Source of the DNA: Ulota crispa
Lineage: Eukaryota; Streptophyta; Bryopsida; Orthotrichales; Orthotrichaceae
Length of the DNA: 64,000 bases
Direction of reading: 5' to 3'
NCBI GenBank assembly: GCA_963920765.1
Contig: OY987245.1
Coordinates: forward strand, 4,790,727-4,854,726
Below are positions 1-64,000 of this stretch, piece by piece (the first letter of the stretch is position 1; the number at the start of each line of letters is the position of its first letter). The translations under genes and the position numbers were made by a program. Under the pieces are notes generated by a model. That model was not told the DNA's origin, ran no database searches, and saw nothing but the letters and a program-made list of their open reading frames with translations.

Positions 1-147
1 GATAAGTGATCAACCGCTTATTTACAGGGACGTGTTGGAATGCAAGACCACCTTTTTTTAAAAGCATGAGTGGAGAAATAGGGGCTTGAGGGCTGACCAA
101 AACAGATGAAAAACTTTGAAAGAGCCCGGACCGATGGAAATGCTCTA
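1..147. repeat. Right half of a MITE (GAGCATCTCC-type ends)
   Basis: The stretch ending in ATGCTCTAAG resembles, in order, the right half of the element at 31,526-31,845: both share a 'gaaatgcaaggccacctttt'-like block, an 'agcatg(a/g)gtg' block and a terminal ATGCTCTTAG-like end. The left half lies outside the window. The superfamily cannot be settled from this part. Confidence 0.45.
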
Positions 148-187
148 AGGAACTTGAAAACCATAAGAGTGTTAGAGATTGTCATCA

Positions 188-586
188 TCATCTTACTGTT
201 GTCCAAATATGGCCAATGGTCCCGGTCCGCATAGCAGCACGAATCCCCACAAACACAGGGAACTCTCCATACAAGAAGGAGTCGTGGTATGTGCTGAGCA
301 CATGCTTGTTGGCGTTGATGTATTTCACGCCTTTGCGAGTGTGCGACTCCATGAACTTCTTGGTGCAGTTTTGCATGGCTTTGTACAGTCTCCGGTACCA
401 GGCCCGGTGGGGGTTGATGTAGCTGTACCTCCGTGCCAACAACGTGTTAGGCGTGTTGTAGTCGCTAGCATTGGAGTAGGCGCTGTGCGGAGATGTGGCC
501 ATGGCCCTGTGTGCAGAAAACCCCGGATAATTGTTCATTGCTGACATTTGCCTCTCCATCTCGTAGGATGATCTGTGGATGTCCAT
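188..586 (-). CDS. Unrecognised 132-aa protein, single exon
   Basis: An open frame of 132 codons begins at ATG 586 in a strong initiation context (ACCATGG) and ends at TGA 188. The frame stays open 19 codons further upstream, but that extension begins at a weaker ATG. The product is rich in Tyr, Arg, Asn and Ser, with a basic aromatic middle (RAWYRRLYKAMQNCTKKFM) and a conserved-looking tail (FPVFVGIRAAMRTGTIGHIW). I see no signal peptide, membrane segment or known domain. Base composition is clearly richer in GC than the surrounding repeats, which favours a real gene or a coding fragment. It could instead be the last exon of a longer gene: there is an AG shortly before the ATG. I do not recognise the family. 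Confidence 0.5.
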   Translation of the reverse strand: MDIHRSSYEMERQMSAMNNYPGFSAHRAMATSPHSAYSNASDYNTPNTLLARRYSYINPHRAWYRRLYKAMQNCTKKFMESHTRKGVKYINANKHVLSTYHDSFLYGEFPVFVGIRAAMRTGTIGHIWTTVR

Positions 587-680
587 GGTTGCAAGTCTGC
601 CCAAGTCCACATTGTTACACACCCATTTACTTCCACATATCACGTTTGTAGCAGGGTTTTTAGAAACATTTCTATTTACA

Positions 681-1170
681 CACTAGTAGAAAACCAGGTC
701 TAAATCAAGTGACCCTAACCAACAAAAGCATGTCTTAATCCTTAAATGTCAGATTGGGTGGCCACCTGTGTCCTCTATAGTGGTTTCTACATTGGTGTGG
801 CAAGTGCCCACCCATTAAAATATTGTTTTTTTAAAATTGCAAAAGTCAACAATGCATGGTACCCTCATGAAAATTACAAGAAGGGCAGCATGAGACCTAA
901 CACCATGTCTGTAGATCTCCTCACAATTTGGGTTATCAAAAAATATGAGTACATTAGTTGAAGTATGATTTTTGCCATCCATGATGCACCATGTATGTAT
1001 GACCACTTCTACATAAAAATCAGGTGAAAAGTAACCTTTATCTAGACAACGGACTTTTTTTGTCGGCATCAACATTTAGGGGTTAATCACATATCTTTGT
1101 TCAAAATGTCATAATAAAGACAATTGAATGAATTAAATAATGTTGATTTGGATTCTATTTTCTAGTAGTG
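681..1170. mobile_element. CACTA-type (EnSpm) non-autonomous element
   Basis: The left end reads CACTAGTAGAAAA and the right end is the inverse of CACTACTAGAAAA. The element is flanked by a perfect 3-bp duplication, ACA (678-680 and 1171-1173). CACTA ends and 3-bp duplications define the EnSpm/CACTA superfamily. Subterminal CCAAATCAA-like blocks are shared with the 142-bp relative at 33,991-34,132. A TTAA-type element is nested inside. Confidence 0.8.
739..1082. mobile_element. TTAA-flanked MITE (piggyBac-like), nested in CACTA element
   Basis: The ends are TCCTTAAATGTC and the inverse of CCCCTAAATGTTG, bounded by TTAA on both sides (735-738 and 1083-1086). It is 344 bp, has no coding potential, and interrupts the CACTA element 681-1170. 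The related CACTA copy at 33,991 has no insert at the matching place. Confidence 0.75.
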
Positions 1171-2936
1171 ACAATTTGTGACTTTTGTGTAGAGTTTGTT
1201 TTCTTCAGTCTTCTTTTCTACACTTGCCACAATAGGGTTTAAATACCAACATTGTGATTATGAAGATGTGATATTTTTGTAAGGCTAGTTGACCGTATAA
1301 ACAAATGGGTTTGGGTTGTTTTATATGCAAAAAAAACTTTTTTTATGTCAATGGGTGAACTTCATTACAAACGTGCTCTTTGTAAATAATAATGCGCTTT
1401 GCTTTTGCCTCAATTTTTGACTAACGTTGCTTAATATTGCAAAAAGAATAATTTGGACAGTTTCACATGCTATACTATATTTTCATCACGAATATGGTAT
1501 TGTTTTGTTTGGCACGATTTATTTAACTTCTTAAAACCCGCATGCAACAAGTCAAAGGTTTGAGTTTTGACGATTGGACGTAATAACCAAATTGGTTTTT
1601 GAAATTCCATCTCTCATTTAGTACAAATCATAAGGGCTAAACAATCCATGGGCCTCTACGAAATTGCCATGTGAATACACTGCATTTAGCAAGGTTTGAA
1701 TTTAAAGTCTACCAAAATCCAAAACAGCCTTGTAAGCTGATGGAAGTCCTTAGTATCCGGAACAAGTAAAAAATTCTTGTACTTTGCTATTTGTGGAATG
1801 TTATCAACATGTATATCCTCAAATTTGTATACAAAAAAATCTTCCAAGTTTTTTTTTTTTCAAAACCATTACAGATAACTTTCATTAATTCCTTTCAATC
1901 CAAAGTTTGTCAAACTTGTTTGAATTAAAAGAGAGTGGCTTTAGCAAAGGGTCTTCGAAATGAATATAAGTGCACCTTTTTGCTGACAACGCTTGAAAAG
2001 GAATTTTTTTGGAGAGAAAGGTAACCTTGTGTATGTGAAAGTAGATTTCAGATTGCTGAATCCAAAGCTCCACCACCACCTGACACTGCTCCACAAATGT
2101 GGCTAAAGTTAGCAAAACCTACACCAAGTTCTTTTAAAATTGCTACAAAAAGACAAGATTATTTTGAAGATTTAGCAGATTTAGCAATGTTTTCATCCAG
2201 TTGAACTACTTCTTCAGAAAATAGAATTTGGGATTACTGCCACCTGGGTTGCATGAAGAATTAAAACTCCGCTATCATGTAAATTCCTGGCACAGCATCT
2301 GTGAATTTATCACCATCTTTCATCACCCTAGGCCAGTTTTTCTGCACAATCATGATAAAATTATTACATCGAAAACAAATCAAAATAAAAAACATAAAAT
2401 AATAATAAAAACAAAATATTTGGATTTTCAATGATTTACCAAAGCCAAATGCATGATTTGGAGATTTGAGAGGTAGCTTCAAAATTTGTAGAGGAGACTT
2501 CACAGTTTTTGCAGAGAAATTCAGAGATTGGAAGAATTATTGGTTATAATTCCAGAGACAACCCTAAATAAAAAAAACTCACGGCTTGAACGAGAAGCTG
2601 TGGATGAAAAATGCACCAGTTTCGTTCTCATCCTGAGATTGATACCCTCACGACAAGCGCCTTATGGATATCAACCCGGAGTCGGAAACAGAACCAGCAG
2701 GAGAGTACAGCTCAAATAAAGGCAAGTGCTCATTTGTCAGGCAAGAGTTGGTGAATGCGTGGGTCGTGGGCCCCACGAGGAGTCAGGGTAATTCCGTTGT
2801 GGAGAATAATAAATACCATGCTTCATGCTCCCCTTGCCCCCTTTGGGACGGTTCACACTATTGTATGCGTATCTCCTAGTCCCAAGTCCCATTGAATTTC
2901 TGAAATTTTGATTGGTTAGCCCCGAGAGTGCTATAT
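1171..2936. other. Gene-free AT-rich interval
   Basis: No convincing gene. Positions 2,580-2,880 are somewhat richer in GC with short open frames on both strands, but none has recognisable protein features. It may be single-copy or old repeat DNA. Confidence 0.4.
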
Positions 2937-3555
2937 TGTGACCCGTGAGCCTAGATTTTTTGTCAAAATATTCAATTTCACTTATAATTATGTACATAGA
3001 GTTTTATAATTGTGCATTTGAAACTTTTATCTTTTGAAATACTTACTTTTTTTTTTTTTAAATCATTGATTTTGAGTTCAAAATTGGTCCCTACTCACCA
3101 AAATTTGGTTCACAACTCAGAGGTTCACCATTTTACGCTCAAAATATACCGTTGTCTATTAACCCCCTTCCATCGCTAGGTATCTCAAGAAAAATATTGA
3201 AGACCAAGCCACATCTCTTTTATAAAGTATCAGGTGTTTGTCACCAAAAATTTGAAATTTGGAGAGGGGGAGGGAGAAGAAAAGACAAGAAAAATGGAGG
3301 GGAAAATAGGGACAACGCTAGTTTGTTAGCCTAAAACATTGGGCCATGAGCAATGAGCCAAGATTTTGTGAGCAGTAACCAATTCCAAGCTCAAAATTAA
3401 TGGATAAACTAAAAGAATGGCAAGTTTTTCAAGATGTCAATGCTTAAAATGCACAAATGTAGGTCCAAGTGTCCACAATTATAGGTGAATTTTAGTATTT
3501 TGGCAAATAAATACATACTTGCAACTCACATCTCACAAATCCCTACTCACGGTTT
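2937..3555. repeat. Hairpin-type dispersed repeat with inverted arms
   Basis: The left arm (about 2,937-3,180) contains the blocks CACTTATAATTATGTACA and TTGAGTTCAAAATTGGT. The right arm (about 3,340-3,555) carries the same blocks inverted (for example CACAATTATAGGTGAATTTT). CCGTGAG and CTCACGG mark the outer ends. A left-arm copy lies in intron 3 of the DUF1068 gene (12,586-13,275). I see no clear target duplication. Confidence 0.55.
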
Positions 3556-5037
3556 AGCATTTCCCAAGGAAATAGAGAGTGAAAAGTAACTCAAAATTAA
3601 AAGGGAGGAAAAAAAAAAAGAAGAAAAGGAAAGATAAAAATTCACCAAAAATTAAGAGAGAGACCATGCAAAGCCTAAACAAGGTATACTAATTGAACAC
3701 AACGCCGTTTCAAAATGGGTTTTTGTAAGAAAGCAATTTGAGCACTTACTTTTTGTATAAAAGAGCTCCCTTGGATTTTACACTCATATTTCTAATCCAA
3801 TTGAAATTGGCCGTATTGAGTCTTTATAAACGGTTGTCTCCAAACTTGCTCTTGAATGTGAAGAGGTTGTTTTTAGTAAAGCAACTCATGGAATTCTTGA
3901 GCAAAGTGGTTGTCCTTGATACTTCAAAAACATATTTTATTTCTTCATGTGTTTTAGATTGTTTGTTTTAACCTAAGTTGACTTGGTATGAAAAGGAGAC
4001 ATTTTGTCCCTTATAGAAATGTGAAAGATGAAGAGGTTGAATTTTGAATTAACAACTTTTCATTATGTTTCAAGTGCCAAATTCCACAAAATTCTCAAAA
4101 TCTAAATGGTTAAGAGGTTGAAGGTTGGGGCTTGTTGCTTCCTACCGCAGGCTTTGCCCCGGCTAAGGCTATCCTAGACAAATCAAGAAGGCTACCAAAA
4201 GGGCCTAAAATTGCAACCTCTCTCTTTGTCTCTAGGAAAAAAGGGAGAGAAAAAAACAAAATTTCCTCTTTGGGCTTTCATGAACAAGGAAGAAAACCAA
4301 AATAAGAGGTAAAAAAAAAAAAAAAAATTTCTCTCTCCAACCAAAAAAATGCCAAGAACTTTCTTTTGTTTAACTATTGGTTGCTTCCGCTTGTTTCATT
4401 GCTTCAAGCCATTGTACTAAAGCAATCCAAGAAGAATGATTACCACTTTCCAAGTTCTAGTTTTCTTAGATAAACCTACATGGTATGACTTTTTAGAAGT
4501 TCTTGTAGTAAATAAGTGGGATTGTAAAAAAGAAAAAACCACTGCCAGAGTTGAACAACTTTGTTTTTGCATAAAATATTCAAAAGTGTGTACCAATATT
4601 TATTTCTGCCACTTAAGAACTGGACAAAGTTGTGATATGGAATTGCATTGCGATTTGTAGAATTAGAACTTGCAGAAGTGTGAATTAAGTTACCCCGCAT
4701 AAATGATCTGATCGTGATGTTTTATGTTGGTGAATTTAATTGCAATCGCGAATGTTGAATGTTTAATCCTTGTTATCATTATTGACATTAAATCCCATTT
4801 GATTGGATATTCATGAATTGACAAATAGGCTTACTAGTAGGAGGGAAAAATACAATGTTGAGTGATTATAATAAACAAAATATTATAACGAAAGATGGTT
4901 ACAAAATCAAAATCATAAATTAGATCTTGAAGTGGCTTTGACTGTGTGCGAGGTGTAATTGTTGTTGGCTTGAGATGCACCTATCACAATGCCGATTTTG
5001 ATGATTATTATTCATAATCACTGTGAGCTTTGATCAA
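3556..5037. other. Gene-free AT-rich interval
   Basis: Contains A-rich runs (about 4,309-4,327) and short open frames without family resemblance. Nothing further could be supported. Confidence 0.35.
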
Positions 5038-5953
5038 CCCCTAAAATTCTTTTGTGTTTAGATGCCCAAAACTGATTCAAAATATTAGTCCCCAAATCAG
5101 GGTCAAAATTTCATTGAAATTTATTTTTTAACAAATCCAACTATAGGATTCTTTGGTTAACTTGCACAAGTATATTGTCCCAAAATTTCAAAATGAATAT
5201 CCCACCAATTGCTAAATCAATGAGCCTAAATTTCAAAATGTAGGCTTTTCTAATCCTTGCAGAAGGTGTAGTTTTGTTTTTCAAGTTTTTTAAAGAAAGA
5301 CACGTATGTTGTATTTCTTTTGCAATTTTGACAATACGTTGGAAAATGGGTTGAAAGCATATATAAAAAAATTAACCAAATTTTTTTGGATTCATTTTTA
5401 CAAAAATAGTAATGTGAAAAGTATTGATGAATGAAAGATATAACTAATATGCTAATAAGTTTTGGAAGAATTTGAAAATTGTTAATCCCAATGGTGAGAA
5501 TGCTTTAATAGACAATTAGTAACTTTCATTGTCATTTTCATTTGAAAATTTTCAAAATTGAGAGTAAAAGATAACTTTGTATGTTTTTCCTACCCTCTTC
5601 CTACCTTCATTGCCCGCAAAATAAACCTCCTTCTAACTCTTACCTCATTATTTGGAATTAAGTGATTCAAATTTTTTGAGTAGGTATAAATCTATACAAT
5701 TATATAAATAAATTAATAAATTAATAAATTAATTAGAATATATTTTTTGCTACCCGGTTTGACATTGAAATTGCAAAAAACCTTATAACTTTTGCATTAC
5801 TTATCAAAATGACATGAGATTAAACTTCACATGTAGATTATGATGAGTAGCATCCATCCTAAAAATTTCATGAAAATTTTCCAAATTATGAAATCAATAG
5901 AGCCTGCCCAAGTTCTTGTAAAGCCCAAAGTGGGCTCCTTGGTCCTTTAGGGG
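5038..5953. mobile_element. TTAA-flanked element (piggyBac-like), family C
   Basis: The right end GGTCCTTTAGGGG is followed by TTAA (5954-5957). The left end CCCCTAAAATTC is preceded by TCAA, a one-base change from TTAA. It is 916 bp and non-coding. Its right end, inverted (GGACCAAGGAGCCCACTTTG), matches the left end of the nested element at 56,706, so the two belong to one family. Confidence 0.75.
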
Positions 5954-6581
5954 TTAACCAAAGAAACCAGTATTTTGAACATTTTAGATTTAGAAAAAGT
6001 GATTGGCAGTTTGCATAAAAAATTACTTTTCCATTGGTAAGAAAAGAGGCATTAATTAACATTGAAGCTCAAAAACAAAAATTGAAAAAATGCCTAATGT
6101 GAATAATTTAAAAAATTATTGATGCACACTTTAAACATAAAACAGACTTAGAATAATATCTTTAAATTGCCTTCGTTTTCTTTGTGAAAACCAAAATTAC
6201 TGCCTTTCAAAGTTTCCTAAACTAAGATAAAATCTGGTAGTGCTATCTATTTAAATCTATTTTTTATGAAATTTTGGTACGTCCCAAAATATTGCCTAAC
6301 TTGCCTTCAATTTCATGTATCATAAATTTCACAACGCCTTCTTTTAGAGACTAGTTTGAACCTAAATGCATTTGCAACTTTTTTTCTTCTTAAGTACCAT
6401 TGTTGAGTTGAGTTCGTATTATTAAGGATTGCAAGACGCTTTGCAGGCAAATGAATTACAACCTCTACAACACTCCTATTTATTATCTTCTTCTGCACAA
6501 TATCAAACCAATATCAAACCATATGAAAGGAAGTTGGTTACTTGGGATTGCTGTTATACCCGACACTAATAACCGTCTTAA

Positions 6582-7190
6582 CCCCTAATGTCCAAAGCAC
6601 TTTTTGAGCTTCTAGGAATCTTTTCCAAGTTGAAAAAAAAGTTAAAACTTTAATAAGTTGTATTAGCTTTAAGAAAAAAATTGTAGCCGTACAAAATCAA
6701 ACTACATATGTTAGAAATTACATAGGAAAAAAAATTCAACAATATCATTTATGGATTGAAAGATTAGAATGCTTCATTAAGAGGGTATTAAAATTGTGAA
6801 AATGACTTGAAGTTATTCAATCCTCTCCTCACATGTCAAATTTTTAAAAAATAGTCAAATGAAAAATATGGGGCTAAAGGATATAACATACATAACTCCA
6901 ATCAATTTACAGCTTTTCAAAGTCTCTTCTACAATTTTTTTAAATGAATTTCTAGTGTGATTTTTTCTCCAAGGTCTCGTGTACAGTATTTGAGGCTCAT
7001 ATCCAAGAGCTCTCAACACAAAAAAAGTCAAGATTGCAATGGACACCCAAGCACAAAATCTTGAATTAAACAATCATAATCAATCATTTACAAAATTGGT
7101 TTTTGATACTAAAAATAACAACTTTGTTGGGTTTTATAGAAGTTCAAACTATTGTCAACACCATAATGTGGTGCCTTGGGCATTTAGGGG
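6582..7190. mobile_element. TTAA-flanked element (piggyBac-like), family B
   Basis: The ends are CCCCTAATGTCCAAAGCAC and the inverse of CCCCTAAATGCCCAAGGC, with perfect TTAA on both sides (6578-6581, 7191-7194). It is 609 bp. It shares an internal block (AAAATGACTTGAAGT and the GATTAGAATG region) with the elements at 48,396 (inverted) and 58,007. Confidence 0.8.
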
Positions 7191-7194
7191 TTAA

Positions 7195-9245
7195 ACTAAC
7201 ATTTCATCCTTGAAGCTAACAAAAATCATCATATATGAAAAAATTGCACAATAAAATGTATTTTTTTAAGGCTATTTGAACTAGATCATGTAGACAATAG
7301 TTTTGGGAATTCACATGCAAAATCTCTCATTGCTTACGTAAATGCACAATTTCAATATAAACATGCTCAATCATAATTCATATGCATACTTCACATTTGT
7401 CGCAAATTATAACCAACCTTTCTTGAACTTGCAAAAACGTCATTTATAATAATTTTATGTACTACGTCTAATGACTTTGTTAAAACAATGCTCAGGACCC
7501 TAAAGACTATTCATTTAAATTTGAAATATCAAATAAAGGTAAACAGATCCCATGCATACAACAAATTTATTTTTTCATTCATCTAGCTATCATTAAGTTC
7601 TTGTATCAGTTTTCTAACATTTGTCACATACATCCTTCAAAAAATAAATAATCTAAACTTCCTACATTAATTGAATTAGTACAAACTGGTTCCACTTAAA
7701 TAGTAACTTTTGTAGCTTTAAACCAACTTTTCAAAGAAGAATTTAAAGAAAAGAATAAGAAAAAGATCTTTAATGAATGTCACAACTAAAACTTGACTTC
7801 CAAAACCAAAAGAAAAAATTATCTATATACAGAAACTCGTATTCAATTCCTAATCAAACATCTAAACAAATTTGAATTATTTTTCTCAAATTTTGTAAGG
7901 AAAAATTCTTCATAGCAACTCAGAATCTTGCGTTATGAATGTGGAATATGGAGTCTAAAACTTTATTTAGGTTCAAATCATGCTTTGATTAATCTTCCCT
8001 AGATTTTTGATTAATCTTCCCGAGATTATACCTTGTAACACATCTTCACATTTTTATAAATGTACAGTATCCCTAATACTTGAGGGGTTATAGTAAAATA
8101 ATATTTGCTCACTTCAAAGTGCCACCGTGTAAGGTAATTGGACATTTGCTCCTCGAATTTCGAGAAATTTGACATGTCCAAATTCGTAGATAGTGGTGGT
8201 TTCAAGTGACTGGAAGCTTACGCTAAGTTATTGCAGGGATTTTGTGTGGGTTACCTGTTGGTTGAGTGACACGTACCCATGAATACATGCAGGTAAGCAA
8301 AAACAAAAGAACAAAAGGACAGAAGTCCATTACAGAACCATCCACTCATGCACTTCCATCCACAAAATCAATTGATATTATTAACGTTTTGTCCAAATTT
8401 TAGCAAACCAGTATGTTTTTCTTGCAGAAGGGAATGAGCCATTTTATGAGTTCATTCACCCAATGATGTAAGACCACCCAATGTCAAGACAAGATACAAT
8501 TTCGACAATAAAACTAAAACTAAAATAAAAAAGAAGAGAAAAACTAAATAACATCCAACAATATTTCCTTGCCTTGTTGGAGCTGTATCAGTGACCCCCG
8601 AATGCGATTTTCACACTTAGCTCAATTACCTCAAGTGACTAAGAAAACTACTAAATATGCAAAAAGGTAAAAAAAATGAAATGTAACACTTTGGTAAACT
8701 TACGAAATGTCAAACTCCTGCTAGTTTCTCACAATTTTCCTTCTTCTCTAACACCTGTTTCTGTGTCCATTCTTTATTTCCGTCAATAATATGCTTTTTT
8801 TAGAGGTGGTTTTAAAAGCTAGTTTCTTGTCATTTTTTCTCTGGATTTCTCTCAAGCAAGAGAATTCAAAAAGCTAATGCTAGCACGTTTTCTACACCCC
8901 CTCTTGAAGTGTTCAAAATCTTCTAGATTTTCTCACCAGAAACCCACCACATTAATGCAAAACAAAATGTTGGTTTCTCCTCAAAAAATAACCGTCAGTT
9001 GTGCAAGCGAAAAAGCCTCAAGGAAACATCCTAGTTTCCTTGAACTCTGAAACCGCCTTACGTGATCACAATTACCACTAAAATTCAACAAAACCTCCGT
9101 GATCAATCTTTTCACAGCTTTAAAAAAAATATGATCACCGCAGTGTAATTTTTTATTTTATAAACTCAGCACATTTACCAAAGTTCTTAACCACGTGAAC
9201 AAACATGACAACCACATTTGGAATCACTGGTGGTGTTTACATTTT
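7195..9245. other. Gene-free AT-rich interval
   Basis: No supported gene. A lone TTGAGGGGTTAT at 8,080-8,091 resembles a decayed right end of the TTAA-type elements, but no partner end was found. Confidence 0.3.
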
Positions 9246-9564
9246 AGGGAAAATTTCGTGGATACCCCTAAAGTTTGCAATATTTTCATAGATTTCCCCG
9301 CTTTTTTAGAAATATCACAACTATCCTTGGACTAAAAAAACTTAGGTGTTTGTTTTGTTATGCATGTCTCTTCCTTCTCCCTTTGTGCGTACACTACTTC
9401 TTTCTTGTTATGCATACTCACAAGGGAAGGAGGGAAGTAACAAGCACAACAAAACAAATGCCTAATCATTTTTGTCTATCCCAAGGATATTTGTGATATT
9501 TCTGAAAAAGCAGGGGTATCTATGAAATTATTGCAAACTTCAGGGTATCCATGAATTTCTCCCT
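9246..9564. mobile_element. Hairpin MITE with 7-bp target duplication, copy 1
   Basis: The left end AGGGAAAATTTCGTGGATA and the inverse of the right end (AGGGAGAAATTCATGGATA) continue as a near-palindrome through most of the 319 bp. It is flanked by ACATTTT on both sides (9239-9245 and 9565-9571). Related copies lie at 33,439 and 47,578. The superfamily is unassigned, as 7 bp is an uncommon duplication length. Confidence 0.7.
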
Positions 9565-9705
9565 ACATTTTTTATGCATGGCTATGAACCAAAAAAACTT
9601 GAAGTTTTGCTAAAATTTAGCCATGTAAAGTAGCAACATCCATAAGCGTTGTGTCCCCATGGGCGTTTTTTGAAAATGGCACGGCTAATTAATAAAAAAA
9701 CAAAT

Positions 9706-9770
9706 GGTTGTGGGTGACTAAGTGATGGGTATGGGTGACAAAGTGATGGTTGTGGGTGACTAGCATGACG
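9706..9770. repeat. Short tandem repeat, 21-bp unit, about 3 copies
   Basis: A GGTTGTGGGTGACTAAGTGAT-like unit occurs three times in a row with small changes, about 730 bp before the DUF1068 start codon. Confidence 0.6.
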
Positions 9771-9989
9771 GTTTTGAGTACCCATCTCACTATTTCAGAA
9801 CCAACAAGCCTTGTTTTTAGCATCTCTTACACACGGTTCCTACCATTTTAGTGATTTTGGACTTTGAAAAAACTTTGTGAACAAATACTTGCGATTGGAA
9901 CCTTGAAATTGATGCCAATATTTTTGGTTTCCACTTCCTAACTTACAGTATTTTTTTCAAAGGTAGTCAATTATTTTACCTACTCCAAA

Positions 9990-10022
9990 ACCCTTATTTC
10001 CACGCTTATGGGTGCGCCTACC
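9990..10022. repeat. Isolated right end of a TA-type MITE
   Basis: The sequence GCTTATGGGTGCGCCTACCT followed by TA matches the right ends of the elements at 14,718 and 32,254. No left end was found within 600 bp, so this is probably a truncated copy abutting the upstream edge of the DUF1068 gene. Confidence 0.4.
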
Positions 10023-10242
10023 TTACATTATGAGCACTGCTCTGGAGGAAGAGGAAGACGGAGACAGAGAACTGGAAACTTGCCGTTTCTGTCCAGGCCG
10101 GCAGGCAAGTGCAGTCAAAAGCAGGCAAAACGCAGGCAAAGGGTGCCGCACCAGGCTTGTCGTCGTCATCGACGCAGTCAGAGACTGATCAGAGGTACGA
10201 CTAGAGCCAGAGGGGGCGCTCAAGTGTGAACCGGGGGAGGCC

Positions 10243-10467
10243 ATGAATGTGCTGGCTCGCCATTGTTTCTCTCTCTCTACGACGTCACTTCAGTCTAGCA
10301 ACAGCAACAGCACCAGCATCAGCCACAGCTACAGCAGCAACAGCAGCCCCAGCAGCATGTGGTTCAGGGCCAGGAATGTTGCAGTGCACCGAGATTGCTG
10401 CTGCTGCCACAGCAGCACATGCTCGGAAGCCATTCCAGCACCACTACTCCTTGAACATTCTTTGTAA
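10243..10467 (+). promoter_or_regulatory. CAG-rich leader with upstream open frame
   Basis: The 250 bases before the DUF1068 start codon are full of CAG/CAA/AGC triplets and hold a 74-codon open frame (10,243-10,467) plus an overlapping one in another frame (10,247-10,483). Both end before ATG 10,496. If transcription begins upstream of 10,240 they would be upstream open frames able to reduce translation of the main product. The triplet repeats alone could create such frames by chance. Confidence 0.35.
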
Positions 10468-10495
10468 CGCAGCTGAGAGCTGATCAAGCGAGAGC

Positions 10496-13400
10496 ATGGC
10501 AGCCGCGGAGTTGAAGCCACAGCAACAGCAGCAAGGGGGGGTGGTGGTGTGCGGTAGCAGGATGGTGAGGGTGCTGATGGTGCTGCTGGCGTTGGGCCTG
10601 TCGGTGTACACCATCGCCCCCGCCGTCTACTGGCATGTGGTGGCGGAGGACGGCGATGTGCTCACGCAGTGGGTGTTGCAGTGCCCGCCCTGCTCCTCCG
10701 CCTCCGATTGCAGCAACTCTTCCCCTTCCCCTGATTCCCTTGCTGATAGCGCCTCCAAACTCCTAGGTCAGTGCTTTTTCCCACACCACCCCTCCTTCTC
10801 CATTGCAGTTCATTTTCTAGGTTTGTGCTTGCTCGTCTCTCTATACACAACTCTTACAACACAGTGCTTCGCAACAGAACTACCTTTTCCCCTGTAGAGC
10901 TCTTGAAACCAGCCGGCATTACTGTTGCTGTGATAAAAGCCTTTTCATGCACTTTACCTCGGAAATGGCTGTGAAGTTAGGTTTTTATATGTACACTAGT
11001 TCAAACGCTTGTGCTTTGCAATGCATTGTGAGCAGCTTTCTGGTATGTTATAGTACTCTTCCATTTCCATAGCCATAATAGCATAGTTAGACTTCTACAC
11101 TAGTTCAAATGCTTGTGCTTTGCTTTGCATTGTAGGCCGCTTTTTGGTATTGTTATAGTACTCTTCTATTGCCGTAGCCAAAATATCATAGCAAGGGTAC
11201 TAATCTGTCGGTATATTTCCCTTTTACACAACCCTTGGAGAAATGCTTTAGTTTTGCATAGTTTGGTTTTACGTGTTAATGAGAAATGTACTAGGTGACT
11301 AAGGTGAGAAGGCGAAAGGCAATTTTTCTCAGAATCTGCTGTTGATAAATGTGACTTTAGCGACAAGGGGGTGGGGAACTGTTATATGGAAGTGAAAGAG
11401 TAACTCTTTGAAGCTTTCTAAAGGTTTATGTAGTGCTACTTGGCATTGGGATTGAGACTCTGACGTGGCACTTGTTGGTTGTGATGTTGGGCTGGCCCCA
11501 CTGGTGTGAGTCGCTTTTGAAGGAGTGAACTAGGAGAAACTTGCTTTATTATCTTTCAATAGAGAGAATTAATGGACCTCTTGTTCTTCTTGGTTTTTGA
11601 CTCCTCGTTTTTGTGATGGTGTTGCAGGACTTGCACAGAAGTTGAATTCTACTCCAACAGGTGCGCATGGTTCTTCATTTTGCTGCTGCTTTTTTGTACT
11701 ACACCGTGTTTTGCTGTTGTTTGCAAGCTTAGAGTTAGTTCCCATTCCTCGATTTATTAGCTCAAAAAAAAAACTTTCTCCCTTTCTATCCTTTTTCAGC
11801 CATGATATGGACTAGGTAACTAGCAAGAGCAACCAATGACTAGTTAAGCAGCAGAAAACTCCCTCTAACTCGCCATCTCTCACTCATTAACCCGAGCACT
11901 ATTGGCAAAAAGAGGGAAAATTCACAACCGCAAGAAAAAAAATTGACATTTTCTAAATAACTCAAAGAGTGTCAACACTGGAAAGGTCACACCTCTCGTG
12001 TCATATGGGTGTCATGTGCAAGTGTCATTTACTTCATAAGTTTCGACTAGAATGTGCACAATTTGCATTAAAAGCGTCAAAGCTCATCAGTCCCGTGTAT
12101 ACAACCACAAGAAAAGAGAGAGAGAGAAATCATGAATAGACGGTTGGAAGTGAAAATAGTTTTATTGCTTTTGATGACAATGTCCAAGGAAAAGTTGAGT
12201 CAAATCAAGAGCTCTCTGTTGTTGTTAGTCAGCTATTTTCACTGATTGGTTGTGGTTACATATATTTTAAAACTTTGTTCTTTAAAAAAAACGAGTGTTA
12301 CTTTGAAATGCCTGAGTGGATTTTGGTGTTGGAGCATTATCAGATTGCCACGGGAGCAACCGGTGCATGAAGGAATCCATAGCGCAGACGCAAGAGCAGC
12401 TGCAGCGAGAGGGACTCAAACTGCAGAAAGAGGCCAAGGCTGCCCAGCAACGTGCCAGCAGTGCAGCCTACGAGGATGCCAGCAAGAAGACCGTGTACCG
12501 AACTCCAAAGGCTACGCTGGAGAAAGGCTTTTCGGTAAATCATCCCGCCCTTTTTTCATTCATTGAGCTGCTTGCTAGTTTGAGATGTGAGCCATGAGCT
12601 TGGCCCTTTTCTTTTTTTTTGGTCAAAATATTAAATTTCACCTATAATTGTGTACAAAGACCCTATATTAGGCCTGGTTCAAACCTAAAAAGGACGTACC
12701 ACTGGACAAAATGCTTTCTCCAGTGTCTTGTCCACCTTCATTTGGTGGGAAATTGCCATGTCATCATTAATTTTGCCCATCCAGTGGAAGGTTTCACACT
12801 AGGAACCGGATGTTTGGGGGAGTTATAGTTTTGTTCCCACTTGAAATGATTTTGTCTTAACCTCACATGAAGTGAGAGGGAGTGTTTTGTCTAGTAGACA
12901 AGATTTGGGATCACTTTGGGAGGTGACCGCAAATCTTGTTCACTATAAGTGAATTCTTCATCAATTTTGATAGGAGTGGGTGATGACATGGCATTTATGC
13001 CCAGTAGCCGTCTGCTTCACTATGAAAACTTTAGTGGACAAAACTCTCAAATTGGTCAATAAGAGGATTCTAACTCTTGTCCACTTCCTACTTTGAACCT
13101 GCCCTAATTGTGCATGTTAAACTTTCAGCTCTTGAAAAACTTGCTCTTTTTTTAGTTTTTTTCATTAATTTTGAACTCAAAATTGGTTCCCGCTCACAAA
13201 ATTTTGGCTCAAAGCTCACCATTTTACGCTGACAAAATAACGTTGTCCATTTAAGATACATCCATTGCTATGCCCTTGAATCCCCTCCTCTCCGGCTCTC
13301 CGGTACATAGTCCTCATCAAATTTTCCATTATACGAGGTTTATTGTCCTCTTCGTTAATGTCACCAAAATATGCACCCAGATTACTAAAGTTGGGAAAAC

Positions 13401-14367
13401 ATGTTTTGTTGCTCGTTACAAAAGGTTTCAATTAGAGTTGTGGGGGTAGTCTAGAACTCTTTTTTGCAATTTTTAAGTTTTTTGTTGTTACGTTGTTTTT
13501 TATGCAAGTTGAGGAAGGTACATAGAGAGGGTACAGAGAAAGTGATGAACTGGGTGAATCTATTGCGTATGGTTAACAGAGGGTGTGAAATTAACGAGGT
13601 CTGGGTCTAAACGTAAATTCCGCTTAGCTTTATTGGAATTAAGCTACTCAATGCTAACATGATTGACTTAAAGGCTAATTATTTTGAGGTTGAGGTGGGT
13701 AGAGCACCATCGGATATTGGTAGCTAGGATATCATAAGGTAATATTATTAACCCTTAAGCGCTTTTAGCGTGTTGCTTGACCAATACAATACAAAGTATT
13801 TTTCATGTATTTGGAATGGATATCACTTTTACTACATTTGAGATCAAGAATGAAGTTGGAATATAGATTAATGCAATCCTAGTGAGCTATTTGGGATCCC
13901 AAGTTAAAACTTCTTGATGGTAATAAATGCTAATTATATAGCAACATATATACTGTGCCCTAGGAACGTTTACGGGTTAATAAGTGCACCACATTTCATT
14001 GGAGTCCCAACATTCATGAATATGTACAAAGACATCTAGGCACTAAGTGTGCAAAGGAGAAATACAGTTGGGTTTTCATATCACTCAATATTTCAGTTCT
14101 TTGCTTCTTTTATGGTTAGGTGGCAAGTGACACTTTCATATCTCTATATTGTTTTGTTATTCAAGCTTTGATAAGTGGAAAAAGCTGATAATGGATCTAT
14201 TATTGTTTGAGCTGGTTTAGGCACAAGAAGCAAGGGCTGAAGCTGAGCTGGCAAAGGAGACGACGAGAGCTAACCTGTGGGAGAAGCGGGCTCGTGATTT
14301 GGGCTGGAAAGCCAAAGCTACAGGCTACCAGAAGTACAAGAAATACATTCAAATGCTGGATGGATGA
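10496..14367 (+). CDS. DUF1068-family single-pass membrane protein
   Basis: Four exons: 10,496-10,766; 11,628-11,660; 12,344-12,534; 14,221-14,367, all joined by GT-AG introns with matching phase, giving 213 residues. Residues 24-45 form a hydrophobic segment followed by YWH, then a short Cys-Pro region with CPPC (63-66). Residues 105-180 are charged and heptad-like, probably a coiled coil, and the end carries LWEKRARDLGW (184-194). This order (N-terminal anchor, CPPC, GLA...DC, coiled coil, LWE.RAR.LGW) is typical of the plant-specific DUF1068 family, whose members are usually 150-200 residues. I believe some Arabidopsis members are Golgi proteins linked to cell adhesion, but I could not verify this. 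The last 20 residues (KATGYQKYKKYIQMLDG region) extend beyond the usual end. Intron 3 (1,686 bp) holds three repeat insertions. Confidence 0.88.
12586..13275. repeat. Arm of hairpin repeat inside intron 3, interrupted
   Basis: Matches the left arm of the hairpin repeat at 2,937 (TGAGCC start, GTCAAAATATT, ACCTATAATTGTGTACA and CTCACCATTTTACGCT blocks). Relative to that copy it is split by a 434-bp insertion at 12,671-13,104. Confidence 0.6.
12671..13104. mobile_element. Harbinger/Tourist-like MITE nested in intron 3
   Basis: The left end GGCCTGGTTCAAA and the inverse of the right end GGGCAGGTTCAAA are inverted repeats. They are flanked by TTA (left) and TAA (right) and lie inside the repeat arm; the copy at 2,937-3,180 is uninterrupted here. 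GGCC-like ends and TWA targets suggest PIF/Harbinger, but the flanking triplets are not exact direct repeats. Confidence 0.55.
13752..13976. mobile_element. TTAA-flanked MITE (piggyBac-like) in DUF1068 intron 3
   Basis: The ends are CCCTTAAGCGCTTTTAG and the inverse of CCCGTAAACGTTCC, flanked by perfect TTAA (13,748-13,751 and 13,977-13,980). It is 225 bp and lies within the host intron about 245 bp before the last exon. Confidence 0.75.
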
Positions 14368-14717
14368 GCTTGAGATCACAATAAATAATACCTGATTGTG
14401 ATTTGTGAGAATTTGTGAGATAACTGGGGAGAGAGTGAGGCTTTGGGAATGGGCAAAGCAGTTGATTTAGAATGAAAATCAAGTGAGATATTGGATAGGT
14501 GGGTTGGAGAGTAATTAATTAGTTTGGTCCACACTGAAGTAGGACAAAAAATTGCAGTAGAAATGATTGAAACGAACACATACTTTGAAAGCACTTTGGG
14601 TTTTTAATATGAGCAGACGATTGTTTGTTATATGAATTGAGTTGTCACGGTATGCCGTGTTGAAGTGTGATTTTGTTGCACATTTTAGAGTGACACTTTA
14701 GGGTTATTATTGTATTA

Positions 14718-15025
14718 AGGTAGGAGCACCCATAAGCGTCAAACTAACGGTTTTGAACATGATGAGTATTAATAAACAGCTAGCAAATTATAGGATCCTA
14801 TTAGGAACAAAAAAATATTGAGTTTGCACTTTCAAATGTATTATTTGGGTACTGTGAGATGTGAATTTTTAAAGAGCAAACTGCCATTGCACCCATAACC
14901 ACTTTCAAGGTTTCATTTTCACATGTTGTACATCCTTGTAATTACATCTATTTGTTTCCACAGATTTTTCAAGATTTTAGAGGTGACGCTTATGGGGACA
15001 GTGATGCTTATGGGTGTTCCTACCT
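14718..15025. mobile_element. TA-flanked MITE, AGGTAGGAGCACCCATAA family, copy 1
   Basis: Starts AGGTAGGAGCACCCATAAGC and ends with the inverse of AGGTAGGAACACCCATAAGC, with TA on both sides. The 308 bp are largely the same as the copy at 32,254-32,567. A TA duplication points to Tc1/mariner-type (Stowaway-like) mobilisation. It sits just downstream of the DUF1068 stop codon, between the two convergent genes. Confidence 0.75.
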
Positions 15026-15027
15026 TA

Positions 15028-16825
15028 GTGGGTGTCAAACCTTGGTGTTTTTCAACCAATAACTCTATGTGACTTCATTTTTATAATTCAACAACTTTTG
15101 CAAGTTATTAGGGTTGATAACTCTATCATGCACCTTAGGAGGTGCCCCACAACTTAAGTTGTGGTTCTTCTTACAAAAAGTTATTGAGTGATCTTGTAAG
15201 GTCCCTCTCTTCTAGCAAGGTGACCTAGTTTGACAATTAGTTGTCGATTAGCACATGGGGACACACCTTTGCAACTTACTTAATGAGCATGTTGTGCTAT
15301 GGCAAGTAGAGCATGATTGCATGTGGGTTGGGGAGCAAGATGATGAGATAGGGAAGAGGGGAAGGAGTTATGCAAGGAAGCTACCATAGTTATCAAGTGG
15401 TTTTTGAACACTTGTGAGATGACAACTTTGTGGGCTGTTGCATGAGCAACCCCTCAATAACTCTATGAACTTTAAAAGAAAAATATCCAAAAATTAGAGG
15501 TTTAACACCCACTATTGAAACGATATAGAGTGAAATCCTATTTAGGTTGGAGGGGTCACATTCCCAACTCTAGCAAAGGCAATTTAATAATGAAAATGCA
15601 TGAAAAACTGAGACAAGGTAGATAGACACCATTCCTTGCAATACAAAATAGGGGTAATCCTTCTTCATGGAAAATATCTTCTAACTTTGCTACTGCCTTG
15701 CTATCCTTTATGGCCTCATGAAAGGCTTTATAGGCAGCTAAAATGATGTAGGTATATAATGCAAACAAAGATGGGATTGGACAGGGAAAAACTTGTCTCT
15801 ATTATCACTTCTTGTTCACATTGGGAAGCTGCATATTTTTTCTTTGACTACTTGTGACTTATGGAAATGATTAATTTCTTTCTAAAGCATTCTTCTCTAC
15901 ATTTTGGGGTATTTCCACTTTATACTATCTTGTTAAAACAAATATTTTCAAAGAACTTAATAAGCTTATACCAGTAAATGCATAGCAAGTATATGTCATT
16001 CTTGAAAGAAAAGAATGCAAAAATATGGTGAACTTTACTTAAAACATGGTGGCTTTCAAACTAGAAGATTCAAGATGTTCTAATTGTTTGACACATTATT
16101 TCTTTGACACATATCTTTTGTTGTAAGTAAAAAACATAAATGAAACTTTAACAACCACTTCAGAAGATCCCAAACACAAAAATTTAGGTACACATTGGTG
16201 TACACATAGGACCCTCACATGTGTTGATGAACGTGCATTCATAAAACAATATCTGTCATTCTTTTCATAATATCCAATTCGCTGTGATTTCTACCGTAAT
16301 TTTTAAAATATTGTTCAAAATTCGAGTTTGCAAAGGGTTTAGGGACATTTCTGGGATTCTACTAGTAGTTTGGATTTGTTCTTTACAATATTGGAAACAA
16401 GGTTCAACAGCATGTTGCTGATTGATTACTGATGACTGTGCATTTGTTCAATTTATAAACCTAAACTTGTTCTCAACTGTTCAGCTAACTCCAATGTGAT
16501 ACCCAAAGTCGATGAGCACGTATTAAACTTTTTAGTTGTATGACATGGACTTAAGTTACCATCAACCTCTGGAAATTAATCAAATATACCGAAATCGATA
16601 AAGTAACTAAGCTGTAAAGAGCGTTGCAAGCAAACCAATATTACCTTCCGAGCAGAATAGCCCAAATTTGGCAGGCCTCCTTTCCCCGGGATATTTATTC
16701 AGTTCGGCAGGCTCTCATAACCTGAGTACCAATGATACACACATCTACAAACTCGTTCACTCCAGTAACAAATGCAGTCCACCTTTGGATTGATATGTGA
16801 ACGCTTCAAGTAATGTAGCGATCAA
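15028..16825. other. Intergenic interval between convergent genes
   Basis: Separates the ends of DUF1068 (+) and COP1 (-). The part nearest COP1 (about 16,300-16,825) is probably its 3' untranslated region. Positions 15,050-15,500 carry repeated 'ataactctat' blocks, perhaps an old repeat. No gene found. Confidence 0.35.
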
Positions 16826-19800
16826 TCAAGGAGCCAGTTGCAGTACTCTGATTATTCCCTGAGAGTTGGCCGCCAACATGGTCGAGCTCTCACTCTTCCA
16901 GCACAGAGCACTAATGAAATGGATACTATCATCCTGATAATCTTCACCATTTTGGGAGGAAAACTTATGACAAGAAGCTGGTATTGATATTTCCTGTACA
17001 CAGTGTCCGAACTATGAGAGATATGCAACGATGCAAACAAGGTGAAATTTAAAAACACATTAAAAGACAACATTCAAAAACAAAGATAAGATAGAGTTGC
17101 AAATTGAGTGACATCATTCAATTAAGTAGTGCGTACCTTATGATACACGAAGACGTCATTCGTCTCACTGCCACAAGCAATATACTCACTATTTACAGCC
17201 ATTCCTACAAAATTCTTTTCATTGGTGTGCCCTCTGAGTGTCCGTACCTGCAGAACTGAGATTTGTTAAGAATTTGCAACTATTTGACCCACATTCTTTT
17301 AGAAATATGTAATGTTCTCTCTCGTGGAAGTCTTGCACACTCCACGACAGTGACAGCTTGAGCTGATACAGTTAGAAACAATCTCGTGCTACTCACTCTT
17401 CAAAAAATTAACGACCACATAATAATAAGCAAAGTTTTCTAGAGAACGTTCACGTAGTGAGAATGCTAAAACTTTAAAACAGTAACAACGTACAGAGCAG
17501 TCCGTTTGAAGGTCCCACATTCGTAGTGTGCTGTCCGTAGAAGCTGATGCTAGTTCATTTGGAGATAAAAATTTCACATAAGATACAGCTTTTTGGTGAC
17601 CCTTTAATATCAAAAATGGGTTGCCTGGATTCCGCAAGTCAAAATAATGAATGTGATGATCGGCTGAACCAGCCTGCATCCAACAAAACAGATATCATGA
17701 TGTATGAGATATGGTGCAGAAAAAATACACGAAATAACTCACTGCATTGATTCCCGATACCAAAGCTTCAAGTAAAGCGTATGAAAAACTATGAGAAAGA
17801 TGCAAGTCACTAAAATATGAACTACGATTAGATGATAGGATACTGTTAAGAGATGCAGTACTTACAGCAACATAAAAACTAGAACCAGGATTGTACTTCA
17901 CGCAGCAGACATTGGCCTTCACATCTATGCTAAAAGCACTAGCCTCCTGTCTAGTGCACCAAACCTTTACCTGCAAAACTCTTTCACTTGTTTATCAGTT
18001 GTCGTGCTACGCTGAAATTGGCTAATAGTCCGAGCAAAGAATTAGTACGCATGAGGCCAGTGTCCCTGGATGAGTGTGCCCTTCATTACATGCCACTATA
18101 AGGTGTAAGTTGTTAATGAACGCAGAAGGAAATGATCGACTGTACAAATTGATCTTCATAATTAGCTGAATTCAGTAAAGTTTAACTCACTGCACTCCCA
18201 AAGAATGCGTCAATTTCATCACAGGCTTCTAAGTCAAAAGACTAAACCACGACATCTACTGAATCAAACTTTAATAATAAGCCAAAAAAACTTTATGAGA
18301 CAGACCTTTCCATCATCACTTCCAGAGACCAACATCGATGGGTCTGTCAGGGAAAAATCAACACTCCAGGCGCGCTTCTCATGTTCCTCATACTCCATAA
18401 CACTCTAACAGTCATGGATTGCAAGCAGAAATATTAAGACTAGTAGCAAGTACATAATCTGAAAACAATTCATGAAACATGATATAAATACAAATGAACA
18501 CAATGCAAATGAACATGTTTTACCCGCTGATTAAGACCAGCTTAACAGAGGTAAAATTGATATTGTGATCAATGAGTGAAACTTCAAATATACCTGGCTT
18601 CGGTTAATATCCCATACTGTAACAATGCCTTCATAGTCGCTACTAGCAATCATGGGCTTATCAGACTTGTTCCAGCTTAGGCAGCTGAGCTTGGATCGTG
18701 TTGGAATATCTGCTACTGGTCTGTGAACATCTAGCAGTTCATTTAAAACCTGTTTGCGTTCACGGCAACTTGTGAGAACTGATCCATTCAAATTATGCTA
18801 GCAGCTCTCACAGTAACACAGCAGACTGTACAAACTCCAAAAGAGCATAAGATGACCAAGGGATCCCAACAATTTACAAGATAACAACGAAGCAATAAGT
18901 AGTTGTGAAAGTACCGTTGAAAAACTGAAGACTTTTATCCGCCTTGAAACACCAGCAGTTGCAAAGAGTTCATCATCTTGATCAAAATCAATACTGTAAA
19001 TCAGGCAGAAGCTTAGATATGTACAGGCTTCTGTAGCATGCACTGCCAAAACTAGATGCACTCTAAATTGACCCAATATTACAATTCTGGAAAACAGTCA
19101 CAAGAACTCGACTTTCTTCTGGATATAGTCGGTAAAATTAACAGCAAAGATATTGTCAAACCTAAAACACATACTGAACACAACCTGAGTCACTTACAAG
19201 CGACTCTGCTTGGAGAAGGTCACGCATGACGAACGATGTTTTGGTGAAAATTATGTTACCTAGACAGAACGTTCGAGGACGTTTGGAAAACATCGCCATC
19301 ATGAAGCTCAGCAACAACACGAAGACGACTGCCCACATTCATCAAAAGGCGAAATGAAGTTAACACATAGAATACTAGAGATGTATCATATAAGCTGTTC
19401 ATTGACCTCAAAGATGATATTCCATTTCAGAACTCCAGGTGATAGTTTGCATCGACGATACCTGGATAACTAGTACGACCATTGTTTTTAGCACTGAACT
19501 ACATAAAAATGGAGGATTGGACAACAACAGAAACCATTATAATTTGATTCAAAATCAAGTCTTAAACATTATAATTTGATTCAAAATCAAGTCTTAAACA
19601 CAATCTACGGACGTAATATAAGCCAATATACATTCATTCAAATAGAAGTCATACCTGTAGCGCGTGTAGGCAGCGAGCACGGACTGGAAGTCGTCTAACC
19701 CGTCATAATAACTATCTGAACTTCTACAAACTTCCTCTTCGACTACCAACTCTTCTAACTGGTTCCGACGTTGTTTAATGCCAACTTGCCGTCTTCTCAA

Positions 19801-21792
19801 CAAGTAAGCTTCTTGCAGTTCATCAAACTGCAGATCATGGCCAAAACATCAAATCATAGGTGATGGAACACTATACAATACTCACCAGAATAGAATATTA
19901 ACGTGCAGGAACACAAACACTGGAATTTTGGCTAGAATTTGACTAACATATGGAAGGGTGAGAGCGCTATATGTGTATTAGTCCTCACTATATCTAACTA
20001 CTCACACGGATATGGGTAAAGAACGATTTGAAGAGAATAATACAAGTAAAAGTGTACCTGAGCTAATACTCTACGCTTCTTGGCTACTTTATGTACACCT
20101 GCAGATTCACCACGACTATCTATAGACGTATCGTCCTCTAAGGAACATCCAGCCTCTTCTAAGTCTTTGTTTCTTAGCCTCTCTGCTCTGTACAATTCTT
20201 CTTCGTCAGGTGGAATAGACACAGCATCTGGCCCACCTCGCCACGCGAACATAGAATCTCTAGTGCTTGTACTTTCACATCCTGGGTGTTTATTTAAATC
20301 AAAGAGCGGAGATTCCACAAGAGCTCTCTTCCCGTATCTGGCTTTCGACGAAAGGAGCCGGTTGTGTCGTCTCTCTACTATAACTATATCGTCATCCAAA
20401 AAATGGAGATCATTCTGGACCTGTGTCATACATCACGACGTTGCAACCCAGTCAGAACATTTTGAGATGCTGGTTTATACAAACCTACCATGATTATGTA
20501 TCATTCTGCCAGTCTAATATTCCGGTGTCATTGTACTCCTTTACAAGTAAACTTGTAAGTACACCTGTATGGATAATACTCTGAAGTGCTGGCTTAGAAA
20601 AGGACGGGGAAGAGAAGTAGTTTGCACGAGCTCCAGCAAATACCTATCTAATGAAATTGAACCTTTTACTGACAAAACCTCCTCCATCGTAAGAAACACC
20701 AAGTTTGCTACCCATAGATTCAATTCGAATTAGCCTAGTATGCCCATGATTAAAGATTGCAAAGTTAACAAAAACAAGAAAAAAAAGATGAAAATGCAAC
20801 GCTTACTTCATTTATTTTTTCTTGCTTCTCGAGTTGAGTACGGTGCAAAAAATCAAGTAATACTTCTGTTTGAGACTCAGCCTCTTCGTTCTCGACCTTC
20901 TGCTTCCTTTCAGCTAGGAGTACTAATAAGGAGTATAACTCCTTATCAGGCAAATCTGCACCCTATAGTGCCATGAATCAATTAGAAATGAGCATAGGAC
21001 ATTCAGGCAAAAAAATATAGCACATTCTGTCAAAGTGGCCCTTTCAGTTAAACAATTCCCACCAAGAGAAATTGTATGCCAAATATTGAGATCCTTTAAA
21101 AAATTTGATGGCGATGTTAAACTGATCAGGGCTGGTTAAACCTAGAAATTCCTTAACTGAGAGTCAATGAGCCTTCCTAGTTTCGTAGGGCAAGTTAATG
21201 AGTTTAATGAGAACTCTTTATCAAGTCGACCAAATCACCCGGCCATCACGAGCACAGTTCAACTTGAAAATACATTTATCTAGAGAAGCAATGCCAAAGG
21301 ACTTGCCTGCTTCAGAGCAAGGCGTAGATGCTCTGCCGGCGAGGCATTGCTCAGTATCTTCGATGCTGATGCTTTTTTCAACAACTGCAACGAAGAAAAA
21401 TCATAATCCGAATTAGACCTGGTTTTGTACATTCTTCTGCAAACAATATCACAATGTCCTCTAACCTTGATATTACAGTTCCACGCCCCTTTCATGCTTC
21501 ACCAGTTAGTGCCCGACATTACCTTCATAAGAAGCACATTAGGCCGGACTTGGTCGATCGTGAGGTACTGAGTACAGCAAGGGCAATTACTCCTATTCTT
21601 CAAGTGAGTCGCAATGCACGAGTAGCAAAAACTATGCCCGCAGCGGGTGAGGAAAGCATCGTCCATTGTCTGGAAACAAATTGGACACAAAAAGTCTCTG
21701 TCCAAGTCCGCCTTGGCGCGAACAGCGGACTCATATTTCTGCTCTAAAGAGAAAAGAGACTCCGCCAACCGCTCCTCGTTTGGCAATTCCAT
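16826..21792 (-). CDS. COP1: COP1 RING/coiled-coil/WD40 E3 ubiquitin ligase
   Basis: Thirteen exons (minus strand): 21792-21523, 21384-21307, 20962-20807, 20420-20058, 19827-19655, 19328-19260, 18993-18915, 18749-18594, 18404-18306, 17970-17866, 17673-17494, 17247-17137, 16993-16826. All phases agree and give 668 residues, against about 675 for Arabidopsis COP1. A C3HC4 RING has zinc ligands C36, C39, C51, H53, C56, C59, C70 and C73. A coiled coil spans about 120-210. Basic clusters KKRR (282-285) and RRR (300-302) match the bipartite nuclear signal. Seven WD40 blades follow to the C-terminus ([39 protein letters not shown]). COP1 acts with SPA proteins to ubiquitinate light-signalling transcription factors in the nucleus. 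The start is the first in-frame ATG after an in-frame TAA. Intron 2 uses a GC donor (CAG|GCAAGT). The loop between coiled coil and WD40 differs most from the family. Confidence 0.97.
19535..19598. repeat. 32-bp tandem duplication in COP1 intron 5
   Basis: Two exact, adjacent copies of a 32-bp unit beginning CATTATAATTTGATTCAAAA lie within the intron between COP1 exons 5 and 6. Perfect identity suggests a recent duplication. Confidence 0.85.
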
Positions 21793-23060
21793 CTTTAACG
21801 GAACATGAACCTCCTCCTTGAAGGTCCTATTTTCTTAACAAATATTTCCAAACACTATGTCAGCGTGACAGCTCCAACTCAAACAGCTCCAACCTTGAGT
21901 ACACTCCAACAGTGAATCACGGTCTCCATAAAACTTCAGTTTGCTATCAGTTTTCCAATGCCAGTACTCCATCTTGCAGCCAAACAGCCTGGACAATGGT
22001 TGCATCAAGCACTAAGTAATCACTTGATTCACTTAGGCCCTTGATTCACTTAGCCCCTGACTATCAATAAGTCTCCTCAGTACCTTTTTCTTCTTCATAC
22101 GAGTGTAATTAATCCAAACGCTGCTAGAAAATGTCCGTTAGAACCGCCATAGTACTCGCAGGATATACTCGGTGTCCTTGAAAATTCCACTGCGAAAATT
22201 CCACTCCTTCATACGATCTACAGAATCTACAGAATCCTCAGTATCCAACCAGGTCTAACAGGAGCATCGAGGCACAACAAACGAACAAAGAAGACAGTCG
22301 ACAAAAATGCGCCTATCATTGCGATAAGTTTGTTTCCAGCTCCTTCCGCACTTTCATTTTAAATTCGCCACCTCCACTTCCACACATGCCCTTCCACCTT
22401 ACACTCATCACCTTGTTAGAACCAAAACACTAGCTCAACTCCCCTGACGTACATGAATCTCAACTTTTATGGACTTAGTGCTACTAATACTGTAGATTTG
22501 AGCTTCTAGGGCGGAATTTGTCCTATTCTTCCACCTCAATACTAAATCAAACACTACGAAACCACACATTGGCAACTGTCCAAGCAATAATAATAAGCTC
22601 GGAGATTCTCCAAGGGTCAGAAACGGGAGTCGCAACTCCAGGAATAAGTTGGAACTCTCATCAGATTTTTCAGTGAAAGAGAAAACAGTAATGGCGCCGT
22701 CCCATGAACAGCACGACTGTCGCTCGCCATTATGCTCTCTCACCAGCTGAGTGAGTGACCGATTCAAACTAACTTAAGTTACCGTCAATTCCAATAATCG
22801 AGGTACAGATCACACAACTGGTAAAAAGAAAAGAGCAAGATGCGCGCATGCACGCAGAAAAATGCGGGGGAGGGGGAGGGGGAGGGGCGATAGCGACGGC
22901 TATGGTGGATCTGTCCGTAGTGCCGAAAACCCTAGAACATCGAAGCATGTGATTCTCTGCACAGAGCTATCCTACCGACGCCGAGCGACGCCGAGCGAAG
23001 TCAAGGCTCCCTATCGGCGGTATCCTGCGTCTGCTCGCGTCAGAAGAACCGGTGTCGTCA
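21793..23060 (-). promoter_or_regulatory. COP1 upstream region (leader and promoter)
   Basis: This GC-richer, apparently single-copy stretch precedes the COP1 start codon. It holds a 110-codon open frame (22,767-22,435, minus) that would be an upstream frame if the transcript starts before 22,770, and CpG-rich DNA at 22,850-23,060. A 5' untranslated intron is possible. Transcription start not determined. Confidence 0.4.
22866..22887 (+). promoter_or_regulatory. Potential G-quadruplex motif
   Basis: Four G runs separated by single A residues (G5-A-G5-A-G5-A-G4) on the plus strand, the template strand for COP1, 1,074 bp upstream of its ATG. Single-base loops with runs of four or more predict a very stable parallel G-quadruplex. 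Confidence 0.7.
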
Positions 23061-23315
23061 CTCGTCATTAAGTTAAGCTTACAGCAAAGAATGAGCCCGC
23101 CGCGAGTTTTTCAAACTTGTTCCCAAAGAGATTGACTTTTTACATTCCGTTGAAGGGAGTACTGTACCACCGCATTAGTGTTTTATCATTTTGTAGGTGA
23201 AACTGTCAACAAATGTTGAAAGAAGTACTTTTAAAGCATTTGCAAAGCATCTAACTTAGTTTTTTTTTGTTTGCAAAGCATCTAACTTAGTTTTTTTTGG
23301 TTTGCAAAGCATCTA

Positions 23316-24073
23316 AGGTGGAATCACCCATATCCGATAATTTATCCCCTGAGCGCCCAGCCGTTAGACTTCATTGCAAACAATTTTTCACTAGAAGTTC
23401 AAAAACAACATCTGGAAGAGTTAGCTGTTGATATCGCACGAAGCTTATGGTCCAACCCCATATTCGATCAATATGGAGTTGTCAGTTACATATGGAGTGT
23501 ATTTGGACCAACGTAAAGTCTAGATACACTCCATATATAACTGATAGTGAACTCCATATTGATCAAATATGCAAACTCTGCATACGTATGAAAATTTTGG
23601 TAAGTTTTTGTTGCATGGATCAAAAGATTACAATAGTCAAAGACAACAAATCATAAAATATGGACAAGCCACATTCTGGCATGTGGGGCTTCCAGGGGTT
23701 AAGCGATTCTGCATAAAACTACAAAGAGTTTGAGGCAAAAAAAAATGTTTCCAATGTAGGAAGATAAGAAATATTGGGATTACAATTTTTTCATAATTTT
23801 ATTTGCAAAACTGAAATTATTATGAATTTTGGGAGTCAAAAAGTGTTCCACACCCATTGCCAATGTCAAAATGTATGCAACTCCGATAACAGCCAAACTA
23901 ATTTTAGCTCATTACTTCCTACCTCACTTTGGGACATGTGGCATGACTTAAGTAGCCCCAACCTTGAAAAAGTCAAAAAAACGCATTCCAAAGCACCTAT
24001 CCTTGCTCATGGTGGAAATAGCACACCCTACTAGTTGAGAATGGCGCGTTGTTGGCAATGGGTGCTTCCACCT
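23316..24073. mobile_element. TA-flanked MITE, AGGTGGAAGCACCC family, copy 1 (interrupted)
   Basis: Starts AGGTGGAATCACCCATA and ends with the inverse of AGGTGGAAGCACCCATTGC, with TA on both sides (23,314-15 and 24,074-75). Without its nested 353-bp insert it is about 400 bp, the size of the intact copy at 39,144-39,533, which it matches through the ACTACAAAGAGTTTGAGGCA and GTGGCATGACTTAAGT blocks. Confidence 0.8.
23346..23698. mobile_element. TTAA-flanked MITE (piggyBac-like) with internal hairpin
   Basis: The ends are CCCCTGAGCGCCCAGCC and the inverse of CCCCTGGAAGCCCCAC, flanked by TTAT (left, one change) and TTAA (right, 23,699-23,702). It interrupts the TA-type MITE 23,316-24,073 at a place where the intact copy (near 39,170) has one TTAA. 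Positions 23,455-23,573 contain an inverted repeat of about 50 bp per arm around ATCAATATGGAGT and ACTCCATATTGAT. Confidence 0.82.
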
Positions 24074-24099
24074 TAGTTTTTTTGTTTGCAAAGCATCTA

Positions 24100-24705
24100 T
24101 AGGCAATTTAGCATATTATCACTCTGCCCCTATTATCACTTCTCTATCTTCAAAAATTCATATCTTTTAGGGTTTATTTTCAAATCCAAATTTTGCAAGA
24201 AAGGTCTTAGAGTCCTTCACTAGTGGTGCAATTTTTTTTTCCATTTGACCAAAAATTTGAGAATAAATAGGGTATTAGCTATGAAAAACCTGGTTAGACA
24301 AACAATTTATTGCCCCAACGCCTTAGCTATAGCAATATCAGTTGCAAAATACCAAAAACAAATGAACTTTTTCAAGTAAGTTAGCACTTATGAATGACCA
24401 CATAGGCCAAGGAAAGGAAGAAGAAGTTCTAAGATGAAAATGACAAAATATGATCATGTATGACTATAAAAACTTCTAAGGAAGTGATAGTAGGGCAATT
24501 TCAAATTTGAGCAAAACTTTGACCTTACCTTATTGAAACCTTGATAACTAAGTCATACTTCACTCATGTAGAAATTTAGAACTTGATACAAAACCTTGAC
24601 TTGATTATTTTTTAGATGATACCATAATCATGACTTTTGGTGTATTGTAGAAATTTGTAATTAGTATTTGAATTAAGGCCCAATGATAATAGGGTAAACT
24701 GCATG
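24100..24705. mobile_element. TA-flanked MITE, GGTAGTTTACCC family, copy 1
   Basis: Begins TAGGCAATTTAGCATATTATC and ends with the inverse of CATGCAGTTTACCCTATTATC, with TA on both sides. It aligns along its 606 bp with the nested element at 58,879-59,501 (CTCTGCCCCTATTATCACTT, TTGATACAAAACCTTGACTT and AAGGCCCAATGATAATA blocks). No transposase. Confidence 0.7.
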
Positions 24706-26502
24706 TATTTTTTTTTTAAACCAAGTTGTGCCATAGCCCATAGGGCATTGATATCTATACCACACCCTTTGAGCTATTTTACCACACCTACTACATATGA
24801 CCAATACTACTATAAGTTTTAAAGTTGCTTGGCAATTGAGGCACGGGGTTGTTTGCACATTTTAGAGGTGCCATGCCCACTATGCATGCTTCCTCTTTCT
24901 TGCTCTCTCTCTCACTCTCCTTGATCTTTGATCTTTATCTTGATCTTTGTTTCTCTCTTGCTTGCTCTCTAGACCTCTCTTGCTTGCTCTCTTGCCTACC
25001 AAAATAGTGATGTTTTGCTTGTGGTACACACCTACTATAACATTATAAATATTAGTCATATATACAGTGGTACATGGCTAAGATGAAAGGATTTGGACAA
25101 AAAATCAATTCGTCTTAGGAGACCATTCATTTTAGCCAAGCGCAACTACTTTGAGGTAAGTCCTGGCTTGAATGGGACAAGATGGTCATCTTAGCCAAGC
25201 GTTTTTCTAAAAAGGGTTTGTCTTAGCCAAGCACTGCTGTAGTAGGTGCAGAAAAATAATCAAAATGATGTGGTACAAATATCAACGCCTTGTGTCATAA
25301 TAATTTATACATTCATATAACCTCATTTCTACCCTAACATGACTCCCAAATCATTTTTAATAAAAGACTAGATGACAATATAGCAATATAGTACTAATCC
25401 TTATAGCATATTCAATGCAAGCATAGAATAAAACATGTCCATTACAACGTTAATATTGATTTTTGGCATTTACCAAGTTCACATAGATGTGTTGCATGTG
25501 CTCCAACGTAGGCACGGTTGGCAAGCAAGGATTTTATTGTTAATAAAGCAAGTTCCTCCTCGTCCAAAGAAAAATAATATCCTTGCACACCTTGAAATCC
25601 TCCATTGTTGCCTCTTAGTGGTAACAAAATCTTCTTATACAACATACGAGGATTTAAAAAAATAAAAAAATTTGTTGTAAAAGACAAAATTTACATTGCA
25701 TAGGATCATGAAATAGATTCCATCTTAATCACTTGTAGGATTCCTCAAATTGTAAGAGACCTTGCCTTGTGAAGACAATTATGTGAGATCCATCTTCCAT
25801 TAGAATTCCTCATTGAGACCATCTTTCATTGGAATACTTGTCTAGTTGAGTCCTATGCTAAGATAATCTTAGTTGCAATGGCTTTTCTCTTTACAACAAA
25901 ATGATGAGAAGTAATGTAAGATAGAAATAATCATGAAAACACTTGAGTCAACACTCAAGTCAAAATTGTACAGCTTATTTTTTATATGAAGATTTTCCTC
26001 AAAATTAGATTCAAGAGGATTCTTGTACTTAATTTTGCAAGATTGAATCTTGACTTACATTTTTGGGTTAGACAATTTGTGATTGATGCTTTGATTGTTT
26101 ACTTATTATATATAGAGTGTAATTGGATTACTTAAAATTGAAGTACAAATGAAATTGTACATTAAAATGTGAAAAATGCCTACATAACGCTCTAATGAAT
26201 ACATGACTATAGGTTCACAAGTTTAATGTTGTTCAATCTCGTTCAAACAATTTAAATTTACAACAAAATGTCCCATGAAATATGACCGGTTTCTTTATTT
26301 GATTTTAGATTGTCGCATTTACAAAAATAGATTTTGTGATAACAATGAGTTCATTGGATATAGTCTAGTAACATTGATTACTAGGTAAAGAATATTACTC
26401 TTAGTAACATATTTGGAGGTAAACTTTACAAGGTAAAAAATGCTAGTACTTTATAGTTGATATTTCAAATTTGTTGGTAATAATAGAATATTGAAATGTG
26501 GA
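24706..26502. other. Gene-free AT-rich interval with CT-rich tract
   Basis: A pyrimidine tract at about 24,888-24,998 repeats CTTGCTCTCT and TTGATCTT words. Blocks at 25,730-25,850 repeat 'ccatctt.cattagaattcctc'. No gene supported. Confidence 0.4.
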
Positions 26503-26506
26503 TTAT

Positions 26507-28160
26507 CCCCTAAAGGACCATGGCATTTATTTTGTCAAAAGACACTCAAAATTGTCACCTCTATGGCAAAGAGTAGAAAAGTTTGAAAATGAGGCATTTT
26601 GCATATCTAATTGTAGGATCTTGTGCTAGACTACTATAAGAATGTGTTTTACAAAACTCAAGAACTTTGACAGCACAGATTGGAAGATATATGCATTTTA
26701 AAAGTAAAAAACAATATTTTTTGCACCTTGCTTGACTAGATTTTTTAACTTTGAACATTTTTAACTTAAAACTTTTGCACCACAAAGTTTGGAACTCTAT
26801 TTTTGCATGGTGGGAAGTTGAGTTGGGAATTTTGGGGATTTTTTTTTTAAATACTTAATTTTCATACTTTAAAAAAACATTAGGTAGAAGAAGGTATGAG
26901 ATTGAACAAAAACTTAAATTGCTAATAATCCTGCAAAAGAATTGAAACACAATAATCCCAATGGCAAGATTGTTCTAGAAAGCAAACTTCATCCTCTCCA
27001 ACATTTTTTTTTTGAAAAAATCTTAAACCCGCATTCAAAAATGAAGTTTATAAGTAATTTTTTTAAGAAGATGCTTGAATTGCCCAAAAAACAAGATTGT
27101 CCATAATTTTCTCATAACTAGTCCAAGGTAGTTGCAAGAATGACCTCTCTCTTTTGTTTCAAACACCCTTAGTATTGGTAGTACTAATAGAACTACTGAG
27201 CTTTTGGAATAATTTTAAAAAAAATAAAATAAAATATGGAAAATTTGTAAAGCACTTAAAATAGCATACTTGTGAAAGTTCAGACCTAGAAAAATTTTAT
27301 TCTAAAAGTTATGCACAAAACAAAATCACCTTAAAAAGCCAATTTCTTTCTTGCTTTTCAGAAAATAGTAAAATAGTTCAAAAAAATAAAATAAAAACTA
27401 GCCATTTGAGAACCCATTAAACACATTCACATGGTACAATTGCTTTGCTGAGGAATGTCTTCATATTTTGCCAATGAAGGGAGATAGGATGCCCACTTTG
27501 AGACAATGTAGATGCCATGGAATTTATAATTTTGCAAAACCCTTCTACAAGTGTGTATAAGCATGCTCCATAAACAACATCCTTGATTTATAAACCTAAA
27601 AAACCTTTTTTGGACCCAAAATAGTACTAAAAATCCCCAAAATGGCCAAGGTAGACACCCATTTGGGGGCTGCTTAAAAATAGCAAAATAATTTCAAAAA
27701 ACACCAAAAAATCACTGAACGTCAATGATTTGCATGTTCATGTTACTCTAAAAGGACAAGTCAATATGACTTCTTTTGCAAAAGTTACAAGCAAAAAACA
27801 AGCCGCAGAAGGTGAGGGGGACAGAGTGTAGTACATGTCATTCTTGCAATCACCCTCCAAATGGAATGAATGAAAGCTTCAAATGTAAACAAAGATATAA
27901 TCTATAAGAAAAGAAAATTTAAAAAAAAAATTCAAGTTTTTATAAGAATTTTTTTTGCTACCCCTAGTCCCCAAATTTGTGCTTATTTGGGCATAACTTT
28001 TGCTCCTTGGCATCAATTAGAATAAAAATTATATTCTCCAAAAGCTAATGTGTTTTTCTATCTTCAAAAAAAAAATTCAAAAAATTAAGACAAAAATTGA
28101 GGTTGTAGGTACCTGCCCAAAATCCCATTTATCCCCGTAGGGATAATGGTCCTTTAAGGG
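26507..28160. mobile_element. TTAA-flanked element (piggyBac-like), family A2, with nested insert
   Basis: The ends are CCCCTAAAGGACCATGGC and the inverse of CCCTTAAAGGACCATTATCC, flanked by TTAT (left) and TTAA (right, 28,161-28,164). It is the inverted counterpart of 28,411-29,337; both carry the same blocks in opposite order. The extra 729 bp at 27,127-27,855 is a separate insertion; without it the length (about 920 bp) equals that of its relative. Confidence 0.8.
27127..27855. mobile_element. 729-bp MITE with 5-bp target duplication, nested
   Basis: Inverted ends GGTAGTTGCAAGAATGAC and the inverse of GGGTGATTGCAAGAATGAC lie between two copies of TCCAA (27,122-27,126 and 27,856-27,860). 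The sister element at 28,411-29,337 has a single TCCAA-containing site here, confirming the insertion. The interior is AT-rich and non-coding. A 5-bp duplication with GG-type ends does not fit the common plant families. Confidence 0.75.
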
Positions 28161-28410
28161 TTAAGGTAATGTGTGTTTGATTCTAAACGTGTTTAAAAAA
28201 AATTCCTTAAATGGAACATGACGACAAAGTTTAGGAAGCTATAAGCTTATTATTCAAAATTAATTTCTAAAGGCTAGGGCCTAAGTGTATATACTACATA
28301 CGCTATCTAGAATATTGTACTACTTAATTTATGATCCATTTCATTTGAGCATTATAAAATTCAAATTCATGTTGTTTGCATTTGTCGATAATTAACCTTA
28401 GTGCACTTAA

Positions 28411-29337
28411 CCCGGAAAGGACCATTGTCCCTTTGGAGGACAAATGGGATTTCGGGCAGGTACCTACGGCCTCAATTTTTGTCTTAATTTTTTGAAATTT
28501 TTTTGAAGACAGGAAAACACATTAGCTTTTGGGAAATATAATTTTTATTCCAATTGATGCCAGGGAGCCAAAGTTATGCCCAAATAAGCACAAATTTGGG
28601 GACTAGGGGCAGCAAAAAAAATTCTTATAAAAACTTGAATTTTATTTTTATTTTTATTTTTATTTTCTCATAGATTATATCTTTATCTACTTTTGGAGCT
28701 TTGATTCATTCCATTTGGACTAGTTATGAGAAAGTTATGGACAATCTTGTTTTTCAGGCAACTCAAGCATCTTCTTGAAAAAATAACTTATAAACTTCAC
28801 TTTTGAATGCAGATTTAACATTTTTTCAAAAAAAATTATTGGAGAGGGTGAAGTTTGCTTTCTAGAACAATCTCACCATTGGGATTATTGCGTTTCAATT
28901 CCATTGCAGGGTTATTAGCAATTTAAGTTTTTGTTCAATCTCATACCTTCCTCTACCTAATGTTTTTTTAAAGAATGAAAATTAAGTATTCTTTTTTGAA
29001 ATTTTTTCCCAAGATTCCCAACTCAACTTCCCACCATGCAAAAATAGAGTTCCAAACTTTGTGGTACAAAAGTTTTAAGTTAAAAATGTTCAAAGTTAAA
29101 AAATCTAATTAAGCAAGGTGCAAAAAAAGTTGCTTTTTACTTTTTAAATGCATATATCTTCCAATCTATGCTGTCAAAGTTCTTGAGTTTTGTATGACAC
29201 ATTCTTATAATAGTCTAGCACAAGATCCTATGGTCAAATATGCAAATTGCCTGATTTTCAAATTTTTCTACTCTTTGCCATAGAGGTGACAGTTTTGAGT
29301 GTCTTTTGACAAAATAAAGGCCATGGTACTTTAGGGG
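28411..29337. mobile_element. TTAA-flanked element (piggyBac-like), family A2, inverted copy
   Basis: The ends are CCCGGAAAGGACCATTGTCC and the inverse of CCCCTAAAGTACCATGGCC, with perfect TTAA on both sides (28,407-10 and 29,338-41). It is 927 bp. It lies 250 bp from, and inverted to, the copy at 26,507-28,160. Confidence 0.85.
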
Positions 29338-29341
29338 TTAA

Positions 29342-30297
29342 ATTGAATAACAAAGGTGTTCTTTGAAAGCTAATAACTATTTACAAAACTCCAAAAACTA
29401 TGTCTACTATAAATAATAAGCAATTCAATTTTCTGCTTTTCAACTGGTATATAATGTTATATTTCTTAGGAATTATCCTAATTGTTTATTTCCTATCCTG
29501 TGGATGTGGATGCAACAGCAACTGGCAATTTGGCCACTTAGGATTTAATTTTAAACACCAAGCATTTCCAGTTTTTGGATGTTTGAAAAATCATATTTGA
29601 TGCATGCCCACTTTGTGAAATGCATCTTTAAATGACTTTCTTATAGTAGAAGTTGACCAAAAAATAGTAATTAAACACAATATCTTGTGTGTGCTAAAAT
29701 TGTAGGAAATGCCAAATGAGTGGAATTAGAAAAAAATTGTTAAAAAATAAAAGATATTTGCTTTGGAAATGCATTTAACTAGACATTGACAATTAACAAT
29801 GCGGACATACGTAAGTCAAACACATTGCATGTTGAGAAGAGCACTAAAAAGTATGAATAATGGTGGATTCATATGACAATAAGTGTTTAGAGGCATCCTA
29901 TGAATGGATATATTACGATATTCTCATCATTATTATCGAATTTCAATTTCAGATGATATTGGTGTCAACAACTGAATATCATTCATGCAACACAATGTTT
30001 ACTATAACCAATGTTGTCAACATGAGCGTAGCTTGCTAGCTTCTATTTGCTTAATGTCAAGAGTTTGACAATTACAAAATATCGTGTCTTTAGTCATTTG
30101 TTTGGAACATCTTAACTTGTTTACCTAAAAAAACAGTGGCCTTTCTTTTATATTGTGCAACATAAAAAAATCACAGTGCAAACTCAAATTTTAACACAAA
30201 CTACAAAATATTTGCAATGATAATGTATTTTATAATGCGGGATTTTAAGTAAAGAAGACATTTTTGTATCCATATACTATTCACACAATATGTCTAC
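29342..30297. other. Gene-free AT-rich interval
   Basis: Short open frames only (the longest, 66 codons at 29,400, is AT-driven). No repeat family recognised. Confidence 0.3.
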
Positions 30298-30299
30298 TA

Positions 30300-30516
30300 A
30301 GGTAGGAGCACCCACTATCAACAATATATCTAAGGGCATCACTCTTTACAGAGGTGGTCATTCTAGAGCTTAAATTTAGGTTCATCATAAATAGCTTATG
30401 ATTTTGGATAACAATAACGAGCTATCTATGATGTACCTAAATTTAAGTTCTAGGATGACCACCAATACAAAGAGTGATGTCATTGGATACAATGTTGGTA
30501 TTGGGTGCTCTTGCCT
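30300..30516. mobile_element. TA-flanked palindromic MITE
   Basis: Starts AGGTAGGAGCACCCACTATC and ends with the inverse of AGGCAAGAGCACCCAATACC, with TA on both sides. Nearly the whole 217 bp is a palindrome (arms meet near 30,405), so its RNA would fold into one long hairpin. Confidence 0.75.
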
Positions 30517-30518
30517 TA

Positions 30519-31320
30519 AGTTAGTAGACTTCTAGTACCAAGTTTTTAAACACACAAAATAACACATGTGTTACCAAGTTTTTTATTAAAAAGAAAGAAA
30601 AGAAGCTAAGGGTTTGTTTCTAGAATTGTTTTCAGTTTTCTTGAGCATTGAGCTTGTATTCAATGTAGCATGTGCTTCGTGTATATGCAATCAACATGGA
30701 ACCTTCTAAGGGTATTTTTATCTTTATTTTACTAATATTTGATAGCAGATAACTCACTAGTTACTACTTCCCCGCGAATTAGACGCTGCCAGCGAGTCAG
30801 TAAGCAACAGCCAATAGAATCTGCTTTACATGGTCTCTGGTCACAGAATGAAATAGCCGGAGGTTGTTGGACTATTATTGATGCTGTGTCAAAAATATTG
30901 AAAGCTTGAATAATTACAGAATAGGGTTTAGGGCTGAATCGGTTAATCAGGATTAAATTAAAATCTAGAACATGGTAGAATTATTTTTAAAGAGTTTGAC
31001 GTTAGAGTGTCAGACTGTAGTGGGATGCCAGGCAATCTTGCAGGGGGGGGCAGACTTTTTTCTGCTGCCCAGATCTTTATATGCACATGCCATTGGCCTA
31101 GTATCTTCAGGCAATCTGTAACCTATACAGTGCCTTTCTGTCAGCCAACTTTTTATGCTGATATTTAGAGGAATCTTTCCTCATTATAATACGTTCAACA
31201 AGTCAAGGCAGCTTGGTGTACTGCACATACGTGTTGTGGGGCCAGGGTGGAAATCACAAAAAAATTCCTCCATGCAAAAAATGTAAGAGTTTACAAATTT
31301 AATTTGAATTATATGGACTC
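30519..31320. other. Gene-free interval, partly GC-richer
   Basis: Positions 30,770-31,250 are less AT-rich, perhaps single-copy, with a run of eight G at 31,043-31,050. No open frame of note. Confidence 0.3.
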
Positions 31321-31525
31321 AGAGCATCTCCAGCTTTTCTCACCAAATTTGACTGGTGAAGATATTGCATTTATTTTTGTAGAGGCCTCAAAATTCTAGC
31401 CCCACATCCTTGCACTTCAAACATGTCCGAGAAATAGTCAATTGAACATTTATCAAGGGGAATATAAGATGAAGTTCGTTAACATTACGATGTTTAGTGT
31501 TTTGAAAGGTCATTGCTTGACATAT
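31321..31525. repeat. Fragment of GAGCATCTC-type MITE
   Basis: Starts AGAGCATCTCCAGC and shares the blocks CCTCAAAATTCT and CTTGCACTTCAAACATGTC, in inverse orientation, with the element at 38,566-38,875. Its right end could not be fixed; it abuts the next element. Confidence 0.5.
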
Positions 31526-31845
31526 TAGAGCATCTCCAACAAAGCCCTCTTAGGGACTGACACTCATAAGGAGTAGATGAAAAGTGTTCTGGGCCCTTTC
31601 AAAACCCTCTCCATGCACTCTGTCCTAGTGTGCCTAGCCATGGCCCTCTAGAACACTAATTACCTTTAGTTTAATGAGCTTTAACCTCTATTTTAATGAT
31701 TAAATGTGGGGCAAGTTGAAATGCAAAGGCCACCTTTTTGAAGAGCATGGGTGAAGATCAAGGAGTTTGAGGGCCTTTCAAAAATAAGTGAAAACTTCTG
31801 AATGAGCCAGGTATGACAAACATTGGTGGATAGATATGCTCTTAG
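31526..31845. mobile_element. GAGCATCTCC-type MITE
   Basis: Starts TTAGAGCATCTCCAACA and ends with the inverse of CTAAGAGCATATCTA. The interior holds many C-rich words (CCCTCTCCATGCACTC). The right half is repeated at the window start (1-147). Such ends are common in plant hAT- or Harbinger-like MITEs; the duplication is not clear enough to choose. Confidence 0.6.
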
Positions 31846-32253
31846 GAGGATTCCATGCTATGAGAATATTTTGAGGGGCATGGAGCACTTATCATGCAAG
31901 TATGAAGTGTGTCATACCCTTTGACACCCAATACTAGAGATGTCCTTTGAGTGCTTGGTTTGGTCTACACTTGCTAAGAGGAAATAAAATTGATAAACTT
32001 CTATAAAAAGGACAAATTCTTACTTTACCCTTGATTGTGGACATTTTGACAATGGCTACCTCAACAATAAAAAAAACATTGGGTGAGAAAATGAGTGGAA
32101 TTGGTACGTCCCTCTCAAGGACTTATCAAGTGTGCACAAGGTTAGAAAATGTACTTGCATCAGTAGAATTGTGGATGAAATGTGCGTATAGAGATGATTC
32201 TATCTGTTTTCTACAAAATCATTGTGTTTAGGGATTCTCATAATAAATCCCTA

Positions 32254-32567
32254 AGGTAGGAGCACCCATAAACGTCAAACTAAGGGTTTTGAACATGATG
32301 ACTATTAATAAACAAATAGCAAATCATAGGATTCTATTAGGAACTAAAAAAATATGAGTTTGCACTTTTGAATGTATCATTTAGATACTGTGAAAATAAG
32401 TTGTGAATTTTTAAAGAGCAAACTGCCGTTGCACCCATAACCACTTTTAAGATTTCATGTTCATATGTTGTATATTCTTGTCATTACATCTATTCATTTC
32501 TACAGATTTTCCAAGATTTCAGAAGTGATTGTTATGGGGACACTGACACTCATGAGTGTTCCTACCT
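32254..32567. mobile_element. TA-flanked MITE, AGGTAGGAGCACCCATAA family, copy 2
   Basis: A 314-bp relative of 14,718-15,025, with the same ends (AGGTAGGAGCACCCATAAAC) and TA on both sides. The two copies run in the same direction and agree almost throughout (TTGAACATGATGA, AAAGAGCAAACTGCC and TTGCACCCATAACCACTTT blocks). Confidence 0.78.
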
Positions 32568-32899
32568 TACAGTACAAAATATGGAGCAATTATTAGGGTT
32601 GCTTCATTCACATTAGAAAGTCCAGTTCATGAAAATCTAAGGTCGTTTGACTTGAATTTTCAGCCCAAATGGCCTCAAGAATGGTCTCAAAGCACCTATT
32701 ATGAGAAAAATACAATGGGGTCTTCTTTGTATATAAAAGGCAATAAGGTTAAAAATTTGAGGTTGTAATTATTAAACCTTGAAATGGTAGTATAGAAAGC
32801 CGGAAGGAGACTAAATAGAACTACTGAGATTTTGATTTCATCCTTTGCTACTAAACATGTAAAAGAATCATTTTTATTAAAATAGATGTGTTTATTAAT

Positions 32900-33327
32900 G
32901 GGAATTGATATGTGCACATTGGGGTTGATATTTGCACACCCCCTGGGAGTAAATTACTGATTTCTACCATAAAAAGCTGAATTTGAGAGTTTTGAACTCA
33001 GATGTAGACTTAGAGATCATGATTTAGTCTAGAATCACAAAAACAAGTTGTAATTGAACAACACCCATTGAAAAAGCTTAGTTAGAGGGAAAAGTATTAC
33101 TTTTATTTTTGTTTGTAAAAATGATAAACTTTTTCATTGGATGTTGTTTAATTGCAACTTTTTTTATGGTTCTAGATTAAATCATGGTCTCTAAGTCCAA
33201 ATCTAAATTCAAAATTCTCAAATTCAGCTTTTTGATAGTAAAAATCTATAATTTACTCCCTAGGGGTGTGCAAATATCAACCCTCGGTGTGCAAATATCA
33301 ACGCCCGGTGTGCACATATCAATTCCC
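32900..33327. mobile_element. hAT-like hairpin MITE with 8-bp target duplication
   Basis: Ends GGGAATTGATATGTGCAC and inverse, with a perfect 8-bp flanking repeat TTATTAAT (32,892-32,899 and 33,328-33,335). Most of the 428 bp is a palindrome centred near 33,110. Near the right end, a GGTGTGCAAATATCAAC word is repeated three times. An 8-bp duplication is the hAT hallmark. A second copy lies at 62,979. Confidence 0.78.
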
Positions 33328-33438
33328 TTATTAATTTATATCAAAGAGAGAGACAACAAAAAAATTGCATGGCTAAAAAATCAACCTCCTCATCATTTTG
33401 ATACAATTGATTTAGGACTAGTTACTAATACTTTTAAG

Positions 33439-33758
33439 AGGAATTTGATGGATGCCCCCAAAGTTTGTTAAATTTATGTAAATGCCCCTAGTTTTTCAAA
33501 AATTGCACAAACACCCTAGGATCATAATTTTTGAGGGTTGCTCTGTTATGCACGCCACTTCCTTCATGACCAATGTTGAAACAAGGAGTGCAACAAAACT
33601 AGAAAGAAGCAACTTGCAAACAAAGGGAGAAGGAAATGGCTTGCACAACAGAAGAAATATCTAAAAATCATGGTCCAAGGGTATTTGTGCAATTTTTGGA
33701 AAACTAAGGATATTTGTACAAATATCACAAACTTCAAGAGTATCCATGAAATTTTCCT
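33439..33758. mobile_element. Hairpin MITE, 7-bp-duplication family, copy 2
   Basis: Aligns with 9,246-9,564 and 47,578-47,882: AGGAATTTGATGGATGCCCC at the left and its inverse at the right, with a middle holding TTATGCACGCCACTTCC. Flanking repeats are no longer clear, so this is probably an older copy. Confidence 0.6.
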
Positions 33759-33990
33759 ATCTTTAAATCTTTAAATAGGATTTACACACTTTCAAAAGGG
33801 ATTTTCCTATCTCAACATGATTAATTTCAACATGATTGTATTCTATAGAGGTTAATAAAATTGAACTATGGATGCAAAATTGGTGGCCATAATACATAAT
33901 CTAAACCATCAACTATTGGCTAAGTCTTTATCCTATCCAAAAGTGAAATTTAGTAAAGCAACTACAAGTTATTGTATCCAAATCATCCAT

Positions 33991-34132
33991 CACTAGTAGA
34001 GAATAGGTCCAAATCAAGCAATCCTATCCAACACAAGCATGTCCTCAATAACATGGTTTTGTTCAAAATATTTAAATCAAAACATCCAAATCAACAAAAT
34101 AATCTTGACTTGGGTTTCATTTTTTGGTAGTG
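33991..34132. mobile_element. CACTA-type mini-element, 142 bp
   Basis: Starts CACTAGTAGAGAATAGGTCC and ends ...TTGGTAGTG, flanked by CAT on both sides (33,988-90 and 34,133-35). It is the uninterrupted relative of 681-1170, sharing the AGGTC(T/C)AAATCAAG and CAAGCATGTC blocks. Confidence 0.75.
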
Positions 34133-34642
34133 CATGGAGTTGAAATATGATGCACTATCAATAAGGGCCTAAGAAGCAATTTTTATTGAGTAGTTTACTT
34201 GATGAATTTGCCACTTTCCCGGGTGGATAACTTAACACATTTTAGATTTGAAGTGCGGCATAATATAGAGAGAGGTTTATTCTTTTGAGGTAATAATTAT
34301 AAAAAATTTACAACTAAGAAAGGGTCCATTCACATGGCAAAATTGAGTGTAAGTAATATAAGTAGGTTTTAAACATGTCTCATTACTTTTTTTTACAAGT
34401 AATTGAGGGGCCAGTATCGTAGGATATCCTATGGTCCTATTGTATTTATGGTGGGTATAGGGTATCCGGTGTTCCAATAAGGGTGCCAACTGTTGGGTGA
34501 TGAAAAATGAGGGCAACAAATGTGGATGAATGGTTAGGGTCTACTTCACTTTTGGGTCAAGGTTTCGTTGCTTGGTGTTAGGGTGCACGTTCCAACCTTT
34601 CAGCGTGTTTCATTTGGCTTGTGTGCGATAAGGTTTTCTTAA

Positions 34643-35568
34643 CCCCTAAAGGACCATTGTCACTTTGGGGGACATTTGGGATTTCAAGCATGTACCTATG
34701 GCTAAACTACTTTGCATGATTTTTTGAAACTTTTATCAAAGGTGAGGAATTCAAAGATCTACGTGGGAATGTAATTTTTTCTTCATTTTGACATTTATTG
34801 AAGAAGTTATGTATGAAAATATAGAAAATGCTGCTCCCTGGGGGGCCAAAAACTTCTTAAAAAATTTCATTTTTTTCAAATAAAAACCCAAAATAGGTTC
34901 TTTAGACTTATATAGAAGTGGGGAGCTTTGAATCATTCAATTATGATAGATGAGATGAAAGTTATGAGGAGTTTTTGTTTACGGGCAGTTCTAGATTCTC
35001 TACTCTAAAAAAACTTTGAAGTCCTTTATTTTACTCAATTTTCATTATTTTGGAAAAAAAAAAAAAAAAAACCAAAGGATGTAGATTGTTTCTCACAACA
35101 TCACAACTTTTGGGATTTTCATTTTTCATTTTAATAATTAGATTATCAACAATGTAGTGTTTTGACTCATTTTCTACTTCTTTTTACTTACTACTTTTTC
35201 CCATGTGTTGTATAGTTCCAATTGATTTGAAAATTCTCCCACACATACCTAACTTGGTCTCCTACATGGGAAAAATAAACCTCAACTTTGTATAGGGTAA
35301 ATTTTTTGATCTAAGAGTGGTCAAAGCCTTTTGAAATTTTTGGGCAGTAGCAAAAAAACGCTTTTTTTTGCAATTCAGATGTAAATATCTCACTCCATTT
35401 TATGTAGATTGAGCTAATTTTTTACCACGTGTACCTCTTGTAGTCTACTATAAGATCTTACAGTTGATTTCTTGTAAAAAACTTTTTTTCTTACCATTGT
35501 ACTTGCTTCCTCAAAAGTGGCAATTTTTAGTGTTTTTTGCAGAAAAAATGGCTTGGTCCTTTAGAGGG
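34643..35568. mobile_element. TTAA-flanked element (piggyBac-like), family A1
   Basis: Left end CCCCTAAAGGACCATTGTC preceded by TTAA (34,639-42). The right end GGTCCTTTAGAGGG is decayed and followed by CATA. It is 926 bp and runs opposite to its close relative at 50,206-51,128. An open frame of 61 codons (34,936-34,751, minus) recurs in that relative with about 80% identical residues, but only because the element itself is conserved. Confidence 0.75.
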
Positions 35569-35760
35569 CATACATGTAAACGGAGTTCATTCACATGCTT
35601 TGACTCTTAGTTGATTTACTCTTGAATTTTTGGAGTGCTGAGGCATTTCTAATTGTATTGTATATTTCCATGAAGGATTTGATTGCATTGTTTATTTCCA
35701 TGAAGGATTTGATCTTTGTCTTGATATTACTTATGAAAGCATAGTGCATCCATATCCTAA

Positions 35761-35785
35761 CCCCTAAAGCCTAAATTGTCAAATT
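35761..35785. repeat. Isolated TTAA-type element end
   Basis: CTAA followed by CCCCTAAAGCCTAAATTG looks like a left terminus of the TTAA family, but no partner end was found downstream. Confidence 0.35.
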
Positions 35786-36364
35786 ACTTAACAACTCAAA
35801 ATTTTCAATTACAAAGAAGATAGCCTAGGAAAAGAAAAATGTTTAGCCCTTATAAAAAATTAAAGGGTGCCCTAAAATTGGCCATTTGACCCAATTATAT
35901 AATTATAGAGACCCTTTTATTTGGCCCAATAAACTAAATAGCCCCCCATAAATTATTCCCTCGCCGCACGTGGGGTACCCAACATACAAAGAGTGATCCA
36001 CCCAAGGCCACTTTGTAGCAAAACACCCTCATGCTTAAGTGCACTAACACCAAAGCATCTACCAATTTGCAACTAAATTTCTTGCCTTTGAAATCAAACT
36101 ACAGCAATCAATTCTCTTTGAAATTAACCAAAAATCTACTATTCTATGCCAAGACTAGATACACAAAAGTTGCACATTACTTTTGTGCAAGAGAAAGTCT
36201 TAGAAACACAAAAACAATTAGATCACAATTCAAAATATATACAACTTGCAAATACACAAACAAAAGCCCTCCTTTATATCAATTTTGAAAAGCAGAGGGC
36301 AACACTTGCAATGATCAATTTGTTTAACTTATAACATATGTAACCTTCCTAATTTCTCTTATAT

Positions 36365-36509
36365 CACTAGAAGAAAAAAGTGTCATAAACAACTGGTTCA
36401 CAACAATTGTAAAATGTCCTAAACAACTGTAATAGAGTCTTTATATAGATATTTAGGACATTTATAATTGTTGTGAACCAATCCATTAGAACATGTTTTT
36501 CTTCTAGTA
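36365..36509. mobile_element. CACTA-type MITE, CACTAGAAGAAAA family, copy 1
   Basis: Begins CACTAGAAGAAAAAAGTGTC and ends with the inverse of TACTAGAAGAAAAAC, flanked by TAT on both sides. The inner arms GGTTCACAACAATTGTAAA and inverse make it a hairpin of 145 bp. It is related to 47,926-48,076. Confidence 0.72.
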
Positions 36510-36737
36510 TATCTCATCTTTCTCTATTCAAAATTAGAAAATTAACTAAAGCTACATCCTAGACATTATGCTGCTCCTTATCAGGGTCTTAAAGGACATA
36601 AATTCATCATTACTAAAGCTTATTACTTTACAGGTGCGTTCCATCCAAATGTAATACAATCCTTGAACATAGCTTTTCTTGATACTTATAGTGTAAAATC
36701 TTGTTGTCACAAGAGTCACCTTAGATTTTACTCTTAA

Positions 36738-36808
36738 CCCGTAAGCGCCCAAGCGGACCGAAACAGTCTGCATTCCCGTCTTATTTGGAAACCGTGGGCC
36801 CTCAGGGG
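36738..36808. mobile_element. 71-bp TTAA-flanked mini-element
   Basis: Left end CCCGTAAGCGCCCAAGCGG and inverse right end CCCCTGAGGGCCCACGG, flanked by perfect TTAA (36,734-37 and 36,809-12). It is the shortest member seen, little more than two termini. Confidence 0.65.
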
Positions 36809-37304
36809 TTAAAAGAGCAACTTAATTGACACAAAGATGGCTTTTGACACTTGATCTTGAGGCACAAGAAGTATGCAAAGGCAAAAAAAAAATTGTACAA
36901 AGAAAGTAGCATTAGATACATTGCTACGTAAGTGCTACATCAATTAGAAGTGAACTTGCATCCACAAGAGAAAAAATTACATTTTTTGCTCCAAAGCACA
37001 ACAAACCAACTTGAGCACAAATTAGAAGAGTTGAAGACAACCATACAAAACATCTAGCTAGCTAAAACTGGAATTTGAGGATAGTAACTCAAAAGTTCTA
37101 GCAAACATGAGCATATAAACATAGGAAAGTAACTATCATTTGTACAAACATCAACAAATTGCAAGGAAAAAAGATTTGCAGTTTGCAATCAAGTTAGCAA
37201 CACCTTTGTAAAGCACACATTGCAAACAAATGTGTAGGATGGAGTTGGGGTTATGTTTGAGGAAATATGCTATCACAAGAAGAAACCAATGTTTTTTTTG
37301 ATAG

Positions 37305-37411
37305 AATTTTTGGACATACACTACTTTTTATGTTAACAATGACATCAAACATAATATTAAAGATGTTAATTTTAACATCAATTGTAACATAAAAATAAGA
37401 GGATGTCCAAA
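37305..37411. repeat. Imperfect hairpin repeat
   Basis: TTTTTGGACATACACTAC is inverted as a GGATGTCCAAAAA end, with further pairing around TTATGTTA and TAACATAA. Probably a small MITE; no target duplication determined. Confidence 0.45.
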
Positions 37412-38565
37412 AAATATATGTTATGTCATTACACCATAATTTAAATTAAATTACTAGTATTACTTGATCACGTATATATTTGAATGCTTCATGGTAAATC
37501 ATCCACTCATTTTATATCAATACGTTTCCACTGTTTAATTTGTCAACAACCATATTTCTATCTATGAAGGAATTCTTGTTGAAGAAGCATTCAACATGAA
37601 ACAAAAGTTTTATAAATTTGCTCCCTTTTTCAATATGTTTCTAAATGGTTCACCATTAGTGTGCTCAAAAAGCATGTACTTATCACCTTATTTCATTCAT
37701 ATTAATAAGAACATTCTTGGTTATGAAGCACATAATTATATTGTTGTAGAAAATCAAAGTTTCCACAAATTGAGTGACAATGAATATGAAGATAACAAGA
37801 ATTTTAGAGCCGAATGCAAAAGTACTTCTTCTAATATAGACTATGATTCATGGTTATTCCGTTAGCTTCCTCTGTTGTTTTACAAAATTTAAATTGAAGT
37901 GAGGTAGTGAAGTAACAAGCCTAATTTCAATCCTTTCATAAGAAAATAATGTATTCGTTCTTTCCAACATTGCACAAATAAATAAATAAAGTCTAGAATC
38001 CATTGAAGATGAATCTTTAGTCAACAATACTTTAAAAACGTCCAATTCTACTTATGAAGTAACTGTGTTTTAATCTAATCATCAACTTATCATAACACAC
38101 TTAGTATCAATGGGATATAATAGTCAAATTATTGCTATCAAACCTTGAGTATGAAAATGACATAATTCCAGTAGAAAAATACAACAAAAAAACATTCATT
38201 TTCTATTATTCTAAAGCAATGCATTGTTTTAGATTTTATTTTGTTCCTAATATGCACAATTACAATGGTCTAACTATCTCTGTTAACAACCTTGATTCCA
38301 TAGGAAGTGGTGGATAATCCAAAAGCACTTGCGTACTCAAGCCATGTGCCCTAATAAACCTAAACAGCCAGTACACATTCATGAGTGTTCAAGAATCGTT
38401 GCAAAACATTTAAACATTACTACACTGAAAATAGAGCACATATTCGGAAAATCTACCAAAAGATCTTGACATTTTATAATTTTTGGGATATTTCAAATAT
38501 TGTTTATTGGACTCCACCTAAGATTAGAATGATTTTTTACGTAATGCTACAAAAATTGAGTTTGT
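37412..38565. other. Gene-free interval with short unexplained open frames
   Basis: Three plus-strand open frames (37,596-37,865; 38,132-38,317; 38,385-38,621) have somewhat more natural residue composition than neighbouring chance frames. I recognise no domain and cannot link them. They may be decayed coding DNA. Confidence 0.25.
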
Positions 38566-38875
38566 TAAGAGCATTTCTAGCATTGCTCTTGCAAGGTCTA
38601 ACACACTTCAAGCATGGATGATAAGTGCTTTGAGTCTCTCAAAATACTCTCATGACACTCCATCCTAATGTGTCAAAGCAATAGCTTTTCATAACATTCT
38701 TCATCCTATGTTCAATGAGATTTATTCTAAATTCCTTTTAGGGAATGATCAAATGACTACTTACGAGACATGTTTGAAGTGCAAGGGTGGAGAATAAGAA
38801 TTTTGAGGACCCTTCAAATATAGATGTAATCTCTTGAAGTGTCAAGTTTGAAGTGCAACATTAGAGATGCTCTAA
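38566..38875. mobile_element. GAGCATCTC-type MITE
   Basis: Starts AGAGCATTTCTAGCATTG and ends with the inverse of TTAGAGCATCTCTAATG. Shares inner blocks with 31,321-31,525 in the opposite direction. Length about 310 bp. Confidence 0.55.
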
Positions 38876-38942
38876 TAAAGTACCATGGTCTTTGTTTGAG
38901 AAAGTGAGCAAGCACTTTCTTTGGATAGTGAGCCATTTGTTA

Positions 38943-39082
38943 GACCATCCCCAATGCAACCAAAAAACAGACTTGGAAAACCAAATCTATCATATTCATA
39001 CCCATCACATCATGATACAATGGTTATGAATATGTCAGATTTCATTTTCCAGGTCTATTTTCCGGTTGCATTGGGGATGCCC
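38943..39082. mobile_element. Tourist/Harbinger-like hairpin MITE, 140 bp
   Basis: Inverted ends GACCATCCCCAATGCAACC and the inverse of GGGCATCCCCAATGCAACC, flanked by TTA on both sides (38,940-42 and 39,083-85). The whole element is a palindrome. A TTA duplication is typical of PIF/Harbinger. Confidence 0.75.
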
Positions 39083-39143
39083 TTATGTTACAAGGACAAA
39101 GCCTCTCATAGCGTACCAACTTGTTTGGTTCAATATTAGTATA

Positions 39144-39533
39144 AGGTGGAAGTAGCCATACCCAATAACTTAAGCAGTTTTACAACAAACTACAAAGAGT
39201 TTGAGGCACAAATACTTTTCCTATGTAAATACAAAATATTGGGATTGTAGATTTTTCATACTTTTATTTGCAAAACTGAAATTATTATGAATATTGGGAG
39301 GCAATAAGTGCTTTGAATCCATTGCCACCCTTTAGACTCATGCAATTTTGATAGTAGCTAAACTATTTTGTGCTCATCACTTCCTACTTCACTTTGAGAC
39401 ACGTGGCATGACTTAAGTGGTCCCAAACTTAAAAAGGACATAGAAACGCATTCCAGCACACCTATCCCTAGATAGCGCACCCTATTGGTTGGGTATGGGG
39501 AATGGGGCATTGTGGCTATGGGTGCTTCCGCCT
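39144..39533. mobile_element. TA-flanked MITE, AGGTGGAAGCACCC family, intact copy
   Basis: Starts AGGTGGAAGTAGCCATA and ends with the inverse of AGGCGGAAGCACCCATAGCC, with TA on both sides. It is 390 bp and uninterrupted. It provides the empty sites (ACTTAAGCAG near 39,172 and GACTTAAGTGG near 39,411) that show where TTAA-type elements entered the copies at 23,316 and 50,080. Confidence 0.82.
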
Positions 39534-40326
39534 TACCTTACAATAAGTTGTAAGCCTTTATATCTTTCACCAACTGCCTGGCTAGAGCACTAGATAGATC
39601 CCGAATGATGAGTACATGGACTACAACATTCACTCAGTGATGGCTGTCCTTTGTCAAGTACATTTTGTCCGGCAAAATGAGTAGTTGAATGTGTCCTTGA
39701 TCTATGGGGAAGTGACACGTTTCATCCCGACTTTATACATACCACAAGCTTGAGCTTTGAAATGCAGTAAGCTTTTGAGCAAGAAAAAGGATTGAGCAAT
39801 ACGAAAGAGGTGAAGGCATTATAGGTGAGATGTCTTTCTTACGAGTTACGTTGTGCAGCAACAATTACAAAGCCGCTGCACTACAGCCACGCATGTAATA
39901 AACTCCACTGCGTCATCAACTGAGAAAACCCAGTCATCAATGGACACAGATAACGACGATTGTTTGTAAGAGTGAGATCTAAGGTGTCACAGAAAACTTA
40001 TAAAAGCTGCCTACGGTACGAGAAAATTGTGTTAAAAAGAGAATAATAACTTATGAATTACAGCTATACCGAGCATCCTAGCCTCTGCTAGAGACTTGGA
40101 AAATAATCTATTCACACTTACGGAATAAATACCAAATGAGGGGATGGAAGGTAGTAGAGTCCCTTGACTGCTTTGTCTTGTATTTGAAAAAGCTCTAATG
40201 GGGAAGACAAGGGCTCGCGACTAGGTTTGAAACTGGTCTTAAGGAAACCACTCAACATATGCAAACGGAAGATAGGAGCAGGATAAGAAAGCAACCCGAT
40301 CCCACGGAATTAGAAGCAACCAATGA
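39534..40326. other. Downstream region of the methyltransferase-ACT gene
   Basis: No repeat family recognised; moderately GC-rich. Positions 40,100-40,326 probably include the 3' untranslated region. No separate gene seen. Confidence 0.35.
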
Positions 40327-43300
40327 TTAATCGGTTTCATTCTCTTTGCGGCGCTCTGCAAGCCGCTCCAATATCCGTTTCCGGACTTCCTCCTCTCGAG
40401 ATTGTGAGAGAGGTCCCTTGGTTCCTCCATCCACCACATAAAAGATGTCGACTATAAGTGTATCTTGTGTTGAAATTTTGGCCCTTTTGACCCTGGAAAA
40501 AAAACATGAGAAAACGTCAGCAACGATAGCGGAGATGTTAATCCTCGAGTCAAGCTCGGGCATGTTCATCGATCATTCCTGCGAAGTCATCGAGGGAACA
40601 ATCCTGTGTTGATAAACTGAGATCTCTTATCAGCAATTCTACCAATGATAAAAGGATGACGTTCAAGCCCAAATGAATTGTTGCTCATGAAACACACACA
40701 CCAACAAGTGACTGATTCGAAGGAATGTGCAGACCTGACGCCTGTCTCATTGAATGCAAGTGTGAGGTCAAAGAGCAAGTTGTCTTGATCAAGTCCCTCC
40801 ACTGTGACCTCTGTTTGTCCATTGTCATTCTGAAAATAGACCTGGAACTCGGGCTCTTCGAATTGCGGGACAGCGTCTTCAAAAGGAACGACAGCTTCAG
40901 AAGGCTCAACAGGTTCAGGTGCAACTCTCTCTGCCATAGAAGCATCGCTCGAAGGCAAAGAGGCACCGTTGTTGTCTACGTCCATCTGCAAATTAAACGA
41001 AATAAATACAATTTCAATATTGTATGAACGACGAAAATTCAACGTCATATCCGGGTTAAATATTTAACCAAGATTTCCAGAGTGTAGTGAACAGATAATC
41101 ATGTTTAGAGTCTTCATATCTGCTGCGGTCAAAAACGAATTTCTATTCAAACAAACCGAATTGTTCCAACGTATATTTGTAGACCATGTACAAAATCAAC
41201 GGCAGCCAAACAACCAAGAAGAATATCATCGGCAATGAAACAACCAAATGTATCAAGCAGCTCAGACTAGAAGAAGAGATTTCAAGATCTGTGAGCAGTG
41301 TTGTGTGATTTATATAACAAACACACAGAACTGCTCGGATGAACCTCATGCAAGCACGAAAATATAAACAATTTTAGGATTCTTCAACAACACTTACAAA
41401 TAAAAAGATGATGTAAAGTTGGATCGAAAGAAGTAGCAGGATAATGGAGTATAAACTGAAGAGCTCAATGGGGATTATTAAGATGAACATAAATGATATT
41501 CAAAAGGCAAAACATACTAGATAACGTAATTAAAGGTTTACTAGAAGACTTACAGGCAAATGCCAGTGGAGTCTGGTAGCAAAGTCTTCAACATCAACGA
41601 CCTGATCATGTGTTTACCACAGAGGTTGATTAGATACATTAAGTCCACAGCTCTATGAATTTAGATGAGGAAGTCACATTAAGAGACCCAAAACGCTCAG
41701 GTCAACACCAATGTCGACCAACACTTCAGTTGAATGTATAAAGCCTGTTAAATTCACTTTTATGAAAACAGTTTAAGTAGTGCATAGTTCAGAATATGAA
41801 GATTATTCGGTATCAAAAATATTAATCATCAGCTAAATATGTAATCCTGTAAGCTTAGCGTTAAAGACTTAGTACGAAGTGCTGGTAATCAAAATTTGAG
41901 ACAAGGAACCCTATTTTTTATTTGATAAAGTTCACAGGTAACAAAATGAAATCCGAAACAATTCCAACAGTCAATTTGCTGGTGATCAATCATATGCTTT
42001 CCAGACATTATATTAAGTGCCGAGCATTTCCAAACGTTCTGACTATCATCAACTTACCTTGACATGGGACCCATGTGCATAAGGTCTCAGAAATTGGTAA
42101 GTCAACAATCTCATTCAGTGACAGAATCCATCATAACCCACACACAATCAGTAAATAGTTGCAACAGATTCATACAGCAGAACTACGAGTTGAGAGACTT
42201 AATGATAAGATGTTGCAGGACTAACCTTTTGAGAACTATCGGGTTCAAGATCTCCTGAAGCTTCGTGGTGCGAGGAGGCCATGGATAACTCATTATTGTT
42301 CAAATGTGAGATGGATTCACCATGCACTGCATCTCTAAGCACAGACCTGGGTTCTTCTGCAGATGACAATGACGTGCCAGAACTTCCACCATGAAGCGCA
42401 GCTAGCTGTATTCGCCACTGTTCAGCAAGACTCTGAATTGATTGAAACTGCTGCTCTATGACCTCTGCATGCATGCTCCAAAGGTTAATTCACCTTTCCT
42501 ACGAACTAATGTGTATACTCAATTTGCAAGGGTCGATGCTCACCTTGAGGGCTAATACAAACTACGGCAACTCTTCGATTGCATGGATACATTAAGTCCA
42601 AGCTAGTCACCCCGTAAGTATCTAAAGCCATTGACATAATCTGAAAATTACTGAGTGACTCACCATGCTGAAAGATTTCCGAGTTTTCCAAGTCCGCAAG
42701 CCTTGAAGAAACATGTCCATCATTTTCATACCCATCATTATGTACAGGACTTCCCCTGCTGCTCTCTAGCGTTTCAGCTGTCACCAACTCTGGTTCGAAG
42801 TGGTCTGACTCTGCATCGAAATCAGAGTCTTGCGAAGACGCATCGCTGGAATGTGCAGAAAAGCGAGGGCTGCTACATGATACTGGCGCAACTACTCCCT
42901 GTAGACTAGGTTGGCGCATGTAGCCCTTATCATTGAGCAGCTCGTCGATGCCCTCAAATTTTTTTCTCCTGCAAGAAAAAAACCACTTCAACAAACATGA
43001 AAGACAGTCACAATCAAGAGTACTTTAGATGATTCCATTCCCGCCTGCTCAAACTTTGCACGCTGTTTCTTGTCGTAACCACTGACACATTAAATACCTA
43101 TCTCGGCTCAACGTCATTTAGGAATCTCAGCAAAGCCAGCTAATACCTGTCTTTGCGGATCCAACTATTTTACGATAAACACGCTAGTAAATTGAAGATA
43201 AATAGGATGGCCGAAAAAGAAGACAAAACAGTTTGGGACCAACAGAAATTTACAGTAGATAATGATTGATACGTACCCTCTATTAAAATCATCCCAAGTG

Positions 43301-44782
43301 ACTATCTTGGTTATTTCAATGCCTCGGCTGAGAGGTAGAGTTGAAGAATCGACCCCGGGTTGTCGACGAACATGTCGAATATAATCATTCGTAGTGTCAT
43401 CGAGCGCATTATCCGCCACAACAATTGCTCCCTTCTTCAAATTTAGAAGATCAAAAAGCTCGATATAACGTTCAGGCTGGCCTGAGAACAACACAAATTC
43501 CAGTCCTGCGGCCCATTTCCGAAATCAAATTACTATTGTGCACCATCCGGGTGCGAGGAACCTTAGTCAGCATGACAAGGTACAGCAAGTTGAACACCAT
43601 GATAAATTTGGAACTAAAAACTCAAGCCCTACCACGTTTACCCTATCGATCCCAGTTACGATCCCTGTTGCTGCTACGAAATAGCCTAATAACTTCCTGA
43701 AATTCCACTGTACTGTACAATTTAATATAAAAAATTATTACCAAAAAGCAATTGAAACAGATCAAAACCTCCTCGAACCCTATGCTACAAAGCTTACCTT
43801 CTCTTCGAGGAATAAAGGTCGAGGGGTCTTCTGTAAAAAACTCGACATATTCAACCAAACCCATCTCCTTGAGGAAATATTGAAGAACCTCTTGTTTTTC
43901 TGGTTCATAATGCACCGACAACAGACAGCCGTCGGTGGCTCGAGCAGCTGCAGCAGACGCAGCAAGAATCCAGCATACGAACAAATTAATACATGCTCAC
44001 TTCTGCATTTGACTAAATGGGAGGTTTACACTATAATCACGATGATAATAAATGTTCAAATACAGGCAACTAAGAGAATAAAATAACACATATCATATCA
44101 ATTAAGGAGTCGTTGCATTCTACCTGCAGCAAGGGTGAGCGTAGATAATCCACATCCTACTTGCAGGGTATGACGTGATTTGATCCCAGCCGCTAAAGCA
44201 GAAATAAATTCTGCACTAGCAGGCTCAAGCAGTGGGGGTCGTCGATTAACCCTCCCAAAGGACTGCCGCTTCTGTAGGATGAACCTCCGCTGCAATTAAA
44301 GAGGCAATATACGTTCATTAGGTCTTTCAAATGACCGCAGCCACCGAACAGACCTGAATCAAGAGCCACAAAGTATCACAAGCTAAAATGCACTCTTTCA
44401 ACGGCAATCTCCCATAATGAAAACGTTAACTTCTAAAATGAAGAGTATTGACCTAAAGCTAACAATCCCATGCAAAGGCGCTACTGTTATGATGAATGAC
44501 AACATAAGGTATAATTGAATCTGAGTTACTTCCCAGGAATGACCACTTAAAGTAAGTAGTGTGATGTGTGCACCCTGCGTTTTTAAAACACATTACGCAT
44601 AGCTGATGGCTCAGAAGACTTCCTGCCTTCTTTGGGTCAAGAAGAAATGGCTTTAAACTACCATTTAACTGTTAATCAAAGTACAGCGAGAGAGGAAGAC
44701 ATACCAGGTCCAAAGATTCACAAAACGCCGCAGTCGAAATCTCTGAGTACCACCGCATCTCGGAGAAATGAGAATCTCGCAT
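40327..44782 (-). CDS. Methyltransferase-like protein with C-terminal ACT domain
   Basis: Model of nine exons (minus strand): 44782-44705, 44289-44124, 43947-43798, 43505-43277, 42968-42544, 42464-42226, 41601-41554, 40985-40735, 40492-40327. All splice sites are GT-AG and phases agree, giving 583 residues. Residues 45-205 resemble a class I SAM-dependent methyltransferase-like fold: a glycine-rich loop LQVGCGLSTLTLA (68-80), an acidic strand end SVHYEPE (92-98), and LEFVLFSG and KGAIVVADNAL strands. The nearest group I can name is plant DUF1442; catalysis is unproven. Residues 210-430 are Ser/Asp/Glu-rich and probably disordered. Residues 490-575 read as an ACT domain (TEVTVEGLDQDNLLFDLT...STQDTLIVDIFYV), which usually binds amino acids. 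The start is the first in-frame ATG after a TGA; ATG 44,758 is the alternative. It could be two genes if a terminator between exons 4 and 5 has been missed. Confidence 0.72.
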
Positions 44783-46797
44783 CCTGCTCCCTCCTGCGAC
44801 GCCTCCTCGTGTTCCCAACGCTCATTACAGTTTTGTTCTCCAGCTCGCCCAAAGTGCCTTGTGTCCTTTCTGCAGCCGCGACCAAACTTCATGAGGTTCT
44901 TTACAAAATCCTCGACTGCTAAAAGGATATCAACAATTAATGATCGGTTCCAAAGGATCACTGCTTTTATTATACTAGCGTGTGGTTTGACGGTGTTATG
45001 CAATATTGTTCTTCAATACTTTCAATTGCATCCAGTCCCATAAAGAGTGAGGAGACGGAATTGAGCACGAGTACTAGTAATTTAACATAGTTCGAAGTCT
45101 ATAATTCAGATATTCACTTTTAAAGAAGAGAATTTAGATCACAGTACTGTATACCATCCAATCTCAGCTACTCCAATATTTCCAAAAGTGAGCCTTTCTC
45201 CAATTGACAATTTGGAATTGAATTACTACCAGGCGGCTTCAGTCCCTATCCAAATCAAGCTGATAGAGTCCCAAAAGTATAACACTGACTGTTTGGGATT
45301 GAAACCAGCACAAAACATTGAAATCAATTGCAAACAGAAATCATCTAGTAGGCCAATAGCTCGTGTCAGCTCCTCAGGCGCAGAGCAATTCTCTAAACAC
45401 ATGTCTATTATTAGTGTGTAGAAACGCGAGTACCTTGTGCGAGCAAGTCGTCATCAAATCAAATCAAATCTTTTTGGTTTTTGTAACAGAAAGACTATCT
45501 TCCTGAGATTGAAATGTACGGAGCGTACAACAACGACGATAATTTCAAGACAGATGCTTACCTCTCTTGAAGCTCGCGGGAAGAGGATATATACCACTAC
45601 AGAAAGCAACAGCACGGACTTTTAGGTTGAATGCCGGCCATATTTTCTGGATCCAACTTCTGACACTCCCCGCCACGCTTGGCCAGCCACACGGCTCTGT
45701 CGATGGTTCTCCCTACTCGCATCACACGCATTTCAGCTACCTTTCCCGGAAACACAAAAACTAGTTGATAATTAACGGTAGCACTCTAAGACCGCGTATC
45801 ACTCACACCGCTTCACTACTTCACGCTAGTACAACAGTTGCCGCCTTTTTTGTGTTACTCATCCCTTATTGCGCACAAACGGTCAAGAAAATAGCACTCA
45901 CGCTTTCATCGCTAAACATCAATAGTGTCTAGCGCTCGCTTCGCTTTAACGGACAGATATTCCAGAGATTATTCTAAATCACTAAAACTAAAGCCTTCTC
46001 TTTCGACTATGAATGCCACAGTACTCCCGAACAAGGACGAATCTACTTGTAACCCTCTCAAAATCGATTACAGACGCCCGAAAGTGCCATTATAACTGAA
46101 GATGTCTTCCACCACGGCCTCTCACCTCATAATAACACTCTCTGTCTGTCTCAGATGCACTCCACTAGACAAAACCTGCATCTAACGGCTTCAGAGAAAT
46201 CGCTCCCTAAGCGCCAGCTTCATCTTTTACCAGAAAAGCTGATTCGCTAGAAATATCTCCTGACGCAATCAAGTCGCCGTCGTTAAACTGAAGCGGCCAT
46301 GGCCGTCACCGTCCTTTCATCATCGAAGAATCGCCATACTATAACCCCGGAGCCACCGTCGACCACAGCCATTTCCGAACCCTGCGTTAAAGCGCTTGAT
46401 TCCAAAGCGAGGGAGGATCCACCGAAACGACTCAGAATGCAACAAGCTCACGAAACACACGCTCTAAGCTTAATTGCGATGGCGAAACGCGCACGACGTC
46501 GGGTGAGCTGACGACAGGAGAACAACCGAGCGAGCGAGCGCACCATCTGCCTTCCCTTCCCTTCCTTTCCACAAAGCATCAGGGTTGATTCGTGTTTCCT
46601 AGTGCTGGCAGATGAGCCGTGCCGCTCTGCGCCGTCTGGTCGCGGCACGCCAGGGCGCGGCAGGTTCGGTGGCAGGTCCACTTCTGCTGGTCCCCCTCCA
46701 CAGCTGAGCTGACTCCTCCAGGCCGGTAAGCAAGAGCGCATCAGCAAGTCTCAGGACTCTCAACTCCCGGCAAGTCCTAGAGGTCATTCCTGAAAGA
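44783..46797 (-). promoter_or_regulatory. Leader/promoter region of the methyltransferase-ACT gene
   Basis: A repeat-poor, GC-richer block that peaks at 46,260-46,760 with many CpG. It probably holds the promoter and untranslated exons. A 70-codon plus-strand frame (46,299-46,511) begins GGCCATGGCC but has no recognisable family. The direction of any transcript there is unknown. Confidence 0.35.
46299..46511 (+). CDS. Possible small basic protein (doubtful)
   Basis: A 70-codon frame with a good initiation context and a basic C-terminus (MAKRARRRVS). It lies in a CpG-rich area where open frames on both strands are expected by composition. It might be the start of a divergent gene, or nothing. 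Kept only as a candidate. Confidence 0.2.
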   Translation: MAVTVLSSSKNRHTITPEPPSTTAISEPCVKALDSKAREDPPKRLRMQQAHETHALSLIAMAKRARRRVS

Positions 46798-46800
46798 ATA

Positions 46801-47459
46801 GGGGGTTTCAAACATCGAACTTTTTAAGGTGTCTCAAGCCACGATTCATCTCAGTAAATTCAATAGTGGACAGCAAGGTGAGTCACCTTTGAAATTCACT
46901 CCTAACATGATCTACGTTGGGAGTGAATTTTAGAAACTCACTTTTGTGAAGCTCATTTTCATAAGTGTTTCAGATGTTCAAACTCCCGACTTGTGCACAA
47001 AACCCTAATTGCAAACTCACGAGTGTGTCTAACTTAAGGCGTGCGAGTGAAGAAAAGTAATTCACTAGTGAGCAAGGATCTATGAGGTGCAAAACTCATA
47101 AGCCAGATTTTATATTTGAACCCCCTAATAGGGGGCTTCAAACTTCAATTTTTTCAAGTGACTCACGTTGCGATTCACCTCAGTGAAGTCACTAGTGAAT
47201 AGCAAAGTGAGTCACTTCTATGATTCACTCCTAATGTGATTCACACTAGGAATGAACTTCAAAAACTCACTTTTGCGCGGCTCATCCTCACAGGGTCTCA
47301 AATGCTTAGACCCCCCTCTAACTTGTGCACAAAACCCTAATTGCAAACTCACAAGTGTCTTAAACTTTGGGCATGCAAGAGAAAAAAAAAATTCACTAGT
47401 GAGCTGGGACCTTGTGAGGTGAGAAACAAGTAGACCAAAATTTATGTTTAAAGCCCCCT
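46801..47459. mobile_element. Head-to-tail dimer of a MITE with shared AATA
   Basis: Two copies (46,801-47,126 and 47,131-47,459) of an element beginning GGGGG(T/C)TTCAAAC and ending in (G)CCCCCT. AATA occurs before, between and after them (46,797-800; 47,127-130; 47,460-463). The two copies agree throughout (GATTCACTCCTAA, TGTGCACAAAACCCTAATTG and ATTCACTAGTGAGC) but carry many differences, so the dimer is not very recent. Confidence 0.8.
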
Positions 47460-47577
47460 AATATTGACCTTCACAAAAATGAAATTCAATCTACCCATAT
47501 GACACAAAATGTAACTACATTAAAATTGCTAATATGAATTCAATATTAGGGCCAACTTCCATGCTGCATTGAAATCA

Positions 47578-47882
47578 TGGGAAAATCTCATGGATACCCT
47601 TGAATTTTGTCATATTTTTATATAAACCCGTATTTTTTCAGAAATTTCACACATACCTTTGGGCCAAATTTTTCAAGTGTTTGTTTTGTTGTGCATGTCA
47701 CTTCCCTTCTCCCTTTGTGCACACACTACTTTCTTGTTATGCATGTGCAGAAGGGAAGTGGCATGCACAACAAAACAAACACTTGAAAATTTTGGTCCAA
47801 GGGTATTTGTGAAATTTTTGAAAAAGCAAGGGTATTTATGAAGATATGGCAAACTTCAGAGGTATCCATGAAATTTTCCCTA
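47578..47882. mobile_element. Hairpin MITE, 7-bp-duplication family, copy 3
   Basis: GGGAAAATCTCATGGATACC at the left and its inverse at the right, palindromic around TTTGTTTTGTTGTGCATG. Flanked by GAAATCA (47,571-577) and AAAATCA (47,883-889), a 7-bp repeat with one change. Related to 9,246 and 33,439. Confidence 0.72.
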
Positions 47883-47925
47883 AAATCAACATAATTGACA
47901 ATGAAGTTAGAAAACTATGTATGAC

Positions 47926-48076
47926 AGTAGAAGAAAATAGAAATAAATAATTGGTTCACAACAATTGTAAATGTTCTAAATAATTGTAGTTGAGTCATGT
48001 CATAATTGTGATAAAGTCTTTAGGACATTTGTAGCTAGTATCAATCAATTGTTTAGGACACTTTTTTCTTCTAGTA
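47926..48076. mobile_element. CACTA-type MITE, CACTAGAAGAAAA family, copy 2
   Basis: Begins CAGTAGAAGAAAATAG and ends with the inverse of TACTAGAAGAAAAAAG, flanked by TGA on both sides (47,923-925 and 48,077-079). Shares TTGGTTCACAACAATTGTAA with the copy at 36,365. Confidence 0.7.
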
Positions 48077-48395
48077 TGAAAGTGTGTTGGAAAACGACAA
48101 AATTGGAAGTTAGTAATGGTATTCTAGCAACTTTGTTGTAAACAACACAAAAAATTGGGATCTTAGGTTTCCAAAGTTAAAGAAAAGTTGATCATCATGG
48201 CCGGTTAAGATACAATATAAAAGTTTGCTATGCCATTATTTATGAAACAACCACATATTTTCAAAAGGTGACAACTTAAAACCAAACCAAAACAACGCAG
48301 GCCACATCATAATTCCGTGTTGATTAGTTAGCGATGCACCCAATTTTGACATTAGATTGCCTTCCATATTGCATCACTAATTTTTTTCCAATTAA

Positions 48396-49083
48396 CCCCT
48401 AAATGCCGAAGGCACCCAAGGCACCCAAGGCACCCAAGGCATCCAAGGCACCCAAGGCATCCAATTTAGGTGTTTACAAAACTTTGAAGATGAATGAAAT
48501 CTTATTCAATCACTAATTTTTGTATTTCTTTTCATTATAAGTTTGTTTTGAAGTCTATTTTCAGCACCAAAAATCTGATTTTGAAAATGAAAATTGATGA
48601 TTTTTCTGCTCAAGATTTTGTACAAGGGTGACCATTGCAATCTTGAGTTTTTTGGTGTTGGAAAATCTTGAAATTGAGCCTCAAATACACTAGAGCTTGG
48701 AGAAAAATCCACATTAGAAATCCATTTAAAAAATATACAGGAGTAGATTTTGAAAGCTGTAAATTGACTAAAGTTAGGCATGCAATGACCTTAAACCTCA
48801 TATTTTTTTGATGACCAACTTTTTAGATTTGACATATGAAATGAGGATTAAAAAACTTCAAGTCATTTTAGCAACTTTAACACCCTCATGTTCAAACATT
48901 ATAATCTTTCAAACTATAAGTGATATTGTTGTGTTTTCTTTTTCCATGTAATTTCTAACATGTCAAGTTTAAATTTGTACAATTACAGTTTAAAAAAACT
49001 TGATGAGATTTTTGAAAAGGCTGATTGATCGTTCACTCTCCTGAAAATGTCAAGAAGTTTAGAAAAGCCTTGGCATTTAGGGG
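48396..49083. mobile_element. TTAA-flanked element (piggyBac-like), family B, with minisatellite
   Basis: Left end CCCCTAAATGCCGAAGGCACC and inverse right end CCCCTAAATGCCAAGGC, with perfect TTAA on both sides (48,392-395 and 49,084-087). It is inverted relative to 58,007-58,653 and shares its ACTTCAAGTCATTTTAGCAA and TGTTCAAACATTATAATCT blocks. Just inside the left end GGCA(C/T)CCAA is repeated six times (about 48,410-48,463). Confidence 0.82.
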
Positions 49084-49407
49084 TTAAAACTGGCATTCAA
49101 AACTGAACCCATTTGTTGGAGAGTGGAGACTTTCCTGAAACGGGACTTGGCCCCTGATGCTCCACCTGAGATCCCATTCAATTGAATGTCAAGGCACTTC
49201 TGAGAAGTGAAGAGACCTACCCCAGCTCCTTCTGTCTTTTTCTCAGATCATGGCTTTTTGTGGATAGTGTATTATACTGAGGCTCAGCTCCTATTTTATT
49301 GTTGCTGGTTTGTAACAGCGCATGGGCGGCACATTCTGTACATTCCTCATCAGTGGCTTTTTACAAGTGGCTTTTTTATGACCAAATTGAGCCGTCAGAA
49401 AGTGTTA

Positions 49408-49864
49408 AGGTATGTACACCCTTCAGTAACAGCAGTCGTTTAGCGACATCTAAAATTAAACCTAAAAGTAGCATGTTTGCATTCAAACAAGACACATATG
49501 CATCTAAACAAGACAGACATGCACCCAAACAAGACACACATGTACCCAAACAAGATACGCAAGTTGACACAAGGAAACAAAAATTGTGTAGGTGATGGTT
49601 TATGATTGAGTGTGACATTACCTTTTTGTTATCATGACATGGTCTTTTTATTGTCGCTTTTTCAGGAGTCTAGTGTTCACAATAGGTCAATCTAGGGAGT
49701 CACCTTCAACAATTCATAATTTATTCATACAATCTCAGAAAATTCCGAAAACAATTTTTCATGAACTTGTACTCATTTCCTAACAGGCACATGCCATTAG
49801 ATTTTCAATAGACCCTCCCAATTACCATATCTAAAGTAAGTGTCACTTTTGGATGTACATACCT
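49408..49864. mobile_element. TA-flanked MITE with internal 21-bp tandem repeat
   Basis: Starts AGGTATGTACACCC and ends with the inverse of AGGTATGTACATCC, with TA on both sides. Inside, 49,478-49,561 holds four 21-bp units of CA(C/T)CCAAACAAGACACACATG type; in one frame they encode a repeated (S/P)KQDT(Y/H) heptapeptide. Length 457 bp. Confidence 0.7.
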
Positions 49865-49914
49865 TAGGGGGCCTCGGAAGGGGCTACCTCTTGTGTATGT
49901 TCACCATGTTCTTA

Positions 49915-50073
49915 GGGCCTCCTTCCATGCTTAGCTGGTGGGGGGTGGATTTATAAATAGCCAACCGATTATTGGTTGGATTGAAGCTTTAGAAAACAAA
50001 ACTTGGATCCAACCGATAATCGGTCGGCTATTCATAAATCCACCCCCCACCGGCTGAGTATGGAAGGAGGCCC
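49915..50073. mobile_element. Tourist-type hairpin MITE, 159 bp
   Basis: GGGCCTCCTTCCATGC and its inverse (GTATGGAAGGAGGCCC) with TTA on both sides (49,912-914 and 50,074-076). The arms pair through GGGGGGTGGATTTATAAATA and CCAACCGATTA. The GGGCC ends and TTA duplication are classic Tourist/PIF-Harbinger marks. Confidence 0.85.
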
Positions 50074-50205
50074 TTAGCAAGGTGGAAGCACCCATAGCCA
50101 ACAACGTCTCATACCCAACCAATAGGGTGTGCTATTTCCAATATCAACATGGATAGGTGCTTTGAAATGCGTTTCTTTGTCCTTTTCAAGTTTGAGACAA
50201 TTTAA

Positions 50206-51128
50206 CCCCTAAAGAACCAAGCCATTTTTTTTGTGAAAAACACAAAAATTGCCACTTTTGGGGAAGCAAGTACAATGGTAAGGAAAAAAGTTTTTTTATA
50301 CAAGAATTCAACCATAAGATCTTACAGTAGACTACAAGAGGTACACGTGGTAAAAAATCAGCTCAATCTACACAAAAGGGAGTGAATTATTTACATTTGA
50401 ATTGCGGAAATGAGTTTTTTTTTGCTGCTGCCTAGAAATTTCAAAAGGCTTTTACCACTCTTAGATCAAAAAATTTACCCTACACAAAGTTGAGGTTTAT
50501 TTTTCCCATGTAGGAGACCAAGTTAGGTATGTGTGGGAGAATTTTCAAATTAGTTGGAACTATACAACACATTAGAAAAAATAGTAAGTAAAAAGAAGTA
50601 GAGAATGAGTCAAAACACCAAATTGTTAAGAATTTAATTATTAAAATGAAAAATGCAAATCCCAACAGTTATGATGTTGTGATAAAAAATCTACATCCTT
50701 TGGTTTTGTTTTTTTTTCCAAAATAATGAAAATTGAGTAAAATAATGGGCTTCAAAGTTTTTTTAGAGTAGAGAATCTAGAACTGCCTGTAAACAAAAAC
50801 TCCTCATAACTTTCATCTCATCTATCATAATTGAATGACTCAAAGCTCCCCGCTTCTATATAAGTCTAAAGAACCTATTTTGGGTTTTTATTTGAAAAAA
50901 ATGAAATTTTTAAAGAAGTTTTTGGCTGCCCGAAGAGTAGCATTTTCCAGATTTTCATGCATAACTTCTTCAATAAATGTCAGAAAAAAGAAAAAATTAG
51001 ATGCCCACGTAGATCTTTGAATTCCCCACCCTGAGTAAAAGTTTCAAAAAATCACAAAAAGTAGATTAGCCATAGGTACATGCCCAAAATCCCATTTGTC
51101 CCCCGAGGGGACTTTAGTTCTTTAGGGG
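50206..51128. mobile_element. TTAA-flanked element (piggyBac-like), family A1, nested
   Basis: Ends CCCCTAAAGAACCAAGCC and the inverse of CCCCTAAAGAACTAAAGTCC, between perfect TTAA copies (50,202-205 and 51,129-132). The host MITE reads TTTGAGACAATTTAA before and TTAAGTCATGCCATGTG after the insert; its intact relative near 39,411 has a single TTAA joining the same flanks. This is the best proof of a TTAA duplication in the window. Length 923 bp, non-coding. Confidence 0.9.
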
Positions 51129-51382
51129 TTAAGTCATGCCATGTGTCTCAAAGTGAAGTAGGAAGTAATGAGCTAAAAGTAGTTTGGGTGTTATTGGAAT
51201 TGCATGAGTATAGATGTTGGCAATGGGTTCAAAGTACTTTTTGACACCCAAAATTCACTGTAATTTCAGTTTTACAATAAAATTATGAAAAATTTGCAAT
51301 CCCAATATTCCTTACCTTCCTACACAAGAAAAAAACTTGTTTATTGCCTCAAACTCTTTGCAATTTGTTGCATAATCGCTAA

Positions 51383-52149
51383 CCCCTAAAGGACCAAAGA
51401 GCCCAATATGGCCAAAGGGAGTTCTTTGAGGTGTAAAAGTAGAAAAAAAAAGACTTCTCATGCTCAAATTTTGGTCTATCACTCAAGTCCAAATGGAGCT
51501 AAAAGTCCAACAAAACTTTTGGATTGGCTTGTTGTTCCTTGAAGCCTCTAGATTTTGCACCCAAACATTTAAATTTACTATTTTCAATATTAAAACTATT
51601 AGTGGGAGTGTGTATAGGCATTGTACATTGCATTGTGGATGGAGGAATTTTGGATGGGATGGGTTGGAAGCCCACACTCCCATGTATAGGGGAGAAGATT
51701 GGTGATGTGTCACTTTTTTTTTTCTCTTGATTGGGTAAGGTTTTTGTAACTCTATAGTAGTGAGCCAATTAGATCCACTTTCTTTTAATGACCATATATT
51801 TTGGAAATTTTTCCCATTTGAGGAGTTCTTTTTTCCATCAAGTATAGCTAAACACGATCTCATGGGATCAACCATTAGGTTTTTTTTTGGGAAAAAATCA
51901 CATTAAAGTCTAAAGTCCATATTGTGAATTGCTACCCAAATTAACAAATATGAGATTCTCAATGGTGAGGATTTTGCAAATTTACTTGGATTTGAAATCA
52001 GACTAATCTTAAGCTTTGATTTATAATTGGGTATAGAATAACCGGTTTGGATTGTGTGAATACTTGTTCAACTTTTTAAAAATTGAGAGAATGTGTTGAA
52101 AATTCCATATTGAAAGTATGCTAAATTTTCTTCACAAGACGCTTAGAGG
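51383..52149. mobile_element. TTAA-flanked element (piggyBac-like), family C-like, nested
   Basis: Left end CCCCTAAAGGACCAAAGAGCCC preceded by CTAA, right end CGCTTAGAGG followed by TTAA (52,150-153). It sits in the host MITE at the same TTAA that is occupied by a different element in the 23,316 copy. Length 767 bp. Confidence 0.75.
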
Positions 52150-52690
52150 TTAAGTTATGGAATAGGGGTGCTTCCACCTTAGTCTTCCCTCCTCCCACTC
52201 TCAACTTCAGGGTAGGGGCTTTTTTTTTTTTTTCATTTTCATTTATTTGAACTAAGAGGCATCTTTTATATTGTCAAAACCGCATTTTCAAGAGTTTTCC
52301 AATAATGTATTATAGGCTTGATTTGAGTGAAAATTGCTCTGGCAATGGCTCTTCAAAGTGTTAGAGCTACTGGAGCCTGCTGATCTGGCCAAGTACAACC
52401 AGCCATGTGAAACTTCATGAGAATCCACTGCTGCTTCAAGATTACAATTAATTTGCTAATGTTTTTGGTATAATAATGGGGTCCCAGGGTACTTCAGCTT
52501 TGTGGTTACAAGTTGCTTTCCTTTCAAGAATAGTGAATTTGGATAATGGAAGTAGTTTGTTATCAAAATGATAACATGGTTTGTGCGCTTTGTATGCTCA
52601 TAGGTACAGAAGAGAAATGTACTATGACACAACTTTAATGGCTTCTTTAGGCATATGCACTTTGTGATCTTGGACATAGTCCACTCTTAA

Positions 52691-53597
52691 CCCCTAAAGG
52701 ACCATATCTTTTTTTAAGCAACATAGTGATTTTGGGCAAGTACTAGTGATTGGAGATTTTCATGTTTTAGTTTGAAGTTTTAACAAAATGTGAGAACAAG
52801 GGTTTGTCTTTCATATGCACTAAATATCATGACACTTGGAATTATGAGTAAAATGTTATGGCCTAACATTTTGTTTTTTTTCCAAGAGCAAGCAAGTCGG
52901 GCAGATTTTAAAAAATTGTTATTTTCAAAAAAAAATTGAAATTGGTTTAGGATATTTATGTGAATGTGGAAAGCTTTCAATCATTTTGTTTTATCAATGA
53001 AATGAAAGTTATGAAGAGTTTTTGTTTAAGGGCAGTTGTGGCTTCTCTACTCTAAAATAAACTTTGAAGTCCTTTATTTTACTCAATTTTCAATATTTTG
53101 GAAAATTTGACAAAACCAAAGGATGTAAATTGTTTATTACAACATTTCTACTATTGGGATTGGCATTTTTCATCTCCGTAATTAAAATCTTAATAGTTTA
53201 GTGTTTGGAATCATTCTCTACTTCTATTTACTTACTATTTTTTTCCCATATGTTATATAATTCCAAATGATTTGAAACTTTTTTGGCATATACCCTACTT
53301 AGGTGGAATACGTAATCTAAAGAAGCACCACCCACAAGGCCTTTTTTCCTTAGGAATTTCACCTTTTAAAGGGTAGCTATCCATTTTTTCACAAGACGTT
53401 TCTAAATATTTAGACCGTTTTATCTTCCAATCCACTCGGTGGAAAATTTTGAATTTTTGTTCAAATCTTCTCAAACTATCTTGCTACAAGATCCTATGGT
53501 TAAGTATGCATAAAAAATTATATTCAAATATAGTTGATGCTTTAAAAATGGCAATTTTGGAGAGCTTTTGGTGAAATGTTGCTTGGTCCTTTACAAG
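52691..53597. mobile_element. TTAA-flanked element (piggyBac-like), family A1 relative
   Basis: Left end CCCCTAAAGGACCATATC preceded by TTAA (52,687-690). The right end GGTCCTTTACAAG is decayed and followed by TTCA. It shares the internal block GAAATGAAAGTTATGAAGAG...CTCTACTCTAAAATAAACTT with 34,643, 50,206, 54,427 and 56,213. Confidence 0.72.
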
Positions 53598-53811
53598 TTC
53601 AAAAGCATAGAAAATGCACAAAATAGTGAAAATAGTGAGAACAAGTTACCTTGAGAATTCAACCTTTCTAGATATTAGGGTATCACATGGTTTATAACAT
53701 GAATGCTGTTAATTTAGTTTTTAACAACATTATTCTTGTTATTAGGTCCCTATTGTTGTTCCTAGGCCTGCCCAACTTGATAAAAATGATTGTAGTATTA
53801 GTATAAATTTA

Positions 53812-54242
53812 GGGGAAATTACAAATAGGGGCATGAAAATGTAAAATATTACAGATAGGGGCGCAGTTTCAAAATAATTACACATAAGGGCACAATTTCA
53901 AAAAAATTGTAATTTTTTATCATATTTTTGGTTTGGACATTGGTTGATTTAGATACATCAAATAAAATGTTAGCTAACTTCCAAAAAACTTAAAAATTTC
54001 CAAAAATTGTCATCCCATTTACTAAAATTTCTTTATTTAGGCTTGATTTGGAGAGATTTTTAAGATTTCTGGAAGTTAGCTAACATTTAATGTGATGTAT
54101 CTAAATCAACCAATGTCCTAACCATAAAGAATTACAAAAAATTACAATTTTTTATGAAATTGTGCCCTTATTTGTAATTATTTTGAAATTGCGCCCCATC
54201 TGTAATATTTTACGATTTCATGCTCCTATTTGTAATTTCCCC
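53812..54242. mobile_element. Foldback element with about 190-bp arms and 9-bp flanking repeat
   Basis: GGGGAAATTACAAATAGGGGC pairs with the right end GCTCCTATTTGTAATTTCCCC, and pairing continues through AATATTACAGATGGGGCGCA and TTAGCTAACTTCC blocks to about 54,000. Flanks are ATAAATTTA (53,803-811) and ATATATTTA (54,243-251), a 9-bp repeat with one change. Long arms and 9-bp duplications suggest a Mutator-like (TIR-MULE) non-autonomous element. Confidence 0.75.
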
Positions 54243-54426
54243 ATATATTTATGTAGTTAACATGTCAAAAAGTAAGTATGGGGCAACTCAATTTCACTAT
54301 TTCATGTAGTTATTGGAATGGTGTACTTTGATGCCTTGTTTGAGCATATAATTCATAAAGTAACCTATATCCTGTTTTGTGGTTGTTTGACATTTGATGA
54401 AATCTTTTGCACTAAAATCACGGTAA

Positions 54427-55483
54427 CCCCTAAAGCATTGAACACCTTTTTTTTGACAACATAGCAATTTTGGGTAGCTCCCTATCAATGGGGTTTTCAT
54501 TTTTTTCTTTGAAATTTTCACACATGATGTCTCCAAGGAGTAGCTTTAAGGCCCAACAAATTCCTTAACTTTTGGATTCATGGTTCAAAAGTTATTGCAT
54601 GATATGCAGTTTTTTTGCTTGGCGGGCTTAAATATTACATTTTTTGAATTTTGTTTTTTGAAATTGGTTCTTTAGATTTATGTATACTTGGGAAGCTTTG
54701 AATCATTCAACTTTGATCAATGAGATGAAAGTTATGAGGGGATTTTGTTTGCGGGCACTTATGGATTCTCTACTCTAAAATAAACTTTGAAGCCTATTAA
54801 TTTACTCAATTTTCAATATCTTAGAAAAAAAACAAAACCAAAAGATTTAGATTATTTACTCACAAACTTATCACCATAGGGATTGGAATTTTTCATTTCC
54901 ATAATTAAGTTCTTAACAATTTAGTGGTTTGAATCATTCTCTACTTCTTTTTACTTACTATTGTTTTTCCATGTGTTTTACAATTCCAAATGATTTGAAA
55001 ATTTTCAAATGTGTACTCAACTTGTTTTGAAGAACAAATCCAACATTGTGAAGTGCAACTGTCCAGATTTTTGCAAAGACAAAAAAATGAATTTTTGTCA
55101 ATTCAAACTCAAATATCTAACAATTTACATGGTGAAAATTCCTAATTTTTTTTACACATCTTTTGATACTAGTGTCTTACTACATTTGTCAAAAAAGTTT
55201 TTTTTTGTAAAATTTGGTACTTGTACCATAACATTGTTAACTGGCTGGTATTCCTCCCCCTCAGGTGGAGGCATATTCCCCCCTCAATACTTGGGGGGGA
55301 GAATTTAGTTTAAGATGAACTAGCTGATTGGCTTGGGTGGAGATCTTGTGGTTTAGATTCGTTGGGGGATCCCCATATTGGGGGAGCAAAAGGGAACCCC
55401 CAGTGAAGGTTAACAATGTTATGTACAAGACATGATTGTTTTGGAGCGGTTTTGGTGAAAATTTGAGCTTAGTGCTTTACGGG
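54427..55483. mobile_element. TTAA-flanked element (piggyBac-like), family A1 relative, with insert
   Basis: Left end CCCCTAAAGCATTGAACACC preceded by GTAA; inverse right end CCCGTAAAGCACTAAGC, followed by TTAA (55,484-487). Interior as in 52,691 and 56,213. A roughly 200-bp GC-richer insert lies at 55,221-55,430. Confidence 0.72.
55221..55430. mobile_element. Small inserted element with CATAACATTGTTAAC ends
   Basis: TTGTACCATAACATTGTTAAC (55,221-241) is mirrored by GTTAACAATGTTATGTACAA (55,409-428). The enclosed DNA has runs of C and G (CTCCCCCTC, TTGGGGGGGAG) unlike its AT-rich host. The sister element ending at 58,002 lacks it. The duplication is probably GTAC or TAC; being nearly palindromic it cannot be fixed. 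Confidence 0.6.
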
Positions 55484-55487
55484 TTAA

Positions 55488-56208
55488 AAACGCTCAATCA
55501 TAGTTCAAATCCTTTACTATAGGGTCTCAAGCAAAGAATGCAGAGATCAGAGTTCTCTCAATTACATTGGATGGATTAATTGTGGATGTACAGTACAATA
55601 CTATACCATAGTCTACCTACAAATGTCAGAATTCAAGAAAAGAAGGACTTTTAAGGTAGAAATACCAAAAACGGTTAGTGACCACTACTTGGAGAACTAG
55701 ACTGCTCTAAAACCAACAATAGCTGCATTTGAAAGAGTTTCCGAGATATTCTAAGAAGATGCTATTTCCTTGTGTTTAATTGGTTCAAACTTATTTCAGA
55801 ACAAGGTACTAGAGGTAGCCGTTTAAGGTGCACCTATGAAACCAGAATAGGTCCAAACCCTAAATCCACGTTTATACCGCGTAAAATATTCATTCTTGAG
55901 TAAAAAAATTTATTTTTTGCAATCTTCCTTATCCTTATTCCTCCACAGATTGAGCATAATTTCTCAAGAAATCCCCATATCTTAAATGCTAAAGTAGCTT
56001 ATTTTAACCATTTATGGTATTTCTACCTTACCTGCTTTTCATTGAGAGTACCGGTACATTCTCTTTTTCACGGACTTTTGTAAAAAGTATAAAAATAAAA
56101 ATTATTTCAAACTTAATGTGGAAGACTGGTCATTGGGTGAGAGCTTCCACATATGTAAAAACCAGGGCATTTTTTTGCTCTTTGTTGTCCACCTTTTCTA
56201 TTGGGTAA
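55488..56208. other. Gene-free interval between nested elements
   Basis: No gene or repeat family recognised. 'Aaggtagaaataccaaaa' at about 55,654 and 'ttatggtatttctacctta' at about 56,012 look like inverted ends of a further TA-type MITE enclosing about 370 bp. Confidence 0.4.
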
Positions 56209-56212
56209 TTAA

Positions 56213-58002
56213 CCCGTAAAGGACCTAGCTGAGCTTTTTCTTGGCAACATAGCAATTTTGGGCAGATACGTATGATTGGAGATTTCTATATTTTAGGTTG
56301 AAATTTTAATTAAAGGTGGGGATAAGGAGTATTTTTTATATGCACTAAGTTTCATGACATTTAGAATTATGAATAAAAATTTATGGCATAATATGTTTTT
56401 TATTTTTTAGGCAGGCAATCCAAGCAAAATTGATTTTTGTTTTTTTTCAAAAACAAGAATTTGAGATTGGTTTAGGAGATCTTTATATATGTGAAAAGCT
56501 TTTAATAATTCCCTTTTTATCAATGAGATGAAAGTTGCAAGGAGTTTTTATTTGCAAGCAGTAATGCGTTCGCTACTCTAAAATAGACTTTGAAGCCCTT
56601 GACTTTACTCACTTTTTGATCTTTTGGAAAAAGACAAAATTGAAGGATGTAGATTGTTTCTTGCCTAATTATTGGCATTTTTTATTTCCATGATTAAATT
56701 CTTAACCCCTAAAGGACCAAGGAACCCACTTTGAGATTTTTGGATATTTGGGCAAGCATTTTTGTATAAATACTTGAGATAAGACTATGAAAATAAGGGT
56801 GTATGTGCTCATATTGAAAAGCTTGCATTCCTCCCAAAAAAAAATTAGAATTGAATAAATTTTTAGTGAGATATGGTGCCATATGTGATTTAGGTGTCAA
56901 TACGGGCATCTCTAAAAAAATCAGAAACAAAGAAATTGGGAAGGGTGTTGCCCAAAAAGTGTTCAAAAACATTTTACAATGGCTTGGTCAATGGGCAAAA
57001 TTTGCAGTCAACTTTCCTTGACTACGTAATAACTTTTGTTTTACTTTTTATTTAAAAAATAAAATTCCTTTAGCTAGTACTCTACATGATGTGTTACGTT
57101 TACACCATACATATTTAGTAATTGAGATTTATTACTATAACAATCTCTTCAATGAAGTTTTCTTAGTGTAATGACAATTTCAACAAAGTAGTTCTTGCTT
57201 CCAATTTTTTTTCCACTATGTTTTAAGCATTAGATAATCTTAAAATTTGTGAGGCATATAGCTAACTTCATGCTCTACAAGAAACTCAAATTGCACAAGG
57301 AATTCATAAAGTAGAAGACATCATTTTGGATGACCAAAACAAAAATTGACTCTTTAGAGAAGCTTCAAAAAAAGTTTTGATCCTACTTTGGGTGTTATTA
57401 TCTAATGAAATGTGCCCTTACAAAGTCTGAAATTTTGAGAGGATGTACATAAGTAAGTGAAAAAACAGATTTTGTGGTTAAACTATTGAAAAAAATTCAA
57501 AAATTGATCCATTAATCATTTTCTCACAATAGGTCAATTTCAAGCCATTTTAGCATGTAAATACAAAGGAATTTTAGGGATTGACAATTTAGTGTTTTGA
57601 ATCATTCTTTGCTTCTTCTCACTTACTATTTTTTTCCCATGTGTTGTACAACTCCAAATGATCTGGAAATTTTCAAGCATGTATCCAACTTGCCTTGAAG
57701 AATAAAACCAAAGAGTTACAAGCTTATTGGAATTTTTTTTATACAAATATGACCTTGTGAAGTGCAGTTGCCCATATTTCTATAAGGATAAAAAATGGCT
57801 TTATGTTGATTCAAACTCAAATATATTACAATTTACTTGGTGGAAATTTCTAAATTTTTTTTCACTTTTTCAAAACCAATATACTACAAAATCTTATGGT
57901 TGCATGTGTCCAAAAATAAGAAAAATCTAAAATTTGGTATTTGTACTAGAAACGGCCGTTTTGGAGCAATTTTAGTAAAAATTTAGCTTGGTCCATTTGG
58001 GG
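56213..58002. mobile_element. TTAA-flanked element (piggyBac-like), family A1 relative, interrupted
   Basis: Left end CCCGTAAAGGACCTAGC preceded by TTAA (56,209-212). Right end TTGGTCCATTTGGGG is followed by TTAA (58,003-006), which also serves the next element. It is interrupted by a different TTAA element at 56,706-57,580; without it the length is about 910 bp, as in its relatives. Confidence 0.8.
56706..57580. mobile_element. TTAA-flanked element (piggyBac-like), family C, nested in A1
   Basis: Left end CCCCTAAAGGACCAAGGAACCC preceded by TTAA (56,702-705). Right end GGAATTTTAGGGA is followed by TTGA. The host reads ATTAAATTCTTAA before and TTGACAATTTAGTG after, while the relative at 54,427 has an uninterrupted AAGTTCTTAACAATTTAGTG. 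Length 875 bp, same family as 5,038-5,953. Confidence 0.82.
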
Positions 58003-58006
58003 TTAA

Positions 58007-58653
58007 TCCCTAAATACCCAAGGCCTATTTCAGCTTCTTGGAATTTTCATGAAACTTAACATTCAACTAACTTTTTCATAAATTTCATCAAGTTCTTTTC
58101 AATTGTAACCATATAAACTTAAACTAATCATGTTAGAGATTACATAGAAATATAAGACACAACAATATCAATTATAGTTTGAGAGATTATAATGTTTAAA
58201 CATGAGGGTGTTAAAACTGCAAAAATGACTTGAAGTCTTCTAATCTTCATTTCACATGTCAAATCTAAAAATTTGGTCACCAAAAAAACATGAGGTCTAA
58301 GGTCATCACATGTCTAATTGTAACCAATTTATGGCTTTTCAAAATATACTCCTATATATTCTTTTAATGGATTTCTAAAGCTAATTTTTCTCCAAGCTCT
58401 AGTGTATTTGAGGCTCATTTTCAAGATTTTCCAACACTAAGAAACTCAAGATTGCAGTGGGCGCCTTTGTACAAAATCTTGAGTAGAAAAATCATCAATT
58501 TTCATTTTCAAAATCAGATTTTTGGTGCTGAAAATAGACTTCAGAACAAACTTAAATGAAAAAAAGAAATATTAAAAATAGTGATTTGACAAGGTTTTAT
58601 TCAACTTCAAAATTTTGTAAAGACTCAAAACTGGTCGCTTGGGCATTTATGGG
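58007..58653. mobile_element. TTAA-flanked element (piggyBac-like), family B, sharing a TTAA
   Basis: Left end TCCCTAAATACCCAAGGCC begins directly after the TTAA that closes the previous element. Inverse right end CCCATAAATGCCCAAGC is followed by TTCA (58,654-657). Interior matches 6,582 and (inverted) 48,396. Length 647 bp. Confidence 0.75.
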
Positions 58654-58878
58654 TTCACTACCAGGACAAGTGTAAATTTAAGTATACTTAGATGGGTCGT
58701 AGACATTCCCTTAATTATTCCTCTCAAGCACTTTTTGTGACGAATCCGTCTTTGTGTTTTTGAAAAGTGGGATACTCAATGTCCTTAAAATTTGAAAGGC
58801 TGAAATTAAATTTTGTAGCCTCTGAGCATGGTTGCCCAATGTGTCTGTGTATCTGTATATGCATACAAAACATACATA

Positions 58879-59501
58879 TAGGTAGTTTACCCTATTATCA
58901 CTCCGCTCCTATTATCACTTTTCTATCTTCAAAAATTCATGTCTTTTAGAGTTTAGTTTCAAATCCAAATTTTCAAGTATTGCAAGAAAGGCCTTAAAGT
59001 CCTTTACTAATTGTGAAAATTTTTGTTCCATTTGATCAAAATTTACAAAAGATATAGCGTATTAGCTATGAAGACCTTAGTTAGATATACAATTTATTGC
59101 CCCTGCACCTTAGCTAAAGCAATGTCAGTTGCAAAATATCAAAAATAAATGAAAACTGTCAACTAAGTTAGCACTTATGGATGACCATAGAGCTCAAGGA
59201 AAGGTAGAAGTTCAAAGATGAAAATAACAAAATATTATCATGTATGACAATGAAAATTTCTAAGGAAGTGGTAAGGAAGTGATAATAGGGCAATTTCAAA
59301 TTTGAGTTGAACCTTGACCTTACCTCATTGTAACCTTGATAACTATTTCATACTCCAATCATTTAGAAATTTGAAACTTGATACAAAACCTTGACTTGAT
59401 TAACTTTCAGATGAGACCATAACCATGTCATTTGATATATTATAATTATTTTTTTATTGATTTTTTGTTTAAGGCCCAATGATAATAGGATAAACTACCT
59501 G
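58879..59501. mobile_element. TA-flanked MITE, GGTAGTTTACCC family, copy 2, nested
   Basis: Begins TAGGTAGTTTACCCTATTATC and ends with the inverse of CAGGTAGTTTATCCTATTATC, with TA on both sides (58,877-878 and 59,502-503). The other arm of the surrounding long inverted repeat (near 60,990) has the same site empty with a single TA, which proves both insertion and TA duplication. Length 623 bp. Confidence 0.85.
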
Positions 59502-60436
59502 TACACACATGTGCATACACATACATAAGTATAATTTTAGAAGATAAGTATATTATGTGGTTGTTTGATGAGTGAACCCACACAAGAATTTGAGGATATT
59601 GTCTCCAAAAGAAAAAGCTTGTTGTAGACTTATGGTACACTTTTAAATATCAATATCAACTTCAAGGTCAACAAACAAAGTAAATTTTTTTGTTGTCATT
59701 GTTAAAGGCTCCAATTATTTTCAAAAGTGGGTCTTGATGTGATAAGGGAGATGATGATCTAAAGTATCTTGCATGTCTTGCTAAAAACAAAACAAAAAAA
59801 TCTACATCAATATTGGTTGCGTAATAGATCGTAGGAAATGTAGTGATCAAAAACAAAGACAAACCACAACAAGGACAAACTGCATCAAGAAGATGTACAC
59901 TCAACTCTTCCAAGTAGGTGAACATGCAATAGTCAATGTGCATCAAAATTAGATTTAATATTGCAAGCTAGCTTCCAATCATCCATATTGGCCAACACTT
60001 TGGTGGTGGCAATCAATATATGTCACTCCCTCCTCCAACATCATCATCTTGGCACCAAAGCCCATAAAGAAGATCAGTAATGTTCTTTATTTCAACTACA
60101 AAAGGGCACATAGTGGTCTTATCAACATAGGTTTCTCACCTTACAACTAACTTGACCCTTAATAATGACAAGCATAAAAAGCAATAACAAGCATGAAAAG
60201 TTTCAAAAAGTTCTTATGATTTTGACACACAACTGAGCACACAACCCAAGAGTTTTGCTACTATTATGTGTGTCACAATTTACAAATTACATTCTAAATG
60301 GCCTACATTGAAGGTTGATTACTATGGGAATGGATTTGCTATATTCCAATTTACTTAAATGGTGTATTTGTGTTTACCCGAAACTTATAAGCATAACCAA
60401 AGCCACTGTCTCCCTTGAAATTGAGACTACTATACC

Positions 60437-60823
60437 TTGTGTACCAAGCTAAATACGATTATTTTATTGAGTTTTTTCCTTTTGCAATTGCTAATATTTC
60501 CTCATGCATGGGATGCTCATGTTGTTTGTGTGAAAGCACTAATTTTGATGCAAATTGACTATTGCACGTTCACCTACTTGGAAGAGTTGAGTGTACATCT
60601 TCTTGACGCAGTTTGTCCTTGTCGCGGTTTGTCTTTGTTTTTGATCACAACGTTTCCTACGATCTATTACGCAACCAATATTGATGTAGATTTTTTTGTT
60701 TTGTTTTTAGCAAGACATGCAAGATACTTTAGATCATCATCTCCCTTATCACATCAAGACCCACTTTTGAAAATAATTGGAGCCTTTAACAATGACAACA
60801 AAAAAATTTACTTTGTTTGTTGA
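60437..60823 (+). other. 128-codon open frame spanning spacer and arm
   Basis: A hydrophobic N-terminus (IILLSFFLLQLLIF) leads into 92 residues that recur, with about three changes, on the minus strand at 59,946-59,668 because they lie in the inverted arms. No known domain. It could be a remnant of a gene captured by the element, or chance. Confidence 0.3.
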
Positions 60824-61209
60824 CCTTGAAGTTGATATTGATATTTAAAAGTGTGTACCATAAGTCTACAACAAGCTTTTCCTTTTGGAGACAATATCCT
60901 CAAATTCTTGTGTGGGTTCACTCATCAAACAACCACATAATATACTTATCTTCTAAAATTATACTTATGTATGTGTATGCACAAGTGTGTATGTATGTTC
61001 TGTATGCATATACAGATACACAGACACATTGGGCAACCATGCTCAGAGGCTACAAAATTTAATTTCAGCCTTTCAAATTTTAAGGACATTGAGTATCCCA
61101 CTTTTCAAAAACACAAAGACGGAGTCTGTCACAAAAAGTGCTTGAGAGGAATAATTAAGTGATGTCTACAACCCATCTAAGTATACTTAAATTTACACTT
61201 GTCCTGGTA

Positions 61210-62978
61210 CATGTTAATCAGTACAATTTAATGTTAGGAATTCAAATTCGCTTCCAATATTGATGATGGATTGAAACTAAAGGGCTTTCACGCGGATTTC
61301 TTTTCTTTACATTTTAAAAAAGTCCTTGTTGTAGAGATTTTTTACATTTTTTCAAGTTCTTTAAAAACACCTTTTCATGAAATAAAAAATCTTAGTTTTG
61401 AGATGAAACAAACAAACACATTTGGATAAAATAGAATATGAGTACAATTTGAAAATCTTCATTCCCAAAAGTCTGAGTTTATCTTTATAATAGAGATTCA
61501 AAGAATTTTGTATAACACAAAATAAAATTGGGGTTTTATTGTCTTTGCATAGTTGATTTTAATCTTTTGCAATCCCATTCAAGCACATCAAATTTTAATT
61601 CCTAAGAATCAAAACTCCGTTTTTGGTGTGCTTTACATGATATTCATGGTTTTCAATGATAATTGATTTAAAACAAATTGGTAACAAATTTTTAAAATTT
61701 TGATTACATGAATATGCAAAAAACAACCATATGCACAACTTCCCTTCTAACAAGCTTCTCCAAAAATACTTCAAAACTCCTTTCTTAGAGATTTCAACAT
61801 TTAGCTGACCATGTCCAAATTTTGTAAAATAGACATTTCTGAATGTTAATTAGATTTGCTCATATGGTATATTTAATTTTGTACGTTTGAGCATGATGAC
61901 ACTTTTGCTTTGCCAAAAATTAGTTTAATAATAGATATTTCTATTTTACAAAGTTTAGTCATATCATATTTCACATTGAATTCTTTACAAATCACAACTT
62001 TTTTACTTGATGGAATTTGTTATATCATGGAAAAGCGTGTGGAACTTTCTAAATACTTATGCAACCAAATCTCAAAAAATCATCTCTAATGTTTTTCAAT
62101 CACAATTATCACATAAAATCATAAATATTATGTGAATTAGTTCACCAAAAATGGGATTTTAGTTCTTAGGAACTAAAATTTGGTATGCTTGATTGGGATC
62201 ACGAAAGGATTAAACATCAATGATGCAAGACAATAAAATGCCAATTTTATTTTTTATTATGAAAAATTATTTGAATAACCTAAAAAGAATAAACTTATAC
62301 TTTCTTCCACGGAGTGTACAATGCAAATAACTATTGTACTAGACTTATAACACATGGATGAATGCACCAATCAATTTTTAATATGAGTAGGACTTGTTTG
62401 TATTTGTTCATTGTACAAAGTTAGAACTTTGGTGTGCACCACACCACCAATATTATTAAAGAAAGATGGAGTTCTTGTGAAAAGTAAGACATATGCAAAT
62501 CATATACATTATATTGAGGGATAATTTGCACTATGTCTTATGTTCCAACCATACATGCCCCATTTCAACGTATGTTTTGAGCCTTGCTGTTTTTTCAAAG
62601 GGCGTAAAGAGATTGTAATAAAAGTTTGAATATTTAATGCATACAATTTATTGAGGCTTCGCTTTCAAATTGAGTTTTTTTTTGTTACATCCAACTCTTA
62701 GAGTAAGGTTTCCCTTTCTTGGAATCAAAATTTTCATAAGTACGTGCTACAATGTAGGCATTTCTAAATGCATTTGGACTTAGAACACATGGAGTAATAT
62801 AAAGCTTCATGTCCCAATTGTAATCTCTCAGCCAATCAAATGTTGTGAGAATTTGGGCTTGGAATATAGCGTGAACCCCTTACATCCTCATAGAACTAGA
62901 CCTAACCTTGAATGCAAATAGCAACTAATTTTTTTGGTTCATGTGGATGCTACAATCCCTAGCATTACATATATAAAA
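61210..62978. other. Gene-free AT-rich interval
   Basis: No supported gene and no repeat shared with the rest of the window was recognised. Confidence 0.3.
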
Positions 62979-63387
62979 AGGAATTGATATGTGTACCACA
63001 CCTTGACTAGCCCACCATACCCAAGGGTAAATTTTAGATTTCTACCATCAAAAAGTTGAATTTAAGAATTTGGAATTCAGATTTGTCATTAGAGATTGTG
63101 ATTTTGTCTAGAATCACACAAATAAATTCTAATTGCACAACATCCAATGAAAAAGCTTATCCTTTTATAAACAAAAGTAAAAGTAATACTTTTACCCCTA
63201 GCTAAGCTTTTTCATTGGGTGTTGTTCAATTACAATTTTTTTTATATGGTTCTAAACAAAATCCAAGTCTCTAAGTCCAAATCTAAATTCCAAGTTCTTA
63301 AATTCAGCTTTTTGATGTTAGAAATCTAAAATTTACCCCATGGTGTGGTGGGATAGTCAAGAAGGTGTTGTATGCATATCAATTCCC
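62979..63387. mobile_element. hAT-like hairpin MITE, copy 2
   Basis: AGGAATTGATATGTGTACC and the inverse of GGGAATTGATATGCATAC at the ends, a palindromic body, and the same CTAAGTCCAAATCTAAATTC and CAATGAAAAAGCTTA blocks as 32,900-33,327. Flanks ATATAAAA and ATAAAAAA are only partly alike. Confidence 0.68.
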
Positions 63388-64000
63388 ATAAAAAAAAATA
63401 GTTAATCCAAGTGATTGCATACTCCCTAAAATTTTATTTTAGTTCCCAAATAAGCTATACTCCATATTATGATCATGTTAGCAACACTGTCATTTTGAAC
63501 ATGTAAGAGAGATTTATCTATGAAGAGTTTTGTAAGCAAATTTGTGTTTAAAAGACACATGAAGTTATATAGCAACTTCCCTACAATAACATTAAATTTC
63601 TCTGATAAATTCTCATGATTAAAATTCAGTGATTTTGAAGTTTTGAAGATCTTTTAAATTAATTGCGTATAACTAAGGTCAAAATCAAACATAGATAATA
63701 TTGTTGGTGAGATCTTTGTAACTATTTAAATTAGAAATACAAAAAAAAAATGGGATTATGATGAAGAGACATGGAATTTGATCACATTTTATGCAAGTGT
63801 TGCTGATGTAGATACCAAATGAGCTATGGCAAATGAGCTATGGAAGGGTGTATTCAAAAGGCATCTATAAAAGCCAAGGTCATACGTTTTGAAATCTATT
63901 GTTGACAATATGGTGTTCGAAGATGATCGTTATGAGATTGAGTATATATACAAATTTCAGATAAAAAAGTTGATGCATTTTAACCCTAAGAGGTCTCATA
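63388..64000. other. Gene-free AT-rich end of window, possible TTAA-element start
   Basis: No gene found. TTAA at 63,980-983 followed by CCCTAAGAGGTC could be the left end of another TTAA-type element cut by the window edge. Confidence 0.25.

Follow-up and report, generated by a model that had tools for sequence, protein, structure and literature searches.

In the moss Ulota crispa, the short elements whose tips read CCCCTAAA are almost certainly non-autonomous (MITE-like) members of the piggyBac superfamily, presumably served by the transposase of elements 5-8 kb in length. PiggyBac transposons are best known from animals and are a standard tool of animal genetics. The window considered here is a 64-kb stretch (C4:4790727-4854726) of the 274.8-Mb assembly GCA_963920765.1, in which the initial annotation had described a MITE copy split by two inserts, each bounded by TTAA or a one-base variant. 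The features of the window and the coding copies discussed below are collected in Table 1.

Table 1. Positions of elements, target sites and transposase-bearing copies. Plain ranges are window positions; ranges with a prefix (C1, C2 and so on) are genome positions.
Feature	Position	Size or strand	Ends and flanks	Remarks
Host MITE copy A	23,311 to about 24,081			Empty at element 1 site; filled at element 2 site
Host MITE copy B	39,144-39,533	(+)	Single TTAA at each site	Empty at both sites
Host MITE copy C	50,080-52,179	(-)		Contains two TTAA elements; alignable to copies A and B once these are removed
Element 1	50,206-51,128	923 bp	CCCCTAAAGAACC ... GGGG; TTAA both sides	Non-autonomous piggyBac-type; empty site in copies A and B
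Left target site duplication, element 1	50,202-50,205		TTAA	
Right target site duplication, element 1	51,129-51,132		TTAA	
Element 2	51,383-52,149	767 bp	Right end degenerate; CTAA 51,379-51,382 / TTAA 52,150-52,153	TTAA-type insertion; empty site in copy B
Third TTAA-type element	23,346-23,698		CCCCTGAGCGCCC ... GGGG; TTAT 23,342-23,345 / TTAA 23,699-23,702	In copy A, at target position of element 2; empty site in copy B
Full-length relative of element 1	34,643-35,567			90% identical; aligns to 3' end of coding copies
Short element	48,396-49,083		CCCCTAAATGCC ends; TTAA both sides	Tip type as coding element C5:10867266-10873011
Short element	6,582-7,190		Right tip CCCCTAAATGCC; TTAA both sides	Last 37 bp 84% identical to coding element C5 terminus
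Inverted repeat arms	58,742-58,878/60,990-61,126; 59,502-59,640/60,853-60,991; 59,637-59,952/60,539-60,854			
Bracketed coding elements 1-4	C5:10867266-10873011; C3:13130262-13135288; C10:11524996-11530021; C2:15046195-15051296			
Bracketed coding elements 5-8	C4:4126481-4132490; C8:446266-451851; C1:27657022-27663364; C8:19568194-19573849			
C7 coding element	C7:11814404-11822436	8.0 kb	CCCCTAAA ends; TTAA both sides	
Cysteine-rich C-terminus clear	C3, C10, C4:4129821, C8:19570986, C5:10869739, C2:34594948			
Cysteine-rich C-terminus partial	C7, C5:24512210, C8:11102712			
Cysteine-rich C-terminus not seen	C2:15048720			

The genome contains at least 120 matches to PF13843 (the piggyBac core, DDE_Tnp_1_7), the best with an E-value of 1.3e-73, and none was found in any of 14 control genomes; the count comes from 116 of 528 candidates scored, and a few entries represent fragments of a single copy. 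Only 10 of the 120 matches listed are free of internal stops, and no intact autonomous copy was demonstrated among those listed; one stop-free copy, at C4:3591922, has asparagine at the third aspartate position. One open reading frame matches the solved transposases of piggyBac (6x67, E 3.6e-20) and piggyBat (9c0f, E 1.4e-16), with the first two motifs of the DDD triad aligned to 6x67 and all three regions to 9c0f. At each position of the triad (motifs TVDE / xxDN / GVDxxDQ), 6 of 7 aligned sequences have aspartate; the catalytic aspartates of the insect enzyme are D268, D346 and D447. A C-terminus of the form CxxC...CxxC...C...CF...H, looked for by eye in ten translated copies, is clear in six, partial in three and unseen in one. 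Pfam named no zinc domain in the four open reading frames scanned, which stop before that part of the protein or leave the frame.

Thirteen coding copies, either high-ranking in the list or free of stops, were read together with their flanks. Eight lie between TTAA-type ends (TTAA or single-base variants of it) whose terminal repeat score is 6 or higher; in the control, 33 of 264 overlapping window intervals (12.5%) do so. At a score of 5, 10 of the 13 pass versus 48 of the 264. Since the control is not zero, bracketing by itself is strong evidence but not proof, and the C3 and C10 elements (90% identical over 4.0 kb) belong to one lineage and are not independent. No convincing ends were recognized in the flanks read for C9:16422024 and C2:34594948, nor a left end in the 3.9 kb upstream of C5:24512210 and C8:11102712, and the left end of C4:3591922 is ambiguous, as position 3588228 also pairs with 3589136. 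Since coding elements with bracketing ends measure 5-8 kb, no convincing end was met with when CCCCT[AG]A tips were sought up to 1.5 kb from the transposase core.

The C7 coding element fails the bracketing test because it is longer than the limits set. A left end at C7:11818594 (TCAA, one base missing) was considered and rejected, as the short elements and the empty site point to 11814404. One empty site of C7, with a single TTAA, lies within coding element C5 (219 bp at 77.6%), so that C7 evidently entered a copy of a related element; a second is found on C1 at locus L021 (74.9% over 203 bp). The C7 element itself contains a nested short element (11816416-11817341) and, between the transposase and the 3' end, an 8-bp tandem array (L043 4172-4771, C7:11820871-11821470). 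Elsewhere, an element with CCCCTAAAGGACC and CCCTTAAAGGACC tips (L051 7347-8315, C8:19573846-19574814) directly adjoins a piggyBac coding element at that element's right end, and the two have one four-base site, TCAA, in common.

What decides for piggyBac is the co-terminal homology of the short and the coding elements. Read from its TTAA, element 1 aligns over 370 bp (61.6%) with the C7 coding element at its end, and with its opposite end to the start of C7 over 177 bp (64.4%); the match to the 3' end of the coding copy C8:11102712 runs to 562 bp (72.5%, E 2e-95). That copy and C5:24512210 belong to the same lineage as C7, and their 3' ends read TTAA-CCCCTAAAAGACCAAGCC (C5) and TTAA-CCCCTAAAGGACCAAGGC (C8). 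An 893-bp element at locus L022 likewise matches the two C7 ends with its positions 1-257 and 303-893. Element 1 is thus a MITE in the sense of a short, non-coding element that is co-terminal, here with both C7 ends, with a transposase-bearing one. For other tip types the alignments to coding termini are shorter: elements with CCCCTAAATGCC tips match the C5 terminus (75% over 76 bp and 84% over 37 bp), and the C3 terminus is matched by one element that has a CCCCTCACTGCC tip (84% over 38 bp). No alignment of the 48,396-49,083 element to the coding element C5:10867266-10873011 was reported.

Duplication of TTAA is also a trait of Kolobok, and superfamilies cannot be separated by their tips alone. 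It is nevertheless very improbable that the short elements are moved by Kolobok, or by some other superfamily that duplicates TTAA, and that the piggyBac coding copies are coincidental. For the element 1 family, co-terminal homology to piggyBac coding elements contradicts such a reading; three tip types in all are co-terminal with coding elements (CCCCTAAAGG with C7, CCCCTAAATGCC with C5 and CCCCTCA with C3, the latter two over short stretches of 37-76 bp), and the C7 coding element has TTAA empty sites of its own. On the side of Kolobok, element 2 and the element at 23,346 have no sequence link to any coding copy read and are placed in piggyBac, provisionally, via their tips and TTAA only. 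The initial annotation had read TTAA together with CCC ends as a piggyBac signature and had proposed a search for a DDE_Tnp_1_7 transposase in elements with the same ends. Such PF13843 copies do lie inside such elements, and the piggyBac reading is borne out by co-terminality for the element 1 family; element 2 is linked to it by tips and TTAA only.

The ends themselves occur on a genome-wide scale. TTAACCCCTAAAG is found 17,656 times versus 16 for the reversed pattern, which is not chance, and the wider tip TTAACCCYTNANNGNCC accounts for 31,318 exact ends versus 9 for the reversed control. At two ends per element the latter figure corresponds to about 15,700 elements, a lower bound as mutated ends are missed. 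With the coding elements bracketed by ends of the same kind, terminal inverted repeats beginning CCC(Y)T are a common property of the short and the long elements. The window holds 7 TTAACCCYTNANNGNCC ends, about as many as expected from a genome-wide average of 114 per Mb, and about 14.7% of it (a figure for the window only) is similar to 37 predicted elements, some of them overlapping, taken from chromosome C1 loci. For 19 co-terminal elements, selected at 850-1,010 bp in length, identity to the nearest relative is 49-93% (one overlapping pair excepted), so the community did not arise in one recent burst. The CCCCTAAA tips contain CCCTAAA, the repeat unit of plant telomeres, most likely by coincidence.

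TTAA directly precedes 8,154 (85%) of the 9,597 copies of CCCCTAAAGGACC in the genome (control, 3), where about 1% would be expected from base composition by our own arithmetic. In the window and loci L001-L030 and L041-L046, with selected central matches excluded, TTAA stands before 27 of 33 CCCCTAAAG words; each of its four positions is kept in 29-32 of the 33, with a mixture of bases at -5 and -6. This conservation bears on the possibility that the duplication is one of TA (2 bp) or of 3 bp, with terminal repeats one base longer (ACCCC...GGGGT), in the manner of Tc1/mariner or PIF/Harbinger elements, and TTAA as no more than the preferred context. Starting from an empty TTAA, "TTAA + CCCC" and "TA + ACCCC" yield identical filled sites, so the two are inseparable by sequence alone. 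With all four positions kept, and with a transposase in elements with these ends that is of piggyBac type and targets TTAA, a shorter duplication is hardly credible, less so even than movement by Kolobok.

Duplication of TTAA by piggyBac-type elements is seen most directly in the window, where three copies of the host MITE can be aligned with the inserts excluded. Copy C is split between TTAA/TTAA and CTAA/TTAA, as the initial annotation had it, and its intact relative, copy B, has one TTAA at each matching place; the alignment it had called for also brought out a third insert, in copy A. BLAST with joined flanks recovers empty copies for all three inserts (77-82% over 152-248 bp), and these, with those of the C7 coding element, uphold the claim that insertion duplicates TTAA. 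The claimed CCCC...GGGG ends are likewise supported, by the genome-wide tip counts and by coding elements with the same ends, and the genome copies, when tested, showed TTAA at the frequency given for CCCCTAAAGGACC above. The right end of element 2 (reverse complement of CCTCTAAGCGTC) is degenerate, and no relatives of this element turned up in the sampled sequence. Its similarity to the 23,346-23,698 element is at chance level (best 17 bp, E 0.28); the two are unrelated, so the same TTAA target was struck independently in copies A and C. That the splits are not insertions, and that copy B, alone empty among the three where A and C are both filled at one TTAA, derives from a longer ancestral MITE that lost DNA by deletion or excision, is just as remote as a shorter duplication, since the DNA of A and C at that site is unrelated, full-length relatives of element 1 are present at many other places, and empty sites of further elements are seen in different repeats. 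Precise piggyBac excision would also leave one TTAA, so that the duplication rule holds either way.

Of 118 junction-spanning rows, many were excluded by eye as self-overlaps, duplicated loci or matches of one element within another; the junctions relied on are W 23342, W 50202, W 51379, L024 1501, L030 1546 and X_C7 2405. L002 1501 and L026 1501 were not counted as empty sites, as relatives read CCAA and GTAA, respectively, where the filled copy has TTAA; nor were the L010 matches, in which a clean single TTAA is not found throughout. The host MITE ends in AGGTGGAAGC...GCTTCCACCT (window 23,311-24,081, 39,145-39,535 and 50,079-52,180), and its flanks are TA/TA in two copies and TA/TG in one; the TA flanks suggest a TA-duplicating (mariner-like) family. 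The window also holds a long near-perfect inverted repeat (58,742-61,126), with arms 98-99% complementary, and an open reading frame (10,484-10,894) that matches DUF1068 (PF06364, E 1.3e-5).

By homology to known piggyBac enzymes, the transposase of the 5-8 kb elements presumably recognizes the CCCYTNANNGNCC tips and a subterminal dyad, and would excise the element by cut-and-paste and join it into TTAA, which becomes duplicated; the short elements would be mobilized in trans by the same enzyme. An imperfect dyad lies at about bp 15-33 of one tip in many elements, and its sequence is family-specific (TTGTCCCTTTGGGGACAA, AGCCCACTTTGGGCT, CAAGTGGTTGTTCAACAACCACTTG, CACCCAATTTGGGTG). Inverted repeats with arms of at least 5 bp were found in 43 of 73 distinct ends versus 12.6 on average (18 at most) over 20 shuffles, an excess that is overstated because the shuffles ignore the kinship of the ends and some of the 43 are A/T runs at the other tip. 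A palindrome is bound jointly by two cysteine-rich domains in piggyBac and piggyBat, and that of piggyBat lies at bp 19-30 of the left end, the right end having no counterpart, according to PMC11707139. By analogy, the dyad of the moss elements is the predicted binding site of the cysteine-rich domain.

The initial annotation had set a large TTAA community in the frame of flowering plants. The community stands, on the scale of at least about 15,700 elements, in a plant-type genome; the frame does not, as the host is a moss, in accord with a LEAFY DNA-binding exon that differs at 2 of 90 positions from the 4bhk chain (the Physcomitrium protein) and at far more from 2vy1 (Arabidopsis). A short TTAA element (L053 991-1237, C4:16278428-16278674; CCCCTAAAGGATG ... 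reverse complement of CCCCTAAAGAATG, TTAA/TTAA) lies between two exons of the sole LEAFY gene found and is therefore intronic.

PiggyBac is not absent from the plant literature, where lists and tables name it; no description of piggyBac elements in a moss was found in the open-licence literature among the matches listed. PiggyBac is among the superfamilies in every taxonomic group surveyed, land plants included (PMC4438587), and is named among angiosperm MITE superfamilies in a review (PMC10004981) and among plant superfamilies (PMC10794571); plants are mentioned in lists on piggyBac (PMC8086355, PMC10813416). The main text of the Ulota crispa genome note (PMC11803377) is without the string "transpos", and a match in a moss paper (PMC10619864) was rejected, the matched text being the word "piggybacking".

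The Ulota crispa elements resemble the piggyBac superfamily (PF13843; 6x67, 9c0f) in TTAA duplication, CCC(C/T)T tips, DDD core, cysteine-rich C-terminus and a dyad near one tip, and differ from it in the moss host and the many co-existing tip types. The literature offers further comparisons. The coding elements with recognized ends, at 5.0-8.0 kb, are longer than a well-defined piggyBac of about 2,472 bp (PMC10813416). As with the PiggyBac MITEs mPok1 and mPok2 of Daphnia (PMC4912750), short elements exist beside transposase-bearing relatives; unlike them, those of Ulota crispa have a common size class near 930 bp and 31,318 exact ends. PpTc1 and PpTc2, the Tc1-like elements described in Physcomitrella (PMC4054914), are similarly a group then known from animals and fungi that was amplified in a moss, but belong to the Tc1/mariner superfamily. 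In another non-flowering land plant, the fern Ceratopteris, the PiggyBac row of the repeat table (PMC6890710) carries the same superfamily label and gives 1,230 copies, 122,417 bp and 0.00%. What is known is therefore the piggyBac kind; what is new is the scale, with its striking copy number, and the little-described moss host.

It is possible, if somewhat short of probable, that Ulota crispa harbors a long-lived piggyBac radiation in which several transposase lineages each recognize a family-specific dyad and have their own retinue of short elements. If so, these would constitute a natural series of matched pairs of zinc domain and DNA site, and piggyBac would be a leading shaper of this plant genome, with about 15% of the window touched. 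In the plant papers considered here, piggyBac is no more than an entry in lists and tables. With 31,318 exact ends and at least 120 transposase matches, this moss genome gives plant biologists a native system, and it gives students of piggyBac a dense natural series, of ends as well as transposases, from which to learn how the cysteine-rich domain chooses its site.
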